DNA from: an uncultured Tropicimonas sp.
Lineage (GTDB): Bacteria > Pseudomonadota > Alphaproteobacteria > Rhodobacterales > Rhodobacteraceae
Length of the DNA: 64,000 nucleotides
NCBI GenBank assembly: GCA_947495685.1
Contig: CANLZY010000013.1
Span: 1-64,000, forward strand
Direction: 5' to 3'
The notes under the pieces: model-generated
What the model was told of the DNA's origin: nothing
What the model saw: the letters and a program-made list of their open reading frames with translations, nothing else
Databases searched by the model: none
Program-made: the position numbers and the translations under genes
Part shown: positions 1 through 64,000 of the stretch, one piece after another
Position numbering within the stretch: the stretch's first letter is position 1
How the letters are laid out: each line of letters begins with the position of its first letter

Positions 1-35
1 ACTCCCCGCAATGCTCGGACAGTAAAACCAGAACC

Positions 36-80
36 AACCCCGCCGCCAAAAAATACATCCTACTTCTGGCGGCGGGGTTT
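36..80. terminator. GC-rich hairpin, probable terminator
   Basis: A perfect 13-bp inverted repeat (arms 36-48 and 67-79) encloses an 18-nt A/T-rich loop and is followed on the plus strand by TTT. It could end a gene entering from the left edge, or act in both directions. The remaining stretch up to the permease start at 367 holds no convincing gene. Confidence 0.6.
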
Positions 81-366
81 CCCAACCATGCGGGGCGACG
101 ACCAGACACAAAACACAGATCTGGCCGCGTTCCGGGCTGCAAGACCCTTCAGATAACCGGATTTCTGACGCAGGAATTCGCCCCAAGGGGCACTGTTTTC
201 CGAGGCGGCGGGAACCGCGCATTGCGCCCGATGACCATCGCGATAGACTGGGCCCCGACGCCAATGTTTGGCTCGGGATCGGAACGCCTGCGCGACCCGG
301 CCCGGAATCGAAACGGCAGCGCCTGAAAACAGTTTGCGCCCGGGCGCAGAGGGACAGCCAGCACAG

Positions 367-1197
367 ATGACACACACATTCACCAGCGCCGATCTTGTCG
401 GCATTGCCCTCGGGCTTGGGCTTGCCGCCATTGTTGCAGGATTGATTGCGGGGTTTCTGGGCGTCGGAGGCGGTATTGTCCTTGTCCCGGTGCTGTTCTG
501 GCTTTTCACCCTGATCGATTTTCCGCAGGAGTTGTCCATGCACATGGCGGTTGCCACGTCGCTGGCAACGATCATCTTCACCTCGGTGTCCTCTGTTCGG
601 GCCCACCACGGACGAGGGTCGGTCGACCTTTCCCTTGTCCGGTCCTGGGCCATCCCGATCGGGCTTGGCGCCCTGTCGGGCGGGTTGCTTGCCCGTTTGA
701 TCGATCCGGACGGGTTGAAGGTGGTCTTTGGTGTCGTGGCGCTCTGTGTGGCCGTCAACCTCGCCACGCCGAAGTCGCTGGTCGTGTCGGATCATCTGCC
801 AACGTCGAAACCGCTGAACGTGACAATCGCAGGCACCATCGGGCTGGTCTCGTCCCTCATGGGGATTGGCGGCGGGACCCTCGGCGTGCCGACCCTCGTG
901 GCGTTCTCGGTCCCGATCCGGATGGCGGTCGGAACCGCAGCGGCCTTCGGATTGATCATCGCGCTGCCCGCCGTGGCAGGTTTCGTGTTTTCGGGTTGGG
1001 GAATTCCGGGTCGGCCGCCGGCGTCGCTCGGATACGTCAGCCTCCCGGCCGTCGCCATCATCATTCCGTTCACGATCTTTCTGGCACCGATTGGCGCACG
1101 TTTTGCCCACAGCGTCGACGGCAAGTGGGTCAAGCGCGGGTTTGCGGCGTTTCTCGCAGTGACCGCAGTGCGAATGCTCGCTTCTGCCTGGGGCTAG
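367..1197 (+). CDS. TauE/SafE family sulfite/sulfonate-type membrane permease
   Basis: This 276-aa, strongly hydrophobic protein has the internal two-fold symmetry of the TauE/SafE family (formerly DUF81). The glycine-rich signature GFLGVGGGIVLVPVL lies in the first half and a matching GIGGGTLGVPTLVAF in the second. About eight membrane helices are expected. Family members are proposed to export sulfite, sulfonates or related organic anions; the substrate here cannot be read from sequence. I start it at the ATG preceded by GAGGGACAG. A TTG 99 bases upstream would add a polar extension with no membrane character. It precedes the degraded hyp gene remnants and carries no frame damage. Confidence 0.85.
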   Translation: MTHTFTSADLVGIALGLGLAAIVAGLIAGFLGVGGGIVLVPVLFWLFTLIDFPQELSMHMAVATSLATIIFTSVSSVRAHHGRGSVDLSLVRSWAIPIGLGALSGGLLARLIDPDGLKVVFGVVALCVAVNLATPKSLVVSDHLPTSKPLNVTIAGTIGLVSSLMGIGGGTLGVPTLVAFSVPIRMAVGTAAAFGLIIALPAVAGFVFSGWGIPGRPPASLGYVSLPAVAIIIPFTIFLAPIGARFAHSVDGKWVKRGFAAFLAVTAVRMLASAWG

Positions 1198-1334
1198 GTG
1201 GGGCCCTGCCCGTCAGGAAAGGGCTGACATTTTGGCAGGCTGCGAGCCGGGACGGGCGACATCACAGCTGCCGGACATAGCTGCCTGAACGGGCATAGAT
1301 TAGAGAAACGGCAGAACACTCAGTTCTGGTAGGC

Positions 1335-1583
1335 TTGCAGACGTCAAGACCTGGGAGGATCCATCGTTTGTCTGGCGGTTCAGAGCGCCTTCGTAGCATC
1401 GATAGTGTGAAGGCCGTCTGCGAAGCAGTCGGCCTGGTACGGGACGAGAACCTCTTTCTGCTTCAGCACGATGCCCCCGCTCCGGGGGATTGTGTGCTCG
1501 TCGATGTCAGGTATTTCATCAAGAAGGTGGCCGAGGCGGCATGGCCTGCAGCTTGGCCCTCCCGTCGCAAGCCGGTGGCGCCG
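1335..1583 (+). pseudogene. hypC: Degenerate hypC (hydrogenase maturation chaperone) remnant
   Basis: The translation keeps a HypC-like layout: PGRIHRLSG near the start, then SERLRSIDSVKAVCEAVGLV, then DAPAPGDCVLVDVRYFIKKV, matching the family pattern of PGRI, VD-x-G-V and GDYVLVHVGFAIxK. The Met-Cys start needed by HypC to hand the Fe(CN)2CO unit to HypD is gone: the first codons read Leu(TTG)-Gln. The conserved VHVGFA is VDVRYF. The frame stays open and runs into a hypA-like start. I read it as a dead hypC copy. The similarity is judged from memory of the family, not from a search. Confidence 0.6.
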
Positions 1584-1660
1584 ATGCATGAGGTCTCCCT
1601 CTGACGGGCGGTGATCGACCAATTCGACGTCATCGTCGGGAGGCCCATGTGTTGGCGGTG
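1584..1660 (+). pseudogene. hypA: Vestige of hypA (nickel insertion protein) start
   Basis: ATG begins the peptide MHEVSL followed at once by TGA. HypA proteins start MHEMSL, and the His at position 2 binds nickel, so this looks like the first six codons of hypA. The following bases encode no HypA body, although RPMCWRCDG vaguely recalls the zinc-binding CxxC loop. Most of the gene appears to have been deleted. The call rests mainly on position between hypC and hypB remnants and is tentative. Confidence 0.45.
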
Positions 1661-1731
1661 CGACGGGTGAGCGTGCGGGTCGACACGCGCTTCGGGAGGC
1701 GATCGTCCGGCGACTTGCCGGAATACGGTGT

Positions 1732-2269
1732 ATGGCGGTCATCGTCAGGGACCTTCAATTCGATAGCGATACCAATCGCTTGCGGGCTTTTGGTCGAGCA
1801 GGTTTGTACCGGAATTGCGTGTCACCTGAATGCGGCCATGGTCAAGTTGGCCCTGGGCCGGGTGGCTCCCGGCGGGGTGGACATCCGGTGCATCGAGAGC
1901 GTCGGCAACCTTGCCTGTCCGGCTTGTGTCGATCTAGGACAGCATTTCAACATCGCACTGCTGTCGACCCCGAAAGGCGATAACAAACCGTCGAAAAGGC
2001 CGGTGACGTTTCGCGCGGCGGACCTGGTGCTGTTGACCACGCGCGATGAGGCACCGGTGATGTTTGAGTTCGATCGGGGGCAGACGCGCAAGTGGGTCCG
2101 ACACTTGAGGAATACGGCCACGGTTGCGGGCGCGTCGGCGCGAGTGGTTTCAGGGATGGTCGACTGGAGCGACTGGTTGGCCGCTGCCATTGATGCGTTG
2201 CGATCCCGGGTTCGGATCATGACCGCTTGCGGCAGGCATCAACGCTCCATCTCGCAGGCCGGTCTGTGA
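1732..2269 (+). pseudogene. hypB: Frameshifted, N-truncated hypB (nickel-insertion GTPase) remnant
   Basis: Two reading frames together spell the C-terminal two thirds of HypB. One gives VIVRDLQFDSDTNRLRAFG (family: V-x-GD-x-x-T-x-x-D-x-x-R-I-R-A-x-G). After a frameshift near 1790-1805 the other gives QVCTGIACHLNAAMV, then CIESVGNLACPACVDLGQ, then LSTPKGDNKPSKRPVTF, then GMVDWSDWL. These match the HypB order TG-x-x-CHLDA-x-MV, IENVGNLVCPA-x-x-DLGE, EG-x-DKPLKYP and SGEGM-x-x-W-x-x-WL. The P-loop half and the His-rich N-terminus are absent. Metal-site Cys and His are partly kept, but the frame is broken, so no working GTPase can be made. Confidence 0.75.
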
Positions 2270-2289
2270 AGTATCCTGCCAGAAAGGGT

Positions 2290-2745
2290 CGCAATCATCC
2301 CCGGCTCCGATTGCCTCGTCTGCGTTTGCCCCAAGCAGGACACACGGCAGGCGATCAAATGGGCCCTGACCGGACAGACGGGGCGTGTTTTGCGGCGGGG
2401 TTCGAGGCGACGGCAGCGCCGATTGCGGCGATGTCGACATAGGGTGGGCCAGAACACCTGTGTGTCATGGCCTGGGCGTGGCGCTCATGGCCCGCGGTCA
2501 AGATGTTGCTGACCTCTGGCGACGGCGGGGTCGATGCGCTGATTGGGCCCGGACAGGTCTGCAGGGTGACCAACCCCGAAGAATGGGACAAGGCCCCGAC
2601 ACACACGGTGTGCCGACGGCGGTCGCCGGGTTCCATGCCACATCGCCGTTGGCCGCGATCCGTTTCGTGCGGAATCCAGTGCAAACGAGGCAACCACGGC
2701 TGGACAATTGTTACACTTCTGTGGTGACGTCCGGCGGATTTCCGG
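2290..2745 (+). pseudogene. hypD: Multiply frameshifted hypD remnant
   Basis: Fragments in successive frames follow the HypD order. RVAIIPGSDCLVCVCPK resembles the GPGCPVCVTP motif. DGACFAAGFEATAAPIAAMS resembles the VVFFAIGFETTAP-x-TA motif and ends at a stop. KMLLTSGDGGVDALIGPGQV resembles the L-x-x-GD-x-x-IDGFIGPGHVS motif. VPTAVAGFHATSPLAAI resembles VVAGFEPLDILQAI, with NCYTSVV (NQYTRVV) soon after. At least three frame changes are needed to join them. The N-terminal MEVCGGHTH region and the C-terminal 4Fe-4S cysteine region were not found. HypD normally works with HypC to build the Fe(CN)2CO group. Confidence 0.7.
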
Positions 2746-2805
2746 CGGCGCGGCAGCCGTTCGTGACGCGGGCGATTGACAGCGAACCGACGCTATCGTC
2801 ATCCG

Positions 2806-3990
2806 TTCATCACGTGCACCCAGTGCGGGCCGCGCCACACGGTCATAGGCACGATGGGGTAGTACCAGGCCAATACGGTGATGGCCGAATTCCCGATGCG
2901 AGCGGCCTTGCAGGCCGAACATGATGCCCTCAGCGACCGCCGCCGTCACGCTGAACCCATCGCTCGCCCGGACTGCGGCCCCGGAATTTGGTGCCGTGGC
3001 GCTGGTGACGCGGTAGTTCTGGGTGAACTGGCGCTGACGCGGGCTGGGCGGTCCTGATGGCGGGCGGCATCATCGCTCTTCGCGTGTAACCAGCGAGGCG
3101 GCCGCATCCGGGGTCAGGCCGCGCAAGGGATGCCCCGACAAGCCGCTTGCGGAGATCGACCGGCAAACCGATGCGGATGGGTTGGCGAAGATTCAGACCT
3201 TGGGACAGGTCGGTGCCCGTGCTGAAGACGGGTTGCGTGATCCGTCGTGGCCGGTTGCCCTGATCGCGCCCCGCCGGCCCAATGTACTGGCGCCATCGGT
3301 TGCACCCCGGGAGTGCCAAGGTCGGACTGTTCCTGCCGGGCTCTCTGCCGCGCCACCGGCTGCTGGGCCAGCCTGATCTTCCCGTGGTCGCCACCTCGGG
3401 CAACATCAGCGACGAGCGAATATGGGCTGATGTTGCGGGGGCCGACGCCGGGCTCGCCACCGTGGCGGACCTGTTTCTGCACCACGACCGGTCAATTGCC
3501 CGGCCAGCGGACGACCCGGTTCTGCGCCCGATCAGGAGTGGCCGGACGCCGTTGCGGCTGCGCCAAAGGACTGGATCTTGGGCAGCCTGTCGTGGCCCCT
3601 GTCCCGGGCGTAGGCGTTCTGACAGAGATGATCGTGACGTTCGGGTTCGGCCACCGGCGATTGTCTCGCCGCATCTGGAGATGTGAGATATCCCGCGCGT
3701 TGGCACGTCTTGGACGCTCCATCGACAGCTTGCAGAACCTGTGAGGCCCCTCGGCAGGGACGATCGTCTGCGCCCCCCACCTGTGGGTGGCGGCCAAAGA
3801 GTGGGCGTACCAGACTGGCCTCCCGGGGTCGGCGGTCCTGCACCATCACGCCCATGCGTCGATCTTGGTGGGCGAAACTGCCTCAACGACAGGCAACTGG
3901 CCGGTCCGTGCCTGGGGCGGACTCGGCTATGGCGAGGCCGCGCGCCGTAGAGGGGAAGGGCTTGGCGGGCGGTCGGGACGGTGGCGGGTC
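2806..3990 (+). pseudogene. hypF: Broken hypF (carbamoyltransferase) remnant
   Basis: At 2806 the text FITCTQCGPRHTVIGTMG, a TAG stop, then YQANTVMAEFPMRAAL and PIARPDCGP reproduces the HypF zinc-finger region (FINCTNCGPRYTI, PYDRPNTTMA, C-x-DCGP) with several cysteines lost. Then come RKGCPDKPLAEI and PSWPVALIAPRRPNVLAPSVAP. After a frameshift near 3310-3330 come PDLPVVATSGNISDERI and FLHHDRSIARPADDPVLRP, matching the YrdC-like domain. A further frame gives SAVLHHHAHASILVGE and WGGLGYG, the Kae1-like domain HHHAH motif. The acylphosphatase domain and the C-terminus are missing. About 1.2 kb remains, where an intact gene needs about 2.2 kb. Confidence 0.8.
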
Positions 3991-4189
3991 GCGATGTTTC
4001 GACCGCCGAGATGTGCCGGGACAGCCGCATGGACCTTCTCTCCACCTGCGCTCCTCTGGTGCCCCGGATACTCACCCCCCGGCGACTGCCCGCCCAATCG
4101 GCCGCGATGCTTCGATATCCCTTGACCGGGTGGTGGAAGGCGCGGCCAAAAGCGTAGAGAAAGGTTATCTGAACAGCGGACCGGCGCGG

Positions 4190-4644
4190 ATCACGATGGC
4201 GCACGAAAATGTTGGCCGTCTGACCCGAGAGCTGATTGAGGGAACGTTGGTGCGCAACTTGCGAAACCCGACGCTCGACATCTCCACAGATGCGGTCAGG
4301 GCGACGATCACAGGCAACCGATCATCGCCACCGGCGACGGTTTCACCGTTCAACCACTCGAATTTCCCGGCGGCACAACCCGCTCGCCGGCCGTGCAGTG
4401 AACGGTCACCGACCTTGCCGTGGGCGGGGCCGACCCTCTTGCGCTCATGCTCGCCCCCTTTATCAAAGAGGGGATCAAGGTACAGGAACCTGAACGGTTC
4501 ATCACCGATCTGGGCCGGGCGGCAGAGGATACCGGCGTGGCCCGCGTGGACGCCGACCCGGTTGGCCCGCGATGGCGATCGGGCTGGTTGATCCCGGTCA
4601 ACGCCAACGCTTCAGCTTTCGTTACCCTACGCCGGCACCACTGA
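4190..4644 (+). pseudogene. hypE: 3'-deleted hypE remnant
   Basis: ITMAHENVGRLTRELIEGTL with RNPTLDISTDAVRA matches the HypE start (I-x-LAHGGGGRAM-x-x-LI, NP-x-L-x-x-x-xDAA). In a second frame GDGFTVQPLEFPGGT matches TTD-x-FVV-x-PLFFPGGDIG, then an in-frame TAG. It continues as TVTDLAVGGADPLALMLAPFIKEGIKV, the TVNDLAVGGA-x-PL-x-x-S-x-x-FIIEEG segment. After GVARVDADPV only a few codons remain before the P-type ATPase leader. More than half of hypE, including the C-terminal thiocarboxamide-forming Cys, is gone. The FNR-like box of the next gene lies inside this remnant. Confidence 0.75.
4588..4601. promoter_or_regulatory. FNR/FixK-type box upstream of the P-type ATPase gene
   Basis: TTGAT-CCCG-GTCAA matches the TTGAT-N4-ATCAA anaerobox at nine of ten defined positions. 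It sits 59 bases before the ATPase ATG. It is followed by CGCCAACG, and the 13 bases GTCAACGCCAACG recur exactly at 12431-12443. Fnr/FixK family regulators bind such sites under low oxygen; which regulator acts here is inferred only. Confidence 0.65.
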
Positions 4645-4660
4645 ATCAGGAGGCGGGTGC

Positions 4661-7198
4661 ATGCAACGTGGTCTCAATGAGCGTGACGTCGCCGGGCTTC
4701 GCCGGGAGCACGGCTGGAACGAATTGCCGGAGGGCAAGCCGCCGTCCGCGCTGTTCATGCTCGCAAAGCAATTCTCCGACCTGCTCGTGGTGTTGCTGAT
4801 CGTGGCGGCGATCATCTCGCTCGTGGTCGGGGAACTGGCGGATTCCATCGCGATTTTTGCGGTTGTCCTGCTGAATGCCGTTCTCGGTTTCGTCCAGGAA
4901 TGGCGGGCTGAAAACACGATGCAGGCCTTGCGGCGGATGCTGTCACCAGAGGCCCTGGTGGTCCGGGATGGAATCGAACACACAATCCCCGCCCGCGAGA
5001 TCGTACCGGGTGACCTGATCCTGCTGGCCGAAGGAGACAGGATTCCGGCCGATGCCGTTGTCACGCGGGAGGCCGGGTTGATGGTGGACGAAAGCGTCCT
5101 GACCGGCGAATCCGTGCCAGTCTCGCGTGCGTCGGGCGATGACGTTGCGTCGGGCACGACCATTCTGGGCGGCCACGCCGAGGCCAGTGTCACCCGGATC
5201 GGGCAGGAAACACGGTTTGGCCAAATTGCCACGATGACCGCTTCGGTGCGCGACACGCCGACACAATTGCAGCGAGAGATGCACGGGCTGGCCCAGCAAC
5301 TGGGGATGCTGGCCATCGGGGCGGCGGCGGTGATCATGATCGCCGCGTTTTGGGCGGATCGTGGCCCGATGCAGGTGTTCATGCTGGGCCTGTCTCTGGC
5401 GGTGGCGATGGTGCCCGAGGGGTTGCCTGCGGTGGTGACGGTCACGCTGGCGCTCGGCGCTGCGGCAATGGCCAGACAACAGGCGCTGGTGCGGAACCTG
5501 CGCGCGGTGGAGACTCTCGGCGCAGCGAGTGTCATCTGCACCGACAAGACCGGCACGCTGACGGAAAACAAGATGACCGCCAGCGTGATCCGGAGCGCCG
5601 ACGCGGAATACATCGTGACAGGCAGCGGTGGCGACCCTGCGGGGCACGTTGCGGTCAATGGGGAAAAGGTGCGCGCCGCCGCCGATCCAGTGTTGGCCGG
5701 TCTGTGTCAGACCGCGCAGATATGCTCTCATGCCCGCCTGATCCGTACAGACACCGGCTGGAACATGATCGGAGAACCGACCGAAGGCGCTTTGGTGATG
5801 CTGGCGGCCAAGGCATGGGCTGATCCGGTGGAACCCGACAAGATTGTCGCGGAACTGCCGTTCACCAGTGATCGCAAGCGGATGAGCGTTCTGGAACGGC
5901 ATTCCGACGGTTGGACGGTGCACACCAAGGGCGCGCCCGAGCGGATCCTGCAGATCTGCACCCAGGTTCAGACCGCCGACGGCCCTGTGCCGATGCAAGA
6001 CGATCAACGCGCCGCAATCACCACCGCCATCGAACGTATGGCCGAACAAGGCCTTCGCACGATCGCGCTTGCCTCCCGATCGGTCGGGCAGGAACGGATC
6101 GAGGAGGCAGACCTGGCGTTTCTCGGGCTGGTCGGGATGGTGGACCCCCCGCGCGAAGAGGTACGGGACGCCGTCCGCCTGGCAGCCCGGGCCGGGATCC
6201 GCACGATCATGATCACGGGCGATCACCCGGCCACGGCCCGCCACATCGCCGGCCTGCTGGACATTCCGGCCGAACGTGCCCTGACCAGCGCCGACCTTGC
6301 CGGAATGGACGATGATGCCCTGACACAGGCGTTGCGCGGCGATGTCGTCTTTGCCCGCGTTCAACCGGCCGACAAGCTGCGGATCGTCGCCGCGTTGCAG
6401 GCCGGTGGCGCGGTGGTGGCAATGACCGGAGACGGCGTGAACGACGCGCCCGCATTGAAAAAGGCGGATATCGGCCTGTCCATGGGCATCCGTGGCACCG
6501 AGGTGGCCAAGGATGCCTCCGACCTTGTGCTGCTGGACGACAATTACGCGACGATCGTGCGTGCTGTGCGCGAAGGCAGGCGACAGTTCGAGAACATCCG
6601 CAAATTCGTGCGGTACCTGTTGTCCTCCAACACCGGCGAAGTCATCGCGTTGCTGGCCAACTTGCTGATCGGGGGGCCGCTGATCTTTTTGCCGACGCAA
6701 ATTCTCTGGATGAACCTCGTCACCGACGGCGTGACGGCGGTGGCGCTCGGTCTGGAAAAGTCGGAACCGGGCCAGATGCAGGTGCCGCCGCGCGATCGGC
6801 ACAAGCGGCTGCTGGACATGTCGGCGCTGCCGATCATTCTGGCCTTCGGGATGTACACCGGCGGTGCCAGCCTGTGGATATTCTACAGCCTGCTGGATGC
6901 CGGAACCGACCTGGCCCGAACAGCGGCCTTCACCGGGATGGTCCTGTTCGAAAAGGTCAGCGTCTTTGCCTTTCGCTCGCTGCGAGACCCGTGCTGGAAA
7001 ATCGGATGGCTCACGAACCCGGCGCTGTTGCTGGCGTTTGCAGCGATGGTGTTCGCGCAGGTCGCGGCGGTCTATTGGTCCCCACTACAAGTGCTGCTGC
7101 ACACCACCGCGCTCGGCAGGGGCGAGTGGGAAATGATCCTGATCCTCGCCCTGCCGCTCGTCATCGTGCCGGAACTTGTCAAGATGATCCGGCGGTGA
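4661..7198 (+). CDS. P-type (PII, calcium-pump-like) cation-transporting ATPase
   Basis: This complete 845-aa P-type ATPase couples ATP hydrolysis to cation movement across the inner membrane. It shows an actuator-domain TGES ([10 protein letters not shown], about residue 148), the phosphorylation site [12 protein letters not shown] (Asp near 295), an N-domain KGAPE (TKGAPERIL) and the hinge [18 protein letters not shown]. The TM4 motif [11 protein letters not shown] and TM6 segment [13 protein letters not shown] are those of the PII (SERCA/PMR1-like) group, pointing to Ca2+ or a related divalent ion rather than heavy metals. An FNR-like box precedes it, and a GGAGG-rich ribosome site lies just before the ATG. 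Such pumps occur in proteobacterial low-oxygen gene clusters, which fits the neighbourhood. The transported ion is unproven. Confidence 0.9.
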
Positions 7199-7211
7199 CG
7201 CTCGGGCTGGA

Positions 7212-7460
7212 TCATGCCGCCAAGCGCGTTGCGAGGTAGGCGGCTGCCAGTGCGGGGGTGGCGATCTGGATGTAGTCTGGCTCCGGAATGTCCACGCCGA
7301 ACCGGACGTGCAGCGCGGCAACCAGGTTCAGCACATCCATCGAATCGAGCTCCAGATCGTCCTGTATATGGTCGGTGTCGCTGATGCCTTCCGGGTCCAG
7401 GTCCGGTGCGACCTTCACCAACTCTTCGAGGAATGCGGTGCGGATGTCGTCATGTGTCAT
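7212..7460 (-). CDS. Acyl carrier protein
   Basis: This small acidic 82-aa protein has the phosphopantetheine attachment motif ELDSMDVLNLV, with Ser near position 40 as the modified residue. It is not the fatty-acid-synthase AcpP, because it sits outside a fab cluster. It is the last gene of a four-gene minus-strand operon (ligase, E1, E2, ACP), and its ATG overlaps the E2 stop as ATGA, implying translational coupling. Context suggests it accepts or carries an acyl group made by the ligase or the 2-oxoacid dehydrogenase. A phosphopantetheinyl transferase is not encoded nearby. Identity as a carrier protein is firm; the cargo is inference. Confidence 0.85.
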   Translation of the reverse strand: MTHDDIRTAFLEELVKVAPDLDPEGISDTDHIQDDLELDSMDVLNLVAALHVRFGVDIPEPDYIQIATPALAAAYLATRLAA

Positions 7461-8635
7461 AGGGCCTCCGGTGTTTGCAGCAATGTGTCGATCTCGGCGA
7501 GGAACCTGTTGGCCTGTCGGCCATCGCTGACGCGGTGGTCCGCCGAGAGCGTGAAGGTGATGAGTCTGCGCGGCACGACGGCGCCGTCCACGACCCAGGG
7601 CCTGAGCTTTGGCGCGCCGATTGCCAGCAACGCGACCTGCGGCGGAAAGATGATGCCGGCCATCGCGTCCGCTCCCGACTCTCCGAGGCTGGAGACGGTG
7701 AGCGTTCCGTTCGACATTTCGGAAGACCGCAGGCGCATGGCGCGCGCGCGGGCCACGAGGTCCTTCATCGCCGCCATCAGGTCTGGAAGGGCAAGGGTGT
7801 CGGCCCTGGGGATCGCTGGCGCGATCAGCCCGCCGCCCCGCAGGGCAACCGCAACGCCAAGGTTGACGTCAGGCGCCGGCGTAAACCCGTCCGGGCCATA
7901 GTGCCCGTTCATCTCGCTCACCTTGCCAGCCGCAAGCGCTGCTGCTTTCATGAACAACGCCCCGAGCAGGATGCGCTCCGCCGGGGGTACGGCTGCGTTG
8001 CGCTCAGCGAGCCAATCGGCTGCGGTCTGGATCTCCACGGTCTGAGACAGTTGGAAATGCGGGATCTCGCGTTTGGAGCGCTGCATGGCGCTGGCAATCG
8101 CCTTGCGCATTTCCACCATCGGGCTGGCAGGTGCCTTGGTGGGGGACACAACCGCTCCGGGCCCGCCCGCCGGGACATCACCCAGCACGATCGCGCCGCC
8201 GGGGCCGCTCCCTGCAACGCTGGCAAGGTCAACACCGCGTTCGGCTGCCAGTTTCCGGGCCGCTGGCGACGCAGCGACCCCCGTTGTCAGCGGCGCGGGT
8301 TTTGGCACGTCGGGCGCGGGCGTCGGTGCAACCGCTACCGTCGGTGTTGCGTCGACAGCCGGGATGACAGGCGCCACCGGAGCAGACGGCGGCGCCTCCC
8401 CTTCGGCCAGGATCGTCGCCAGCGGCGCGCCAACCGGCAGCTTGCTGCCAAGGTCCGCGTCCAGCGACTGGACGATCCCGTCCTCGAAGATCTCGATCTC
8501 GATGGCACCCTTCTGGGTCTCGACCACCGCGACGATATCGCCGCGATGCACAGTTTCACCCGGGTTCACCAGCCATTCGACCAGCGTCCCGTCTTCCATG
8601 TCGGCGCCCAGCGAGGGCATCTGGAACACACCCAT
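7457..8635 (-). CDS. Dihydrolipoamide acyltransferase (E2) of a 2-oxoacid dehydrogenase
   Basis: This 392-aa E2 has three parts. The N-terminal lipoyl domain carries the lipoyl Lys in VETQKGAIEIE (Lys42). A Pro/Ala-rich linker leads to a short peripheral-subunit-binding domain (ASPAARKLAAERGVDLASV). The catalytic domain ends in the active-site motif SADHRVSDG (His near 367). It would take the acyl group from the neighbouring fused E1 and transfer it to CoA, giving acetyl-CoA if pyruvate is the substrate. The gene starts two bases after the E1 stop and overlaps the ACP start. No E3 lies in the operon, so E3 must come from elsewhere. Acetoin dehydrogenase E2 is a close alternative. Confidence 0.88.
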   Translation of the reverse strand: MGVFQMPSLGADMEDGTLVEWLVNPGETVHRGDIVAVVETQKGAIEIEIFEDGIVQSLDADLGSKLPVGAPLATILAEGEAPPSAPVAPVIPAVDATPTVAVAPTPAPDVPKPAPLTTGVAASPAARKLAAERGVDLASVAGSGPGGAIVLGDVPAGGPGAVVSPTKAPASPMVEMRKAIASAMQRSKREIPHFQLSQTVEIQTAADWLAERNAAVPPAERILLGALFMKAAALAAGKVSEMNGHYGPDGFTPAPDVNLGVAVALRGGGLIAPAIPRADTLALPDLMAAMKDLVARARAMRLRSSEMSNGTLTVSSLGESGADAMAGIIFPPQVALLAIGAPKLRPWVVDGAVVPRRLITFTLSADHRVSDGRQANRFLAEIDTLLQTPEAL

Positions 8636-8637
8636 GG

Positions 8638-10631
8638 CTACCTCCGTGCAAGCGTGGCTTTGGCCGCCGCAACAATCTGCGGCACCTGCGGGATCGCGGC
8701 CTGTTCGAGGTGGGCCGGATAGGGGATCGGCACTTCGGCCGAACAGACGCGTTCGACCGGCGCATCCATATGCCAGAACACCTGTTCGTGGATGCGGGCC
8801 GCGATTTCAGCCGAAAGCGAGCCGCTTTTCCAACCTTCGTCGACGATCACCGCACGCCGGGTGCGCCCGACCGAGGCCATGATCGTGGCATCGTCCAGCG
8901 GGCGCAGAACCCGCAGGTCGATCACCTCGGCCTCGATACCCTCGGCTGCCAGCACGTCGGCCGCCTCCAGCGCCTTGTGGAGCGACCCGCCATAGGTGAT
9001 GAGCGTGACGTCCTTGCCCTTGCGCCGGATTGCCGCCTTGGCGATGTCCACCGGTCCGGCATTGGTGTCCAGCGGTCCGGTGCGGTTGTAGAGCATGACG
9101 TTCTCGAAGATCAGCACCGGGTCCGGGTCTTCCAGCGCGGTCCAGAGCATGCCGCGGGCGTCCTCCAGCGTGGCCGGTGTCAGCACCTTCAGGCCCGGGA
9201 TATGGGCGAACCAGCCCTCCAGCGAATGCGAGTGCTGGGCGGCAAGTTGCTTGCCCGCGCCGGTGGCCATCCGGATCACCACCGGCACGCCAAACTGTCC
9301 GCCGGACATGTGGCGCACGGTTGCGGCGGTGTTGAGGATCTGGTCGAGCGCCAGCAGCGAGAAGTTCACCGTCATGACTTCGACGATGGGGCGCATGCCG
9401 GCGGCAGCCGCACCGATCCCGGCACCGGTGAACCCGGATTCGGACAGCGGCGTGTCGCGGATACGATCCTCGCCGAACTCTTCCATCAGCCCCTTGGAGA
9501 CAGCATAGCAACCGCCATAGGCCCCAACGTCCTCGCCCATCAGGAACACCCGGTCGTCGCGGATCATCGCATCGCGGATGCCCTGCTTGACGGCCTCGCG
9601 ATAGGTGACCTCCTCGGTCTGGCCGGATGGCGCGGCGGGCACCGGATCCGGGCGCGGCTCGGCCATCGTGTGGGTCAACAGGTCCGTTTCGGCTTCCCAC
9701 GTCCCGGCTTCGGCAAAGGCCACGGCCTGTGCAATTTCCGCGTCAACCGTCGCCTCGATACGGGCAACGTCCTCGGGGTGCAGCAATCCGTTCTCCAGCA
9801 ACCAGGTCTGGAACTGGAGAATGGGCCCGCGTTTGCGCCACGCCTCGATCTCTTCCTTTGTCCGATAGAGCTGAGCGTCGAACATCGAATGCGGCCGGAA
9901 CCGGTAGGTTCTGCATTCCAGGAACACCGGCTTGCCGGTTTCGCGGATGTGCCGGATGGCGGCCCGGGCCGCCGCCTCGACCGCGACCACATCCATCCCG
10001 TCCACCGCGTGGGCTTCCATCTTGTAGGCAGCCGCCTTGTCGTGGATGTCGGTCTCGGATTCATACCGCTCGATTGCGGTGCCCATGGCATAGCCGTTGT
10101 TCTCGCAGACAAACAGCACCGGCAGATCCCACAGCGCGGCGAGGTTCATCGCCTCGTGGAACTCGCCCTCGGCCACCGCGCCGTCGCCAAAGAAACAGGC
10201 GGTGACGTGGTTGTCGCCCCGCATCCTGTCCGCCAGCGCGATGCCCACGGCCAACGGCAACCCGCCGCCGACGATGGCATTGCCGCCATAGAAATTGGTC
10301 GCGGAGTCAAAGATATGCATCGACCCGCCGCGCCCGCCCGAGCAGCCCTCGGCCTTGCCGTACATCTCGGCCATCACCCGGTCCATCGGCACCCCGCGGG
10401 CCAGCGCCTGGCCGTGTTCGCGATAGGTGGCGACGATCTTGTCGTCGGGCTCAAGGACGGGGATCACCCCGGCGGCAATCGCCTCCTCTCCGTCATAAAG
10501 GTGGAGGAAGCCGCGGATCTTCTGCTGCTGATACAGTTCGGCGCATTTGTCCTCGAACTTCCGGATGCGGATCATGCCTGTCAGGAGCGACAGGACGTGG
10601 TCACGCGTGAGATGCGGTTTGTCGATCACGT

Positions 10632-10635
<4 letters not shown>
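8638..10635 (-). CDS. Fused E1 alpha-beta 2-oxoacid (pyruvate/acetoin-type) dehydrogenase
   Basis: One 665-aa chain joins both E1 subunits. The first half is an E1-alpha: [11 protein letters not shown], the [11 protein letters not shown] segment and the thiamine diphosphate motif beginning [15 protein letters not shown] and ending ENN. After a short Pro/Ala-rich linker near residues 330-345 comes an E1-beta: [44 protein letters not shown] and the C-terminal LRPLD with VDEGWKSGS. Alpha2-beta2 E1s of this kind usually come as two genes. Candidate substrates are pyruvate or acetoin; the adjacent acetyl-CoA-synthetase-like ligase and PEP synthase favour pyruvate. The ATG overlaps the ligase stop as ATGA. 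It does not look like the housekeeping pdhA-pdhB-pdhC arrangement. Confidence 0.88.
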
Positions 10636-12374
<1,739 letters not shown>

Positions 12375-12421
12375 GTCGGATTCCTCCCGACCAATTGTCG
12401 CACTTCAGAACGGGCTTCGCC

Positions 12422-12435
12422 ATGATTCACGTCAA
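12422..12435. promoter_or_regulatory. FNR/FixK-type box in the divergent ligase/hydrogenase promoter region
   Basis: ATGAT-TCAC-GTCAA matches TTGAT-N4-ATCAA at eight of ten positions. It is followed by CGCCAACGACCG, nearly the same flank as at the boxes before the ATPase and the PEP synthase. It lies 48 bases from the ligase start and 125 bases from the hydrogenase start, so one site could serve both directions. Confidence 0.6.
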
Positions 12436-12559
12436 CGCCAACGACCGCAGGATCGAGAACCATGGGGGTGGAGTCCCGAGGCAAACGATGTGGCCGCGAC
12501 TCGGGGAGGGAGGCAGGCGGCGGGAGCGCGACGGATCGCTCTCGCCGCTGGAGGACGTC

Positions 12560-13645
12560 ATGGCTGACGGGTACATTTTGCGCGATCCGCGCGCGTTGGT
12601 CGGTGCCTTGCTTGAGGCAGGGTGGCGGGTGATTGCGCCGCTTGAACGGGACGGATCGCTGACGCCAGAAGTGGTGTCAGCGCCAGACGAGCTTCCCTGC
12701 GGGCTTGTCGATATGCAGGCCCCCGGGGCCTATCGTTTGCAGCAACAGGACTCCGGGCGCTGGTTTGATGCCGTCGTAGGGGCTCAGGGGTGGAAGCGTT
12801 GGTTGCACCCGGCAGAGCGAAGACTCTGGACGGCCAGACGTGACGCCGACGGATTTTCCATCGCGCCCGCGGCGGAGGTATGGCCACCTACCGTGTTTTT
12901 TGGAGTACGTCCCTGCGATCTGGCCGCGATCGCGCGGCAGGCCGAGGTGTTCCGGCAGGCAGGCGATCCCGCCTATGGAGAACGGCTGGCGGCAACGCGG
13001 ATCGTGGCGGTCAACTGCACGCGGGTGGCAGAGACCTGTTTTTGCGCCTCGATGGGCACCGGGCCGGGGGTGTCGGCTGTGGTCGATGTTGCGTTGACCG
13101 AACTGGAACAGGGGCTGCTGGTCGATTGCGGCACGGCAAATGGAGCTGCGCTCCTGAGGGGGATGGATCTGGCGACGGCCGCCCCGGCGGACATCGCCGC
13201 CGCACGCGCCGCCGTGGAAGCCGCCGCGCGGGACCAGATCCGGGCCATGCCGCCCGACATTGCAGACCGTTTGCAAAGGGCCAGCGAGTCCCCACGCTGG
13301 CAAGAGATCGCGGCGCGTTGCCTGCATTGCGCCAATTGCACCCTTGTCTGCCCGACCTGTTTCTGCACCGACGTCACGGATCGCTCTGACCTTGCCGGGG
13401 ACCATGCCGAACGCTGGCAGCGGTGGGACAGCTGCTTTTCGCCCGAGTTCAGCTATCTGCACGGCGGGGCCGTCCGACGCAGCGTGGCGGCACGTTATCG
13501 CCAGTGGATAACGCACAAGCTCTCCACCTGGCATGACCAGTTCGGCACTTCCGGCTGCACAGGCTGCGGGCGCTGCATCACATGGTGTCCGGTGGGCATC
13601 GACCTGGTTGCGGAGGCACGGGCCTTCGCGGAGGAGGAGGCATAG
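12560..13645 (+). CDS. hydB: NiFe hydrogenase group 3b beta subunit (iron-sulfur, sulfite reductase A-like)
   Basis: This 361-aa protein belongs to the family of sulfhydrogenase beta subunit and anaerobic sulfite reductase subunit A. Two 4Fe-4S ferredoxin motifs are visible near the C-terminus: [16 protein letters not shown] and [17 protein letters not shown] further [18 protein letters not shown] segment is typical of the family. It would relay electrons between the flavin (gamma) and small (delta) subunits in a soluble cytoplasmic complex. The ATG was chosen because GGAGG sits six bases before it; the open frame reaches further upstream without coding character. It is first of six tightly packed genes (this subunit, cNMP-binding protein, gamma, delta, alpha, protease). 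Confidence 0.88.
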
Positions 13646-13648
13646 ACC

Positions 13649-14119
13649 ATGGACATCCAGAGCATTCAGGACCTTCTGACGGAGCACCCGATCCTGGGGC
13701 GTTTCGATACTGCATCGCGGGAACTTCTGGTCGGCTGTGCCCGCAATCACCATTTCGGGGCCGGGGAAATGATCCAGACAGAGGGCGATCCCGCCGACCT
13801 CGTGCATGTGCTGCGCAAAGGGGATGTCGCAATCGAGATCGCGGCGGCGCATCTTGCCCCTGTCATCGTCGAGACAGTGCATGGCGGCGATATTCTGGGG
13901 TGGGGCTGGCTGATCCCGCCCTATCGGACCATGTACGACGCCCGCGCCCTGACCGAGGTCAGCTGTGTCAGCCTCGACGCGGCCTGTCTGCGCGGGAAAT
14001 GCGACGACAACCCGATGCTGGGCTACCAGATGTTCAAGTACTGGCTGCCGCATCTGGCGGCCCGGTTCCGGGCGCAGCGGTTGCAGGTGGTCGATCTGTA
14101 TGGCGAAGGCCGTGACTGA
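13649..14119 (+). CDS. Stand-alone cyclic nucleotide-binding-domain protein within the hydrogenase operon
   Basis: This 156-aa protein consists essentially of one cNMP-binding beta-roll (residues about 15-120: [20 protein letters not shown], then [13 protein letters not shown]). It has no helix-turn-helix after it, unlike Crp/Fnr regulators. It is embedded between the beta and gamma subunit genes, three bases after the former and overlapping the latter. A regulatory or assembly role for the complex is plausible; direct DNA binding is unlikely. The [16 protein letters not shown] stretch replaces the usual phosphate-binding cassette residues, so cAMP binding itself is doubtful. Confidence 0.8.
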
Positions 14120-14957
14120 CCAGGCCAGAATATCCAGCTCACTCTTGCCGCGGAGGTTCCGGGTCCAACAGGCCTGGCCGGAGTCGGCGACGATTACCTC
14201 GCTCGCCCTGTCGCCGCTGGAGGGGCCGGTGCCGTCGTTCCGGGCCGGGCAGTTCAACATGCTCTATGCTTTCGGGGTGGGCGAGGCCGCGATTTCGATC
14301 TGCGGCGACCCTGACAGTGGAGACCTGTTGCACACGATCCAGAATGTCGGGCCGGTGTCCGGCGCGTTGTGCGACCTGATGGCAGGGGATGTTGTGGGGG
14401 TGCGGGGGCCATTCGGGTCTGGCTGGCCCTTGGCCGACCAGAGCGGGCGCGACCTGTTGTTCGTGGCAGGAGGGCTTGGCCTTGCGCCGCTTCGACCGGC
14501 GATCCTGCAGGCACTGGCCATGCGGGACACCTTCCGATCCGTCACGTTGCTGGTGGGCGCGCGATCCCCGACGGACCTGCTGTATCCGGCGCAACTCGCC
14601 GATTGGGCGGCAGGTGACGGGTTGGAGCTGGCCATAACCGTCGACCGGGGGCCGCCGGGATGGACCGGAATGGTCGGCGTCGTCACCAACCAGCTTGCGC
14701 GGGCCTTGCAGGGGCGCGACCCGGCCAGTGTGAGCGCCTGTGTCTGCGGGCCCGAGATCATGATGCGCCACACCTGCCTGACGCTGTGCGACGCCGGCGT
14801 GCCAGCCGCTGCACAGTGGATCAGCCTGGAGCGCAACATGAAATGCGCCATCGGCACCTGCGGGCATTGCCAGTTCGGCGCCGATTTCGTCTGCCGCGAT
14901 GGTCCGGTGTTTCGATGGGACAAGGTCGCGGCGCGTCTCAGGATTGCGGAGATCTGA
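14100..14957 (+). CDS. hydG: NiFe hydrogenase group 3b gamma subunit (FAD/NAD(P)-binding reductase)
   Basis: This 285-aa protein has the ferredoxin-NADP-reductase fold of the sulfhydrogenase gamma subunit. An FAD domain (FRAGQFNMLYAFGVGEAAISI) is followed by an NAD(P) domain (LLFVAGGLGLAPLRPAI). The C-terminal [2Fe-2S] motif is CAIGTCGHCQFGADFVC. It exchanges electrons between NAD(P)H and the iron-sulfur relay. Two starts are possible, ATG at 14100 and GTG at 14112. Both overlap the preceding gene, which suggests translational coupling. DHOD electron-transfer PyrK-like proteins share the fold, but the operon settles the role. Confidence 0.87.
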   Translation: MAKAVTDQARISSSLLPRRFRVQQAWPESATITSLALSPLEGPVPSFRAGQFNMLYAFGVGEAAISICGDPDSGDLLHTIQNVGPVSGALCDLMAGDVVGVRGPFGSGWPLADQSGRDLLFVAGGLGLAPLRPAILQALAMRDTFRSVTLLVGARSPTDLLYPAQLADWAAGDGLELAITVDRGPPGWTGMVGVVTNQLARALQGRDPASVSACVCGPEIMMRHTCLTLCDAGVPAAAQWISLERNMKCAIGTCGHCQFGADFVCRDGPVFRWDKVAARLRIAEI

Positions 14958-14959
14958 GC

Positions 14960-15727
14960 ATGGAACGACCCCGGATCGCGATTTGGAAGTTTGCCTCCTG
15001 CGACGGGTGCCAACTGGCGTTGCTCGATTGCGAAGACGACCTGCTCGCGCTCGCCGGGGTGATCCGAATCGCGCATTTTCCCGAAGCCAGCAGTCGGACC
15101 GAGGAGGGTCCCTACGATATCTCCTTTGTCGAAGGCTCGATCACGACGGAAGAGGATGTCCGCCGCATCCAGGAGATCCGCGCGGCTTCGGCGGTGCTGG
15201 TGGCGATCGGCGCCTGTGCAACAGCGGGCGGTATCCAGGCGTTGCGCAACACGATGGACCTTGGGGACCTGTCCGCCGCAGTCTATCCCGAGCCCGGTTG
15301 GCTCGACGTGCTCGCCACATCGACACCCATCGCCGATCACGTGACCGTGGATGCGGAACTGCGGGGGTGCCCGGTGTCCAAGGTGCAGCTTGTGGAGTTC
15401 ATCGCCGCGACCTTGGCAGGGCGGACGCCGGACCTGCCGGATGTCTCGCAATGCGTCGAGTGCAAGCGCGCGGGATCGATCTGCGTGATGGTCGCGGCGG
15501 GCATTCCCTGCCTTGGGCCGGTCACCCGGGCAGGTTGCGGAAACCTGTGCCCCCGCATCGGGCGAGGGTGCTACGGCTGTTTTGGGCCGGTCACGGGTGC
15601 CAATTGCGCGGCCTTGACGGCGCAACTGCGCGGCCTTGGTCTCGATGAGGCGGCGATTGGCGCGCTGTATCGGAGCTTCAATGCCGGGGCGGCGGCGTTT
15701 GCCACGGAGGCCAAGGCCGATGTCTGA
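14960..15727 (+). CDS. hydD: NiFe hydrogenase group 3b delta (small) subunit
   Basis: The 255-aa small subunit carries the cysteine pattern for iron-sulfur clusters: CDGCQLALLDCE at the N-terminus, GACATAGG, the GCPVSK segment, and the C-terminal CVECKRAGSICVM, CLGPVTRAGCGNLC and GCYGCFGP. There is no Tat signal peptide, which fits a cytoplasmic group 3 enzyme. It passes electrons between the NiFe site of the alpha subunit and the beta subunit. The start lies two bases after the gamma stop, and its end overlaps the alpha start by eight bases. All expected ligands appear intact, in contrast to the wrecked maturation genes to the left. Confidence 0.9.
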   Translation: MERPRIAIWKFASCDGCQLALLDCEDDLLALAGVIRIAHFPEASSRTEEGPYDISFVEGSITTEEDVRRIQEIRAASAVLVAIGACATAGGIQALRNTMDLGDLSAAVYPEPGWLDVLATSTPIADHVTVDAELRGCPVSKVQLVEFIAATLAGRTPDLPDVSQCVECKRAGSICVMVAAGIPCLGPVTRAGCGNLCPRIGRGCYGCFGPVTGANCAALTAQLRGLGLDEAAIGALYRSFNAGAAAFATEAKADV

Positions 15728-17009
15728 ACGTACCATCACGGTCAAGGTGCTGGCGCGCGTGGAGGGCGAAGGGGCGTTGCACATCCGCATGCGCGGCGAC
15801 GATGTGGAGATCGCCGAATTCAGGATCTTTGAACCGCCACGGTTTTTCGAAGGTCTGATGCGTGGTCGGCAGGCCAGCGAGGCGCCCGACATCACCAGCC
15901 GCATCTGCGGGATCTGCCCTGTCGCCTATATTTCCAGCGCCAGTCAGGCCGTCGAGCAGGCCTATGGGATTGAGATATCGCCGGAAATCGCTGCCCTGCG
16001 CCGCTTGATGTATTGCGGCGAGTGGATCCAGAGCCATGTGCTGCACGCCGCGATGCTGCATGCGCCGGACTTCCTTGGGCTGCACGACATCATCGCCATG
16101 TCAGAAGTGGAACCTGATCTGGTGCGTCAGGCGCTGCGCCTGAAAAAGCTCGGCAATAGCCTGATGGAAGTTGTCGGTGGGCGTGCGGTGCATCCGGTCA
16201 ACACCCGCGTCGGCGGGTTCTTCAAGGCACCGCCCGTCGCGGAGATCGCGGCGTTGATCCCGGAGCTGCTCTGGGGGATCGACGCGGCTCGGGAATTGGC
16301 ACTGCGGTTTTCGGCTTTCGAGTTTCCGCCCGACGCTGGCGCGTATACCTTTGTCGCACTGGTGCATCCGGAGGTCTATCCGATCGAAACCGGGCGGATC
16401 GCCTCGAGCACCGGCCTTGATATCCCGGTGGAAGCGTTCCACGAGCATTTCCTGGAGGAACAGGTAGAACGATCGACAGCCCTGCACGGACGGATGCGGG
16501 ATGGCCGGGCGTATCTGGTCGGCCCGTTGGCGCGCTATGCCCTCAACCGGGAGCGTCTGACACCGTCGGCGCGGGAGACAGCCGAGGCCTGCGGTCTGGG
16601 CGCTGTCGAGCGCAACCCGTTCCGGTCGATCCTCGTGCGGATGGTCGAGGTCCAGTACGCCTGCGAAGAGGCATTGCGCCTTGCTCGGGCCTATGTGCCG
16701 CCCGATCCGCCGGCCGTGACGGCGCCGGTCCGGGAGGGCACCGGTCAGGGCTGCACCGAGGCGCCACGGGGCCTTTGCCATCATCGATACCAGATCGACG
16801 CAGACGGGCGAATTCTCGACGCGACCATCGTGCCGCCAACGTCGCAGAACCAACCACAGATCGAGGCCGACCTGCTGCGGGTGGTGCGGCAATCGCGCGA
16901 TCTGGACGATGCCGCCCTGCAATGGCGGTGCGAGCAGACGATCCGCAACTACGATCCCTGCATCTCCTGCGCGACGCATTTCTTGACCCTGACGGTCGAC
17001 CGTGACTGA
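15720..17009 (+). CDS. hydA: NiFe hydrogenase group 3b alpha (large, catalytic) subunit
   Basis: This 429-aa large subunit has both nickel-binding motifs, RICGICPVAYISSASQ (N-terminal) and DPCISCATH (C-terminal), so all four Ni/Fe cysteines are present. Nine residues follow the His of DPCISCATH, the expected peptide removed by the protease encoded next. Start VKVLARVEGEGALHI is the usual RVEGEG region. Overall architecture matches sulfhydrogenase / NADP-reducing group 3b enzymes (H2 + NADP+ to NADPH + H+, reversible). Fe(CN)2CO assembly needs HypCDEF, but only remnants of those are seen here, so intact copies must lie elsewhere if the enzyme works. Confidence 0.92.
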   Translation: MSERTITVKVLARVEGEGALHIRMRGDDVEIAEFRIFEPPRFFEGLMRGRQASEAPDITSRICGICPVAYISSASQAVEQAYGIEISPEIAALRRLMYCGEWIQSHVLHAAMLHAPDFLGLHDIIAMSEVEPDLVRQALRLKKLGNSLMEVVGGRAVHPVNTRVGGFFKAPPVAEIAALIPELLWGIDAARELALRFSAFEFPPDAGAYTFVALVHPEVYPIETGRIASSTGLDIPVEAFHEHFLEEQVERSTALHGRMRDGRAYLVGPLARYALNRERLTPSARETAEACGLGAVERNPFRSILVRMVEVQYACEEALRLARAYVPPDPPAVTAPVREGTGQGCTEAPRGLCHHRYQIDADGRILDATIVPPTSQNQPQIEADLLRVVRQSRDLDDAALQWRCEQTIRNYDPCISCATHFLTLTVDRD

Positions 17010-17451
17010 CCGCACGCTGCACATCGGTCTCGGCAACCCGATGCGGCGGGACGACGGCGTCGGCCCGTGGCTGGCAGGCAGGTTGGCCGAGGGCGGGCTG
17101 CGGGCACGCGAATGGCCGGGGGATGGGAGCGGTCTGATCGACCTGTTTGCCGCCGAGCCACACATCGTGTTGATCGACGCCACCCGCAGCGGCGCCTCGC
17201 CGGGTACCGTGCACAGGCTCGACGCGGTACGGACCCTGATCCCGCGCCCATTGTTCCACAATTCCACCCACGAGTTCGGTCTTGCCGAGGCGGTCGAGGT
17301 GGCACGGCGGTTGGGTCAGTTGCCGGACAGCCTGATCGTGCTTGGAATCGAGGGCGCGGATTTCACCTTCGGCGCAGGGCTGTCGCCCGCCGTGCAGGGT
17401 GCGGCTCAGAGGCTGAAGGCAGAACTGCTTGGCCCGACGGCGACCCGATGA
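17002..17451 (+). CDS. Hydrogenase maturation endopeptidase (HycI/HyaD family)
   Basis: This 149-aa protease has the family start LHIGLGNPMRRDDGVG (G-N-x-x-R-x-DDGVG, with the nickel-sensing acidic residue), VLIDATRSG, and a His in FHNSTHEFGL. It clips the C-terminal peptide off the alpha subunit after nickel insertion. It starts at a GTG that overlaps the alpha stop by eight bases and closes the operon. The reading frame is intact, so it has not shared the decay of the upstream hyp remnants. Confidence 0.88.
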   Translation: MTDRTLHIGLGNPMRRDDGVGPWLAGRLAEGGLRAREWPGDGSGLIDLFAAEPHIVLIDATRSGASPGTVHRLDAVRTLIPRPLFHNSTHEFGLAEAVEVARRLGQLPDSLIVLGIEGADFTFGAGLSPAVQGAAQRLKAELLGPTATR

Positions 17452-17504
17452 CGAAACGGAAACTCGATTTCTTGCTGTTCCAGTCAACGATTGTCGCCTG
17501 TTCC

Positions 17505-17518
17505 ATGACCGTGATCAA
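17505..17518. promoter_or_regulatory. FNR/FixK-type box upstream of PEP synthase
   Basis: ATGAC-CGTG-ATCAA matches TTGAT-N4-ATCAA at eight of ten positions. The flank CGCCAGCGACGG resembles the flank of the box at 12422 (CGCCAACGACCG). It sits 70 bases before the PEP synthase start, in the only spacer after the hydrogenase operon. Confidence 0.6.
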
Positions 17519-17588
17519 CGCCAGCGACGGCGCCTTGAGATAAAGTTCTGAGCGGGAGGCCACACGTCGGTCTCAAGGAGGAATGGTC

Positions 17589-19973
17589 ATGCAAGAGAGA
17601 GATGACACACTGGTCTGGTTCGAGGTTCTGGGGCGCGATGACGTTGCCAGGGTCGGTGGAAAGAACGCCTCGCTTGGTGAAATGGTACGCTCTCTCGGAG
17701 AGAAAGGCATCCGGGTCCCGCCGGGTTTCGCAACGACGTCGGGAACCTATCGGCGCTACATCCAGGAGAACGATCTGCACAAGGCGATTGCCACCTACCT
17801 TGAGGATCTGGAGCGCGAGCGGATCACGCTGCAGGAAGCGGGCAGCCGCATCCGGGCCGAGATCCGGTCCGGCACCTGGCCCGATGACATCGCGGCCGAT
17901 ATCCAGGCCGCCTATCGTGTGCTTGGCGAACGGGCAGGGGTGGCCGAGCCATCGGTGGCTGTGCGGTCCAGTGCAACGGCCGAAGACCTGCCGGATGCCA
18001 GCTTTGCCGGTCAGCAGGAGACGTTCCTCAACGTACGCGGAGAAGAGGCGCTGTTGCGGGCCTGCCGCCATTGCTTCGCTTCGCTGTTCACCGACCGGGC
18101 GATTTCCTATCGCACGACCAAGGGGTTCGACCATTTGGCCGTGGCGCTGTCCATCGGCGTACAGCTTATGGTGCGCTCCGACACTGGTGGTTCGGGCGTC
18201 ATGTTCAGCCTCGACACCGAATCCGGGTTTGACAAGGTGGTGCTGATCAACGCGGCTTGGGGATTGGGCGAAAACGTTGTTCAGGGCGCTGTCGATCCGG
18301 ACGAATATCAGGTCTACAAACCCTTCCTCGACCGGCCCGGCATCACGCCGATCCTCAAGAAGACCCTTGGCGCCAAGGAGATCAAGATGATCTACGGCGG
18401 TGCAACGGGGGCCAAGACACGCAACGTGGCAACCTCCTTGCGCGAACGGGCACAGTTTGTCCTGTCCAACGACGAGATCCTCGAACTTGCCCGGATGGCC
18501 TGCACGATCGAGGATCACTACGGCCAGCCTATGGACATGGAATGGGCCCGCGACGGCGACACTGACGAGATGTACATCGTTCAGGCCCGTCCCGAGACGG
18601 TCCAGTCCCGCGACGTTGGCGCGACGATGAAATCCTACACGATGAAGAAGGCCGGCAAGAAGCTGTTGGACGGGTTGAGCGTCGGCATGTCCGTTGCCAC
18701 GGGCGAGGTCTGCCTGATCGACTCCGCAGCGGATATCGAGCGCTTCGTCGATGGCGCGATCCTCGTCACCACGATCACCGACCCGGATTGGGTTCCGATC
18801 ATGAAGCGGGCGGCAGCGATCATTACCGACCATGGCGGTCGGACCTCGCATGCCGCCATCGTTAGCCGCGAGCTTGGCTTGCCCGCCATCGTCGGGACCG
18901 GCGATGCGACCAGGTTGTTGCACGACGGCCAGATGGTGACCGTGAACTGTTCCGAGGGCGACCGCGGCACAGTTTATGAAGGCAAGGCCGAGATCGAGGT
19001 CGAAGAAACCGTGCTGGACTCGGTGCCCGAAACCCGGACCAAGGTGATGCTCAACCTGGCCAACCCCGGTGCGGCCATGCGCTGGTGGCGGTTGCCTGCT
19101 GACGGTGTCGGGCTGGCCCGGATGGAGTTTGTCATCAACAACGAGATCAAGGTCCACCCGCTGGCCCTGACCCGCTACGACGAGTTGAGATCGGAGGAGG
19201 ACAAGCTCGCCATCGACACGCTGACCCAGGGCTATGCTGACCGGACGGAGTTTTTCGTCGAGCGGCTGGCGATGGGGCTGAGTTGCATTGCGGCCACCTG
19301 GTATCCGAATCCGACGATCGTTCGCATGAGCGATTTCAAGACCAACGAATACGCCCGCCTGCTCGGGGGGGCACAGTTCGAGCCGGATGAGGAAAACCCG
19401 ATGATCGGGTTCCGGGGTGCCTCGCGGTACTATTCGGACCTGTACCGGGACGGGTTCGCGCTGGAATGTCAGGCGATCCGTCGCCTGCGCGAGACGATGG
19501 GGTTCGACAACGTCGTCGTGATGATCCCCTTCTGCCGCTCGCCCGAAGAGGCCGACAAGGTGCTGGCGGTGATGGCCGAAAACGGGCTCGTGCGGGGCGA
19601 AAACGGCATGGAGGTCTACGTCATGTGCGAGATCCCCTCCAACGTGATCGTTGCAGAGGAGTTTGCCAAGCGGTTCGACGGGTTCTCCATCGGGTCTAAC
19701 GACCTGACGCAACTGACTCTGGGCATCGACCGCGACAGCGCCGAATTGGCCTATCTGTTCCGCGAACGGGACCCGGCCGTGTTGTGGATGATCGAAACCG
19801 TCATCCAGAAGGCGCGCAAGGCAGGGGCCAAGATCGGCTTGTGCGGACAGGCGCCCAGCAACACGCCCGATTTCGCGCGCTTCCTTGTTGCCGCCGGGAT
19901 CGACTCCATTTCGGTCACACCGGACAGCTTTGTTGCGGTGAAACGCAATGTCATGGAGGCAGAGCGCGGGTGA
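17589..19973 (+). CDS. ppsA: Phosphoenolpyruvate synthase (pyruvate, water dikinase)
   Basis: This 794-aa enzyme converts pyruvate + ATP + water to PEP + AMP + phosphate. The N-terminal ATP-grasp domain shows VGGKNASLGEM and VAVRSSATAEDLPDASFAGQ. The central swivelling phosphohistidine domain has GGRTSHAAIVSRELG. The C-terminal TIM barrel ends with IGLCGQAPSNTPDFA (catalytic Cys). Of two adjacent ATGs the second fits the AAGGAGGA ribosome site best (about seven bases). An FNR-like box precedes it, so it may be co-controlled with the hydrogenase and the 2-oxoacid dehydrogenase operon. Together these could set carbon flow between pyruvate, PEP and acetyl-CoA when oxygen falls. It is convergent with the ABC permease gene. 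Confidence 0.93.
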   Translation: MQERDDTLVWFEVLGRDDVARVGGKNASLGEMVRSLGEKGIRVPPGFATTSGTYRRYIQENDLHKAIATYLEDLERERITLQEAGSRIRAEIRSGTWPDDIAADIQAAYRVLGERAGVAEPSVAVRSSATAEDLPDASFAGQQETFLNVRGEEALLRACRHCFASLFTDRAISYRTTKGFDHLAVALSIGVQLMVRSDTGGSGVMFSLDTESGFDKVVLINAAWGLGENVVQGAVDPDEYQVYKPFLDRPGITPILKKTLGAKEIKMIYGGATGAKTRNVATSLRERAQFVLSNDEILELARMACTIEDHYGQPMDMEWARDGDTDEMYIVQARPETVQSRDVGATMKSYTMKKAGKKLLDGLSVGMSVATGEVCLIDSAADIERFVDGAILVTTITDPDWVPIMKRAAAIITDHGGRTSHAAIVSRELGLPAIVGTGDATRLLHDGQMVTVNCSEGDRGTVYEGKAEIEVEETVLDSVPETRTKVMLNLANPGAAMRWWRLPADGVGLARMEFVINNEIKVHPLALTRYDELRSEEDKLAIDTLTQGYADRTEFFVERLAMGLSCIAATWYPNPTIVRMSDFKTNEYARLLGGAQFEPDEENPMIGFRGASRYYSDLYRDGFALECQAIRRLRETMGFDNVVVMIPFCRSPEEADKVLAVMAENGLVRGENGMEVYVMCEIPSNVIVAEEFAKRFDGFSIGSNDLTQLTLGIDRDSAELAYLFRERDPAVLWMIETVIQKARKAGAKIGLCGQAPSNTPDFARFLVAAGIDSISVTPDSFVAVKRNVMEAERG

Positions 19974-20038
19974 CCGCGATCAGGGTGTAGAAAAACGCGA
20001 GGCGCGTCTCTTTGGGACGGTCCTCCGCTTGGCGGAAC

Positions 20039-21157
20039 TCAACGGCTTCGCAGCACCGCTGATGGGGAGCGCGTTGTTGCCCGGAACGCGGGCAGAAATG
20101 CGCCCAGGACGCCGATTCCGGCCGAGATCAGGAGTGCCAGAACGAGCAGTCCCGCGCCGAACCGCGGCTCGACAAGGCCCGCGGCAAGGGCGCTGTGCGA
20201 AACGGCCCTTGCCACGAGAATGCCCAGCCCCATACCGAGGCTCCCGGCCAGAAGCGCAAGGCCGGCACCCTCGACAACGATCAGGGCGACGATGCGCCAA
20301 CGCGCCCAGCCGATTGCCGCCAGCAGGGCAATTTCGTGCCGTCGTTCACTGACCGCCATCGACATCGTATTGAAGATCATGAGCGCCGCGCTGAGGATTG
20401 CGACCGTGGAAATGGAGAGCGACAGGATTTCGGCAATCCGGCCATAGGAGGTCTGCCGTGCGAGGTCTTCGGAGGCTTCGACGGTATAATCCGGATACTC
20501 TGCTTGCAGCCGGGCAACCACGGTCTCGCGGGGGATATCGCCGCCGGGCGCGAGGTGCAGCAGGATGGAGGTTGCCAGCCCGTCGCGAAAGGTCAGTTCC
20601 TGCATCGCGGACAACGGCAGATAGATCAGGTTCCGGCTGAGCATCGCGGGCGAGCGGACAATCCCGATCACGGCGAATTCTGTCTGGAACAGGGTGATCG
20701 TGTCACCAAGGTCCAGTTCCGCACGGTTGGCGAAATCTGCTCCAAGAACGGCCGAGCGGAGGTCCTGCCGGTCGGGCAGTGCGCCGCGCACCAGTTCCAG
20801 GCCCTTCCAGGACATTGCCGATGGGGGCCAGCCCACGGCGGCAACGGATCGGCCATCGGGCAGGGATGTCAGCCGCCAGAGTTCCGGGGTCGTCGCATCG
20901 ACATCCGCCCGCCCCGCCATGTCGGCGGCAAGGTCGGCGGGCAGGATCGAAGACATCAGATCGAATGCCTTGGCCTCGGTGACGACGACATCGGCTTGCC
21001 GTGCCTCCAGCGAGTGTTCGAGCGTCCATGCGATGCCGTTGGCAAGCCCCACGAGCGCGACCAGAGAGGCCACCGAGATCATGATTCCGGCGATTGTGGC
21101 AAGGCTGCGCGGATGCAGCCTGATCAGGTGGCGAAGCGCAAGGTGCACACCGGTCAT
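20039..21157 (-). CDS. ABC transporter permease, FtsX/MacB type
   Basis: This 372-aa protein has an N-terminal membrane helix (TIAGIMISVASLVALVGLANG), a large periplasmic domain and three C-terminal helices (ILSAALMIFNTMSMAV, ALIVVEGAGLALLAGSLGMG, GLLVLALLISAGIGVLGAF). That is the four-helix FtsX/MacB/LolC layout. Such permeases do mechanical work on periplasmic or membrane-embedded lipids, peptides or lipoproteins rather than classical import. Its start overlaps the ATPase stop by four bases. It is the last gene of a minus-strand set with an MlaC-like protein, cytochrome c and an outer-membrane barrel. Confidence 0.85.
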   Translation of the reverse strand: MTGVHLALRHLIRLHPRSLATIAGIMISVASLVALVGLANGIAWTLEHSLEARQADVVVTEAKAFDLMSSILPADLAADMAGRADVDATTPELWRLTSLPDGRSVAAVGWPPSAMSWKGLELVRGALPDRQDLRSAVLGADFANRAELDLGDTITLFQTEFAVIGIVRSPAMLSRNLIYLPLSAMQELTFRDGLATSILLHLAPGGDIPRETVVARLQAEYPDYTVEASEDLARQTSYGRIAEILSLSISTVAILSAALMIFNTMSMAVSERRHEIALLAAIGWARWRIVALIVVEGAGLALLAGSLGMGLGILVARAVSHSALAAGLVEPRFGAGLLVLALLISAGIGVLGAFLPAFRATTRSPSAVLRSR

Positions 21158-21840
21158 GTCACGCCCCTATCGTCTGAAAACGCCGTGCCGTCCCGCATCG
21201 TCACCCGTCGGGAACAGACACCGGCAACCGCCTCGTCATGGGTGACCAGAACCACGGTCAGCCCCTCGGAGCGACGCAATTCAAAGAGAAGCTCGAGGAT
21301 CTTCCGGCTGTTGAGGCTGTCGAGCTCTCCGGTCGGTTCGTCCGCCAGCAAGATCCGTGGATGGTTGGCCAGCCCGCGCGCGACGGCAACGCGTTGTCGT
21401 TCACCCCCCGAAAGCTCGGCGGGGGTGCGATGTGCAAAGTCTGCGGCATTCACCCGTTCGAGCAGAGCGTTTGCCCTCCGGCGTCGTTCCGCCGAGGTCC
21501 GTCCGGTGCCGATCATGGCAAGTTCGACATTCTCGCGGGAGGTCATGTCGGGCAGAAGCCAGTCTTGCTGAAACACCATGCCGATGTCGCTTCTGCGCAG
21601 GCGCGTCCAGTCAGACCGGCGGCTCGGGCGGCGGTCGAAGATATCCACATGGCCGGCGTCGAGGGTCAGCAATCCGGACAGAGCATGCAGTAGCGTCGAT
21701 TTTCCGCTGCCGCTCGCGCCGGTCACGGCGACCAGTTCGCCCGGAGCCACGGTGAAATCCAGCCCGTCAAGGGCAATCACCTTGCCGGATCTGAAAGACT
21801 TGCGCAGACCCTTTGCCTGTATCGCGGGCGTCCGGGTCAT
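21154..21840 (-). CDS. ABC transporter ATP-binding protein (LolD/MacB type)
   Basis: This 228-aa ATPase has Walker A GASGSGKSTLL, Q-loop VFQQDWLL, signature LSGGERQRVAVARGL, Walker B ILLADEPTGELD and the H-loop VLVTHD. TGELDSLNSRKILELL is the variant common to LolD/MacB/FtsE-type subunits, matching the adjacent permease. It powers the transporter from the cytoplasm. Both ends overlap neighbours by four bases, a strong sign of one transcript and coupled translation. Confidence 0.93.
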   Translation of the reverse strand: MTRTPAIQAKGLRKSFRSGKVIALDGLDFTVAPGELVAVTGASGSGKSTLLHALSGLLTLDAGHVDIFDRRPSRRSDWTRLRRSDIGMVFQQDWLLPDMTSRENVELAMIGTGRTSAERRRRANALLERVNAADFAHRTPAELSGGERQRVAVARGLANHPRILLADEPTGELDSLNSRKILELLFELRRSEGLTVVLVTHDEAVAGVCSRRVTMRDGTAFSDDRGVT

Positions 21841-22421
21841 CCCGGTTCCAGCAGGTCGCCCCGCCGCAATGCGTTAAGGAATCCGTCACGCCCGTACTTT
21901 TGCAGCGCCCGCTCAAAGGTTTCCCGCTGACGGGTTGCCAACCTGAGGCCCCCTGTTTCGACATCGCAGATGCGCAGATCGCTGGCCCCGCAAGTAAACC
22001 ATGTCACATCGCGTTTGCGTTGATCGGTGTCGACTTCGATCACAAGTGCGACCGTCCCGCCCGTCTGTCTGCGGGTGCCCAGAACGCGAGACCGGGTCGG
22101 CCCGTACCGCAAGGATCGCAAGTGACCCTGGACCAGTTGCGCACGGTAGGCGCGCCTGTAGTTCGGCCAGAATTCGGGATCGGAGCGGTACGCGGGCGGG
22201 AGCGCCCTGGCGGCCATGGTATCCAGATCAAAGGCAGGTTCGAGGATATCCAGAAACCGGCGAGATCTTTGGGTGACTGACAGCCCAGTCTCCGCCGACA
22301 GGCGATCAAGATCGGCCATGGTTGCGGCGGCGCGGGCTTCGATGGCCTGCCCCGGACTTGGCGTCGCCGCGATGACAACCAGCAACAACAGTGCTGCAAT
22401 CCAGATCGGGATCTTGCGCAC
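21837..22421 (-). CDS. MlaC/Ttg2D-like periplasmic phospholipid-binding protein
   Basis: This 194-aa secreted protein resembles the MlaC/Ttg2D/HpnM family: RRFLDILEPAFDLDTMA, then a YR...Q segment, and the end RLATRQRETFERALQKYG-DGFLNAL. Family members ferry phospholipids between membranes and usually partner with an MCE permease system (MlaFEDB). I chose the GTG that starts VRKIPIWIAALLLLVVIAA, a good signal peptide. An upstream GTG at 22499, overlapping the cytochrome stop as GTGA, is the alternative and would add an odd Cys-containing leader. The linkage to an FtsX-type permease instead of MCE proteins is unusual. Confidence 0.75.
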   Translation of the reverse strand: MRKIPIWIAALLLLVVIAATPSPGQAIEARAAATMADLDRLSAETGLSVTQRSRRFLDILEPAFDLDTMAARALPPAYRSDPEFWPNYRRAYRAQLVQGHLRSLRYGPTRSRVLGTRRQTGGTVALVIEVDTDQRKRDVTWFTCGASDLRICDVETGGLRLATRQRETFERALQKYGRDGFLNALRRGDLLEPG

Positions 22422-22495
22422 CCCGGTGCCTTCGCTCCGCGTTCCTGGAGCAAGCAGTCTGACGGGCGAGTGCAGGCGACAGACCGGGCACATGG

Positions 22496-23401
22496 TCACG
22501 GGGCCGCGGCTACCGGCGGCAAGGCCTTCAGGTAGGCGGCGATCGCAAGCAGGTCTCCTTCCGGAAGAAACGCGAGGTCGATGCGGGCGGCCGCCATGCC
22601 CTCGTAGGATTCCCCGGCGTCGAGCGGATGCAGGGCTTCCACGATTTCGTCAAGGGTCCAGTCTCCCAACCCGTCCTCGTGCGGGGTCAGGTTGGGCGCA
22701 AGACCGGTCCCGTCCAGCATCTCGGCGCCGCCGAGCCAGTCCCCGAGGCGCGGCCCCCCCAGCGGCGTGCGCGGCGTATGGCAGGTGCCGCAATGTCCGG
22801 GTCCTTCGACAAGGTATTGCCCCTGTGCGACCTCGGGCCCGGCATCCGCCAGGTCGACCACCGGACCCGGGCGCAGATACAGCCGCCGCCAGGTTTGCGC
22901 GGCCACGGACAGGTTCGCCGGGAAGGCGGGGGCGCTGTTCTCGACATCGCCCGACACGGCTGGCAGGCTCTGCAGATAGGCAAACAGGTCGGCAATATCG
23001 CCGTCGGTCATGCGCGTGTAGGAATCATATGGAAAGGCGGGGTAATAGGCGCGGCCATCCGGCGAAATCCCCTGGCGCATGGCCCGGTCAAAGGTCGCGA
23101 GAGTCCATCCGCCGATCCCGTCCGTTGTGTCGGGCGAGATGTTGGGGGCCCGGAACACGCCGAACGGTGTCTGCATGTCCTGCCCGCCGCCCAATTCCGG
23201 GGCCTTGGTCGAAAGCGTGCCCACGCCGGCGTGGCACGATGCGCATCCGCCCGCCCAGAACACCGAGCGCCCATTGGCACGCGAAACCTGCACGGCAGGG
23301 TCGACCGACAAGGTCTCCCGGTCGACCGGTGCCTGACAGGCAGCAAGGGCAAGCAGACATTGCGCCGCAAGAAGCCCGCGTATGGCACTGCGCATCCACA
23401 T
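22496..23401 (-). CDS. Dihaem cytochrome c, predicted lipoprotein
   Basis: This 301-aa protein has a lipoprotein signal (LLALAAC, lipid-attached Cys near 22) and two haem c sites, CASCH (about residues 53-57) and CGTCH in the second half. Each sits in a class I cytochrome c domain; the segments PYDSYTRMTDGDIADLFAYL and LPEGDLLAIAAYLKALP are the typical C-terminal helices. It resembles the small subunit family of alcohol/aldehyde dehydrogenase and gluconate dehydrogenase cytochromes, but no dehydrogenase gene is near. It is anchored in the periplasm and moves electrons. It is cotranscribed with the MlaC-like and ABC genes; a physical link is inference. Confidence 0.88.
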   Translation of the reverse strand: MWMRSAIRGLLAAQCLLALAACQAPVDRETLSVDPAVQVSRANGRSVFWAGGCASCHAGVGTLSTKAPELGGGQDMQTPFGVFRAPNISPDTTDGIGGWTLATFDRAMRQGISPDGRAYYPAFPYDSYTRMTDGDIADLFAYLQSLPAVSGDVENSAPAFPANLSVAAQTWRRLYLRPGPVVDLADAGPEVAQGQYLVEGPGHCGTCHTPRTPLGGPRLGDWLGGAEMLDGTGLAPNLTPHEDGLGDWTLDEIVEALHPLDAGESYEGMAAARIDLAFLPEGDLLAIAAYLKALPPVAAAP

Positions 23402-23405
23402 GCTG

Positions 23406-24107
23406 CTACCGCCGGCCAAAGCTGTAGTTGACGCCAACAGCAATCTGTTGGCTGAGGATATCGGTATCCAGCGAGCCGCCGTTCTGCAAATCGACGTCGA
23501 TCCAGAACTTGGCGAGTTTCAGTTCGCCGAAGACACCCCAACGATCATTGATCCTGGCCTCTATCCCAACCAGCGCCTGAGCGGATGGTCCGCCGAACTG
23601 GTACCAGAAGGTGTCGCTCGAACCGTCGTCGTTCTTGACCTCGACATGGGGGGTGGTGATGCCGACGCCGACGCCGGCATAGGGGGTGAACCGGCTGTCG
23701 TTCAGATAGCGATAGTGCACGTTGCCGGTGATCATGTTGACCCCGTCGGTGAATTCCAAGGTCTTGAACCCGTCCGGCATCGGGTCTGCGGCGACCTTGG
23801 CGTGCACGTTGTCGATCCCGAATCCGAGGTTCGGGTTGGAATCGAGCCACCATATCGCCCGCACGCCAAAGTAGGGTGGCATCTTGAAGGTTTCGCCGTC
23901 CCAGGAGACATCGGTCGATTGCGCCCCGCCCCCTCGGTTGAAATCGTAATTCACGGTCGAATCCGGTGACTGGTTCGACCCCAGATAGAAGGACAGGACC
24001 AATTCGGCGGCGGCCAGGGGCGTCGGGACGACAACGCCCGCAACAACGGTGGTCATCATAAGCGAGCCGATGGCACGGGACGCATTGGAGTAGATTTGCT
24101 TTTTCAT
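23406..24107 (-). CDS. Outer-membrane beta-barrel protein (OmpW/lipid A oxidase-like)
   Basis: This 233-aa protein has an N-terminal signal peptide (IGSLMMTTVVAGVVVPTPLAAA) followed by alternating amphipathic strands. It shows FTPYAGVGVGITTPHVEV, a hallmark of small eight-stranded barrels, and ends in aromatic YSFGRR; C-terminal residues of this kind are read by the BAM machinery loosely. Relatives include OmpW-like proteins and rhizobial lipid A oxidase. The substrate is unknown. The ATG has AAGG seven bases upstream. It is followed closely by the cytochrome c gene and preceded by a 17-bp palindrome that may be an operator. Confidence 0.75.
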   Translation of the reverse strand: MKKQIYSNASRAIGSLMMTTVVAGVVVPTPLAAAELVLSFYLGSNQSPDSTVNYDFNRGGGAQSTDVSWDGETFKMPPYFGVRAIWWLDSNPNLGFGIDNVHAKVAADPMPDGFKTLEFTDGVNMITGNVHYRYLNDSRFTPYAGVGVGITTPHVEVKNDDGSSDTFWYQFGGPSAQALVGIEARINDRWGVFGELKLAKFWIDVDLQNGGSLDTDILSQQIAVGVNYSFGRR

Positions 24108-24120
24108 GTCGATGCCTTGA

Positions 24121-24137
24121 CTGCATTCTGAATGCAG
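24121..24137. promoter_or_regulatory. 17-bp palindrome in the leader of the outer-membrane protein gene
   Basis: CTGCATTC-T-GAATGCAG is a perfect 8+8 inverted repeat with a single central base. It begins 14 bases before the barrel-protein ATG. It could be a repressor operator or a short mRNA hairpin masking the ribosome site. No regulator gene is adjacent. The remainder of the 240-bp spacer shows nothing else I recognise. Confidence 0.45.
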
Positions 24138-24349
24138 AATTCGGATCGTTCCAGATGCCAGATACACCGTATCGGATGTCCGTGGCGGACGCCGAACCTG
24201 CGCGCCGACACAACGCGGATTCAGGCGCGGCCGACGACCTTCTGATAGACCGATCTGCACAGCGGGCAAGCACGTTCGGGCCGTTCCGCCCCGCCAGCGG
24301 CACAAAGCCGCTACCGCTTGGCACCACCGCGACCGCGTATGGTGACGGG

Positions 24350-25906
24350 CTAGCCCCGGCGCGCGTCGGGGGTGCTGGCGATCAGGCCGAGCCGTTCGGC
24401 CAGGCCAATTCTCTGAACCTTGCCAGTGGCGCCTTTGGGGATCTCGTCCAGGACCACGATCCGTCGCGGGACCTTGAAATGGGCAAGTCGGGTTGACGCA
24501 AACGCGCGGATGTCCTGCGCGTCCAGCACGGTGCCGTCGCGGGCGACCACGGCTGCGCCGATGTCTTCGCCCAGCCGGCTGTGCGGAATGGCAAAGGCAA
24601 CCGCCTGTGCGACAGATGGATGGTCCAGAAGCACCGAATCAATCTCCAGCGGGCTGATCTTTTCCCCGCCGCGATTGATGATTTCCTTGAGCCGCCCGGT
24701 CAGGTGCAGGTATCCGTCCGCATCGAACGCCCCCTGATCGCCGGTGCGAAACCAGCGACATCCGTCGGCGTGAAAGAACGCGGTTTCGTTTGCGCCCGGG
24801 TTTCCCTCGTAGCCCGGTGTCACGTTGCTGCCCGAGATCACGACCTCTCCGGTGTCGGACCTGTCCAGCAGCCGGTCATCGGCTTCATCGGCGATGCGCA
24901 TCGCAGGTCCGGCGGGGGGGCCAACGGAACCGGGTTTCTGTGCCCCGATCCCGAGGGGGTTACAGGCCATCTGGTGCGCTGCCTCGGTCATGCCATAGGC
25001 CTCGATCACCGGCGCCCCAAACGCTTCCTGCAGCGCGCGCATGACGGGTGCCGGCAGGGAGGCAGACGACGACCGCAGGAACCTCAGCCGGGCGGTGCGA
25101 ATGATGTCCCGGTTGCGCTCGGCCCGCGACAGGATCGCCTGATGCATGGTCGGAACGGCGGTGTACCACGTGGCACCACTTGCCTCCAGGTCCGCAAAAA
25201 AGCGAAGCGCGTTGAACCCGCCCGAACACCAGATCGATCCGCCCGCCGCCAACGATGCGGTGACGGCGGCAATCAACCCGTGAATGTGGAACAACGGCAT
25301 CACGTTCAGGCATCGATCTACCGGCGAAAGCTGTAGCGATCCGGCGACATTCTGCGCCGACGCGACGATGTTTGATTGAAGCAGCGGAACGATCTTGGGC
25401 CGGGATGTTGTCCCCGACGTGTGCAGGATGAGCGCCACATCCCCCGGCCCCGGGGGGGACGGATCGGTGACGGCGGCGGTGTCTTCAGCAGAAAGGGCAA
25501 ACGCGCCTGCCGGTGCATCCGGGTCGACACTCAGGCGCAGCACACGCAGGCCGAACCGCGCTGCGGCCTGCAAGGCCGGTCCATCATACCCCTTCGGAAC
25601 AACAAGCGCCCGGGCATCAAGATCGCCCAGATAGAATTCGAATTCCTCCCGGGTGTAGGCGGGGTTCAGCGGCGCCGTTGTGGCGGTTTGGGCGATGGCA
25701 ATGAAGGCTGTTGCCATTTCCGGGCCGTTGGGCAGCACGATGCCGACGCGATCGCCGCGCCCGATCCCTGCGCCATGCAGGGCCGCTCGGGTGGTGTCAG
25801 CCAAGGTCGCGAGATCGCCATAGGTCAACCAAGGGCGACCATGGCCGCCAATTGCCGGGCGATCCGGCGTATGATCTGCCAAAAGGTCGGCAATGGTGAG
25901 GGTCAT
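24350..25906 (-). CDS. AMP-forming acyl-CoA synthetase (Pcs60/AAE3 oxalyl-CoA synthetase-like)
   Basis: This 518-aa ANL ligase has ILHTSGTTSRPKIVPLLQSN (P-loop), EAYGMTEAAHQMACNPLG (A5), GDQGAFDADGYLHLTGR and the C-terminal PKGATGKVQRI with the catalytic Lys. The motif layout and the start MTLTIADLLADHTPDRPAI recall the fungal/plant Pcs60/AAE3 group, which activates oxalate, but the substrate is open. I start it at this Met, because the upstream in-frame codons lack similarity. It lies upstream of the outer-membrane/cytochrome/MlaC/ABC genes on the same strand, separated by 240 bases, so it may or may not share their transcript. Confidence 0.85.
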   Translation of the reverse strand: MTLTIADLLADHTPDRPAIGGHGRPWLTYGDLATLADTTRAALHGAGIGRGDRVGIVLPNGPEMATAFIAIAQTATTAPLNPAYTREEFEFYLGDLDARALVVPKGYDGPALQAAARFGLRVLRLSVDPDAPAGAFALSAEDTAAVTDPSPPGPGDVALILHTSGTTSRPKIVPLLQSNIVASAQNVAGSLQLSPVDRCLNVMPLFHIHGLIAAVTASLAAGGSIWCSGGFNALRFFADLEASGATWYTAVPTMHQAILSRAERNRDIIRTARLRFLRSSSASLPAPVMRALQEAFGAPVIEAYGMTEAAHQMACNPLGIGAQKPGSVGPPAGPAMRIADEADDRLLDRSDTGEVVISGSNVTPGYEGNPGANETAFFHADGCRWFRTGDQGAFDADGYLHLTGRLKEIINRGGEKISPLEIDSVLLDHPSVAQAVAFAIPHSRLGEDIGAAVVARDGTVLDAQDIRAFASTRLAHFKVPRRIVVLDEIPKGATGKVQRIGLAERLGLIASTPDARRG

Positions 25907-26299
25907 GGGAAATCTCGATGACATCGTACAGGAAACGGCAATCGTGATCGTTTGCACCGGTGGGCCATTCAGACGCCCGCGACGGACGGTGTATCAAGCC
26001 CTTCGACCGAGGCGTCCAGCCTGTCGCCGCGTGGAGTGGGTCCGACACCGGACGGATTGTGGGTGCCCGCAACCGGCAGAGCGACCAAAGATGGCCTTTC
26101 AATCACACAGTTCGGCATCTATCCCTCCACGCTTGGGTACGCTCGCGACACGGCATCACTGATGACTCAACGGGTGGCGACCGCAACCGATAAGATGCAC
26201 CTGGGCGGTTCCGTCGCCAATCCGGCGGGGCAACCCGGGCATTTAAGACCGATTGACCGACGAAATGTTTGCGCGGTGTGTCTCCTGCCGCGCACTCTG
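25907..26299. other. Intergenic stretch without a recognisable gene
   Basis: This stretch lies between the 3' end of the RND pump gene and the start of the acyl-CoA synthetase, both on the minus strand. Short open frames here have no family features or credible ribosome sites. It presumably holds the synthetase promoter; I see no clear terminator or regulator box. Confidence 0.5.
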
Positions 26300-29200
26300 T
26301 CACGTTTTGCGGCGGCGCGTCGAAAGGTGGGCAATCGTGACGAACACCATGGCAATCACCGTGCTCGTCACGATGCCCAGTGCGAGTGTGGCGAGCCGTG
26401 GCGATAAATCCCCTGAAAGGGCGCGAAATGCTTGCACCGCCCGATCCTGGCCGACGCCCGGCAGGATCAGGCCAAGGTTGACGACAATGATCGTCACGCA
26501 GGCGACAGTCGCAAGGCCACGGATTCCGCCTGCCACGCGTGAGCCGGAGAGCACCCGGCGCAGGGTCGACGTCGCACGCGCGATATCCGCCTGGATCACC
26601 ATCAACGCCGGCACCATCAACAGCACGATGAAGAACCCGACCGATAGACCATAGACCAGCGTGACAACCGTCGGTTTGAGGAAGAGCGATTGGCGGCTTT
26701 CCTCGAACATCAGCGGCGCGAGGCCGAGCACCGTGGTCAGCGTGGTCAGCAGGATCGGTCGCAGCCGGTCCTTTGCGCCGGCGATGGCGGCAGGACCGAT
26801 GGCCATGCGTCGGGCATGGTCCTGCACCGTGGTCACCAGCACGATCGCGTCGTTGATTATGATGCCGGACATGCCGATCAACCCGATGATCGTGAACAGC
26901 GACATGGCAAGGCCGAACTGGGCATGCCCCCAAATGGTTCCGATCAGCCCGAATGGGATGACGGCCAGCACGATGAACGGATGGAACCAGCTGCCAAAGA
27001 CCCATCCGAGCACCAGGTAGATCCCGAGGATGCAGAGCAGGAAGCCGACCATGGCCTCGTCCAGGAAATCGTCCTGCTGCACCGACAGCCCGCCCAGTTC
27101 CCAGTCGAGAGTGTGGCGTTCGGCGATGGCGGGGAGGATTTCTGATCGGAGCGCCGCGCTGATCTCGCCCGCGCGTTCAGGGTTGTCCTCGGCCAGGCTG
27201 CCAGTGACGGTGACCAGCCGCCGACCGTTCTCCCGGTTGACCGTGGAAAACGCGGGCGTGCTGGTGGTCGAGACGATTGCGCCCAGCGGCACCCATTCGC
27301 CGCTCGGCGACCGCATGCGCGTAGCCTGCAGGAAATCCCCCGCCTGCTCGGATTCCGGCAGGCGAACCGTGATGGAGGTTGTCCGGCTGCCCGCCGGGAA
27401 TTCCGCTGCGGTAATGCCGTTCAACCGCCCGAACAGCTCCGCGCCGATGGCCTCGGTGGTGAAGCCAAGCGCCTCGCCAAGCGGGGTGAGCTCCAGCACC
27501 ATGTCTTCCTTGCCCATCGGCAAGCTGTCCTGAAGCCCGGTGACCTCCGGATACTGGCCAAGCGCCGCGATCAGGTCGTCGGCGGCCGACTTGAGCACGA
27601 AGGAGTCGGGGCCATAGAAATTGACCGCGAGCGAGTCGCCGCCCGGCCCGGCGCCCTGACTGCGGAACGAGAGTAGCGCCAACCCGGCCGGTCGCACGAC
27701 CTCCTGCTGCAGGGCGCGGACGAAATCCTGCGCCGAGAACTCACGCTGATCGGCTCCGACAAGACCGATGTCGATGGAGCCAAGCGCGTCGGGGTCGAGG
27801 GTGGATTCGCCCGGGATCCCCTTGCCAGCCGTGCCGCCAACCTGGGTCACCGAATGCACCACGGCAGAGACGTCGCCGTCGGTTTCGAACTTTTCCGCCA
27901 CTGCGGCCACCGCACGGTCGAGCTCGCGGGCGAGCGCCTGGGCGTCGTCCCGCGTGGCACCGGGAAGGAAGGCGAAGTTGCCGGTTACCGATCCACGTTC
28001 GGGTGCGGTGAAAAAGGCCCAGGGCACCTCGCCGCGCAGCACGGTCGAGAACGAGACCGCCAGCAGGAGCAGCATCGCCGAGACAACCAGATAGCGCAGG
28101 CGGACCACCCAATGCATGAACGGGGCGAACAACGTCTCTGCCACCCAGGTAAATCCCCGATTGAACTGGGTGCTTGGCCAATCGTACCAACGCCGTTTCG
28201 TCCCAGCCGCAAGCGCGTGACGCATGTGATTGGGCAGGATCAGGAAGCTCTCGATCAACGAGGCGACGAGCACGGCGCTGACCACGAAGGGAATGTCGGC
28301 AATCAGCCGCCCGAAGCCGCCGCCAACGAACAGCAGCCCGACAAAGGCGAGCACGGTGGTGATCGTGGAGCTGAAGACCGGCCCGAGCATTCGGCGGACA
28401 GCGCCGACCGCGGCCATATCGGGGCTCTCGCCCAGCTTGCGGTGGCGGAAATCGGCATGTTCGGCAACGACGATGGCGTCGTCCACCACGATGCCCAGCG
28501 TGATGATGAGCGCAAAGAGCGACATCATGTTGATGGTCAGACCCGCCGCATACATCACGCCGACCGCCGCCAGCATCGACACCGGGATGCCCATCGCCAC
28601 CCAGAAGGCCGTGCGGGCGGAGAGAAACAGGAACAGCGTGATCAGCACCAGGACGAGGCCCGACAGACCATTCTCGATCAGGATATCGAGGCGGTCGGTG
28701 ATGTCCTGCGCGCGGGTATTGATCAGGTCGATCGCAACCCCTTCAGGCAGTTCCGGGCGAAGCTCTTCGGCCAGTTGGCGGACGGTGGCTTCCATCTTGA
28801 TCGCATCGCCCTCGGCGGAGCGGTCGACCCGGATCAGCATCGCGGGCTGTCCTGCCACGAAATAGGCGCGGTCGGCGTCGGCGTCGGTGACGTTCACGCG
28901 AGCGACATTGCGGACATAGAGCTTGGATCCGTCCGGGTTGACCCGCACGACCAGATTGCGGATCGCATCGGCATCGCGGGTTTCGCCGCCCGCCCGCAAC
29001 CGCACCGCCCCCCCGGCGACCTCGCCTGCGGGCCGGGTATCGACTTCGCGGCCGATCGCTTCGGCAATTTCAGCCAACGAGGCATCGTGTCGGATGCGGG
29101 CCACTTCGGGCACCAGAACGTCGATCTGTGGCGCGGCGACGCCGGTGATGGCGGTGCGGGTGATGCCTTCGCGATAAAGCCGCGAGACGAAATCGTCCCC

Positions 29201-29674
29201 AATGCGACCGAGCTGGTCCGGACCGATCGGGCCGGAAATGATCACTTCCGTCACCTTGTCGCGCCAGGCGCCGCGGCGAACCACCGGCGCCTCGATGGAC
29301 TCGGGCAGAGACTTGACCGAGTCCACGGCGGCTTTCACCTCTTCGGTGGCGCGCGCCATGTCCCATCCGGGCTCCAGTACCAAGGTGACCGTGGTCGAAC
29401 CATCCTTTGACACAGCGGTGGAATCGGTGACGCCCTCCACGCCCTGCAAGGCGGGTTCCAGCAACGCCACGACCGCCCGGTCCAACTCTTCCGGCCCGGC
29501 CCCATCCCAGGCGACCGTCACGGTCACCGTGTCGATCACCACGTCGGGAAAGAACTGCGAGCGGATCTTGGTTGTTGCGACGAGGCCAAGCACCAGCATC
29601 ACCACCATGACAAAACTCGCCGCCGTGCGGTGGCGCGTGAAATAGCCCAAAAGTCCGTTGGCCTGTGCGTCCAT
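26300..29674 (-). CDS. RND-family efflux transporter with extended C-terminus
   Basis: This 1124-aa inner-membrane proton-driven pump has the start GYFTRHRTAASFVMVVMLVLG, a porter domain, the TM4 proton-relay pair in LGIVVDDAIVVAEHADF, the two-fold-repeated membrane halves, and a second such segment GMSGIIINDAIVLVTTVQDHARR. It belongs with HAE-type drug/solvent pumps but is diverged from AcrB. After the usual final helix (near residue 1030) there is an added stretch of about 85 residues with two more predicted helices. The ATG shares one base with the adaptor stop (ATGA), so the two are coupled. No TolC-type gene is adjacent; a shared one is expected. Confidence 0.9.
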   Translation of the reverse strand: MDAQANGLLGYFTRHRTAASFVMVVMLVLGLVATTKIRSQFFPDVVIDTVTVTVAWDGAGPEELDRAVVALLEPALQGVEGVTDSTAVSKDGSTTVTLVLEPGWDMARATEEVKAAVDSVKSLPESIEAPVVRRGAWRDKVTEVIISGPIGPDQLGRIGDDFVSRLYREGITRTAITGVAAPQIDVLVPEVARIRHDASLAEIAEAIGREVDTRPAGEVAGGAVRLRAGGETRDADAIRNLVVRVNPDGSKLYVRNVARVNVTDADADRAYFVAGQPAMLIRVDRSAEGDAIKMEATVRQLAEELRPELPEGVAIDLINTRAQDITDRLDILIENGLSGLVLVLITLFLFLSARTAFWVAMGIPVSMLAAVGVMYAAGLTINMMSLFALIITLGIVVDDAIVVAEHADFRHRKLGESPDMAAVGAVRRMLGPVFSSTITTVLAFVGLLFVGGGFGRLIADIPFVVSAVLVASLIESFLILPNHMRHALAAGTKRRWYDWPSTQFNRGFTWVAETLFAPFMHWVVRLRYLVVSAMLLLLAVSFSTVLRGEVPWAFFTAPERGSVTGNFAFLPGATRDDAQALARELDRAVAAVAEKFETDGDVSAVVHSVTQVGGTAGKGIPGESTLDPDALGSIDIGLVGADQREFSAQDFVRALQQEVVRPAGLALLSFRSQGAGPGGDSLAVNFYGPDSFVLKSAADDLIAALGQYPEVTGLQDSLPMGKEDMVLELTPLGEALGFTTEAIGAELFGRLNGITAAEFPAGSRTTSITVRLPESEQAGDFLQATRMRSPSGEWVPLGAIVSTTSTPAFSTVNRENGRRLVTVTGSLAEDNPERAGEISAALRSEILPAIAERHTLDWELGGLSVQQDDFLDEAMVGFLLCILGIYLVLGWVFGSWFHPFIVLAVIPFGLIGTIWGHAQFGLAMSLFTIIGLIGMSGIIINDAIVLVTTVQDHARRMAIGPAAIAGAKDRLRPILLTTLTTVLGLAPLMFEESRQSLFLKPTVVTLVYGLSVGFFIVLLMVPALMVIQADIARATSTLRRVLSGSRVAGGIRGLATVACVTIIVVNLGLILPGVGQDRAVQAFRALSGDLSPRLATLALGIVTSTVIAMVFVTIAHLSTRRRKT

Positions 29675-31161
29675 CACTGGCTCTCCGCCATCTTGGCTTC
29701 GAATTTCTCGACCGTTGCGCGGGGCACCTCGGGCAGTGCGAGTTCGGCCAGCCATTGTTCCCGCTTTTCGGGTTTCATTGCGTCGCTGGCGGTGATGAAG
29801 GCGATGATCGCGGCGCGGCGTTCTTGCTCCAGTGCAATCGTGTCGGAAGGCGGTGCGGCAGCGGGTGTGGCGGCCTCGGTCGGTTCGGGTCTTGGCGCGA
29901 CCGGCGTCACCTGGATGCCCGGCCCGAGTTGCAGGGCGCGGACCTTCACGTATTGCCGACCGAACGGTACATCGCCGACGATCACGTCGTCGCCCTGCTG
30001 ACGCAGCAGCGTGGCCTGCACTTCTTCCAGCCGATTGTTCTCGCCGATTAGCAACACCCGTCCGTCATTGGTGGTCGCAGTTGCCGGAATGCGCGCCACG
30101 CCATCAAGTGGGCGCTCGGGGATGCGAACCGTGACGAAATCGCCGGGTTGAACGAAATTCGGATCCGGGTCGATCAACCGGGCATAGATCAGTCGGCCAA
30201 TCTGCCCCTCGTCCCGTTCTGCCCCCGCACGGTCAAGCCGTGCGGGCAGGACCGTGATCTGGCGGCCGCGCTGCATCAGCACCTCGACATCGGCCTTTCG
30301 CAGGTCGCCCTGGTCGTTCAGCAACCGGGCGTATTGATTGCCGGTGACCCGAAAGGCGACTTCGACGGCGCTGGTGTCGATCAACACACCCAGTTGTTCG
30401 TTGATCGAGACAAGTCGCCCCTGCACGGCGGAGACATCGCTGACGACGCCGGTGAACGGGGCGAAATGGGTTGCGTCCTTCAACGCCCTGCGGGCTTCAA
30501 CCAGCGCGATCTCGCGTCTCCGCAGGGTGATTTCCGCCTGTGCCAACCGCGCCTCGTCACCCGCCACGACCTGCCGCCGGTTCAACAAAAGCTGTTGGGC
30601 TGCGGACCGGGCAAGAACGGCTGCCTCGACATCGGCCTCGGTCGCGACACCGCGTTCGCGCAACCCCTCCTGTCGGTCGGACGCCTGTTGACGCAGGTCA
30701 AGCTGCTCCTGGGAAGCTTCGGTCTCGAGCCGGGCAAGTTCCAGCGCCGAAGCTGCTTCGGCCATCGCGGCCTTTGCCTCGGCGACGTCTGTTTCGGCCA
30801 GCGCGACGGTGCTTTCGAGCTTTGCGGGATCGATTGCAAACAGCACGTCCCCGGTGTCCACCCTCCCGCCATCCCGGAAGTCCTCCGAGAGCGAAACCAG
30901 CTGCCCGGCAACCGCCGCGCGGAGTTCGAGCGTGCGGCCACTGGCCAGATGGCCGTAGGCCGTGATGATGGGCGACACCGTCTCGGCCGTGAGTGTTCCC
31001 ACATTCACCGAGTACGTGCGTTCGCGCGGTTGCTTGGCCTTGGCAGAGCTGCCAACCCGATCCTCCCACGCATCAAGCAGTACGGCACCAGCAGCAAGCA
31101 GAACCGCGAATGATATGCCCCCTATTGCGAGCCCGAAACCGGTGCGGACAATCGTTCCCAT
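29674..31161 (-). CDS. RND periplasmic adaptor (membrane fusion protein)
   Basis: This 495-aa HlyD/AcrA-type adaptor has an N-terminal membrane anchor (GFGLAIGGISFAVLLAAGAVL), a lipoyl half (LASGRTLELRAAVAGQLVSL and a matching FAPFTGVVSDVSAVQG) and a long coiled-coil hairpin in between (about residues 130-240, heptad-rich Ala/Leu/Glu). Beta-barrel and membrane-proximal domains follow. The C-terminal 70 or so residues after PGIQVTPVAP form a Pro/Ala linker and a helical tail not usual for AcrA. It bridges the pump to an outer-membrane channel. It is the first gene of the pump operon. Confidence 0.88.
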   Translation of the reverse strand: MGTIVRTGFGLAIGGISFAVLLAAGAVLLDAWEDRVGSSAKAKQPRERTYSVNVGTLTAETVSPIITAYGHLASGRTLELRAAVAGQLVSLSEDFRDGGRVDTGDVLFAIDPAKLESTVALAETDVAEAKAAMAEAASALELARLETEASQEQLDLRQQASDRQEGLRERGVATEADVEAAVLARSAAQQLLLNRRQVVAGDEARLAQAEITLRRREIALVEARRALKDATHFAPFTGVVSDVSAVQGRLVSINEQLGVLIDTSAVEVAFRVTGNQYARLLNDQGDLRKADVEVLMQRGRQITVLPARLDRAGAERDEGQIGRLIYARLIDPDPNFVQPGDFVTVRIPERPLDGVARIPATATTNDGRVLLIGENNRLEEVQATLLRQQGDDVIVGDVPFGRQYVKVRALQLGPGIQVTPVAPRPEPTEAATPAAAPPSDTIALEQERRAAIIAFITASDAMKPEKREQWLAELALPEVPRATVEKFEAKMAESQ

Positions 31162-32191
31162 CAGATAGACCCTTGCGAATATGTTGATCTGTTTTCACTG
31201 GCATCAAGATCAGCGGGATTGGCGGAGGTCAAGCTTCATGCCAGTGCTCTCGAAAAATCCCTCCAATTCCGAAGTCTTCATGTACCGGCGATTCTGGCGA
31301 TGGGTGGCGCAGTCATTGGACGCCTTCAGGACAGAAATGGAACGTCACGCCGTCGTTGTCGTTGCTGGCCACCTCGCGCAAGCATCACGCAACAACCCGG
31401 GTTTCCTTGCCATGACGCGGCGGACCGCGCCGGGGTCGGCCATGAGCCAGTGCATATCAACCCGCCGGTCATGAGCTTTGCCAGACAGTTGCTGGCGTTA
31501 CCTGCTCGGACTCTGACCTGCGGCGGGGCGGAAACAGCGACCGAAATCGGGCCGGCCTTCATGGCCAAGGGTCTGGGAAACATCAATGAGTCTCATGTCC
31601 TGATCCCTGGGCATCTTGGTCGCCATGTCACCGCCGGGGCTTCCACGAGGTCCGAATTGGAAACACCAACCTCCTGCAACCGTGTTGCAGGAGGTTGGCA
31701 TCTACGATCTCGGCACACTGGCGGACGCATGGCAATGTTTCATGTGAAAGGCGCCGCAAAAAACTGTCATCGGTGCCTGGGCCGGGATGTGCCCATGGAG
31801 CAGGCTGATACAAATTGCGGGGATCCATAGGAGTTTTCAGCCTTCATCAGGAGAAAATCTGATGGAGTGCCGACCATGGGGTTCCCTGCACCTCTGAAAG
31901 AGATATCGCCTGTTCGCACGCGCGGTGTGGGAAATATGGCAGACCCGGACACCGGGTGGGCCTTTGAGAACCAGAAATGCCTGACCGTCAACCGGACGCG
32001 GACACCACCAACTTGGGTCCTCTCGCATGCTGAGCGTCTTGAGACAGAGTAGATCAAGACGCCGGTTTCGTCACGGTTTCCCCGGCGATTGCGTGGCACG
32101 ATGGTGCGCCGGCGCAAGGGGCGGAGGCTGTCCGGGTGGGCAATGCCTACGCCGGCGAGCGGGCCCTCGACTGGGGCCGCCCGCCAAAGAT
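31162..32191. other. 1-kb gene-poor region
   Basis: About 1 kb between the adaptor start and DUF1127 carries only short open frames that overlap on both strands and lack ribosome sites or family features. One frame (about 32060-32230, plus strand: TGFVTVSPAIAWHDGAPAQG, later YAGERALDWG) has protein-like composition and could be a gene remnant. The region contains the adaptor promoter, a perfect 15-bp inverted repeat and a terminator hairpin. No transposase or tRNA gene was seen. Confidence 0.5.
31666..31698. repeat. Perfect 15-bp inverted repeat with 3-nt loop
   Basis: CCAACCTCCTGCAAC, then CGT, then GTTGCAGGAGGTTGG. The arms are exact reverse complements and pairing stops at the next base on each side. 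There is no T-run, so it is not a classical terminator. It could be an operator, a site for a recombinase, or a relic of a mobile element. It lies mid-way in a 1-kb gene-poor region. Confidence 0.8.
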
Positions 32192-32214
32192 CGAGGCCCG
32201 GTCCGCGGGCCTCG
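32192..32214. terminator. GC-rich hairpin downstream of DUF1127
   Basis: A 9-bp perfect stem (arms CGAGGCCCG and CGGGCCTCG) closes a 5-nt loop, 19 bases past the DUF1127 stop on the minus strand. The sequence after it on that strand has only ATCTTTGG, so its strength as a terminator is uncertain. Confidence 0.5.
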
Positions 32215-32232
32215 TGACGGTTATCGACGCGC

Positions 32233-32454
32233 CTAGCAGACGCGCGCAGCGGCCTCGTGGGCAATGTCGCGAATGCTCAGGCTGCTCAGGTTGACGTCGG
32301 CCAGTTCACGCTCGGACATCAGCGACAGCTCGTCATAGGTGCGGTGATAGACGCGGGCCCGTTCAATCCGCAGCTTGATGCCTTCGACGAAAGCGGACAA
32401 CCAGCTGGTGTTGACGCTGAAATCGCTGCGGGGGGTGGCGGAAGCATAGGCCAT
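32233..32454 (-). CDS. DUF1127 small protein
   Basis: This 73-aa protein has the C-terminal DUF1127-type segment YHRTYDELSLMSERELADVNLSSLSIRDIA. Proteins of this family are short and Arg-rich; in several alphaproteobacteria they bind RNA or influence phosphate and carbon metabolism and stress responses. The ATG was chosen because the frame upstream has no family character. It is monocistronic with its own terminator and divergent from the flavin oxidase. The specific role here is unknown. Confidence 0.85.
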   Translation of the reverse strand: MAYASATPRSDFSVNTSWLSAFVEGIKLRIERARVYHRTYDELSLMSERELADVNLSSLSIRDIAHEAAARVC

Positions 32455-32674
32455 TTTCGGTATCCTCAGATTGTCTGGAGCCCTCTCCAGATCACGGTTG
32501 AAAGCGCTTTGGGTTCGTATGTTAGCGCTGTCTTCGTTCATTGATGTAAACCTGTGGCGGTCTGGTGCAACTGGCGAAATGCTCAGATCCGTTATGCATT
32601 TCATGCACGGAACTTTGCCGTTAGCGTGTACGGGCCGCCAATCTGTTGGCGGCCTGTCATGAAAGAGCTGGGAC

Positions 32675-33748
32675 GTGACACAGTCAGATATCGTTGTTAT
32701 AGGCGCAGGCATCGCTGGCCTGACCGCTGCGCTGTGCCTGCAACGCGCGGGCAGGCAGGTATCTGTTCTGGAAGGCTCCGACCGGACGGGAGGTCGGGTG
32801 CGGTCGGTCGTCTGCGGAACCAACGAAATCCCGACGTGTGACACCGGGCCGACATGGGTCTGGCCCAGGTGGCAGCCACACGTTCAGCGGTGGCTTGACG
32901 CCCTGAGCGTACGGCCATTTCCGCAGTGGGAACAGGGTGACGCCATTCTCGACGGATACGGGCCGCAGGTGGTCCGGCAACCGTTGCCCGGGCAGGACGG
33001 GATCGTCCGCCTGCACGGTGGGCCGGGTGCTATCGTGGAGGCTGTTCAGGACAGGCTCGAACCGGGGACAGTTCACACCGGATCAGAGGTTGTCGGGATC
33101 GAGCCCGCGGAACACGGGATGCGCCTGCGACTGAACGCTGGACCGACCTGGGAGTGCTCGGTTGCCATAATCGCGACGCCGTTGCGGGTCGCCCACGAGC
33201 GGATCATGATTGATGCGCTCGACAGCAACGTCACAAGGCTCATGCAGCGAACATCGACCTGGATGGGCCAACAAGCCAAGGCGGTCGTCGTTTACCCAAG
33301 CCCGTTCTGGCGGGCGCGGGGCTTGTCAGGCCGGGTCGCCAGCCGGGCGGGGCCATTGGTCGAAATGCACGATCATTCGCCAGAGGATGGGGCGTTTGGC
33401 GCATTGTTTGGATTTGTCGGATGGAGCGCGCAAGATCGCGCCCGAGATCCGTCCGTACTGCGGGCCGCAATCTTGGAGCAATTGGTGCGATGCTTCGGGC
33501 CCGAGGCAAGCGATCCGCAGCAACTGGTCTTGCAGGATTGGGCAAAGGAACCGCTCATCTGCAGTCAGCTGGATCTTCGCGCGCCACCAGAACATCCCAC
33601 AGTGGGCCCGGACGTGCTGCGTCAGGGGCATCTCGACAACCGCCTGTGGTTTGCGGTGTCGGAGACGTCGGATGTCAGCCCGGGGCTGATCGAAGGCGCG
33701 CTTGTTGCCGGCGAACGCATTGCTGAACGGGTTCTTGCCTGCCGTTAG
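32675..33748 (+). CDS. FAD-dependent amine oxidase family protein
   Basis: This 357-aa flavoprotein has an N-terminal dinucleotide fold DIVVIGAGIAGLTAALCLQR followed by the GSDRTGGRVRSV motif. The C-terminal FAD segment is LWFAVSETSDVSPGLIEGAL...GERIAERVL, typical of flavin monoamine oxidases. It is shorter than most (usually about 450 aa), with a reduced substrate domain. It starts at GTG. Downstream lie CIA30-like and TspO genes on the same strand, an arrangement that may link it to pigment, tetrapyrrole or oxidative-stress metabolism. The substrate is unknown. Confidence 0.82.
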   Translation: MTQSDIVVIGAGIAGLTAALCLQRAGRQVSVLEGSDRTGGRVRSVVCGTNEIPTCDTGPTWVWPRWQPHVQRWLDALSVRPFPQWEQGDAILDGYGPQVVRQPLPGQDGIVRLHGGPGAIVEAVQDRLEPGTVHTGSEVVGIEPAEHGMRLRLNAGPTWECSVAIIATPLRVAHERIMIDALDSNVTRLMQRTSTWMGQQAKAVVVYPSPFWRARGLSGRVASRAGPLVEMHDHSPEDGAFGALFGFVGWSAQDRARDPSVLRAAILEQLVRCFGPEASDPQQLVLQDWAKEPLICSQLDLRAPPEHPTVGPDVLRQGHLDNRLWFAVSETSDVSPGLIEGALVAGERIAERVLACR

Positions 33749-33888
33749 GCCAATCTGCAGTTGGTCGATTTGAGCACGCGTTACTGTCAGGCTCCGGTCA
33801 AAAAGTTTCGACGATGCGCCTGAAACGGGGTGTCAACGGGTCAGAACGCACTACGTTGGAAAGAGGATTAGAGGTGGAAGTCGGCGCG

Positions 33889-34434
33889 ATGATCAGGGAA
33901 ACGTTCTTAGCCATTGCCTTGATGGCCATTGCGCCTTCGGCATGGGGTGAGTCAGCCATGACGCGAGATCTGCAACCGGCTTCGAACCTGCAGTGGACCT
34001 ATGTCGCAGACAATGTGATGGGTGGCGTCTCCCAAGGGCAGTCGAGCATCGGTAGCGACGGCGGACGAGCGTTCATTCGCCTGTCTGGCGAGGTCAGCAC
34101 CAAAAACCGCGGGGGCTTCATTCAGGTCCGGACCGTGCTCGCTCTTCTCGACGCGGATGCCCAAGGGCTGATCCTGACCGTCCGGGGCAACGGAGAGCGA
34201 TACTTCATCCATCTTCGGACGCGGTCAACTCGGCTGCCGTGGCAATACTATCAGGCCAGTTTCGAGACTGGCCCGACCTGGCGTGACGTCAGGCTGCCAT
34301 GGTCGGCGTTCAAGCCGTCGGGCAGTCTGCTGCCGAAGCGGGTTTCTCCGGAGACGATCCGGTCGGTCGGGCTGGTGGCGTTCGGAAAGGACTACACGGC
34401 GGATGTGTCGTTGGCGGACATTGGCGTGTACTAG
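33889..34434 (+). CDS. CIA30 (NDUFAF1-like) family protein with signal peptide
   Basis: This 181-aa protein has a signal peptide (FLAIALMAIAPSAWG) and the CIA30/NDUFAF1 beta-sandwich features: WTYVADNVMGGVSQGQ, FIRLSGEVSTKNRGGFIQVR, YFIHLRTRSTRLPWQYYQ and the tail IRSVGLVAF. Eukaryotic relatives assist complex I assembly; bacterial ones are exported and of unknown role, probably carbohydrate- or ligand-binding by fold. The second Met is the start, because the earlier frame encodes a polar leader before the signal. It lies between the flavin oxidase and tspO. Confidence 0.8.
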   Translation: MIRETFLAIALMAIAPSAWGESAMTRDLQPASNLQWTYVADNVMGGVSQGQSSIGSDGGRAFIRLSGEVSTKNRGGFIQVRTVLALLDADAQGLILTVRGNGERYFIHLRTRSTRLPWQYYQASFETGPTWRDVRLPWSAFKPSGSLLPKRVSPETIRSVGLVAFGKDYTADVSLADIGVY

Positions 34435-34488
34435 TCCATTGCCTGTTCTACACAATGCGAGTCTTCGCGCAATCAAACGAGAGCGGCC

Positions 34489-34956
34489 ATGACCATTGCG
34501 CTATTTCTGATCTTTCTGGCAGCCTGCATGGCCGCCGGGTCGACGGGTGCCTTGTTCGCCCCCGGAGAGTGGTATCGCAATTTGCGCAAGCCCAGCTGGA
34601 CGCCCCCGGGCTGGATGTTTTCCGTGATGTGGACGTCCCTGTACCTCCTGATGTCGTGGGCGGCGACCCGTGTCGCGCTTTCTGACGGTGGCCAGATCGC
34701 GTTGGCGCTATGGGCGTTGCAGATCGCCCTGAACACCCTGTGGACACCCGTGTTCTTTGGCCTGCACCGAATGCGCGCAGGGCTCGCGATCATTGCTCTG
34801 TTGTGGGCCACCGTGGTGGCGACCTCGATCGCGTTTTTTCAGGTCGATGCTCTGGCAGGCGCGATGATGCTCCCATACATCGCTTGGGTGTCGGTTGCGG
34901 CAGGCCTGAACCTTTCGATCCTGAGGCTGAACCCGGAACAGGCGGTGGGCCGTTAG
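34489..34956 (+). CDS. tspO: TspO/MBR family tryptophan-rich sensory protein
   Basis: This 155-aa protein has five predicted membrane helices and TspO signatures: LRKPSWTPPGWMF (the WTPP motif), WAATRVAL, LNTLWTPVFFGLHRMRAGL and PYIAWVSVAAGLNLSI. TspO binds tetrapyrroles and, in Rhodobacter, dampens photopigment gene expression in the presence of oxygen. It fits the neighbouring haem biosynthesis block and the CIA30-like gene. Length is normal for the family. Confidence 0.93.
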   Translation: MTIALFLIFLAACMAAGSTGALFAPGEWYRNLRKPSWTPPGWMFSVMWTSLYLLMSWAATRVALSDGGQIALALWALQIALNTLWTPVFFGLHRMRAGLAIIALLWATVVATSIAFFQVDALAGAMMLPYIAWVSVAAGLNLSILRLNPEQAVGR

Positions 34957-35023
34957 GTCAGGGCGTGGTCGACCCAATACCGGGTGCCAGACACCGTAGC
35001 AGAAGCCATCTTGCCATGGCCCG

Positions 35024-35332
35024 TCAGGTAAAACCTCGCACGATCCTTGACCCAGCGAATCCCGACAATTGTCGCATCATCCCGAACCTCGTTCCCGTTT
35101 CGGTAGCTGCGTCGTAGCCATCAGAGGTGAACTCGACGACATCCGTGTCTTCGTGAAAGGCGATCGCGACCTTGGTCTCGACGTCTCCGACTCCGAATGA
35201 GCGGACAACACAGGCGGTGGTCCTGTTCATGTAGTCAGGGTCGCCCTCCTCAAGCGACACTGCGGCGGCGGAATGCAACGGCAAGATCTTGGCCCAATTC
35301 CAAATCAAAGCCCTAATTCCGAACCGTTCCAA
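35024..35332 (-). CDS. Possible small hypothetical protein
   Basis: This is a 102-aa open frame with balanced composition (VETKVAIAFHEDTDVVEFTS) and no recognised domain. An internal Met at residue 35 (MNRTTACVVRSFGVG) could be the true start. It sits alone in a 600-bp spacer between tspO and hemY. There is no clear ribosome site, so it may be spurious or a remnant. Confidence 0.3.
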   Translation of the reverse strand: MERFGIRALIWNWAKILPLHSAAAVSLEEGDPDYMNRTTACVVRSFGVGDVETKVAIAFHEDTDVVEFTSDGYDAATETGTRFGMMRQLSGFAGSRIVRGFT

Positions 35333-35560
35333 GAGACGGATGAACTTTGTCTGGTGCGGATCGAATGAAGGTGCCGATCATCCCGAAGGGAGCAATGGCA
35401 GGGCCTGAAATGATCAGTTTGACGCGTCGATGCCGGGCCATGAAAAGCAAAACGCGCTCCGGGCCCGAATCAAGTTATTCCCAGTCGCCCACATCCAAAC
35501 GCAATTCGGGCGCGGTGGCAGAACCACGCGCGCCCGAATTCAAGTCAACGTGCCATGGCG
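35333..35560. other. Spacer with no recognised feature
   Basis: Between the possible small protein and the hemY 3' end I see only short overlapping frames and no clear terminator or repeat. Confidence 0.4.
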
Positions 35561-37093
35561 TCAGGTTGGTTTTGCCCCTGTACCAGCCGCGTCGGTCTCC
35601 AGGACTTGCGCTTCGACGGTCTTCCCATCGTCGGGAAACTGGCTCCGGGGTTCCTCCGACGCCGGCACTTCGACAACCGGGGTTTCGTCTGCTGCCGCAG
35701 AGTCGGCTTCCGGTGTCTTTCCGACAATCAATGGCAGCATCTCTGCGCCCGTCGGCATAGTCAGTTCGGACTTCGGCAGTTCACGCCAGCTGAGGGTGTC
35801 GAACCCACCGCAGCTTGAGCAGACCGGCGCCCACGTCGGTTCGGTGTTCTGGCAGTTGTCGCAGATCCATTGCGGTCCGCGTGGCGCGGTCACAGCCTTG
35901 GCCAGCCAGCCGCGCACGACCGCATCGTCGGCCCCTTCGCCACGCTCGACCGCTGCCATGATGGACAGGTTCCGGGCCGTCGGAGCGCTGGTTGCCAATT
36001 CGCCGATGGCCCGGCGTGCAGCCGGGAAATCCTCGGCTGCGATGTTCAGCTCTGCCAGCAGCATCTTGGTTTCGGGGTTGTTCGGCTGCAGGCGCGTCAG
36101 GTCCGCAAATCGCTTCACTCGGGCCTTGGGGTCTTCGTCCGGCACGATTTCGGCAAAGGCCACCGCCAGCTCCGGATGCGGGTTCATTTCCCAGGTCTTC
36201 TTGAGAACCCGGGCCGCCAGCCGCGGCTTGTCCTTCTGGATGTAACCGCGTGCAGCCATGACAGCGGCCGGGACCAGGTCCGGCGACAGCTTGTTGGCTT
36301 CGATCGCCGCCTCGCGGGATTCGATCGATTTGCCGTCGTCCAGGATATCCTTGGCTTCGGACAGGGCAAGAACGGCATCGCGGCGCCGGTGCACGTCGCG
36401 CGGCATTGTTCCGGTGCGCAGCTTCGTGCCCAGCGTCTTGCGAGCGCCGACCCAGTCGTGATGCTCGGCCTGAAGCTTCAGCAGGGTGTCCTGCACCTCT
36501 TCGTGCTTTGGCTTGAGCGCATAGGCCTTTTGGGCCAGCAACAGCGCCGTGTCAGTGTCACCTTCCGCCAGCTTCTGCTTCATGATCCCGCGAATGCCGA
36601 CAAACCGGGTCTGATCGTTTGTCAGAAGCCTCTTGTAGGCCGCTTCGGCGGTCGAGCGTTCGCCGATCAGTTCGGCTGCCTCGGCGGTGATCACGCTGGT
36701 GACCAGTGGGTTGTCCAACAGCTTTTCGGCCTTGGCGGCCTTTGTCATGGCAAGCCGACCTTCGCCGGACGCCAGCGCCAACAGCGAGTCAGTCAGCGCC
36801 TTGTAGCCGCGACGCTCCCGGTTGCGGTCGAAATAGCGCGACAACGCTGTTTCATCGCCGAGCAGGAACTTGATGAAGGCATAGAGCAGGCTCAGCAGCT
36901 TGAACGCGATGTACATGATGCCAACGACGGCAAGGGCAACCAGAACCGCCTGAAGCGGGCCAAGCTGGACCTCCTTGTAACCGGCGACCGAAATCACCAC
37001 GCTGGGGCCGTTCTCCATGACATACCCGGCGCCGACGGTCAGAGCCGCGACAATCGCAACGAACAACAAAATCTTTATGAGAGACCAAAGCAT
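35561..37093 (-). CDS. hemY: HemY-type TPR membrane protein of haem biosynthesis
   Basis: This 510-aa protein has two N-terminal membrane helices (ILLFVAIVAALTVGAGYVM, LVALAVVGIMYIAFKLL) and then TPR-like helical repeats. This is the proteobacterial HemY family encoded beside hemD, distinct from the Gram-positive oxidase of the same name. Its exact task in coproporphyrin/protohaem formation is unclear. The C-terminal region holds a rubredoxin/zinc-ribbon-like CDNC...CSSC pair (WICDNCQN, PVCSSCGGFD) and then an acidic Pro-rich tail. It follows the mitofilin-like gene by 11 bases. Confidence 0.85.
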   Translation of the reverse strand: MLWSLIKILLFVAIVAALTVGAGYVMENGPSVVISVAGYKEVQLGPLQAVLVALAVVGIMYIAFKLLSLLYAFIKFLLGDETALSRYFDRNRERRGYKALTDSLLALASGEGRLAMTKAAKAEKLLDNPLVTSVITAEAAELIGERSTAEAAYKRLLTNDQTRFVGIRGIMKQKLAEGDTDTALLLAQKAYALKPKHEEVQDTLLKLQAEHHDWVGARKTLGTKLRTGTMPRDVHRRRDAVLALSEAKDILDDGKSIESREAAIEANKLSPDLVPAAVMAARGYIQKDKPRLAARVLKKTWEMNPHPELAVAFAEIVPDEDPKARVKRFADLTRLQPNNPETKMLLAELNIAAEDFPAARRAIGELATSAPTARNLSIMAAVERGEGADDAVVRGWLAKAVTAPRGPQWICDNCQNTEPTWAPVCSSCGGFDTLSWRELPKSELTMPTGAEMLPLIVGKTPEADSAAADETPVVEVPASEEPRSQFPDDGKTVEAQVLETDAAGTGAKPT

Positions 37094-37104
37094 CGCGGGC
37101 GTCC

Positions 37105-38712
37105 TCAGTTAGCGGCCAGGCTGGCAGCGAGTTCATCAGCGGCGGCAAGCGCCTCGGCGCGGGTGGTGGCAAGCGCCATCCAATCCGCCATGATCAGTCG
37201 TCCGCCGTCCGGCAAGGCAGCGAGTTCGGAAACGGCGTCGGTCAGGCGTGCCTCCCGGGTGGCTGCTTCGGCCCGGCTCAACACGGCATCCGGGTCGTCG
37301 CCTTCGCTCGGTGCCAAGGATCTGACGCCAAGCTGGTTTTGCATGAACGCGCCAAACCGACCGGACATCGAGCCGCCCGCAGTTTCCTTGCGCGCGGCCG
37401 CCAGGGCGTCGCGGGCTGCAATGACATAAGCGTCCCGCAAGTCCGGCAGGGTCGCCACGCCGTCTGCGGCGACAGCTGTCAGCGTTTCGGGAACGTCAAT
37501 GCCATCCAGTTCCGGAAGCACTTCGGCAAAGCCGCCTCCAGTTTCAAGTGCAGCCTGGATATCCACCAAAGCCTGGGCGCGTTGCGCCCGCAGTGCCTTG
37601 GCGGCTGCTTCTGCTGCTTCTGTAGCGGCCATTTCCTGGGCTGCCTTCGAGGCCGCTTCGGCATCGGCGACGGCGGTATCTGATGCGTCGATGGCCTTTT
37701 GCACAGCTTCCTGTGCCGCGGCGCTCGTGCTTGCTGCCAGATCCTTGGATTGCTGGATCTGTTCGGCCACTTCAGCCCGAAGCTCTGCCATTTCGCGAGC
37801 GTAAGCCTCAACTGCGGCGATCGACGCAGGGTCGGTTGCTTCCGCGATCGGTCGTTTCTCCAGATCGGTGACCCGGACGCCAATCGCCTTGTTGGTTTCC
37901 GTCATTGCGGCGAGCGCGTCTTCCATCGCTGCAGATGTGGCGAATTTACTGCGCATGTCCGTCACGGCGGTCTGAAGCCCGGCAACGCCGGTCTTGAGCT
38001 CGGTGACGGATGTTTCCGTATTGCTGGAGACGGTGTCGATGTTGGTGGAGACGGAGTCGATTTTGCCGGTGGTGTCGTCGATCCGTCCGCCCATGGCGGC
38101 GATCTGTGCTTCGAGGGCCTGAATGGATTCGGCCTGTGCGCCCAGATCTGCGTTCAGCTGCTTGTTGGCGGGCAGCAGGTGGCCGGGGATCACGTAGGGT
38201 GCCGCAAAGAATACCCCTGTTGCGGCGATCAGGCCGCCGACAAAGCCGGGTACAAACCCGCCCTTGCGTTCGACAATCACGGTTTCCTTGAGCGCTTGCA
38301 CTTCGGCAACCGGTTCCGGGGGTGTGTCCGGTTCGTCCGCCATGGCCTCTGGCGCGTCGTCCGTCGGCGCGGTTGGCTCGTCGGTCACGATCTCCGGAGT
38401 CACGCCGTCCAGCGTTTCCAGATCGGAAATGTCATCGGGGTCGGGCGCATCCACCGGATCGATGGCGACGTCCTCGACCAGCACGTCCTCTTCCGAGAGG
38501 GTGTCTGCTGTGTCGTCCGACAGGATTTCCTCGACGACCTCTGCGTCTTCGATCCCGTCGTCGGCCGTATCGTTCGGATGTCCCGCTTCGCGTCCATCCC
38601 CTTCTGGGTCCGACGTCTCTTCGGTGTCCGGCATTTGTCCGGTCTCAACCGCGTCCTCGTCTGGACGACCGGTCTCTTCGGATGCCGTATCGGTCTTTTT
38701 CACATCGGCCAC
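37105..38712 (-). CDS. Mitofilin-like (COG4223-type) inner-membrane protein
   Basis: This 535-aa protein has a very acidic, low-complexity N-terminus (about residues 1-145, rich in Asp/Glu/Thr), one membrane helix (FVGGLIAATGVFFAAPYVIPG), a long Ala/Glu coiled coil (about 180-370) and a C-terminal helical domain (VRSLAPSEGDDPDAVLSRAE). That is the layout of alphaproteobacterial mitofilin/Mic60 relatives encoded in the hemD-hemY block, proposed to shape intracytoplasmic membranes. No enzymatic motif is present. The hemY gene follows immediately; hemD lies upstream after an 88-bp gap. Confidence 0.75.
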   Translation of the reverse strand: MADVKKTDTASEETGRPDEDAVETGQMPDTEETSDPEGDGREAGHPNDTADDGIEDAEVVEEILSDDTADTLSEEDVLVEDVAIDPVDAPDPDDISDLETLDGVTPEIVTDEPTAPTDDAPEAMADEPDTPPEPVAEVQALKETVIVERKGGFVPGFVGGLIAATGVFFAAPYVIPGHLLPANKQLNADLGAQAESIQALEAQIAAMGGRIDDTTGKIDSVSTNIDTVSSNTETSVTELKTGVAGLQTAVTDMRSKFATSAAMEDALAAMTETNKAIGVRVTDLEKRPIAEATDPASIAAVEAYAREMAELRAEVAEQIQQSKDLAASTSAAAQEAVQKAIDASDTAVADAEAASKAAQEMAATEAAEAAAKALRAQRAQALVDIQAALETGGGFAEVLPELDGIDVPETLTAVAADGVATLPDLRDAYVIAARDALAAARKETAGGSMSGRFGAFMQNQLGVRSLAPSEGDDPDAVLSRAEAATREARLTDAVSELAALPDGGRLIMADWMALATTRAEALAAADELAASLAAN

Positions 38713-38799
38713 TGAAATTACCCCCCGAATCTCGGCATGTACAATATTGCGGCTACCGAAGGGAACTTAGCTTGGCCGGTGCTGCGCCTCAAGCGGCGG

Positions 38800-39510
38800 C
38801 TACGCTTTAAACACCCGGAACATCGCATCAATCATTGCCGTTGAAGTTGTCTGTGTCGCGATTTCGACCTTTTCGCCCGGGCGAATGCTCCATTCTTCGG
38901 CGGTGGCCTGACTTATCGCAACCAGATGAACCCGGGCGCGGCGGGCCGAGCCTGCGTCAATAAGCAGCCGGGTACTGCGCGGTGAAAAGACCGGGGCGAC
39001 GACATCGGTGTCCGCAAGAAGCAGCGCGCGTGCCTCCGGGGTCAGCGGCTGGGCGACCTGATCATAGACTTCGACCGTCTCGGCCTTAAACCCGGCGGCG
39101 ACAAGTTGGCCGACAAGATTGCCCCGACGATGCCGCCCGGCCAGGTGCACGATTGGGCCATCGGGCGGGTCGCGCAGGATGATATCGACCAGGGCTGCGG
39201 CATCGCTGTACCCCGCGATCACGTCGAAACCGGCGGCACGAGCGGCCGCGGCGGTCTGTCTGCCCACGCACCAGGCGCGACGGCCCTGACCTGCAAGGCG
39301 GTCCTGCGTGCAGGTCACCGCATTTGCCGAAGTGAAGACGTAGGCCGTCGACGGCGTATCGGGCAGGGTGGCAGGCAGGGCGGCAATCCGGATCAGGGGC
39401 GAGATCACGACGTCGCAAAACGGTGCGCCGCGCGCGCGCAGTTCGGCGAGGAACCTGCAAGAGGCCTGTTCAGGCCGCGTCAGGAGAAGTTTCGTGTCGG
39501 AAAGGTTCAC
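38800..39510 (-). CDS. hemD: Uroporphyrinogen-III synthase
   Basis: This 236-aa protein closes hydroxymethylbilane with inversion of ring D. The family is poorly conserved but recognisable by the start [25 protein letters not shown] and the segment [17 protein letters not shown] with the ending [12 protein letters not shown]. The start is GTG. It is divergent from tsaD across a 57-bp spacer and is followed by the mitofilin-like and hemY genes, an order common in Rhodobacterales. Confidence 0.85.
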
Positions 39511-39567
39511 TTTCCCCCCCTTGGGGACTATCTGGGCCTGATCTCACTAACCATTGGTTCCCGTCTC

Positions 39568-40680
39568 GTGCAAGCTCCCGCCCCTCATGTCACCATCACC
39601 CTGCTCGGGATCGAAAGCAGTTGCGACGACACGTCGGCCGCCGTGGTCCGCTGGTCGTCCGACGGCGGAGCGCGCGTGTTGTCCAATGTCGTGGCCGGCC
39701 AGACCGAATTGCATGCGGCCTATGGAGGCGTGGTGCCGGAAATCGCCGCCCGCGCCCACGCCGAAAAACTGGACCTGGTGGTGGAAACCGCGCTGGCGCA
39801 GGCCGACCTGCCGCTCAGGGCGCTGGACGGGATTGCGGTGACCGCCGGGCCTGGCCTGATCGGCGGTGTGCTCTCCGGTGTGATGTGTGCCAAGGGGTTG
39901 GCCATTGGCGCAGGCCTGCCGTTGATCGGGGTGAACCACCTTGCCGGCCATGCCCTGACCCCGCGGTTGACCGATGGGTTGGCGTTTCCCTACCTGATGC
40001 TACTGGTCTCGGGCGGGCACTGCCAGTTTCTGCTGGTCGAGGCCGCCGACAGGTTCCACCGGCTTGGAGGCACCATTGATGACGCCCCCGGCGAAGCTTT
40101 CGACAAGACGGCTCGGTTGTTGGCGTTGCCGCAACCCGGCGGGCCGCATGTCGAACGCGTGGCCGCCGAGGGTGACGCCAAGCGGTTCAAGTTTCCGCGT
40201 CCGCTGTTAGACCGTCCGGGATGCGACATGTCCTTTTCCGGCCTGAAAACGGCGCTTTTGCGGGCTCGTAACGCCTGCATGACAGATCAGAACGGATTGC
40301 GGCAACAGGATCGGGCCGATCTGTGCGCCGGGTTCCAGGCCGCCGTATCCGATGTTCTGGTCGAGAAGAGTCGACGCGCCATCGCGCTGTACATGGAGCG
40401 CGACCCCGCCGAACCAACCCTTGCGGTTGCGGGCGGGGTGGCGGCAAACGGGGTGATCCGGGTGGGGCTTGATGCGCTGTGTCGCGAGTCCGGGGTGCGG
40501 TTCACGGCGCCGCCGCTGGCATTGTGCACCGACAACGCCGCGATGATTGCCTGGGCTGGGATCGAGCGGGCGCGTCTGGGACAGTTCGATGACATGACGC
40601 TGACCGCCCGCCCGCGATGGCCGCTGGACACGCTGCAGGCCTCGATGCTCGGCTCCGGCAAGAAGGGCGCCAAGGCCTGA
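39568..40680 (+). CDS. tsaD: tRNA N6-threonylcarbamoyladenosine transferase TsaD
   Basis: This 370-aa Kae1/Qri7 family enzyme transfers threonylcarbamoyl to A37 of ANN-reading tRNAs with TsaB and TsaE. It has the start [16 protein letters not shown], the metal motif [19 protein letters not shown], the nucleotide site [10 protein letters not shown] and the C-terminal [11 protein letters not shown]. The GTG start gives a normal length. An upstream extension in the same frame overlaps hemD and lacks similarity. It is followed after 61 bases by the YciI gene. Confidence 0.93.
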
Positions 40681-40741
40681 GGGCTTGCCTTGCGAGGTCA
40701 GCCGCGAGATTGTGCGGCAACTCGATCACAAGGAGATCCCC

Positions 40742-41014
40742 ATGCTTGTCGCTCTCATCTGCAAGGACAAACCCGGCGCGCTTCAGACCCGCCTCAACAA
40801 CCGCCCGGCGCATGTCGACATGTTGAAATCCTCCGACATCGTGCGTCAGGCCGGGGCCTTTGTGAACGACGCCGGAGAGATGTGCGGCTCATTGATCATC
40901 CTCGAGGTCGAAACGATGGACGCAGCGCGCGCCTGGGCGGCCAACGACCCCTATGCCAAGGCCGGTCTGTTCGAAAGCGTCGAGCTGCAACACTGGAACA
41001 GGGTTATTGGCTGA
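40742..41014 (+). CDS. YciI-like protein
   Basis: This 90-aa ferredoxin-like alpha-beta protein of the YciI family has the typical KDKPGALQTRLNNRPAHVDML and the end PYAKAGLFESVELQHWNRVIG. The conserved His-Asp pair (HVDML and NDP) proposed to be catalytic is present. A ribosome site AAGGAG lies before the ATG. Its stop overlaps the next ATG (TGATG), so it is coupled to the EVE-domain gene. Function is unknown. Confidence 0.88.
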   Translation: MLVALICKDKPGALQTRLNNRPAHVDMLKSSDIVRQAGAFVNDAGEMCGSLIILEVETMDAARAWAANDPYAKAGLFESVELQHWNRVIG

Positions 41015-41433
41015 TGGCGTTCTGGCTGTTCAAGTCCGAGCCCTCCACCTGGTCGTGGGACGATCAGGTGGCAAAGGGGGAGGCCGGCGAAGAATGGGAC
41101 GGGGTGCGCAACTATCAGGCCCGCAACAACATGCGACTGATGAAGCTCGGCGACCGCGGCTTTTTCTATCACTCGCAAAAGGAGAAGGCCGTCGTCGGCA
41201 TCGTCGAGGTCTGCGCCGAGGCGCATCCGGACAGCACGACCGATGATGGCCGCTGGGACTGTGTGGACATTCGCGCCGTGGCACCGCTGACCCGCCCGGT
41301 GTCGCTGGCCGAGGTCAAGCAGATCCCGGAACTGGCCGAAATGGCGCTTGTGGCCAACACCCGCCTGTCGGTGCAACCGGTGAGTGATGCCGAATGGGCC
41401 GTGATCTGCAACCTGGGCGGCGTCGCCCCGTAA
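41014..41433 (+). CDS. EVE-domain protein (PUA-like, thymocyte nuclear protein 1 family)
   Basis: This 139-aa protein begins FWLFKSEPSTWSWDDQ and has EWDGVRNYQARNNMRLMKLGD and FFYHSQKEKAVVGIVEV, the hallmarks of EVE domains that recognise modified bases in DNA or RNA. It is encoded as the second gene of a YciI-EVE pair in translational overlap, then followed by a DUF1761 gene. No partner restriction enzyme or helicase is nearby, so a defence role is not supported. Confidence 0.9.
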   Translation: MAFWLFKSEPSTWSWDDQVAKGEAGEEWDGVRNYQARNNMRLMKLGDRGFFYHSQKEKAVVGIVEVCAEAHPDSTTDDGRWDCVDIRAVAPLTRPVSLAEVKQIPELAEMALVANTRLSVQPVSDAEWAVICNLGGVAP

Positions 41434-41454
41434 TTTCGAACCAAGGAGACGGAC

Positions 41455-41838
41455 ATGGGACTTCTGGCTGTTCTGACCGCCGCTGCGGCGGCCTGGGTGT
41501 TTGGTGCGATCTGGTACAGCGTGATGGCGCAGCGCTGGCTCGACGCTGCGGATCTCGACGAAGACAGCATCGACCGGGCAAATCCCGTTCCCTACGTGCT
41601 CAGCTTTGTTTGCGCGGTGGTGGTTGCCGGGATGACCCGCCACATTTTGGCAAGCTCGGGCGTCACCTCCTTTGGCGGCGGCTTCATCTCGGGGCTCGGG
41701 CTGGGCCTGTTCATCGCCGTGCCGTGGATCGCCACCAACTATTTGTACGCACAGCGAAAGCCGTCTCTGATGTTGATCGACGGAGTTTACGCGACGTTTG
41801 GTTGCGCCTTGATCGGTGGCGTGCTGGGCCTGTTTTGA
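41455..41838 (+). CDS. DUF1761 membrane protein
   Basis: This 127-aa protein has about four predicted helices: the first AVLTAAAAAWVFGAIWYSVMA, then YVLSFVCAVVVAGMTRHIL, GLGLGLFIAVPWIATNYL and FGCALIGGVLGLF. It matches the DUF1761 family of short integral membrane proteins of unknown function. A GGAGA ribosome site precedes the ATG. It is the last gene of the tsaD-YciI-EVE run and is followed by a hairpin terminator. Confidence 0.82.
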   Translation: MGLLAVLTAAAAAWVFGAIWYSVMAQRWLDAADLDEDSIDRANPVPYVLSFVCAVVVAGMTRHILASSGVTSFGGGFISGLGLGLFIAVPWIATNYLYAQRKPSLMLIDGVYATFGCALIGGVLGLF

Positions 41839-41844
41839 CCCGAC

Positions 41845-41865
41845 GGGGGCTGTCAAAGCCCTTTT
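41845..41865 (+). terminator. Rho-independent terminator after the DUF1761 gene
   Basis: A stem GGGCT/AGCCC with GTCAA loop is followed directly by CTTTTG. It lies just past the DUF1761 stop. The short stem makes it moderate. Confidence 0.55.
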
Positions 41866-42066
41866 GTTCATGCTCCGCGGGGCTTTCGGCTTTCCGCGAT
41901 GGCCCTCCTTTGGAACCCGCGGATCGGCGATTCAGGGCTGTTGGCGATCTTTGCCAGTGCCCAACGCCCTGAGAAATCAAATTGCTCAACTGACTTAAAA
42001 GGCAGTTGCCATCTGACCTTAGGGTAGTCAGTGTGTGGCCTTTGATCTCAGGTGGGGAACACGAAA

Positions 42067-45000
42067 ATGGCTGTTCAAAATACTTCGCTGACGTTCTCCG
42101 CAATTGGCCAACAACTGTATTACGATACAGACACGCGGCGCGTCGACACCGGCAACGCCATGGTCGCGTCGATCGATATCGACAACCTCAAGGTGTTCGA
42201 CTTTGATATCTGGGTGTTGGAGGCCAGCCTGTCCCTCTACCTCAATGCAAGCTTCGGCCTTCAGGCCTGGGTCGAGCTGGGCACCACGGGAACATGGGAC
42301 GCCGAGTACCAGATCGACGTGAACGTTGGCCTGCCGAACGCGGTCATTATGCCGGCCTACCCCCCCGGGACGCCCGAGAGCGAATTTCCCTCGGCGCCGA
42401 TCAAGTTCGATTTCAGCGATTTCGACATTGTCAAAGGGGAGGTCAAGACAGTCGGGTTCAACACCGACGAGGACGCAGACCCGGACCCTGCTGCCACGGC
42501 CGGAATCGATCTGATCATCGAGTTCTCCGCCGGTATCCGGAAATTTTTCATTGACGGTCCCCTGCCCTGGATCGGCGTGCCGTTCACGTCCTGGGGAACC
42601 GATCTAGACGAGTACAGCCGATCCAACATCTCGTTCTTCGACGAACAGCACGCCATCACGCTCTTCAAGCGGGGGCCGGGTGAAGAAGAGTTTCGCCCCG
42701 GTATTCCCGGGGTATCGGATTTCTTCGAATTCTACCTCAAGACGCCGTCCGGGGCCAGTACGGAAGGCTCGGCCAAGGGAACCGGCAGCATCACCGCGCG
42801 CGGAACCTCCGAAACTCGGTTCACGGGCATCGAAGGCGACGTGGACGCCATCCTGCTGGAACTCGCCGGCAAGATCCCCGAGCCGAACACGAAGCTTATT
42901 GTAGAGGGTTTGAAGAAGACGGTTTTCTGGGAAGGCAACCTGCTGAACTGGGCGTTCGAGGACCCGAATAGCAAAGACACCGATGAAGAGAAGGACCGGA
43001 AGGTCAAGTTGGGTATCCCCGACAGTCTCGCCAATGTCGACTTGACGGTGGTGGACCTGACTGCGGGGATCGGCCTGAGCATCTCGGAGGATTTCACGGT
43101 CGATATCCTGGATCCCAAAACCGGCTTGCCCAACATCAATATCCTGCTGGAGGCTGACAACGGAAGCATCGCAACCGGCAAGTTGGGCCAGGAGGACCCC
43201 CTGGTTCTGCAATCCCCGACCAGCAAGTACGGGACCACCACGATTACCGCGACCTATACGGTCGATTCCGCGAGCGCCCACCACGAAGCCTCGATCGATC
43301 TGGATGCGTATTTCAACGTCAAGATCCTCGAGGGCTCGGTATCGGTCCTCGGCAAGAGGCTCGGTGGATTCGATGCCCTCTTTGATGAAGATGTGGTGAA
43401 ATCTCCGAAGGCGCAGCTGGGGGACACGTGGGAGGAACGTTTCGATATCAACGGCGACGTGTTTGGTGTCCAGAAGGATGTCTACTCGGTCTTCTACGTG
43501 GAAGATCGACTGTCTCCGACAGGTTGGGATCCGGAAACACCCTCGTTCGAGAACGACCTCTACGCCTACTTCGAGGATTCCTACAAACAGGTCCAGGCAT
43601 TGCTGGCCAAATACGACCGGTCCGGGTTCGATCATGTGTTCGCATCGACCGCGGACGTTTTGCAAGACGTGGACTACACACACCTCAACGGACCGGTTCT
43701 TTTTGCCTGGGCAGCCGGGTTCAACAACAGCGTCAAGCTGACCCACGGTGATGGAAGCCGTGTGCTGGTCGGGCCAAGCCCGGTAGACGTCAACAACAAC
43801 GTGATCGTCAGACCGACCCTGGCGACCGGAAAGATCTTGGAGGTCCTTGGCTCGCCGACCCTGTTCAGCGACCTGGCATTCTACAACACGCTGGAGCAGA
43901 AGCTGGACGCGCTCGCGTACGTCAAGGATTTGGACACGATCCGGTACACCAACAACGGCAAGTGGGTCGAGACCTCGAACGTCACCGATTTCATCGGCAA
44001 CAGCCAGGGCGACACGATCGTCTATTTCTACAAGCAGGAACGTTTCTTCCACGATGCGGGCCAATGGGACGACCAGGGCGGCAGCTTCTTTGATGGTGGC
44101 GACAACATCAGCGGCAGCCACGACATGTTCGTTGCGGACCTGAGCTTCTTCACCGACGGCGTGTTCTGGGATCTCGCGAAAAGCATCACCGAGGAAAACG
44201 ACTCGTCTCCTGAGACCAAGGGGGGCATTACCCTCACGAATGACTCCGATCCGACCAAGGCCGGCAACGAAACGGAGATCGTCGTCAGGAATGTCGAGGC
44301 CGCGCACCTGAAAACCGGGTCAGGCGACGACTACCTCGTCGGCAGCGTATTTTCCAACAGCTTCCTCACCGGCGACGGCGACGATATCGTGCGGTTGAAG
44401 GCCTGGATGCAGTACTACAATTCCACGTTCCAGGATCCGGCTGGACTGATGGACTATTCCGACGACTACGTGCGGCTCGGACACGGAAGCGACACGGTGA
44501 TTGTGGAACTGGGCGACGTGCCGACAGCGTTCGGCACGTTCACCGACTACATCTTTGGCGGTGAAGGGAACGATCACCTCTACGTCCAGTCCGGCGGGCA
44601 GGGCCTTCGGTGGGACATGCACGGAGACTTTTTCGCCGGCGGTCCGTCGTATTATTTCGGCGGCAACGGGATCGGCGCAAACTCGAGCCAGTCGCACATC
44701 GGGATCTACCTCGACCTGGTGAACGAGGAGTACTTCGACAATTTCGGTGCTCTGGACGATACTGACCGATACGCCGAGGACCACTACCTGCTGCTCAACG
44801 GCAGCGACAAGCAGGGTCGGATCGAGGTCGCCAAGGACGTCGAAAACATCAACGTCTTCGTCAACGAGAACGGCGTCGACGGCAAGGGTGTCGCCACGGG
44901 CGGCGGAGATGACCTTGTCGTCTTTGTCAACGGAACGACGCATGACGGCGGCGCCGGCAACGACACATTTGCGGCCGACCTTGCCAGTTTTGCGATCTAC

Positions 45001-48000
45001 AACTACCTCAGTGGTGCGGCGAGCATCCGGCTCACCTCGCTGGATCCGTCGCTTCCGCAACCCGTCTCCTACTTTGGTAGCAGCACGATCGAGAATTTCG
45101 AGCGGCTGCATGTGCTCGGCACAGATCATGCCGACATGATCTCGGGCGGTATCCTGGACGACTACATCGATGGCGGCGACGGCAACGACTTCCTGCATGG
45201 CGGTTTCGACACCAGCGATGACACGTTGATCGGTGGCGATGGCGACGACGGCTTCCTGTATCAGGGCAACGGCGACGACGTGATCGAAGGCGGCAAGGGT
45301 CACGACACGCTTTACGTAGGCGCCTTCGCAACGCCGGTCAACGGCGGCGAGGAAGACTTCGTCGCGCGCGGGGGGATCTCGCAGCAGGTGTATAACTCGG
45401 CGGGCGAGGTCATCGCGCTCAGCCCCAGCCTCCAGCTGTCGTCCAATCCGGTCGCCCGTGACCTGATCATCGATTTCATGGACAAGCTCAAGTTTGCATC
45501 GTCCGTCGGGCTGACCCAAGACAATGGTACCGTCAAGTATTCGGGTGTCGAAGCGGTCAACATCATCGGCTCGGACGAGCGGAACGATATCCTCGTTTAT
45601 CAGGGTGGCTCGACCTATATCGGCGGCGAGTCCATTTCCGGCAAGGACCAGGACACCTTTGTAGCCGACTTCCGTCGGCAGGATACCGGCATCGAATTCC
45701 AGATCATCGACGATCCGGCGCCCGGCGAAACAGACGGCTACTGGTTGGAGAACGACGTCTACATTTCCGGGATCGAGCAGGCCAGGATTCTGGGCGGCTC
45801 CGGTTTTGACCTGATGTCCGGTGGCCGGCTCAGTGATTTCTTTGTCGGTGGCGGCGGCAACGACGTTCTGGTCGGCTACGGCGGCAACGACTTCCTCGAC
45901 GGCGGCGAGGGCAGCGACCAGATGATCTGGGACTCCTTCGGCAAAGACTACATCGTGGGGGGCACCGACTCCGGCAACTACTATGAAAACGGCCGGCTGG
46001 TGCAGGTGACGGACGAAAACGACAACCTGATCCTGACCGGCGGCAAATACCATTCGCGCGTGATCCTGAAAGATGCCAACGACGATGAGCTGATGAGCAG
46101 CAAGAACGGCCTTGCCTGGGCTGACAGCACCCGGGAGGTGCTGCAGGAGCTGGTCGAGAACTCACTGACGGCGGTGACCTGGAAGTATTACAACAGCGCG
46201 CCGGGCGGAAACCGCGAAGACCCGTCGCTGACCCATGTCACCTACACCGAGATGGAGAGCGTCGACATCGCCGGCACGGACGGCTTTGACGATCTGGTCG
46301 TGTTCCAGAACGGCGCTGCCTATGCCGGCGGCGAAAGCGATGGCGACGGTGACCTGTTTGTCGCCGACCTGCGTGATTTCAGCGAGAAAATGACCTTCGA
46401 CGGCAATTCGGCGTCCGGCGAAGGCTACGACATCGGCCAGGGCACGAATATCGCCGATTTCGAACGCTTCCACCTGATGTTGGGCGACGGCAACGACGTG
46501 ATTCTTGGCGGCGACCTTGACGATACGGTCCGGGCTGGCGGCGGTCGCGATCACCTGGTTGGCGGTGCGGGCGATGACCATTTCTATGGCGAGGCCGGCG
46601 ACGACATCTTCGAGCACACCTATGGCAATGACGTCTTTGATGGCGGTGAGGGCATAGGCGATTCGGTGACGCTTTCGGGGCGCAGTGATGCCCTGACGGT
46701 CGCGCTGTTCGATGCGGGGGACGGAAAGCTTTTCCCGGACCTGTCAATGACCGGCGGTGCCCCCGGCCTGAAGGATTTCGCCCGCTTCTATGCGGCGACG
46801 ACGGCCGCCTATATCGTGGTCACCCACGGCGCCAACTCCCTGACATTCAGCAATATCGAAGAAACGTTGATGTCCGGCAGCGAGGCCAACGACGTGTTGG
46901 TTGGTGGCACGGCACAGGGCGTGATGTTCGGCGGCGCGGGCAACGATGCCCTGCTGGGGCGCAAGGGCAACGACTTCATCTCGGGTGGCGATGGCTCGGA
47001 CGTCTATGTCTTTGACGCGGATTTCGGCAAGGACATCATCTTTGGCGAGACCAAGGGAAACTCCAAGATCGTCTTCACGGCATACGAGCAGGCGGATCTG
47101 ACGTTCTCGCTGGACGGGATCGACCTGATCATCAGCAAGGACGACAATTCGATCCGGGTGCTGGACTACTTTGCCGCAAACGAGACCGTCGGGCTGAACT
47201 TCACCTTTGAATCCACGGATGGCACCTTCACCAAGGACTTTACCAGCCTTGGGGCCAAGAGCGACGGCGCGCGAGTCGAAGGTGGCACCTTCCTGGGGGC
47301 CGACACCTCCGAAACCGTGACCGACGGCACCGCGAAGGCAGATGTCTTCCGTGGCTTCGGTGGCGATGACGTGTACTTCCACAGCGGTGGCGGTGACCTG
47401 TTCGATGGCGGCGCCGGGACCGACAGCGTCACGTTCGCCAGCGCGACGGAGCGTTTGGCGCTCGACCTCGAAGCCTTCTCGGCGAAAATCGGGGACACGA
47501 AGGAAGACCTGCTCGTCTCGATCGAAAACGTCTACGGTACCGATTTTGACGATGAAATGCTGGGCAACAACTTCGACAACCTGTTGAACGGACACGGCGG
47601 CGATGATCGTCTTGTCGGGCGGGCGGGCAATGACATTCTTGTGGGCGAATCCGGCGAGGACACGCTCGACGGCGGCGCAGACAACGATCAGCTGTTCGGC
47701 GGGCCCGGCAAGGATACCCTGACCGGCGGCACCGGCGACGACTTCATGGTGGGCGGCGATGGCGGCGACATTCTGAAAGGCGGCGAAGGGCGGGATCTGC
47801 TGAGCGGCGAGAGCGGGAACGACAGGCTCGATGGCGGCTCAGGCGATGATGTGCTGGTGTATTCCGACGGCACCGATACCTTCGAAGGCGGATCCGGGAT
47901 CGATGCTGCGCATTTCAACGATGTCGATGCCGGAATCACGGTGGATCTGCAGGACACCGGGGCGGTCACCATCGCCACGGAAGCCGGAGGAAGCCGCAAG

Positions 48001-51000
48001 ATCGTGCAGCTGTCCGGCATCGAGGACGTTCTTGGCTCGATCTATGGCGACAAGATTTTCGGCAATGCCGAGATCAACCAGCTGGAAGGCGACAGCGGTG
48101 ACGATATCCTGGTTGGCGATGCCGGGACGGATACCCTGTCTGGCGGCCCGGGGTTGGACCTCGTCGACTATGACAGCGAGACCGGCACCCTTGGCGTCAC
48201 GGTCGACCTGCAACGGTTTGGCCGCGAGTTCGCCGTGGATACCCATGGCGACCGGGACATCCTGTCGGCCATCGAAGGGGCCATCGGCACCAACGAAGAC
48301 GACGTTCTGTATGGTGGTGACGAGGGCCAGGTCTTCTTTGGCCGGGGCGGCGACGACGAGATTTACGGAAAATCCGGCAACGATATCCTGTACGGCGGCG
48401 CGGGCGATGACGAGATCAACGGCGGGGTCAATGACGATATCCTGACCGGTGGTGCCGGCGATGACATCCTGCACGGCGAAAAAGGCGACGACATCTTTGT
48501 CGGCGGCGAAGGCGGCGGTACCGACACTTACTATGGCGGCACCGACGACGACCGGAAAGACTGGGACGGCGTTTCCTATGCCACGACCACGCAGGGCATC
48601 GTGGTCAACATGAACCAGCGCACCGTGACCGGAGCCGAGGTCGGCTCCGACAAGTACCGCGACATCGAATACGTGGTCGGCGGGTTTGGTGACGACATGA
48701 TCACCGGCAGCGGCAACATCGACCACTACCTCTATGTTGGCGGATTCGACACCTACAAGGGCGAGGGCAACCGCGATCTTGTGAGCTTCGAGATGGTCGA
48801 CTTTGCCGTACGAGTGGATGTCAGCCGCAGCGACGGAGCCCAGACGGCAGATACGCAGGAAATGCCCTCTGGCACCGGATTGCGCACACTGATGGATCTG
48901 GACAGCGTCAACCGGGTGATCGGAACGGATTACGACGATCACCTGATCGGTTACGAGCTTGATAACCGTCTTTGGGGCGGCGAGGGTGATGACCTGCTGG
49001 ACGGCGGCGCAACCGCGTTGGCTGGGTATGACGATTACCTTTACGGCGGCGCTGGCAACGATACCCTTGTCGGCGCGATCGGGGTGGATGGCTCCTCGTT
49101 CGAAAGCAACAACGTCTACGACGGCGGCGCCGGTACGGACATGATCGACTTCTCCGACTTTGTTTCGGGCCTGAGCGGACGTTTTGGCGGCGTGCGATTC
49201 AGCCTCGAAGACGGCGACGGGAACGATACGGTCACCCAGGTCGAGATGCTGCGCGGCAGCGATGAGCAGGACGTTCTGTACGGCAACAACGGCGCCAATA
49301 TCCTTGCGGGTGGGGACGGCAGTGACACCCTCTTTGGCTACCTGGGCGATGACCTGTTTCTCTACTCCGGGTCGTTCGATCCGAATTTCGGGGGCGGCGG
49401 AAATTTCGACAGCATCACTGCCGGCGGTGGCAATGACACGATCGATTTCTCGGGCTACGGCTATGCAATCGACTTGGACCTCGCCAGCGAAGGCGCAACA
49501 GTGCTGGGGGCCGGCAAAGACAGCTGGGATCTCGGCACGACAACCGTGCTGGTCATTTCCAGTGGACTTGAAAACGCGATCGGGACGGACAAGAACGACC
49601 GGCTGCTGGGCACCGACACCGACAACATGCTGAGTGGCGGCAGTGGCGATGACATCGTGCGTGGCCTTGGCGGCAACGATATCCTGACCTACGTCGGTGG
49701 CACCGACAGCTGGGAGGGCGGCGACGGCATCGACACGGGCAACTTCTCCAGGCTGGACAAGGCTGTTCAGGTCGACCTGTCCGGCACGAACGGTCTGGCC
49801 ACGACCCGTGAAACCACACCAGCAGATCTGGTCACGATGATCGAAGTCGAAGATATCGTGGGCACGCTCTATGACGACCGTCTGATCGGTGGCGACGACG
49901 CCAACAAGCTCGAAGGTCTGACCGGCGACGACACTCTGTTCGGCCGCAAAGGCGCGGACGTGCTTTCGGGCAGCGATGGCGACGACACGCTCTACGGTGG
50001 CGGCGGGGGTGACACGCTGATGGGCGGAGCTGGCAGCGACATTGCAAGCTATGCCAGCGCAACCAAGGGTGTGATCGCAGATCTTGAAGCTGGTGTGGGC
50101 ACAGGCGGCGAAGCCGATGGCGACAGCTATTCGGAAATCGAACACCTGACCGGCTCTGACCGAGACGACATGCTGACGGGCGATGGCGGAGCCAATACCC
50201 TGACCGGTTTGTCGGGAGAGGACACGCTTGATGGAAAGGCCGGCGACGATATCCTGATCGGTGGCCAGGGCGCGGACGTTCTGATCGGCGGCAATGGCAT
50301 CGACCTCGCCAACTATGCCGGCGCATCCGGGCGAGTGGATGTGGACCTGGCAAAGGGCACGGGCAATCGGAATTTGGCCAGTGGCGACACCCTGAAGGGC
50401 ATCGAAGGCGTGATCGGGTCCGACTTCAACGACAAGCTGATCGGGGATGACGAAGACAATATCCTGCTCGGTTCCATCGGCAACGATGCGCTGACCGGTG
50501 GTCTTGGCGACGACATGCTGGATGGGGGTGTCGGTAGCGATGTCCTGCTGGGCGGGGCCGGCAACGATCAATTGATCGGCGGTGGCGGAAATGACCGTCT
50601 CGAGGGTGGAAGTGGTGCCAACCTGATGGTCGGCGGCGCTGGCAACGACACCTATGTCCTGAGCAAGAACCTCGAATACGACACCTACGACACCCTGATG
50701 GAACTGGCCGACGAGGGCCTCGATACCGTGTTCTCTGAATTCACATACCTGCTTGTGGACAACATTGAAAATCTGTTCCTGGAAGGTGGCAATCTGGATG
50801 GCACTGGCAACGAGTTGCCCAACAAGGTGACGGGTTCCAACGGAAATAACAGCCTGTTTGGGCTCGGCGGCAGCGACACCCTCATGGGCAAGAGCGGCAA
50901 TGACACTCTGGACGGTGGAAAGGGCAACGATGTCCTGTCCGGCGACGAGGGCGCCGATGTGCTCGCCGGGGGCGATGGGAACGACACGCTCGATGGCGGT

Positions 51001-52089
51001 GACGGCGACGATGATCTCGACGGCGGCAATGGGAGCGACACCCTAGCTGGCGGTGCCGGCGATGACATACTTCTGGGCGGCAGTAACTCCGACGACCTGT
51101 CCGGCGGTAGTGGCAACGACATCCTCGATGGCGGAAACCAGGCAGATCAGCTTTCCGGCGGCGTTGGAAACGACACGATCAACGGCGGGAATGGCAATGA
51201 CACGGCATCCGGCGGTTCGGGCGATGATACGATCAACGGCGGAGCAAATAGTGACGAACTGTTTGGCGACGGCGGCAACGATACGATCAACGGCGGGGTT
51301 GGCAATGACACGGCGTCCGGCGGCGCGGGCCAGGATACGATCGACGGCGGGAATGGCAATGACACGGCGTCCGGCGGTTCCGGTGATGATACGATCAACG
51401 GCGGTGGTAATAGTGACGAGTTGTTTGGCGACGGCGGCAACGACACGATCAATGGCGGGGGTGGCAATGACTCGGCGTCAGGTGGTTTGGGCGATGATAC
51501 GATCAACGGCGGCGGCAATAGTGACGAGCTGTTTGGCGACGGCGGCAACGACACGATCAGCGGCGGGGACGGAAATGACTCCGCGTCCGGCGGCGCGGGT
51601 AAGGACACGATCGATGGCGGTGGAGGCAAGGACACGTTGTTTGGCGACGCTGGCAACGACACCATATCCGGCGGCAACCAGAGAGATCAGCTTTCCGGCG
51701 GCCTGGGCAACGATACGATCAGTGGCGGAAACGACAAGGACATCCTGTTTGGCAACGCTGGCAACGATATCATGTCGGGCGGCAACGGGGGCGATCAACT
51801 GACCGGCGGCGCTGGCGCTGATACGCTGACGGGCAATGCTGGCAAGGATTACTTCATCTTCGGAGAAGACTTTGGCAAGGATACGATCACCGACTTTGCC
51901 CCTGGACAGGATGTCTTGTTCTTCCTGAAGGGCAACGGCGAGGTCACCTCGTTTGCGCAGTTCAAGGCCGCGGCAAAGCAGGTGGGCGACAATCTTCGGT
52001 ATGATCTGGACGGTGACAAGGCGAACGTTATCGTGCTGCTTGATACCGATTTGGGCGACCTGAGGGCTGCTAATGTCGATTTCGGGTGA
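42067..52089 (+). CDS. Giant RTX (Ca2+-binding nonapeptide repeat) secreted protein
   Basis: This single 3340-aa, very acidic, Cys-poor protein has four regions. Residues 1-675 form an unrecognised beta-rich region (LGVFD-like; no enzyme motif seen). Residues 675-1790 carry four long modules, each with a DxFxADL core near residues 688, 968, 1198 and 1431. Residues 1785-2780 carry about ten modules of the pattern VDL...IE-x-x-x-GT-x-xDD with RTX repeats between them. Residues 2920-3258 are near-pure GGxGxDxLxG nonapeptides. The last 80 residues (YFIFGEDFGKDTITDFAPGQ) form a type I secretion signal. Calcium folds the repeats after export. No HlyB/HlyD genes are nearby. The start follows GGTGGGGAAC; a GTG at 42052 is the alternative. 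Role may be adhesin or surface-layer like; unproven. Confidence 0.9.
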   Translation: MAVQNTSLTFSAIGQQLYYDTDTRRVDTGNAMVASIDIDNLKVFDFDIWVLEASLSLYLNASFGLQAWVELGTTGTWDAEYQIDVNVGLPNAVIMPAYPPGTPESEFPSAPIKFDFSDFDIVKGEVKTVGFNTDEDADPDPAATAGIDLIIEFSAGIRKFFIDGPLPWIGVPFTSWGTDLDEYSRSNISFFDEQHAITLFKRGPGEEEFRPGIPGVSDFFEFYLKTPSGASTEGSAKGTGSITARGTSETRFTGIEGDVDAILLELAGKIPEPNTKLIVEGLKKTVFWEGNLLNWAFEDPNSKDTDEEKDRKVKLGIPDSLANVDLTVVDLTAGIGLSISEDFTVDILDPKTGLPNINILLEADNGSIATGKLGQEDPLVLQSPTSKYGTTTITATYTVDSASAHHEASIDLDAYFNVKILEGSVSVLGKRLGGFDALFDEDVVKSPKAQLGDTWEERFDINGDVFGVQKDVYSVFYVEDRLSPTGWDPETPSFENDLYAYFEDSYKQVQALLAKYDRSGFDHVFASTADVLQDVDYTHLNGPVLFAWAAGFNNSVKLTHGDGSRVLVGPSPVDVNNNVIVRPTLATGKILEVLGSPTLFSDLAFYNTLEQKLDALAYVKDLDTIRYTNNGKWVETSNVTDFIGNSQGDTIVYFYKQERFFHDAGQWDDQGGSFFDGGDNISGSHDMFVADLSFFTDGVFWDLAKSITEENDSSPETKGGITLTNDSDPTKAGNETEIVVRNVEAAHLKTGSGDDYLVGSVFSNSFLTGDGDDIVRLKAWMQYYNSTFQDPAGLMDYSDDYVRLGHGSDTVIVELGDVPTAFGTFTDYIFGGEGNDHLYVQSGGQGLRWDMHGDFFAGGPSYYFGGNGIGANSSQSHIGIYLDLVNEEYFDNFGALDDTDRYAEDHYLLLNGSDKQGRIEVAKDVENINVFVNENGVDGKGVATGGGDDLVVFVNGTTHDGGAGNDTFAADLASFAIYNYLSGAASIRLTSLDPSLPQPVSYFGSSTIENFERLHVLGTDHADMISGGILDDYIDGGDGNDFLHGGFDTSDDTLIGGDGDDGFLYQGNGDDVIEGGKGHDTLYVGAFATPVNGGEEDFVARGGISQQVYNSAGEVIALSPSLQLSSNPVARDLIIDFMDKLKFASSVGLTQDNGTVKYSGVEAVNIIGSDERNDILVYQGGSTYIGGESISGKDQDTFVADFRRQDTGIEFQIIDDPAPGETDGYWLENDVYISGIEQARILGGSGFDLMSGGRLSDFFVGGGGNDVLVGYGGNDFLDGGEGSDQMIWDSFGKDYIVGGTDSGNYYENGRLVQVTDENDNLILTGGKYHSRVILKDANDDELMSSKNGLAWADSTREVLQELVENSLTAVTWKYYNSAPGGNREDPSLTHVTYTEMESVDIAGTDGFDDLVVFQNGAAYAGGESDGDGDLFVADLRDFSEKMTFDGNSASGEGYDIGQGTNIADFERFHLMLGDGNDVILGGDLDDTVRAGGGRDHLVGGAGDDHFYGEAGDDIFEHTYGNDVFDGGEGIGDSVTLSGRSDALTVALFDAGDGKLFPDLSMTGGAPGLKDFARFYAATTAAYIVVTHGANSLTFSNIEETLMSGSEANDVLVGGTAQGVMFGGAGNDALLGRKGNDFISGGDGSDVYVFDADFGKDIIFGETKGNSKIVFTAYEQADLTFSLDGIDLIISKDDNSIRVLDYFAANETVGLNFTFESTDGTFTKDFTSLGAKSDGARVEGGTFLGADTSETVTDGTAKADVFRGFGGDDVYFHSGGGDLFDGGAGTDSVTFASATERLALDLEAFSAKIGDTKEDLLVSIENVYGTDFDDEMLGNNFDNLLNGHGGDDRLVGRAGNDILVGESGEDTLDGGADNDQLFGGPGKDTLTGGTGDDFMVGGDGGDILKGGEGRDLLSGESGNDRLDGGSGDDVLVYSDGTDTFEGGSGIDAAHFNDVDAGITVDLQDTGAVTIATEAGGSRKIVQLSGIEDVLGSIYGDKIFGNAEINQLEGDSGDDILVGDAGTDTLSGGPGLDLVDYDSETGTLGVTVDLQRFGREFAVDTHGDRDILSAIEGAIGTNEDDVLYGGDEGQVFFGRGGDDEIYGKSGNDILYGGAGDDEINGGVNDDILTGGAGDDILHGEKGDDIFVGGEGGGTDTYYGGTDDDRKDWDGVSYATTTQGIVVNMNQRTVTGAEVGSDKYRDIEYVVGGFGDDMITGSGNIDHYLYVGGFDTYKGEGNRDLVSFEMVDFAVRVDVSRSDGAQTADTQEMPSGTGLRTLMDLDSVNRVIGTDYDDHLIGYELDNRLWGGEGDDLLDGGATALAGYDDYLYGGAGNDTLVGAIGVDGSSFESNNVYDGGAGTDMIDFSDFVSGLSGRFGGVRFSLEDGDGNDTVTQVEMLRGSDEQDVLYGNNGANILAGGDGSDTLFGYLGDDLFLYSGSFDPNFGGGGNFDSITAGGGNDTIDFSGYGYAIDLDLASEGATVLGAGKDSWDLGTTTVLVISSGLENAIGTDKNDRLLGTDTDNMLSGGSGDDIVRGLGGNDILTYVGGTDSWEGGDGIDTGNFSRLDKAVQVDLSGTNGLATTRETTPADLVTMIEVEDIVGTLYDDRLIGGDDANKLEGLTGDDTLFGRKGADVLSGSDGDDTLYGGGGGDTLMGGAGSDIASYASATKGVIADLEAGVGTGGEADGDSYSEIEHLTGSDRDDMLTGDGGANTLTGLSGEDTLDGKAGDDILIGGQGADVLIGGNGIDLANYAGASGRVDVDLAKGTGNRNLASGDTLKGIEGVIGSDFNDKLIGDDEDNILLGSIGNDALTGGLGDDMLDGGVGSDVLLGGAGNDQLIGGGGNDRLEGGSGANLMVGGAGNDTYVLSKNLEYDTYDTLMELADEGLDTVFSEFTYLLVDNIENLFLEGGNLDGTGNELPNKVTGSNGNNSLFGLGGSDTLMGKSGNDTLDGGKGNDVLSGDEGADVLAGGDGNDTLDGGDGDDDLDGGNGSDTLAGGAGDDILLGGSNSDDLSGGSGNDILDGGNQADQLSGGVGNDTINGGNGNDTASGGSGDDTINGGANSDELFGDGGNDTINGGVGNDTASGGAGQDTIDGGNGNDTASGGSGDDTINGGGNSDELFGDGGNDTINGGGGNDSASGGLGDDTINGGGNSDELFGDGGNDTISGGDGNDSASGGAGKDTIDGGGGKDTLFGDAGNDTISGGNQRDQLSGGLGNDTISGGNDKDILFGNAGNDIMSGGNGGDQLTGGAGADTLTGNAGKDYFIFGEDFGKDTITDFAPGQDVLFFLKGNGEVTSFAQFKAAAKQVGDNLRYDLDGDKANVIVLLDTDLGDLRAANVDFG
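51160..51740 (+). repeat. 54-bp-periodic tandem repeat block in the RTX gene
   Basis: GATGATACGATCAACGGCGG recurs at 51223, 51385 and 51493 (spacings 162 and 108, both multiples of 54). The segment between repeats, GACGGCGGCAACGA, is also nearly identical. Each 54-bp unit encodes 18 residues, two RTX turns. High nucleotide identity suggests recent tandem duplication or gene conversion. Confidence 0.8.
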
Positions 52090-52102
52090 AAAGCCCTACC
52101 CG

Positions 52103-52126
52103 GCCGGGGCCTGACCACGCCCCGGC
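52103..52126 (+). terminator. Hairpin after the RTX gene
   Basis: Arms GCCGGGGC and GCCCCGGC with an 8-nt loop lie 14 bases past the RTX stop codon. There is no strong T-tract. It probably ends the RTX transcript, perhaps with Rho. Confidence 0.5.
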
Positions 52127-52275
52127 TGGATCACCTATGCCATCCGCGATCTGCCGAATGCGGTCAGGACTTGACTTGATCTGTTCTTGAAGGATGCCAG
52201 CCGCGTTTTTGGCAGGTCATTTTGGGTCTGCCTTCGCGGTGGCCATTCGAGCCAACGGGGCGATCAGCAGCGCAC

Positions 52276-52311
52276 AAAAAAAATGAAGGGCCCCCCCCGG
52301 AACCCTTCATT
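52276..52311 (-). terminator. Rho-independent terminator (minus strand)
   Basis: Read on the minus strand, AATGAAGGG, loop, CCCTTCATT is followed by an eight-base T-run. It lies downstream of the DUF2853 gene, the only minus-strand gene just upstream, and shows all parts of an intrinsic terminator. The 130 bases between it and the gene hold another hairpin. The 350-bp spacer has no gene. Confidence 0.65.
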
Positions 52312-52390
52312 ACCCCACGTGCCTTGTTGCACCACACGCTTCGGAAAGTATATCCGGGGTCATCCTTGACCCGCACATGCAGTGCTACGC

Positions 52391-52422
52391 GACACTCCGA
52401 GTCTTTGCAAATCCGGAGTGTC
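52391..52422. terminator. Hairpin with 9-bp stem in the RTX/DUF2853 spacer
   Basis: GACACTCCG and CGGAGTGTC enclose a 14-nt loop; a T-rich run follows on the plus strand. It may be a second terminator for the RTX transcript, or 3' structure of the DUF2853 mRNA. Confidence 0.4.
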
Positions 52423-52443
52423 TTGCATTTATTTCAAACCGGC

Positions 52444-52785
52444 TCAGCCGTAGACCGATTCCTTGCCGAATTCCTTGGTCAGAAGATAGTAGACCACCGC
52501 GCGATACTTGTTGCGCTCGGATTTGCCGTAGGTCTCGATTGCCTTGTTGATCCCGTCCATCAGGGCCGGGCCGTCTGCAAGGCCAAGCTTCTTGATCAGG
52601 AAGTTGTTCTTGACGGTTTCCAGTTCCGACTCCTGGCTTGACGCCACGGTCGACGAGTCAGCGTTGTAGATCGACGGGCCACACCCGATGGTGACCTTCG
52701 TCAGCAGATCCATGTCCGGTTCCACCCCGCACTTGGTCTTCAGATCGTCGGCATATTTCTGGATCAGTTCGTCGCGCTTGCTCAT
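52444..52785 (-). CDS. DUF2853 family protein
   Basis: This 113-aa helical protein has the start MSKRDELIQKYADDLKTKCG, the middle DGPALMDGINKAIETYGKSE and the end AVVYYLLTKEFGKESVYG, which match the DUF2853 family of short bacterial proteins with no assigned role. It is likely cytoplasmic. The ATG has a GGAGAGGAAA-type ribosome site just upstream. It is a single gene with its own terminator. Confidence 0.88.
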   Translation of the reverse strand: MSKRDELIQKYADDLKTKCGVEPDMDLLTKVTIGCGPSIYNADSSTVASSQESELETVKNNFLIKKLGLADGPALMDGINKAIETYGKSERNKYRAVVYYLLTKEFGKESVYG

Positions 52786-52962
52786 GGCCTGTTTCCTCTC
52801 CCGTCAAAACTACACTTTTTGATACCAGCGGCAGTTTTCCTGGCCCGCTTGGCAGCTACGTTAGCGAGCGTCTCGGTGCAGCGAAAGTGAAAATCGCGGC
52901 TCTTCGGCACCGGTTCCCGAGCCGCGCGGTCAAATTTTTCAGGCATTCGCCCATCGTTTTCG

Positions 52963-52977
52963 GTGACACGATGTCAC
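52963..52977. promoter_or_regulatory. 15-bp palindrome upstream of the BON-LysM gene
   Basis: GTGACA-CGA-TGTCAC is an exact 6+3+6 inverted repeat in the 264-bp divergent spacer between DUF2853 and the BON-LysM gene. It resembles a Crp-like half-site pair (GTGA/TCAC) but with a 7-base gap rather than the usual 8. Its role is unknown. Confidence 0.4.
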
Positions 52978-53049
52978 AGCAGCGTATAGTCCGCGCGTCA
53001 AGCTTCACCGATGGTCGGTCAATGCAGAAAAAAACGAAGGATGAGTGAT

Positions 53050-53472
53050 ATGGGTTTGTTCAGTTTCCTGAAGGGAAAAGGTAAATCGTTGGGGGCAGCC
53101 GAGGCGTCCGAAGCTCCGCCCGTAGAGGCGTTGCAGAAAGAGGTCGCGGACCTCGGTTTGGATGCCAAGGGTGTCGATATCGTGGTCGAGGGTGACAAGG
53201 TCACGCTGTCGGGCGCTGCTGTCGATCAGGAGACCAAGGAGAAACTGATCGTTGCGGTTGGCAACGTGCAGGGCGTGGCCGCTGTAGAGGACACCACCGG
53301 GGGCGACGAGCCGACCCTGCACACCGTGGAAAAGGGCGACACGCTCTGGGCCGTCTCCGAAAAGGCGCTCGGCAAGGGTAGCCGCTACATGGAGATCTTC
53401 GAGGCCAACAAGCCGATGCTGTCGCACCCTGACAAGATCTATCCCGGTCAGGTTCTGCGCATTCCCACCTGA
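53050..53472 (+). CDS. BON-LysM domain protein (Kbp/YgaU type)
   Basis: This 140-aa protein has an N-terminal GLFSFLKGKGKSLG stretch, a BON domain (about residues 30-85: VDIVVEGDKVTLSGAAVDQE, VAVGNVQGVAAVED) and a C-terminal LysM motif (HTVEKGDTLWAVSEKALG, YPGQVLRIPT). E. coli Kbp (YgaU), with the same layout, is a cytoplasmic potassium-binding protein. No signal peptide is visible. I choose this ATG because AAGGA lies eight bases upstream; an in-frame ATG at 53041 is abutted by its own ribosome site. It is convergent with ahcY across a shared terminator. Confidence 0.88.
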   Translation: MGLFSFLKGKGKSLGAAEASEAPPVEALQKEVADLGLDAKGVDIVVEGDKVTLSGAAVDQETKEKLIVAVGNVQGVAAVEDTTGGDEPTLHTVEKGDTLWAVSEKALGKGSRYMEIFEANKPMLSHPDKIYPGQVLRIPT

Positions 53473-53492
53473 TGGGACGAACCTGAACGCAG

Positions 53493-53520
53493 AACGCCCC
53501 GCGAGATTTCGCGGGGCGTT
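53493..53520. terminator. Bidirectional terminator between the BON-LysM gene and ahcY
   Basis: A perfect 12-bp stem (AACGCCCCGCGA / TCGCGGGGCGTT) closes a GATT loop, flanked by AA/TT ends. It sits between two convergent stop codons, so it can serve both genes. Confidence 0.85.
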
Positions 53521-53543
53521 TCCGTTTGGCGATGGGCGTGGCC

Positions 53544-54944
53544 TCAGTAGCGATAATGCTCGGGCTTGAACGGGCCTTCGACGGTCACGCCGATGTATTC
53601 GGCCTGCTCCGGGCTCAGTTCCGACAGGCGGACACCGATCCGCTCAAGGTGCAGGCGCGCGACCTTTTCGTCGAGATGCTTGGGCAGGATGAACACCTCG
53701 TTCTTGTAGTTCTCGCCGGACTTGAACAGTTCGATCTGGGCCAGCACCTGGTTGGTGAACGAGGCCGACATGACGAATGACGGGTGCCCGGTTGCGTTGC
53801 CGAGGTTCAGCAGGCGTCCCTCGGACAGCAGGATCATGCGATTGCCGTTCGGCATCTCGATCATGTCCACCTGGTCCTTGATGTTCGTCCACTTCAGGTT
53901 CTTCAGCGAGGCCACCTGGATCTCGTTGTCGAAGTGCCCGATGTTGCCGACGATCGCCATGTCCTTCATCTCGCGCATATGCTCGATGCGGATGACGTCC
54001 TTGTTCCCGGTGGTGGTGACAAAGATGTCGGCGGTTGCGACGACATCTTCCAGCCGCACGACCTCGAAGCCGTCCATTGCCGCCTGAAGAGCACAGATCG
54101 GGTCGACCTCGGTCACCTTCACCCGGGCACCGGCACCGCGCAGCGATGCGGATGAGCCTTTGCCCACGTCGCCATAGCCACAGACCACGGCGGTCTTGCC
54201 GGCCATCATCGTGTCGGTGGCGCGGCGGATGCCGTCGACCAGCGATTCCTTGCAGCCGTACTTGTTGTCGAACTTCGACTTGGTGACGCTGTCGTTCACG
54301 TTGATCGCCGGGAATGGCAGCAAGCCCTGCTTCACCAGCTCATACAGCCGGTGCACGCCGGTGGTCGTTTCTTCGCTGACACCCTTGATGGCATCGCGCT
54401 GTTTGGCGAACCAACCGGGATGCGCTGCAATGCGCTTGCGGATCTGGGCGAACAGCGCCACCTCTTCGTCCGATTTCGGAACTGCGAGCAGGCCTTCTTC
54501 GCCAGCCTCGACGCGTGCTCCCAGCAGGATGTACATCGTCGCATCGCCACCGTCGTCCAGGATCAGGTTGCAGGTGCCACCAGGGCCGCCGAAATCAAAG
54601 ATCCGGTCGGCGTAATCCCAGTACTCTTCCAGCGTCTCGCCCTTGATGGCGAACACCGGGACGCCGGATTCGGCAATGGCCGCCGCAGCGTGGTCCTGGG
54701 TGGAGAAGATGTTGCAGCTGGCCCAACGAACGTCGGCACCCAGGGCGACCAGGGTCTCGATCAGCACGGCGGTCTGGATCGTCATGTGCAGCGATCCGGC
54801 AATGCGGGCACCTGCCAGAGGCTGCTCGGTACCATACTCGGTTCGCAGTGCCATCAGGCCGGGCATTTCGGTTTCGGCAATATCCAGTTCCTTGCGCCCG
54901 AAGGCAGCCAGGGAGATGTCCTTGACGATATAGTCTTGAGCCAT
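53544..54944 (-). CDS. ahcY: S-adenosyl-L-homocysteine hydrolase (adenosylhomocysteinase)
   Basis: This 466-aa NAD+-dependent enzyme splits S-adenosylhomocysteine to adenosine and homocysteine. Conserved parts include [37 protein letters not shown], the NAD+ site [15 protein letters not shown] and the invariant end KPEHYRY. It is the long alphaproteobacterial form with the 40-residue insert. It recycles the by-product of methyltransferases such as the CcrM gene product encoded to the right. The start follows GGAGCGGAAC and lies below a 6-bp hairpin leader. Confidence 0.96.
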
Positions 54945-54977
54945 GTTCCGCTCCTTCAGACGTAGGGTTCATTGTTC

Positions 54978-54994
54978 GGGTGCAGGTAGCACCC
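54978..54994 (-). promoter_or_regulatory. Hairpin in the ahcY leader
   Basis: On the minus strand GGGTGC-TACCT-GCACCC forms a 6-bp stem 34 bases before the ahcY start codon. Its loop CCT could pair with the AGG of the ribosome site AAGGAG. This could resemble a short pseudoknot regulator, but the spacer is long and it does not match a riboswitch I can name. Confidence 0.35.
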
Positions 54995-55097
54995 CCACTT
55001 GGAGTCGGCAAGTATGGGCGCCGTGGAACGTCGATGGCACACCGTCGGGGCAGACAACCGGCTTGCACATGGTGCGGGCATGGGATGTCATCCGCCC

Positions 55098-55725
55098 ATG
55101 AAACCCGATCTTTCCTTTGAGCAAACCGCCTGGGACAACGGCCTGCGCCTGGTGGCCGGCGTCGACGAGGTCGGCCGCGGGCCGCTGGCCGGCCCGGTGA
55201 CCGCAGCCGCCGTCATCCTGAACCCCGATGCCATTCCCGATGGGCTGAACGACAGCAAGGCATTGACCGCCCGTCGACGCGAAGCGCTGGCCGTCTGCCT
55301 GCATGCAACCGCTCGGGTGGCAATTGTGCATGTCGGGGTGGAGGAGATCGATGCGCTCAACATCCTGCGGGCGTCTCACGTGGCGATGGTGCGCGCCATC
55401 CAGCAGCTTTCTCCGGGGCCAGACTTTGCGCTGATCGACGGCAACCAGATGCCGCGCGATCTGCCCTGTGCCGGGCAGACGCTGGTCAAGGGAGACGGGC
55501 GGAGTCTGTCAATCGCGGCCGCGTCAATTGTCGCCAAGGTGGCGCGCGATCGCATCATGGAGGATTTGGCGCAACAGCATCCCGGCTATGGCTGGGAGCG
55601 GAACGCCGGATATCCGACACCAGAGCACAAGGCGGCGCTCCGAGATATTGGGGTAACCCCACACCATAGACGTTCCTTCGCCCCGGTGCGCAATATCTTG
55701 TATCAAGAGAATTCGCCAACCCCTT

Positions 55726-55727
<2 letters not shown>
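55098..55727 (+). CDS. rnhB: Ribonuclease HII
   Basis: This 209-aa enzyme cuts the RNA strand of RNA-DNA hybrids and misincorporated ribonucleotides. It has the catalytic [14 protein letters not shown] (first acidic pair), [14 protein letters not shown], the [14 protein letters not shown] segment and the end [10 protein letters not shown]. Catalytic Asp and Glu residues are all present. The ATG is taken after a leader that carries no family residues. It lies directly before ccrM, a common alphaproteobacterial pairing, with 89 bases between stop and start. Confidence 0.94.
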
Positions 55728-56929
<1,202 letters not shown>

Positions 56930-56986
56930 TCCCGACCATACAGTTACCGCCGGTGCCTGTGGCCTGACATCACGGCACCTACTTGG

Positions 56987-57016
56987 CCCCGCCTTGTCCA
57001 AAGGCGGGGTCTTTTT
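56987..57016 (+). terminator. Rho-independent terminator after ccrM
   Basis: A 9-bp stem CCCCGCCTT/AAGGCGGGG with a GTCCA loop is followed by TCTTTTT. It lies about 60 bases past the ccrM stop and is the clearest intrinsic terminator in the window. Confidence 0.9.
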
Positions 57017-57092
57017 ATCGTGATCGGGTTCCGGTTGGCGAAATCCGTCTGCGCCACTAGGTTGCAGCTGACGCGATCAGGAGAGGCCCGCC

Positions 57093-57749
57093 ATGCGACT
57101 ACGCGCCGAGTTCGACCGCCCCGAAACCGTTCGCCCCGACGACTACGTCTGGACAAGATCGCCCGCGGGCGGGGTTGATCGGATGATGCTGGACAGGGTT
57201 GGCGACGAAGTTGCCCGCGCCACCACCATCGTGCGGTTTGCTCCCGGGTCGCGGTTTGACCCGCATACCCATGGCGGTGGCGAGGAGTTCCTGGTGCTGG
57301 AGGGCGTGTTTTCGGACGAAACCGGCGACTATCCGGTCGGCAGCTATGTGCGCAATCCAATCGGCACGACTCACCGCCCGCACACGGATCCGGGGTGCAC
57401 GATCCTGGTCAAGTTGCACCAGTTCTCCGCTGCCGACACCGACCCGGTATGTATCGACACTCGAAATGTGCCGTTCCAGCCGATCGGGGCAACGGGAGTC
57501 GAGGTTCTTCCATTGCATCGTTTCGGATCGGAGGACGTCCGGATGCTGCGGCTGTCGCCAGAAGCGGACCCGCTGGACTTGCCGATGTCAGGCGGTGGCG
57601 AGATCATGGTGGTCGACGGGGCCGTGCATCTGGATGGCGAAACACTGCCTGCCGGGAGCTGGCTGCGCCGCCCGCCCGAGACTCGCGTGCGCATGTCTGC
57701 CCCGACCGGGGCGCTGATCTGGGTCAAGACCGGGCACCTCGCCGGCTGA
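57093..57749 (+). CDS. ChrR-like cupin protein
   Basis: This 218-aa bicupin of the ChrR family has the first metal site FDPHTHGGGEEFLVLEGVFSDE (His-x-His and Glu), the tail FPVGSYVRNP-like segment YPVGSYVRNPIGTTHRPHT, and a second barrel with GGEIMVVDGAVHLDGE. ChrR of Rhodobacter is a zinc anti-sigma factor whose C-terminal cupin senses singlet oxygen. This protein has the cupin part only, lacking the N-terminal anti-sigma domain, and no sigma-factor gene is adjacent. A free-standing sensor or enzyme is likely. Confidence 0.82.
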   Translation: MRLRAEFDRPETVRPDDYVWTRSPAGGVDRMMLDRVGDEVARATTIVRFAPGSRFDPHTHGGGEEFLVLEGVFSDETGDYPVGSYVRNPIGTTHRPHTDPGCTILVKLHQFSAADTDPVCIDTRNVPFQPIGATGVEVLPLHRFGSEDVRMLRLSPEADPLDLPMSGGGEIMVVDGAVHLDGETLPAGSWLRRPPETRVRMSAPTGALIWVKTGHLAG

Positions 57750-57797
57750 TACCCGTCAGGGTTCAGAGTATCTGCGCGCTGGAACCACGCCCGGGCG

Positions 57798-58931
57798 TCA
57801 GCGCGGCATCGGGTTGGTGCCCAGCTTGTACGGCGCCCAGTCCTCGATATCGGGGTAGAACTGTTTGCGCCACGCCCGCACGCGGGGGTTCATGCGCCGT
57901 CGCCACAGTGGCGGGATCATCGCGAGGAAGGTCATCACCGGATATCCATACGGCAATTGAGGTGCCTCGTCGGTGCCATAGGTCTGCAACAACGGAAAGC
58001 GTCGGGCGGGCTTGTAGTGATGGTCCGAATGCCGCTGCAGGTTGATCAGAAGCCAGTTCGTCGCGCGATGCGAGGCGTTCCAGCTGTGCCGGGGCAGGAC
58101 GTGCTCGTACTTGCCCTCGCCCAGGTGCCGCCGTGTCAGCCCGTAGTGTTCGACATAGTTCACCAGCTCCAGTTGCCAGATCGCGGTGGCGGCCTGGAAC
58201 AGGAACAGCATCAGCCCGACCCATCCACCAATCAGAAAGGCGAGGGTCAGGAACCCGGCTTCCAGCAGCCAATACCGCCAGAACGGGTTCGACCGATGGA
58301 ACCAGGGCAACCCCTTGCGGGCCAGCATCCCGCGCTCCGCAGCAAAGGCGGATGTCAGGCTTTCGAGCAGGACTCGGGGCAGGAAGCGGTGGAAACCTTC
58401 GTTGTAGCGTGCCGTCACCGCGTCGCGCGGGGTGGCGACATAGCGGTGATGGACCAACAGGTGTTCGGAGCGGAAGTGGCTGTAGAGCACGGAGGCCATC
58501 AGCAGATCCCCGAGCCAGCGTTCCAGCTTGTTGGATTGGTGCATCAGCTCGTGGGAATAGACAATGCCGGTGGTGCCTGACACCACGCCCATGCCGAAGA
58601 AGATACAAATTTTCTCCAGCCAGCCGAGGTGTTCTGCCGTGGGGACATAGGCAATCAGCCCGAACAGCACACAGACCTGGATCGGCAGCCAGATCATCGT
58701 GATCAGCCGGTACCAGAACAGCTGGTCATCGCTCGTCGTCAGGTCGGCATTCTCCTCGTACAGCCCTGTCAGGGTGTCCAGCAGCGAAAACATCCCCCAG
58801 GAGAAGATCGGCAAAGAGACCACCCACACCCCACCCTGCGTGGCCGACAACACGGCAAGCGGGACCATCAACAGCGACAACCAGAACGGTGCGGCGTTCT
58901 GAAAACGGGCGACCTGGGCGGCGGGGATCAT
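57798..58931 (-). CDS. alkB: Alkane 1-monooxygenase (AlkB-type membrane di-iron)
   Basis: This 377-aa integral membrane di-iron hydroxylase has the histidine motifs HELMH (SHELMHQSNKLERWLG), HLLVHHRYVATPRDA and LQRHSDHHYKPARRFPLL, as in AlkB. The NYVEHYGL segment is also conserved. It hydroxylates terminal CH3 groups of n-alkanes or fatty acyl-like substrates using rubredoxin and its reductase, neither of which is encoded here. Four to six helices are expected. It is followed on the minus strand by no related gene; chain-length preference cannot be judged. Confidence 0.92.
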   Translation of the reverse strand: MIPAAQVARFQNAAPFWLSLLMVPLAVLSATQGGVWVVSLPIFSWGMFSLLDTLTGLYEENADLTTSDDQLFWYRLITMIWLPIQVCVLFGLIAYVPTAEHLGWLEKICIFFGMGVVSGTTGIVYSHELMHQSNKLERWLGDLLMASVLYSHFRSEHLLVHHRYVATPRDAVTARYNEGFHRFLPRVLLESLTSAFAAERGMLARKGLPWFHRSNPFWRYWLLEAGFLTLAFLIGGWVGLMLFLFQAATAIWQLELVNYVEHYGLTRRHLGEGKYEHVLPRHSWNASHRATNWLLINLQRHSDHHYKPARRFPLLQTYGTDEAPQLPYGYPVMTFLAMIPPLWRRRMNPRVRAWRKQFYPDIEDWAPYKLGTNPMPR

Positions 58932-58988
58932 CGGAGGGCCTTTCGTGCGCGGAACGTGGTCGCAGACTACGCCCGGAGCGATCCTGTT

Positions 58989-60050
58989 TCAAAGTGGCGG
59001 CAACGCCGATGACGCAAGGTTCCAGACCTTGCGCATCACAGTCGGCAACGATGCGGGGCGAAAGTCGGCTTTGTCCACAAAATCGCCCCGGGTTGCGATG
59101 GCGTCATGGGGCACCGTTGTCACTTGCAGGGCAAGGCGCAGGTGGAAATGGGTGAAGGTGTGGCGCACTTCCCCGTCCACCGGGGTCCAGTTGGCGTTCA
59201 ATGGGGGCGCAGGCGTCGGTGAGTCGCCCCAGTCGCTGCCGGGCCAGCTGAGCATCCCGCCCAGCAACCCCCGCGGTGGGCGGGTTTCCAGCAGCATCGC
59301 ACCGTCCTCGCGGCGGACGACATAGGCGACCCCAAGGCGGATCGGCTTGGGGGCCTTGGGTGTCTTGCGGGGCAATTCCGCCGCAATGCCTGCTGCCCGC
59401 GCCGTGCACAGATGCATCAGCGGGCAGATCCCGCAGGCGGGCGACGTGGGCGTGCAGATCGTGGCTCCAAGGTCCATCACCGCCTGCGCATGATCGCCGG
59501 GCCGGGTCTGCGGGGTCAGGCGACCGGCCAGTTCCGTCAACTCCGGCTTGGCGGCAGGCAGGGGGGTGCGAATGTCGAACACTCGCGCCATCACGCGTTC
59601 CACGTTGCCATCCACCACTGTCGCGGGGCGGTCAAAGGCGATGGCGGCGATCGCGGCGGCGGTGTAGGGGCCGATCCCCGGCAAGGTCAGCAACCCGGCC
59701 TCCGTATCCGGAAAACCGCCGGTCTCTGCGACCACGCGGGCACATTTCAGCAGGTTGCGGGCGCGAGCATAGTATCCCAGCCCGGCCCATTGGGCCATGA
59801 CATCGGCATCGTCGGCGGCGGCAAGAGCGGCCACGTCCGACCAACGTCGGGTGAAGGCCAGGAACTTTTCCCGTACCGCCGCCACGGTCGTTTGCTGCAG
59901 CATGACCTCCGACAGCCATACGGCGTATGGATCGGGCAGAGCGCCAGCCTTGCGCTCTGTCGGGCCGACGCGCCATGGCATTTCGCGGGCGTGGCGGTCA
60001 TACCATTCCAACAACAGAGCGCTTCCGTGGCTCTCGATCTCGTCACGCAA
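58989..60050 (-). CDS. mutY: A/G-specific adenine glycosylase
   Basis: This 353-aa MutY removes adenine mispaired with 8-oxoguanine. It shows WLSEVMLQQTTVAAVREKF, the helix-hairpin-helix LPGIGPYTAAAIAAIAF with the catalytic Asp in VVDGNVERV, and the [4Fe-4S] motif C-x6-C-x2-C-x5-C (CTPTSPACGICPLMHLC). A C-terminal NUDIX-like domain (RREDGAMLLETRPPRGLLGG) that reads 8-oxoG follows. The start codon appears to be TTG. It is divergent from the DUF721 gene. Confidence 0.94.
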   Translation of the reverse strand: MRDEIESHGSALLLEWYDRHAREMPWRVGPTERKAGALPDPYAVWLSEVMLQQTTVAAVREKFLAFTRRWSDVAALAAADDADVMAQWAGLGYYARARNLLKCARVVAETGGFPDTEAGLLTLPGIGPYTAAAIAAIAFDRPATVVDGNVERVMARVFDIRTPLPAAKPELTELAGRLTPQTRPGDHAQAVMDLGATICTPTSPACGICPLMHLCTARAAGIAAELPRKTPKAPKPIRLGVAYVVRREDGAMLLETRPPRGLLGGMLSWPGSDWGDSPTPAPPLNANWTPVDGEVRHTFTHFHLRLALQVTTVPHDAIATRGDFVDKADFRPASLPTVMRKVWNLASSALPPL

Positions 60051-60132
60051 TATTTATTCTCCAGCCAGTCGAAGCTCTGGCCCCCGCCGGACCGTCAGGT
60101 AAGATAGGGCGCAACGCAAGGAAAGTCAGGTC

Positions 60133-60681
60133 ATGACCGCCGGCAAGGGACCCACAGCCAAACCAGCCCGCAGAATGCGCGGTTTCGAGCGGACCTCGGG
60201 GCTGCTGACGGACCGAATCCGCAAGGCGTCGGAAAAGCGCGGTTTTGCCGAGACCCGTATCCTGACCCACTGGGCCGAGATCGTCGGCCCCGAGATCTCG
60301 GCGGTCGCCCGGCCGGTGAACATCAGCTATTCCCGTGGTGGGTTCGGGGCGACACTGTCGGTGCTGACCACCGGGGCGCAGGCGCCGATGTTGCAGATGC
60401 AGGAGCCGCGCCTGCGCGAAAAGATCAACGCGGTCTATGGCTATGCCGCCATTGCCCGGATCCGGTTCACCCAGACCGCGCCAACCGGGTTTGCAGACGG
60501 TCAGGCCCGGTTCGACTCGGCGCCGAAACCCGCCCGCCGGATGCCTGACACTCAGGCCTGCCGTCAGGCGGAAACCCTGGCCGGTGGCGTGGCCGACGAC
60601 ACACTGCGGGCGGCGCTCGCGGCTCTTGGGGCGGAAGTCCTGTCAAAATCGAAAAAGACCCAATCGGAGACATCTGAATGA
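60133..60681 (+). CDS. DUF721 (DciA-like) family protein
   Basis: This 182-aa protein has the DUF721 core GFAETRILTHWAEIVGPEISA and ATLSVLTTGAQAPMLQMQEPRL, LREKINAVYGYAAIARIRF. The family includes DciA, the ancestral bacterial helicase-loading operator that works with DnaB in organisms without DnaC. The C-terminal third is Pro/Ala-rich and variable. It overlaps the dsbA-like gene (ATGA) and is divergent from mutY. Confidence 0.85.
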   Translation: MTAGKGPTAKPARRMRGFERTSGLLTDRIRKASEKRGFAETRILTHWAEIVGPEISAVARPVNISYSRGGFGATLSVLTTGAQAPMLQMQEPRLREKINAVYGYAAIARIRFTQTAPTGFADGQARFDSAPKPARRMPDTQACRQAETLAGGVADDTLRAALAALGAEVLSKSKKTQSETSE

Positions 60682-61325
60682 AGCGCATCCTGACCCTGAC
60701 CGCCCTCGCCGCTGTTGCCGCTGCCGGCATCGGCACCTGGAACGGCCAGTCCAGCCAGCCTGCCATGCCGTCCTTTGTTGGTGCCGCACAGGCCGCCGAC
60801 AGCTCTGAAGTGATGGAGATGTCGCTGGGCAACCCCGACTCCAAGGTCGAGATGGTGGAATACGCCTCTTTCACCTGCGGGCATTGCAGCACCTTCAACA
60901 ACTCGGTCTTCAAGCAGATCAAGAAGGACTATATCGACACCGGCAAGATCAAGTTCACTCACCGGGACGTCTATTTCGATCGCTACGGGCTGTGGGCCAG
61001 CATGCTCGCACGGTGCGATTCCATGCGTTATTTCGGTGTGAAGGATATCCTGTTCGACGATATCGGAGCCTGGGCACAGGGCGAGCCAGCCCAGATTGCC
61101 GACAACCTGCGCAAGATCGGGCGCCAGGCCGGTTTGGCCGACGAGACGGTGAATGCCTGTTTGCAGGACGCCGACATGGCACAAGACCTCGTGGCCTGGT
61201 GGGAAGCCAACGCTGAAAAGGACGGGATCAACGCGACGCCCAGCTTCATCATCAACGGCGAAAAGTACTCGAACATGAGCTACGCGGAGTTCGCCGAAAT
61301 TCTGGACAAGAAGCTGGCCGAGTAG
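60678..61325 (+). CDS. DsbA-family periplasmic thiol oxidoreductase
   Basis: This 215-aa exported protein has a signal peptide (ILTLTALAAVAAAGIGTWNG) and the thioredoxin-like active site FTCGHCSTF (CGHC). The inserted helical domain is typical of DsbA/Com1. cis-Pro region NATPSFIINGEKY is present. It oxidises or isomerises disulfides in periplasmic proteins. The ATG overlaps the DUF721 stop by four bases, so the two are cotranscribed. It converges on lpxK with seven bases between stops. Confidence 0.9.
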   Translation: MKRILTLTALAAVAAAGIGTWNGQSSQPAMPSFVGAAQAADSSEVMEMSLGNPDSKVEMVEYASFTCGHCSTFNNSVFKQIKKDYIDTGKIKFTHRDVYFDRYGLWASMLARCDSMRYFGVKDILFDDIGAWAQGEPAQIADNLRKIGRQAGLADETVNACLQDADMAQDLVAWWEANAEKDGINATPSFIINGEKYSNMSYAEFAEILDKKLAE

Positions 61326-61332
61326 GGCCAGC

Positions 61333-62322
61333 TCAGGGAAGGCGCTCCAACAGTGTGTCGAGCGGCGCCCAGTCCTCCAGTTCCAGCCTGACCGGCAGGG
61401 TCAGAACGTTTTTCCTGAAGGACGCCGGCATTCGTACGGCGTCCTTTTCCGTTGTCACCAACTGCGCGCCCAGCAGCTTTGCCTCGTTTTCCAGTCGGGT
61501 GATCAATGCGGGCGTCAGGGGCTGGTGGTCCTCCAGTGCCTCGGCGCGCTTCAGGTCGGCGCCAAGCAACCGTAACGTGGCGAAAAACTTGTCCGGATAG
61601 CCGATGCCCGCAAATGCCAGGGTGGGCAGCCCCTGCCAGTCCATCCCGGTCTGAAGCGGCACCAACGCGCCGCAGACACGTGGACACCCGGCGGCTTGAA
61701 CGTTGTCACCCCAGGTGGCCGTGAACCGCGCCTGCATCTGCGGCGAGCCGATGGTCAGCACAAGGTCGGCCCGCGCCAGGCCGACCTCGACCGGTTCCCG
61801 CAAAGGACCCGCCGGCAGGCAGCGGCCATTGCCGAACCCGCGCGCGGCATCGACCACGACGATCGACAGATCCTTGTCCACGGATGGGTTCTGAAAGCCG
61901 TCGTCCAGCAGCACACGGCGCGCGCCATCGGCCTCGGCCGCCCGCACGCCAGCGGCCCTGTCGCGGGCGACCCAGACCGGCGCGAATGCCGCCAGCAAAA
62001 GCGGTTCATCACCCACGTCATCGGCAGAATGCAGCGCCGGGTCCACGCGAACGGGACCGTCGAGGCGGCCGCCATGGCCGCGGCTGACAACATGTGTGCC
62101 GTCGCCCAGCCGTTGTGCGAGGGCGATGACGGTGGGGGTCTTGCCGGTCCCCCCTGCGTTCAGGTTGCCAATGCAGATGACCGGGATTCTGGCGGTGTGG
62201 GGGGCGCCGCCCCGTAACCGGCGCGCCGTTGCCGCCGCATAGACCCACCCCAACGGGGCAAGGAGCCGGGCGCGCAGATCAGGGGCATCCGGTGCCGTGT
62301 TCCAGAATTCGGGCGCGCGCAT
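61333..62322 (-). CDS. lpxK: Tetraacyldisaccharide 4'-kinase
   Basis: This 329-aa enzyme phosphorylates the lipid A disaccharide at the 4' position. It has the Walker A loop [17 protein letters not shown], the [11 protein letters not shown] segment (SRGYG-like), [21 protein letters not shown] and [16 protein letters not shown], all typical. A short N-terminal amphipathic helix ([16 protein letters not shown]) anchors it to the inner membrane. Its ATG overlaps the waaA stop as ATGA, showing a lipid A operon. Confidence 0.94.
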
Positions 62323-63581
62323 CAGGCCGCCTTGTCCCTCAGTGACGCGACAACCAGGCCCGCCAGTCGGTCGAGGACCTGGCTTCCGTCAGAGGCCACG
62401 TCCCAAGCGTTCAGTGCCAGCCTTGCCGCCTTGTCCGGGGCGAGCAGTTCGCTGACGGCCCCGCCAAGCTCCTCGGGGCTTGCAATGTATCGAAACGCAC
62501 TTGCCCGGCGCAGGCGGCGCAGCTCAGATCCGTGTGGGGCGGCATGGGGCCCGGCAATGATGGCCGACCCCAGGGTCGCCGGTTCCATCGGCGAAGGAAC
62601 CTCCCCCCCGGACAGCGTGCCGCCAAGAAAGGTGATCGGCGATACGCGATAGAACAACCCGATTTCTTCGCGGCAATCGGCGATGAAGATGTCGGTGGCG
62701 TCATCCGGGTCTTCGTCTGCGTCACGCCGCGCGATGGCCCATCCCTGCAACTGCAGGTCGCTTGACCATTCTGCGCCAAGTACGTCTTTGGGCGGGACGA
62801 TGATCAACAACAGCCGGTGCGCCGTGCGCCGTGCGAACTGGTGCGCGGTCAGAACTGCGTCCAGTTCCGCCGGGGTGGGGCAGGAGGCGAGCCAGACAGG
62901 GCGGGAGGCGATGGCGGACGCCAGCGTATCACGTTCGGATTCGATGCACGTGGGTGGTTGTGCCACCGGCCGCAAGCGCCCGGTAGTCTCGATCCGGGCC
63001 GGAATGGCGCCAAGGGCCCGGATAGCGCCGGATTCAGCGGCATCCACCGTCAGGATCCGCTCGAACAATCCCAGCAGTCGCCGGTCAATGGCTCCGCGGC
63101 GCTGACTGGGGTAATCCGGTGCAGCGGCGTCCTGCAGGAACAAAGGCATCCCTCCGCGTGCGGCGGCCTCCAGCAGCAGCGGCGCCCCGACCCGATCGAA
63201 CCAGATGCCCGCGTCGGGGCGCCAGTGTTCCAGAAAACGCTGAATCGGACCGCGAAGATCCTCGGGCGCGCGGTGACAGATCAGGGGCGACGCCTCTGGG
63301 GGCGTCTGGAGGTCCGCGGAATCGGAGGTCGCCAGCATGGTCACACCCGGCAGGTCCTCGTCCAGGCGTTCGGTCAGTGATGCGAGCGCCAGTGTTCTGA
63401 TCTCACCGGGAAAGTGGCACCAGATCAGCGGCCCTGCGGGGCGTTCGACGGAGCCGCGCCCCAGACGCTCTGACGCAAGCCGTCCCGGGTCCCCGGCTTG
63501 CTGAGACTGGATTGCCAGCCGACGCACCAGTCCCGGCGCACGCACGCGCGCCTTCAGGCGAGAGAAGGTCAGCGCGTCCAA
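62322..63581 (-). CDS. waaA: 3-deoxy-D-manno-octulosonic acid (Kdo) transferase
   Basis: This 419-aa membrane-associated GT30 glycosyltransferase adds Kdo to lipid IVA. It shows [65 protein letters not shown] and the final region with [16 protein letters not shown]. The start I favour is the TTG seven bases after the DUF4170 stop; the same frame extends much further upstream but then lies antiphase over DUF4170. The hydrophobic [11 protein letters not shown] segment replaces the usual IWIHAVSVGE, a diverged acceptor site. It is coupled to lpxK. Confidence 0.85.
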
Positions 63582-63588
63582 TGCCGGA

Positions 63589-63831
63589 TCAGTCGAGTTC
63601 TTCGGTCGACGAGGCTTCGGCTTCCTCGTCCCGCAGGCGGTGCAGGTGGGCAATGAAATACCGCATGTGGGCATTGTCCACGGTGCGCTGCGCATTCGAC
63701 TTCCATGCATCGTGGGCCGATGCGTAGTCGGGGAACATCCCGACGATGTGGATATCGTTGACGTCCTTGAAGGTGTTCTTCGAGGGATCGACGAGTTCGC
63801 CGCCAAAGACGAGGTGAAGGCGCTGAGCCAT
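63589..63831 (-). CDS. DUF4170 small protein
   Basis: This 80-aa protein has AQRLHLVFGGELVDPSKNTF and the YASAHDAWKSNAQRTVDNAHMRYFIAHLHRL segment, the DUF4170 pattern found beside waaA/lpxK genes in alphaproteobacteria. It is likely cytoplasmic and of unknown function. GGAGAGAGCA precedes the ATG. It heads the DUF4170-waaA-lpxK run. Confidence 0.88.
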   Translation of the reverse strand: MAQRLHLVFGGELVDPSKNTFKDVNDIHIVGMFPDYASAHDAWKSNAQRTVDNAHMRYFIAHLHRLRDEEAEASSTEELD

Positions 63832-64000
63832 TGCTCTCTCCGTTTCATGCTTGAATTTTTCGGCACCCTAGCCAGATCCCTCCGCACGTCAAGGCAGGGG
63901 GCGCTAACGGCTGCACAGGTTGCCCATCGCCACCCGTCAGGGCGCAGGATCGGCACAGGCCGGGCCTGAATAGTCGCCGCGAATGACAACAACGTTGTCA
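63832..64000. other. Right-edge leader of the DUF4170-waaA-lpxK operon
   Basis: This short stretch to the window edge presumably holds the operon promoter. I see no gene or regulatory box in it. Confidence 0.4.

Follow-up and report, generated by a model that had tools for sequence, protein, structure and literature searches.

A dead hypCABDFE copy upstream of an intact group 3b-type [NiFe] hydrogenase, and the probable hand-over of its maturation to a remote hyp set

Whether Hyp proteins, HypC above all, are specific for one hydrogenase is a practical question for [NiFe] enzymes placed in foreign hosts, and a locus in an uncultured Tropicimonas sp. raises it directly: how does a hydrogenase fare when the nearest set of maturation genes is dead? 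The window analysed here is the whole stretch of 64,000 nucleotides, which starts at the first base of its contig and contains no tRNA gene. A first-pass annotation had read broken remnants of hypC, A, B, D, F and E near an intact hydrogenase, and had proposed that maturation was lost first while the enzyme lingered; maturation has, in our view, probably been handed over rather than lost.

Remnants of hypC, hypA (by position), hypB, hypD, hypF and hypE follow one another in this order at 1366-4620, all on the plus strand. When the intact Hyp proteins encoded on contig C23 of the same genome were used as tblastn queries against the window, HypB, HypD, HypE and HypF all matched, as did HypC (Table 1), and these five of the six genes exceeded all of 200 dinucleotide shuffles of window 1300-4660, whose best scores were 18.9-30.8 bits. 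Because HypA scored 21.2 bits, below the 25.4 bits that shuffles could reach, the identity of hypA depends on position and on a short start at 1584; five genes of the annotated series stand above chance, and the sixth is assigned by place. Pieces of hypD and hypF, some with internal stops, were recovered independently by whole-genome HMM searches, and the NCBIfam hypB model matched the hypB ORF at 6e-30 (104.3 bits, under the 121.2-bit cut-off). Pfam was less sensitive on the relic pieces: four of seven, including the HypB ORF, had no match at E 0.1, HypF_C (0.065) like HupF_HypC stayed below its cut-off, and one HypF piece lay above it (Sua5_yciO_yrdC, 3e-10). The G+C content of the relic resembles that of its surroundings, and a repeat search gave nothing clear.

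Table 1. Relic hyp genes and group 3b-type hydrogenase genes in the window; tblastn columns refer to the intact C23 proteins as queries.
Feature	Position	Strand	tblastn match (E)	Best piece (bits)	Remarks
hypC remnant	1366..1556	+	1386-1529 (4e-8)	43.9	tblastn above shuffles; Pfam HupF_HypC E 0.0018, sub-cut-off
hypA remnant	1584..1640	+			gene start with in-frame stop; assigned by position, alone not significant
hypB remnant fused in frame to start of hypD remnant	1649..2269	+	1709-2227 (9e-48)	164	ORF, 206 aa
hypD remnant	2168..2756	+	2168-2756, three pieces (best 4e-27)	79	tblastn and HMM
hypF remnant	2785..4068	+	2785-3936, four pieces (7e-52)	77	pieces 2785-3018, 3038-3307, 3306-3560, 3634-3936, weaker beyond
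hypE remnant	4184..4620	+	4184-4620, two pieces (2e-25)	88	tblastn
3b beta (HydB/ShyB-like) iron-sulfur subunit	12296..13645	+			up to about the first 90 codons may be non-coding
small 3b-cluster protein	13649..14119	+			partial encapsulin 2B shell model match, sub-cut-off; product presumably cyclic-nucleotide-binding-like
3b gamma (HydG/ShyC-like) FAD/NAD(P) subunit	13965..14957	+			real start probably internal
3b small subunit (HydD/ShyD-like)	14957..15727	+			12 invariant Cys retained
3b large subunit (HydA/ShyA-like)	15720..17009	+			C-terminus DPCISCATH-FLTLTVDRD
3b-cluster hydrogenase maturation endopeptidase (HycI family)	17002..17451	+			conserved Asp/His retained

Every remnant is damaged, as the annotation had recognized, with stops, frame changes and losses in differing combinations. 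In hypC the start codon is gone and a frame change near 1385 splits the Cys2 codon from the remainder; the cysteine had been declared lost, but Val-Cys-Leu-Ala-Val with the Cys2 codon is readable at 1366-1380, merely out of frame with the rest, and is absent only from the reading frame that runs from TTG 1368. Where intact HypC has His-Val-Gly, the remnant reads Asp-Val-Arg, and a frame-tolerant alignment of hypA continues weakly to 1723. The Walker A Gly-Lys-Thr of HypB reads Gly-Arg-His, in a different frame upstream (weak piece 1675-1794). About 52 internal codons and the last ~113 codons of hypD are absent or unrecognisable, hypF is without its N-terminal acylphosphatase part and about its C-terminal quarter, and hypE is without its C-terminal half, including the C-terminal Cys of the intact protein. 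Judged as an operon of open frames with catalytic residues, the relic falls short, with breaks in each gene and an altered Walker A motif. The hypCABDFE operon copy at window 1366-4620 is dead and has no useful product: most of HypA, the P-loop and N-terminus of HypB, the acylphosphatase domain of HypF and the C-terminal portions of HypD, HypE and HypF are lost or destroyed.

The mode of decay was assessed over the sites on which the six intact genus sets agree, with leave-one-out controls on those six. Change in the relic amounts to 28% at codon position 1, 27% at position 2 and 41% at position 3, and in the controls to 1-5%, 1-5% and 13-22%. Of the 571 codons whose amino acid is invariant, the relic has 217 altered and 5 replaced by stops; hundreds of codons are absent, and about half of the amino acids are unlike those of the six intact sets. 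These figures point to decay largely without constraint, and equal change over the three positions is rejected (p 0.0007), so that part of the relic's history was constrained.

The hydrogenase cluster, which we take to be of group 3b, lies 7.7 kb downstream of the relic and is syntenic with those of relatives, uniting iron-sulfur, FAD/NAD(P), small and large subunits whose best NCBIfam matches are sulfhydrogenase or related subunits, all sub-cut-off. Its description as intact, endopeptidase included, was well founded: the frames are open and every Cys invariant in 14 relatives is retained, among them C63, C66, C414 and C417 of the large subunit, the two CxxC nickel-iron ligand pairs, with a tail after the second pair. 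The dN/dS of the large and small subunits is low, at 0.136-0.146, to be read with dS near saturation (about 0.7-1.6) and NG86 as the sole method for most pairs.

A second hyp set elsewhere in the genome, which the annotation had raised as a possibility, does exist. One intact hypCABDFE set is present on contig C23, adjoining a hynS-isp1-isp2-hynL-like hydrogenase with a separate endopeptidase of its own. C23 HypB, C, D, E and F exceed the NCBIfam cut-offs, while HypA is over the Pfam cut-off and 1.5 bits below the NCBIfam one; genome-wide, the sole HypC match is that of C23, and there is one full HypD and one full HypF. We consider it likely that a redundant hyp set died and that the Hyp proteins of C23, together with the 3b enzyme's own protease, mature that enzyme in trans. 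The 3b hydrogenase would then still be made and in use, Fe(CN)2CO and Ni would most likely be delivered to it in trans by C23 HypCABDFE, and redundancy would be the reason for the relic's decay. The tail of the large subunit would be trimmed last by the cluster's own endopeptidase, which would explain why the gene of the latter, unlike the hyp genes, is intact. As far as the genome suggests, the whole complement of six Hyp proteins is replaceable and the endopeptidase is not; for annotation, the whole genome should be searched before a hydrogenase operon without intact hyp neighbours is called non-functional.

The origin of the relic was approached through the genus. Its order C-A-B-D-F-E, with the A slot filled by place, is that of C23, and it is 47.5-48.9% identical to the six intact CABDFE sets of the genus versus 30.8-32.7% to five Hyp sets of other type; six same-type sets outside the genus, of which three showed fewer than the six hyp genes in the stretch compared, give 41-45%. 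By sequence it is of the same hyp type as the C23 set. It is flanked by TauE and a Ca-type ATPase and lies upstream of the 3b cluster, with no hynSL-type structural genes adjoining, and the orphan hyp sets of three relatives are likewise not beside such genes. Six genomes of the genus have 3b; in three of these it is the only PF00374 hydrogenase, accompanied by one unlinked CABDFE set, and these three have one hypD each, in the same-type set away from the 3b genes. Living with a hyp set at a distance is thus common in this genus. A protein tree limited to the relic and the six genus sets joins the relic to G003 (70.7/73) and then to G005 (99.9/92); it falls near G001/G005 in the free DNA tree (66.3/33) and by G003 in a tree with the six outside sets (29/48). 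A protein tree rooted with the other Hyp type drew the relic to the distant outgroup (1.6/20) and gave no placement. Clean diagnostic sites are scarce: the relic shares two of five diagnostic protein sites with the orphan group and none with the hynSL-linked group, and six and three, respectively, of 15 diagnostic DNA sites. Placed on a very long branch, it may, as a weak indication, be akin to the orphan sets of 3b-only relatives rather than a copy of the C23 set.

Other explanations of the locus were weighed against maturation in trans. That an operon in fact intact looks broken through mistakes of sequencing or assembly is scarcely credible: a single assembly lies behind the sequence, but the divergence, stops and missing codons counted above are unlikely to arise by error while the flanking TauE and Ca-ATPase frames remain open. 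It is very improbable that part of the relic still works, such as the HypB-HypD fusion frame; this ORF is open and its HypB part is 57% identical to G005 over 143 residues, but it starts in sequence unlike HypB, the altered Walker A motif lies outside its frame, and the HypB rates of change at positions 1 and 2, 28% and 29%, resemble those of the other pieces. The annotation's idea of maturation lost first, taken to mean that the 3b hydrogenase has ceased to be matured or produced and that its genes are next to decay, accords with the dead state of the nearest hyp set, yet we judge it improbable given that the invariant Cys are all retained, that dN/dS is about 0.14 in the large and small subunits, that a complete set stands on C23 and that the hyp set of 3b-only relatives is remote too.

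The relic could also be a dead duplicate of the C23 set, derived from a duplicated or rearranged hynSL-type module, that never served 3b. Type and gene order are the same, the relic is about equally identical to all six intact genus sets, and the stretches flanking the orphan sets showed no TauE gene. This origin is nevertheless unlikely, as topologies constrained to unite relic and C23 gave AU values of 0.015 (protein) and 0.049 (DNA), with G003 or G005 favoured on that long branch, in tests that assume two groups of three as a backbone to which free trees give no firm support; the third-position difference from the relic is highest for C23 (0.590) and lowest for G003 (0.527). Beyond maturation in trans in this one species, we are evenly balanced on a wider proposal: that in the genus a Hyp machinery of hynSL/Isp type took over the maturation of cytosolic 3b, three species keeping such a set with 3b only, while in the window's species the first set died and the hynSL-linked set serves both enzymes, with only the two endopeptidases private. 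If true, this genus-wide takeover would be a natural test of enzyme-specific against interchangeable maturation proteins.

Known systems bear on this hand-over from both sides. P. furiosus SHI, presumably itself of group 3b, offers a precedent for maturation in trans. The text of PMC2865534, as excerpted, describes this NADP-dependent enzyme as active in E. coli with E. coli Hyp proteins and only its own protease FrxA; the likeness lies in a cytoplasmic NADP-dependent four-subunit enzyme, a foreign Hyp set and an own protease, but that case is a laboratory construct, whereas here the hand-over would be natural and follow gene death. In the excerpt of PMC3102683, accessory proteins are stated to be usually specific to the co-evolved hydrogenase, which weakens the reading of maturation in trans, and the Alteromonas set failed to mature T. 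roseopersicina HoxYH, whose protease HoxW was, however, absent as well. The set described there, that of the HynSL hydrogenase of Alteromonas macleodii 'Deep ecotype', has the same six genes in the same hypCABDFE order, but is intact and beside hynSL (PMC3102683, same excerpt), while the dead window copy lies upstream of a 3b cluster. HypD from A. macleodii plasmid records, whose locus may differ from the published one, is ~49% identical to C23 HypD. On pBBta01 of Bradyrhizobium sp. BTAi1, hypC, A, B, D, a protease gene, hypF and hypE stand beside small and large hydrogenase subunits, with HypD 63% identical to C23 HypD; that set is annotated as intact, has the protease inside the row and shows no 3b enzyme in the stretch shown. 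Rubrivivax gelatinosus CBS has two hyp sets in one genome, each near a different [NiFe] hydrogenase and assigned to its neighbour, and the excerpted text does not mention decay (PMC4257681). Searches of the open-access literature gave nothing on Aliiruegeria and hydrogenase and, among the titles listed, none about the replacement of a decayed hyp set by a second one, an absence that is weak evidence.

Relatives were also searched for traces of hyp genes. A HypE-like match in A. sabulilitoris (L012 6275-6553, E 5e-4) was discarded, as by comparison with the window it lies at the expected place of an AMP ligase, on the opposite strand, and short HypB-like matches within relatives' small-subunit genes were attributed to chance or distant resemblance and set aside. 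Upstream of the Ca-ATPase of A. lutimaris (L070), no Hyp match was found at 1e-4, and that region carries an SCP2 gene and a U32 gene.

The window, the opening 64 kb of contig C13 in an assembly of 5.64 Mb and 189 contigs, belongs to the same genus as genome G003 and carries, between a TauE-family gene and a calcium-type P-ATPase gene, the remains of a hydrogenase maturation (hyp) set. Searches with intact Hyp queries (tblastn) matched HypC, HypB, HypD, HypF and HypE in that order on the + strand, the five pieces reaching best scores of 43.9-164 bits against maxima of 18.9-30.8 bits in 200 shuffles. The hypA piece, at 21.2 bits, falls below the 25.4 bits reached by the best shuffle and is assigned by position. 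The first-pass annotation had read remnants of hypC, A, B, D, F and E in order; this stands for five genes, with hypA placed by position, and the tblastn search recovered HypB, HypD, HypE and HypF, all above shuffled sequence. Four of the seven relic pieces have no Pfam match at E 0.1, and one lies above its cut-off.

Each gene is broken by stops, frame changes and/or losses, as had been proposed. HypC has lost its start and changes frame after a still readable Val-Cys-Leu-Ala-Val, and hypA is reduced to its beginning, with a stop. The first ~71 residues of HypB are unmatched, its Walker A lysine and threonine are replaced in a weak piece of another frame, and a stretch without stops (1709-2227) is joined in frame at its 3' end to hypD. 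The latter is interrupted by two stops and by frame changes, has lost ~52 codons internally and lacks the final 113. Relative to the 781-codon frame of G003, hypF is ~145 codons short at its 5' end and 186 short at its 3' end, with stops and frame changes between; hypE has one stop, frame changes and no C-terminal half. The HypB-HypD junction falls where both intact proteins carry a similar Asp-Trp-Leu stretch, and the fusion may have arisen by deletion between these stretches.

Features of the window and of the compared loci
Feature	Position	Remarks
TauE-family gene	367-1197	flanks relic upstream
hyp relic	1366-4620	hypCABDFE remains
HypB and HypD remnants	1649-2269	share one open frame
Calcium-type P-ATPase	4661-7198	flanks relic downstream
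2-oxoacid dehydrogenase E2, fused E1, AMP-forming acyl-CoA ligase	7457-12374	between relic and 3b cluster
Four 3b hydrogenase subunits	12296-17009	sulfhydrogenase or related models, best E 6e-35 to 2e-69, all below curated cut-offs
Small conserved protein	13649-14119	between beta and gamma genes
C23, beside hyp set		HybD-like endopeptidase, DsrE-family genes, sulfur-transport gene, large subunit
C23, also beside hyp set		CCG/4Fe-4S protein; frame of up to 329 aa (no Pfam match); small subunit with Tat-like start
A. lutimaris SCP2 and U32-peptidase genes	L070 4217-5756	upstream of Ca-ATPase, at the relic's place

The group 3b-type [NiFe] hydrogenase cluster downstream retains every cysteine invariant in 14 relatives, and its endopeptidase retains D17, D18, D59, H90 and E96, which bears out the earlier reading of both as intact. 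Against G003, A. sabulilitoris and G001, at dS of ~0.7-1.35, dN/dS of the large subunit is 0.136-0.146 and that of the small one 0.140-0.143; the endopeptidase gives 0.19-0.26, and HydB and HydG give 0.23-0.31. The E1 component and the downstream PEP synthase are kept beside 3b in both A. lutimaris and A. sabulilitoris, whose loci are syntenic with the window over the cluster and these neighbours.

A second, intact hyp set, which the first-pass annotation had suggested seeking elsewhere, is present on contig C23 in the order hypCABDFE and retains everything damaged or lost in the relic. Whole-genome searches gave one HypC match, one full HypD and one full HypF, all on C23; the remaining two HypD matches are the relic, as are three of five weak HypF matches, the other two lying on C12 and C30. 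We take the adjoining hydrogenase to be hynS-isp1-isp2-hynL-like, after the system of Thiocapsa, and presumably of class 1e.

Among sites identical across six intact sets, the relic has changed at 176/629, 188/709 and 68/165 sites of codon positions 1, 2 and 3 (28%, 27% and 41%), against 1-5%, 1-5% and 13-22% in leave-one-out controls. The three codon positions did not change equally (p 0.0007); the relic branch therefore includes a period under constraint. Among 571 codons with an identical amino acid in all six sets, the relic keeps 349, has changed 217 and has stops at 5; pairwise dN/dS against the intact sets is 0.31-0.41, at a dS (1.1-1.6) near saturation. The decay is old and largely unconstrained.

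Each of six CABDFE sets of the genus shares 47.5-48.9% identity with the relic, whereas five sets of a distant second Hyp type reach 30.8-32.7%. At 13 sites cleanly splitting the genus from six outside sets it is genus-like at 7, outside-like at 3 and neither at 3; at 37 sites whose genus state is absent from all outside sets, the counts are 17, 7 and 13. Because genus states prevail in both comparisons, the relic probably arose on the genus line. Free trees disagree on its placement; under constrained topologies the preferred sister is G003 for protein and G005 for DNA. Pairing with C23 gave AU values of 0.015 (protein) and 0.049 (DNA), and pairing with G008 or G002, 0.027 and 0.06; positions with G001, beside all orphan sets (those of G001, G003 and G005, unlinked to 3b) or beside the hynSL-linked group (C23, G008 and G002) were not rejected (AU 0.053-0.145). 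An rpoB-region tree pairs G003 with G008 and G000 with G001, whereas C23 HypB, HypD and HypE are nearest those of G008 and G002; the rpoB tree therefore does not by itself account for the relationships of the hynSL-linked sets. C23 HypF is about equidistant from all compared sets (70-74%).

A PF00374 hydrogenase occurs in eight of nine genus genomes searched, and HypD in the same eight. Six genus genomes have a 3b large subunit, with identities of 79-80% in G001 and G003, 71% in G005, 55% in G002 and 53% in G004. In G001, G003 and G005, 3b is the sole hydrogenase at E 1e-5, with a single CABDFE set apart from it (~525 kb in G001, ~114 kb in G005, a separate contig in G003) and no neighbours common to these sets in the 20-kb stretches compared. 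In G004 a Hyp set of the other type adjoins 3b. G002 combines 3b with other hydrogenases and carries two hyp sets; G008 lacks 3b but has the hynSL type and CABDFE. Among 394 sampled family genomes, of which G006 is the only other genus member with a match, HypB matches to the relic outside its own genome (E 1e-20 or better) show 36-44% identity. C23 HypD is matched at 1e-100 only by its own genome among 385 class genomes; nine others of 398 phylum genomes have a HypD 57-68% identical to it, and that of the BTAi1 plasmid is 63% identical. Outside the class, four HypD matches of CABDFE type (L146, L147, L148 and L150) each contain one internal stop, which may be just the gene end.

With two CABDFE sets present, one would have been enough while the other decayed near the 3b cluster, and this redundancy is the simplest account. 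The relic appears old, with about half of its residues changed, yet ~3.2 kb persists with the pieces in their original sequence; bacterial pseudogenes are generally expected to be deleted sooner. The 3b enzyme would be served by the C23 Hyp set, the endopeptidase, expected to be the irreplaceable part, being intact in its own cluster. For Pyrococcus furiosus SHI in Escherichia coli, its own protease FrxA and the host Hyp proteins sufficed (PMC2865534). Against easy exchange, an Alteromonas accessory set failed to mature T. roseopersicina HoxYH, in a test where the HoxW protease of that enzyme was also absent (PMC3102683).

A counterpart of the small protein stands between the beta and gamma genes in all 14 of the other 3b loci used for comparison, at 37-82% identity; the window's protein matches part of the encapsulin shell model of family 2B without reaching the cut-off. 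The SCP2 and U32-peptidase genes of A. lutimaris may serve oxygen-independent ubiquinone synthesis.
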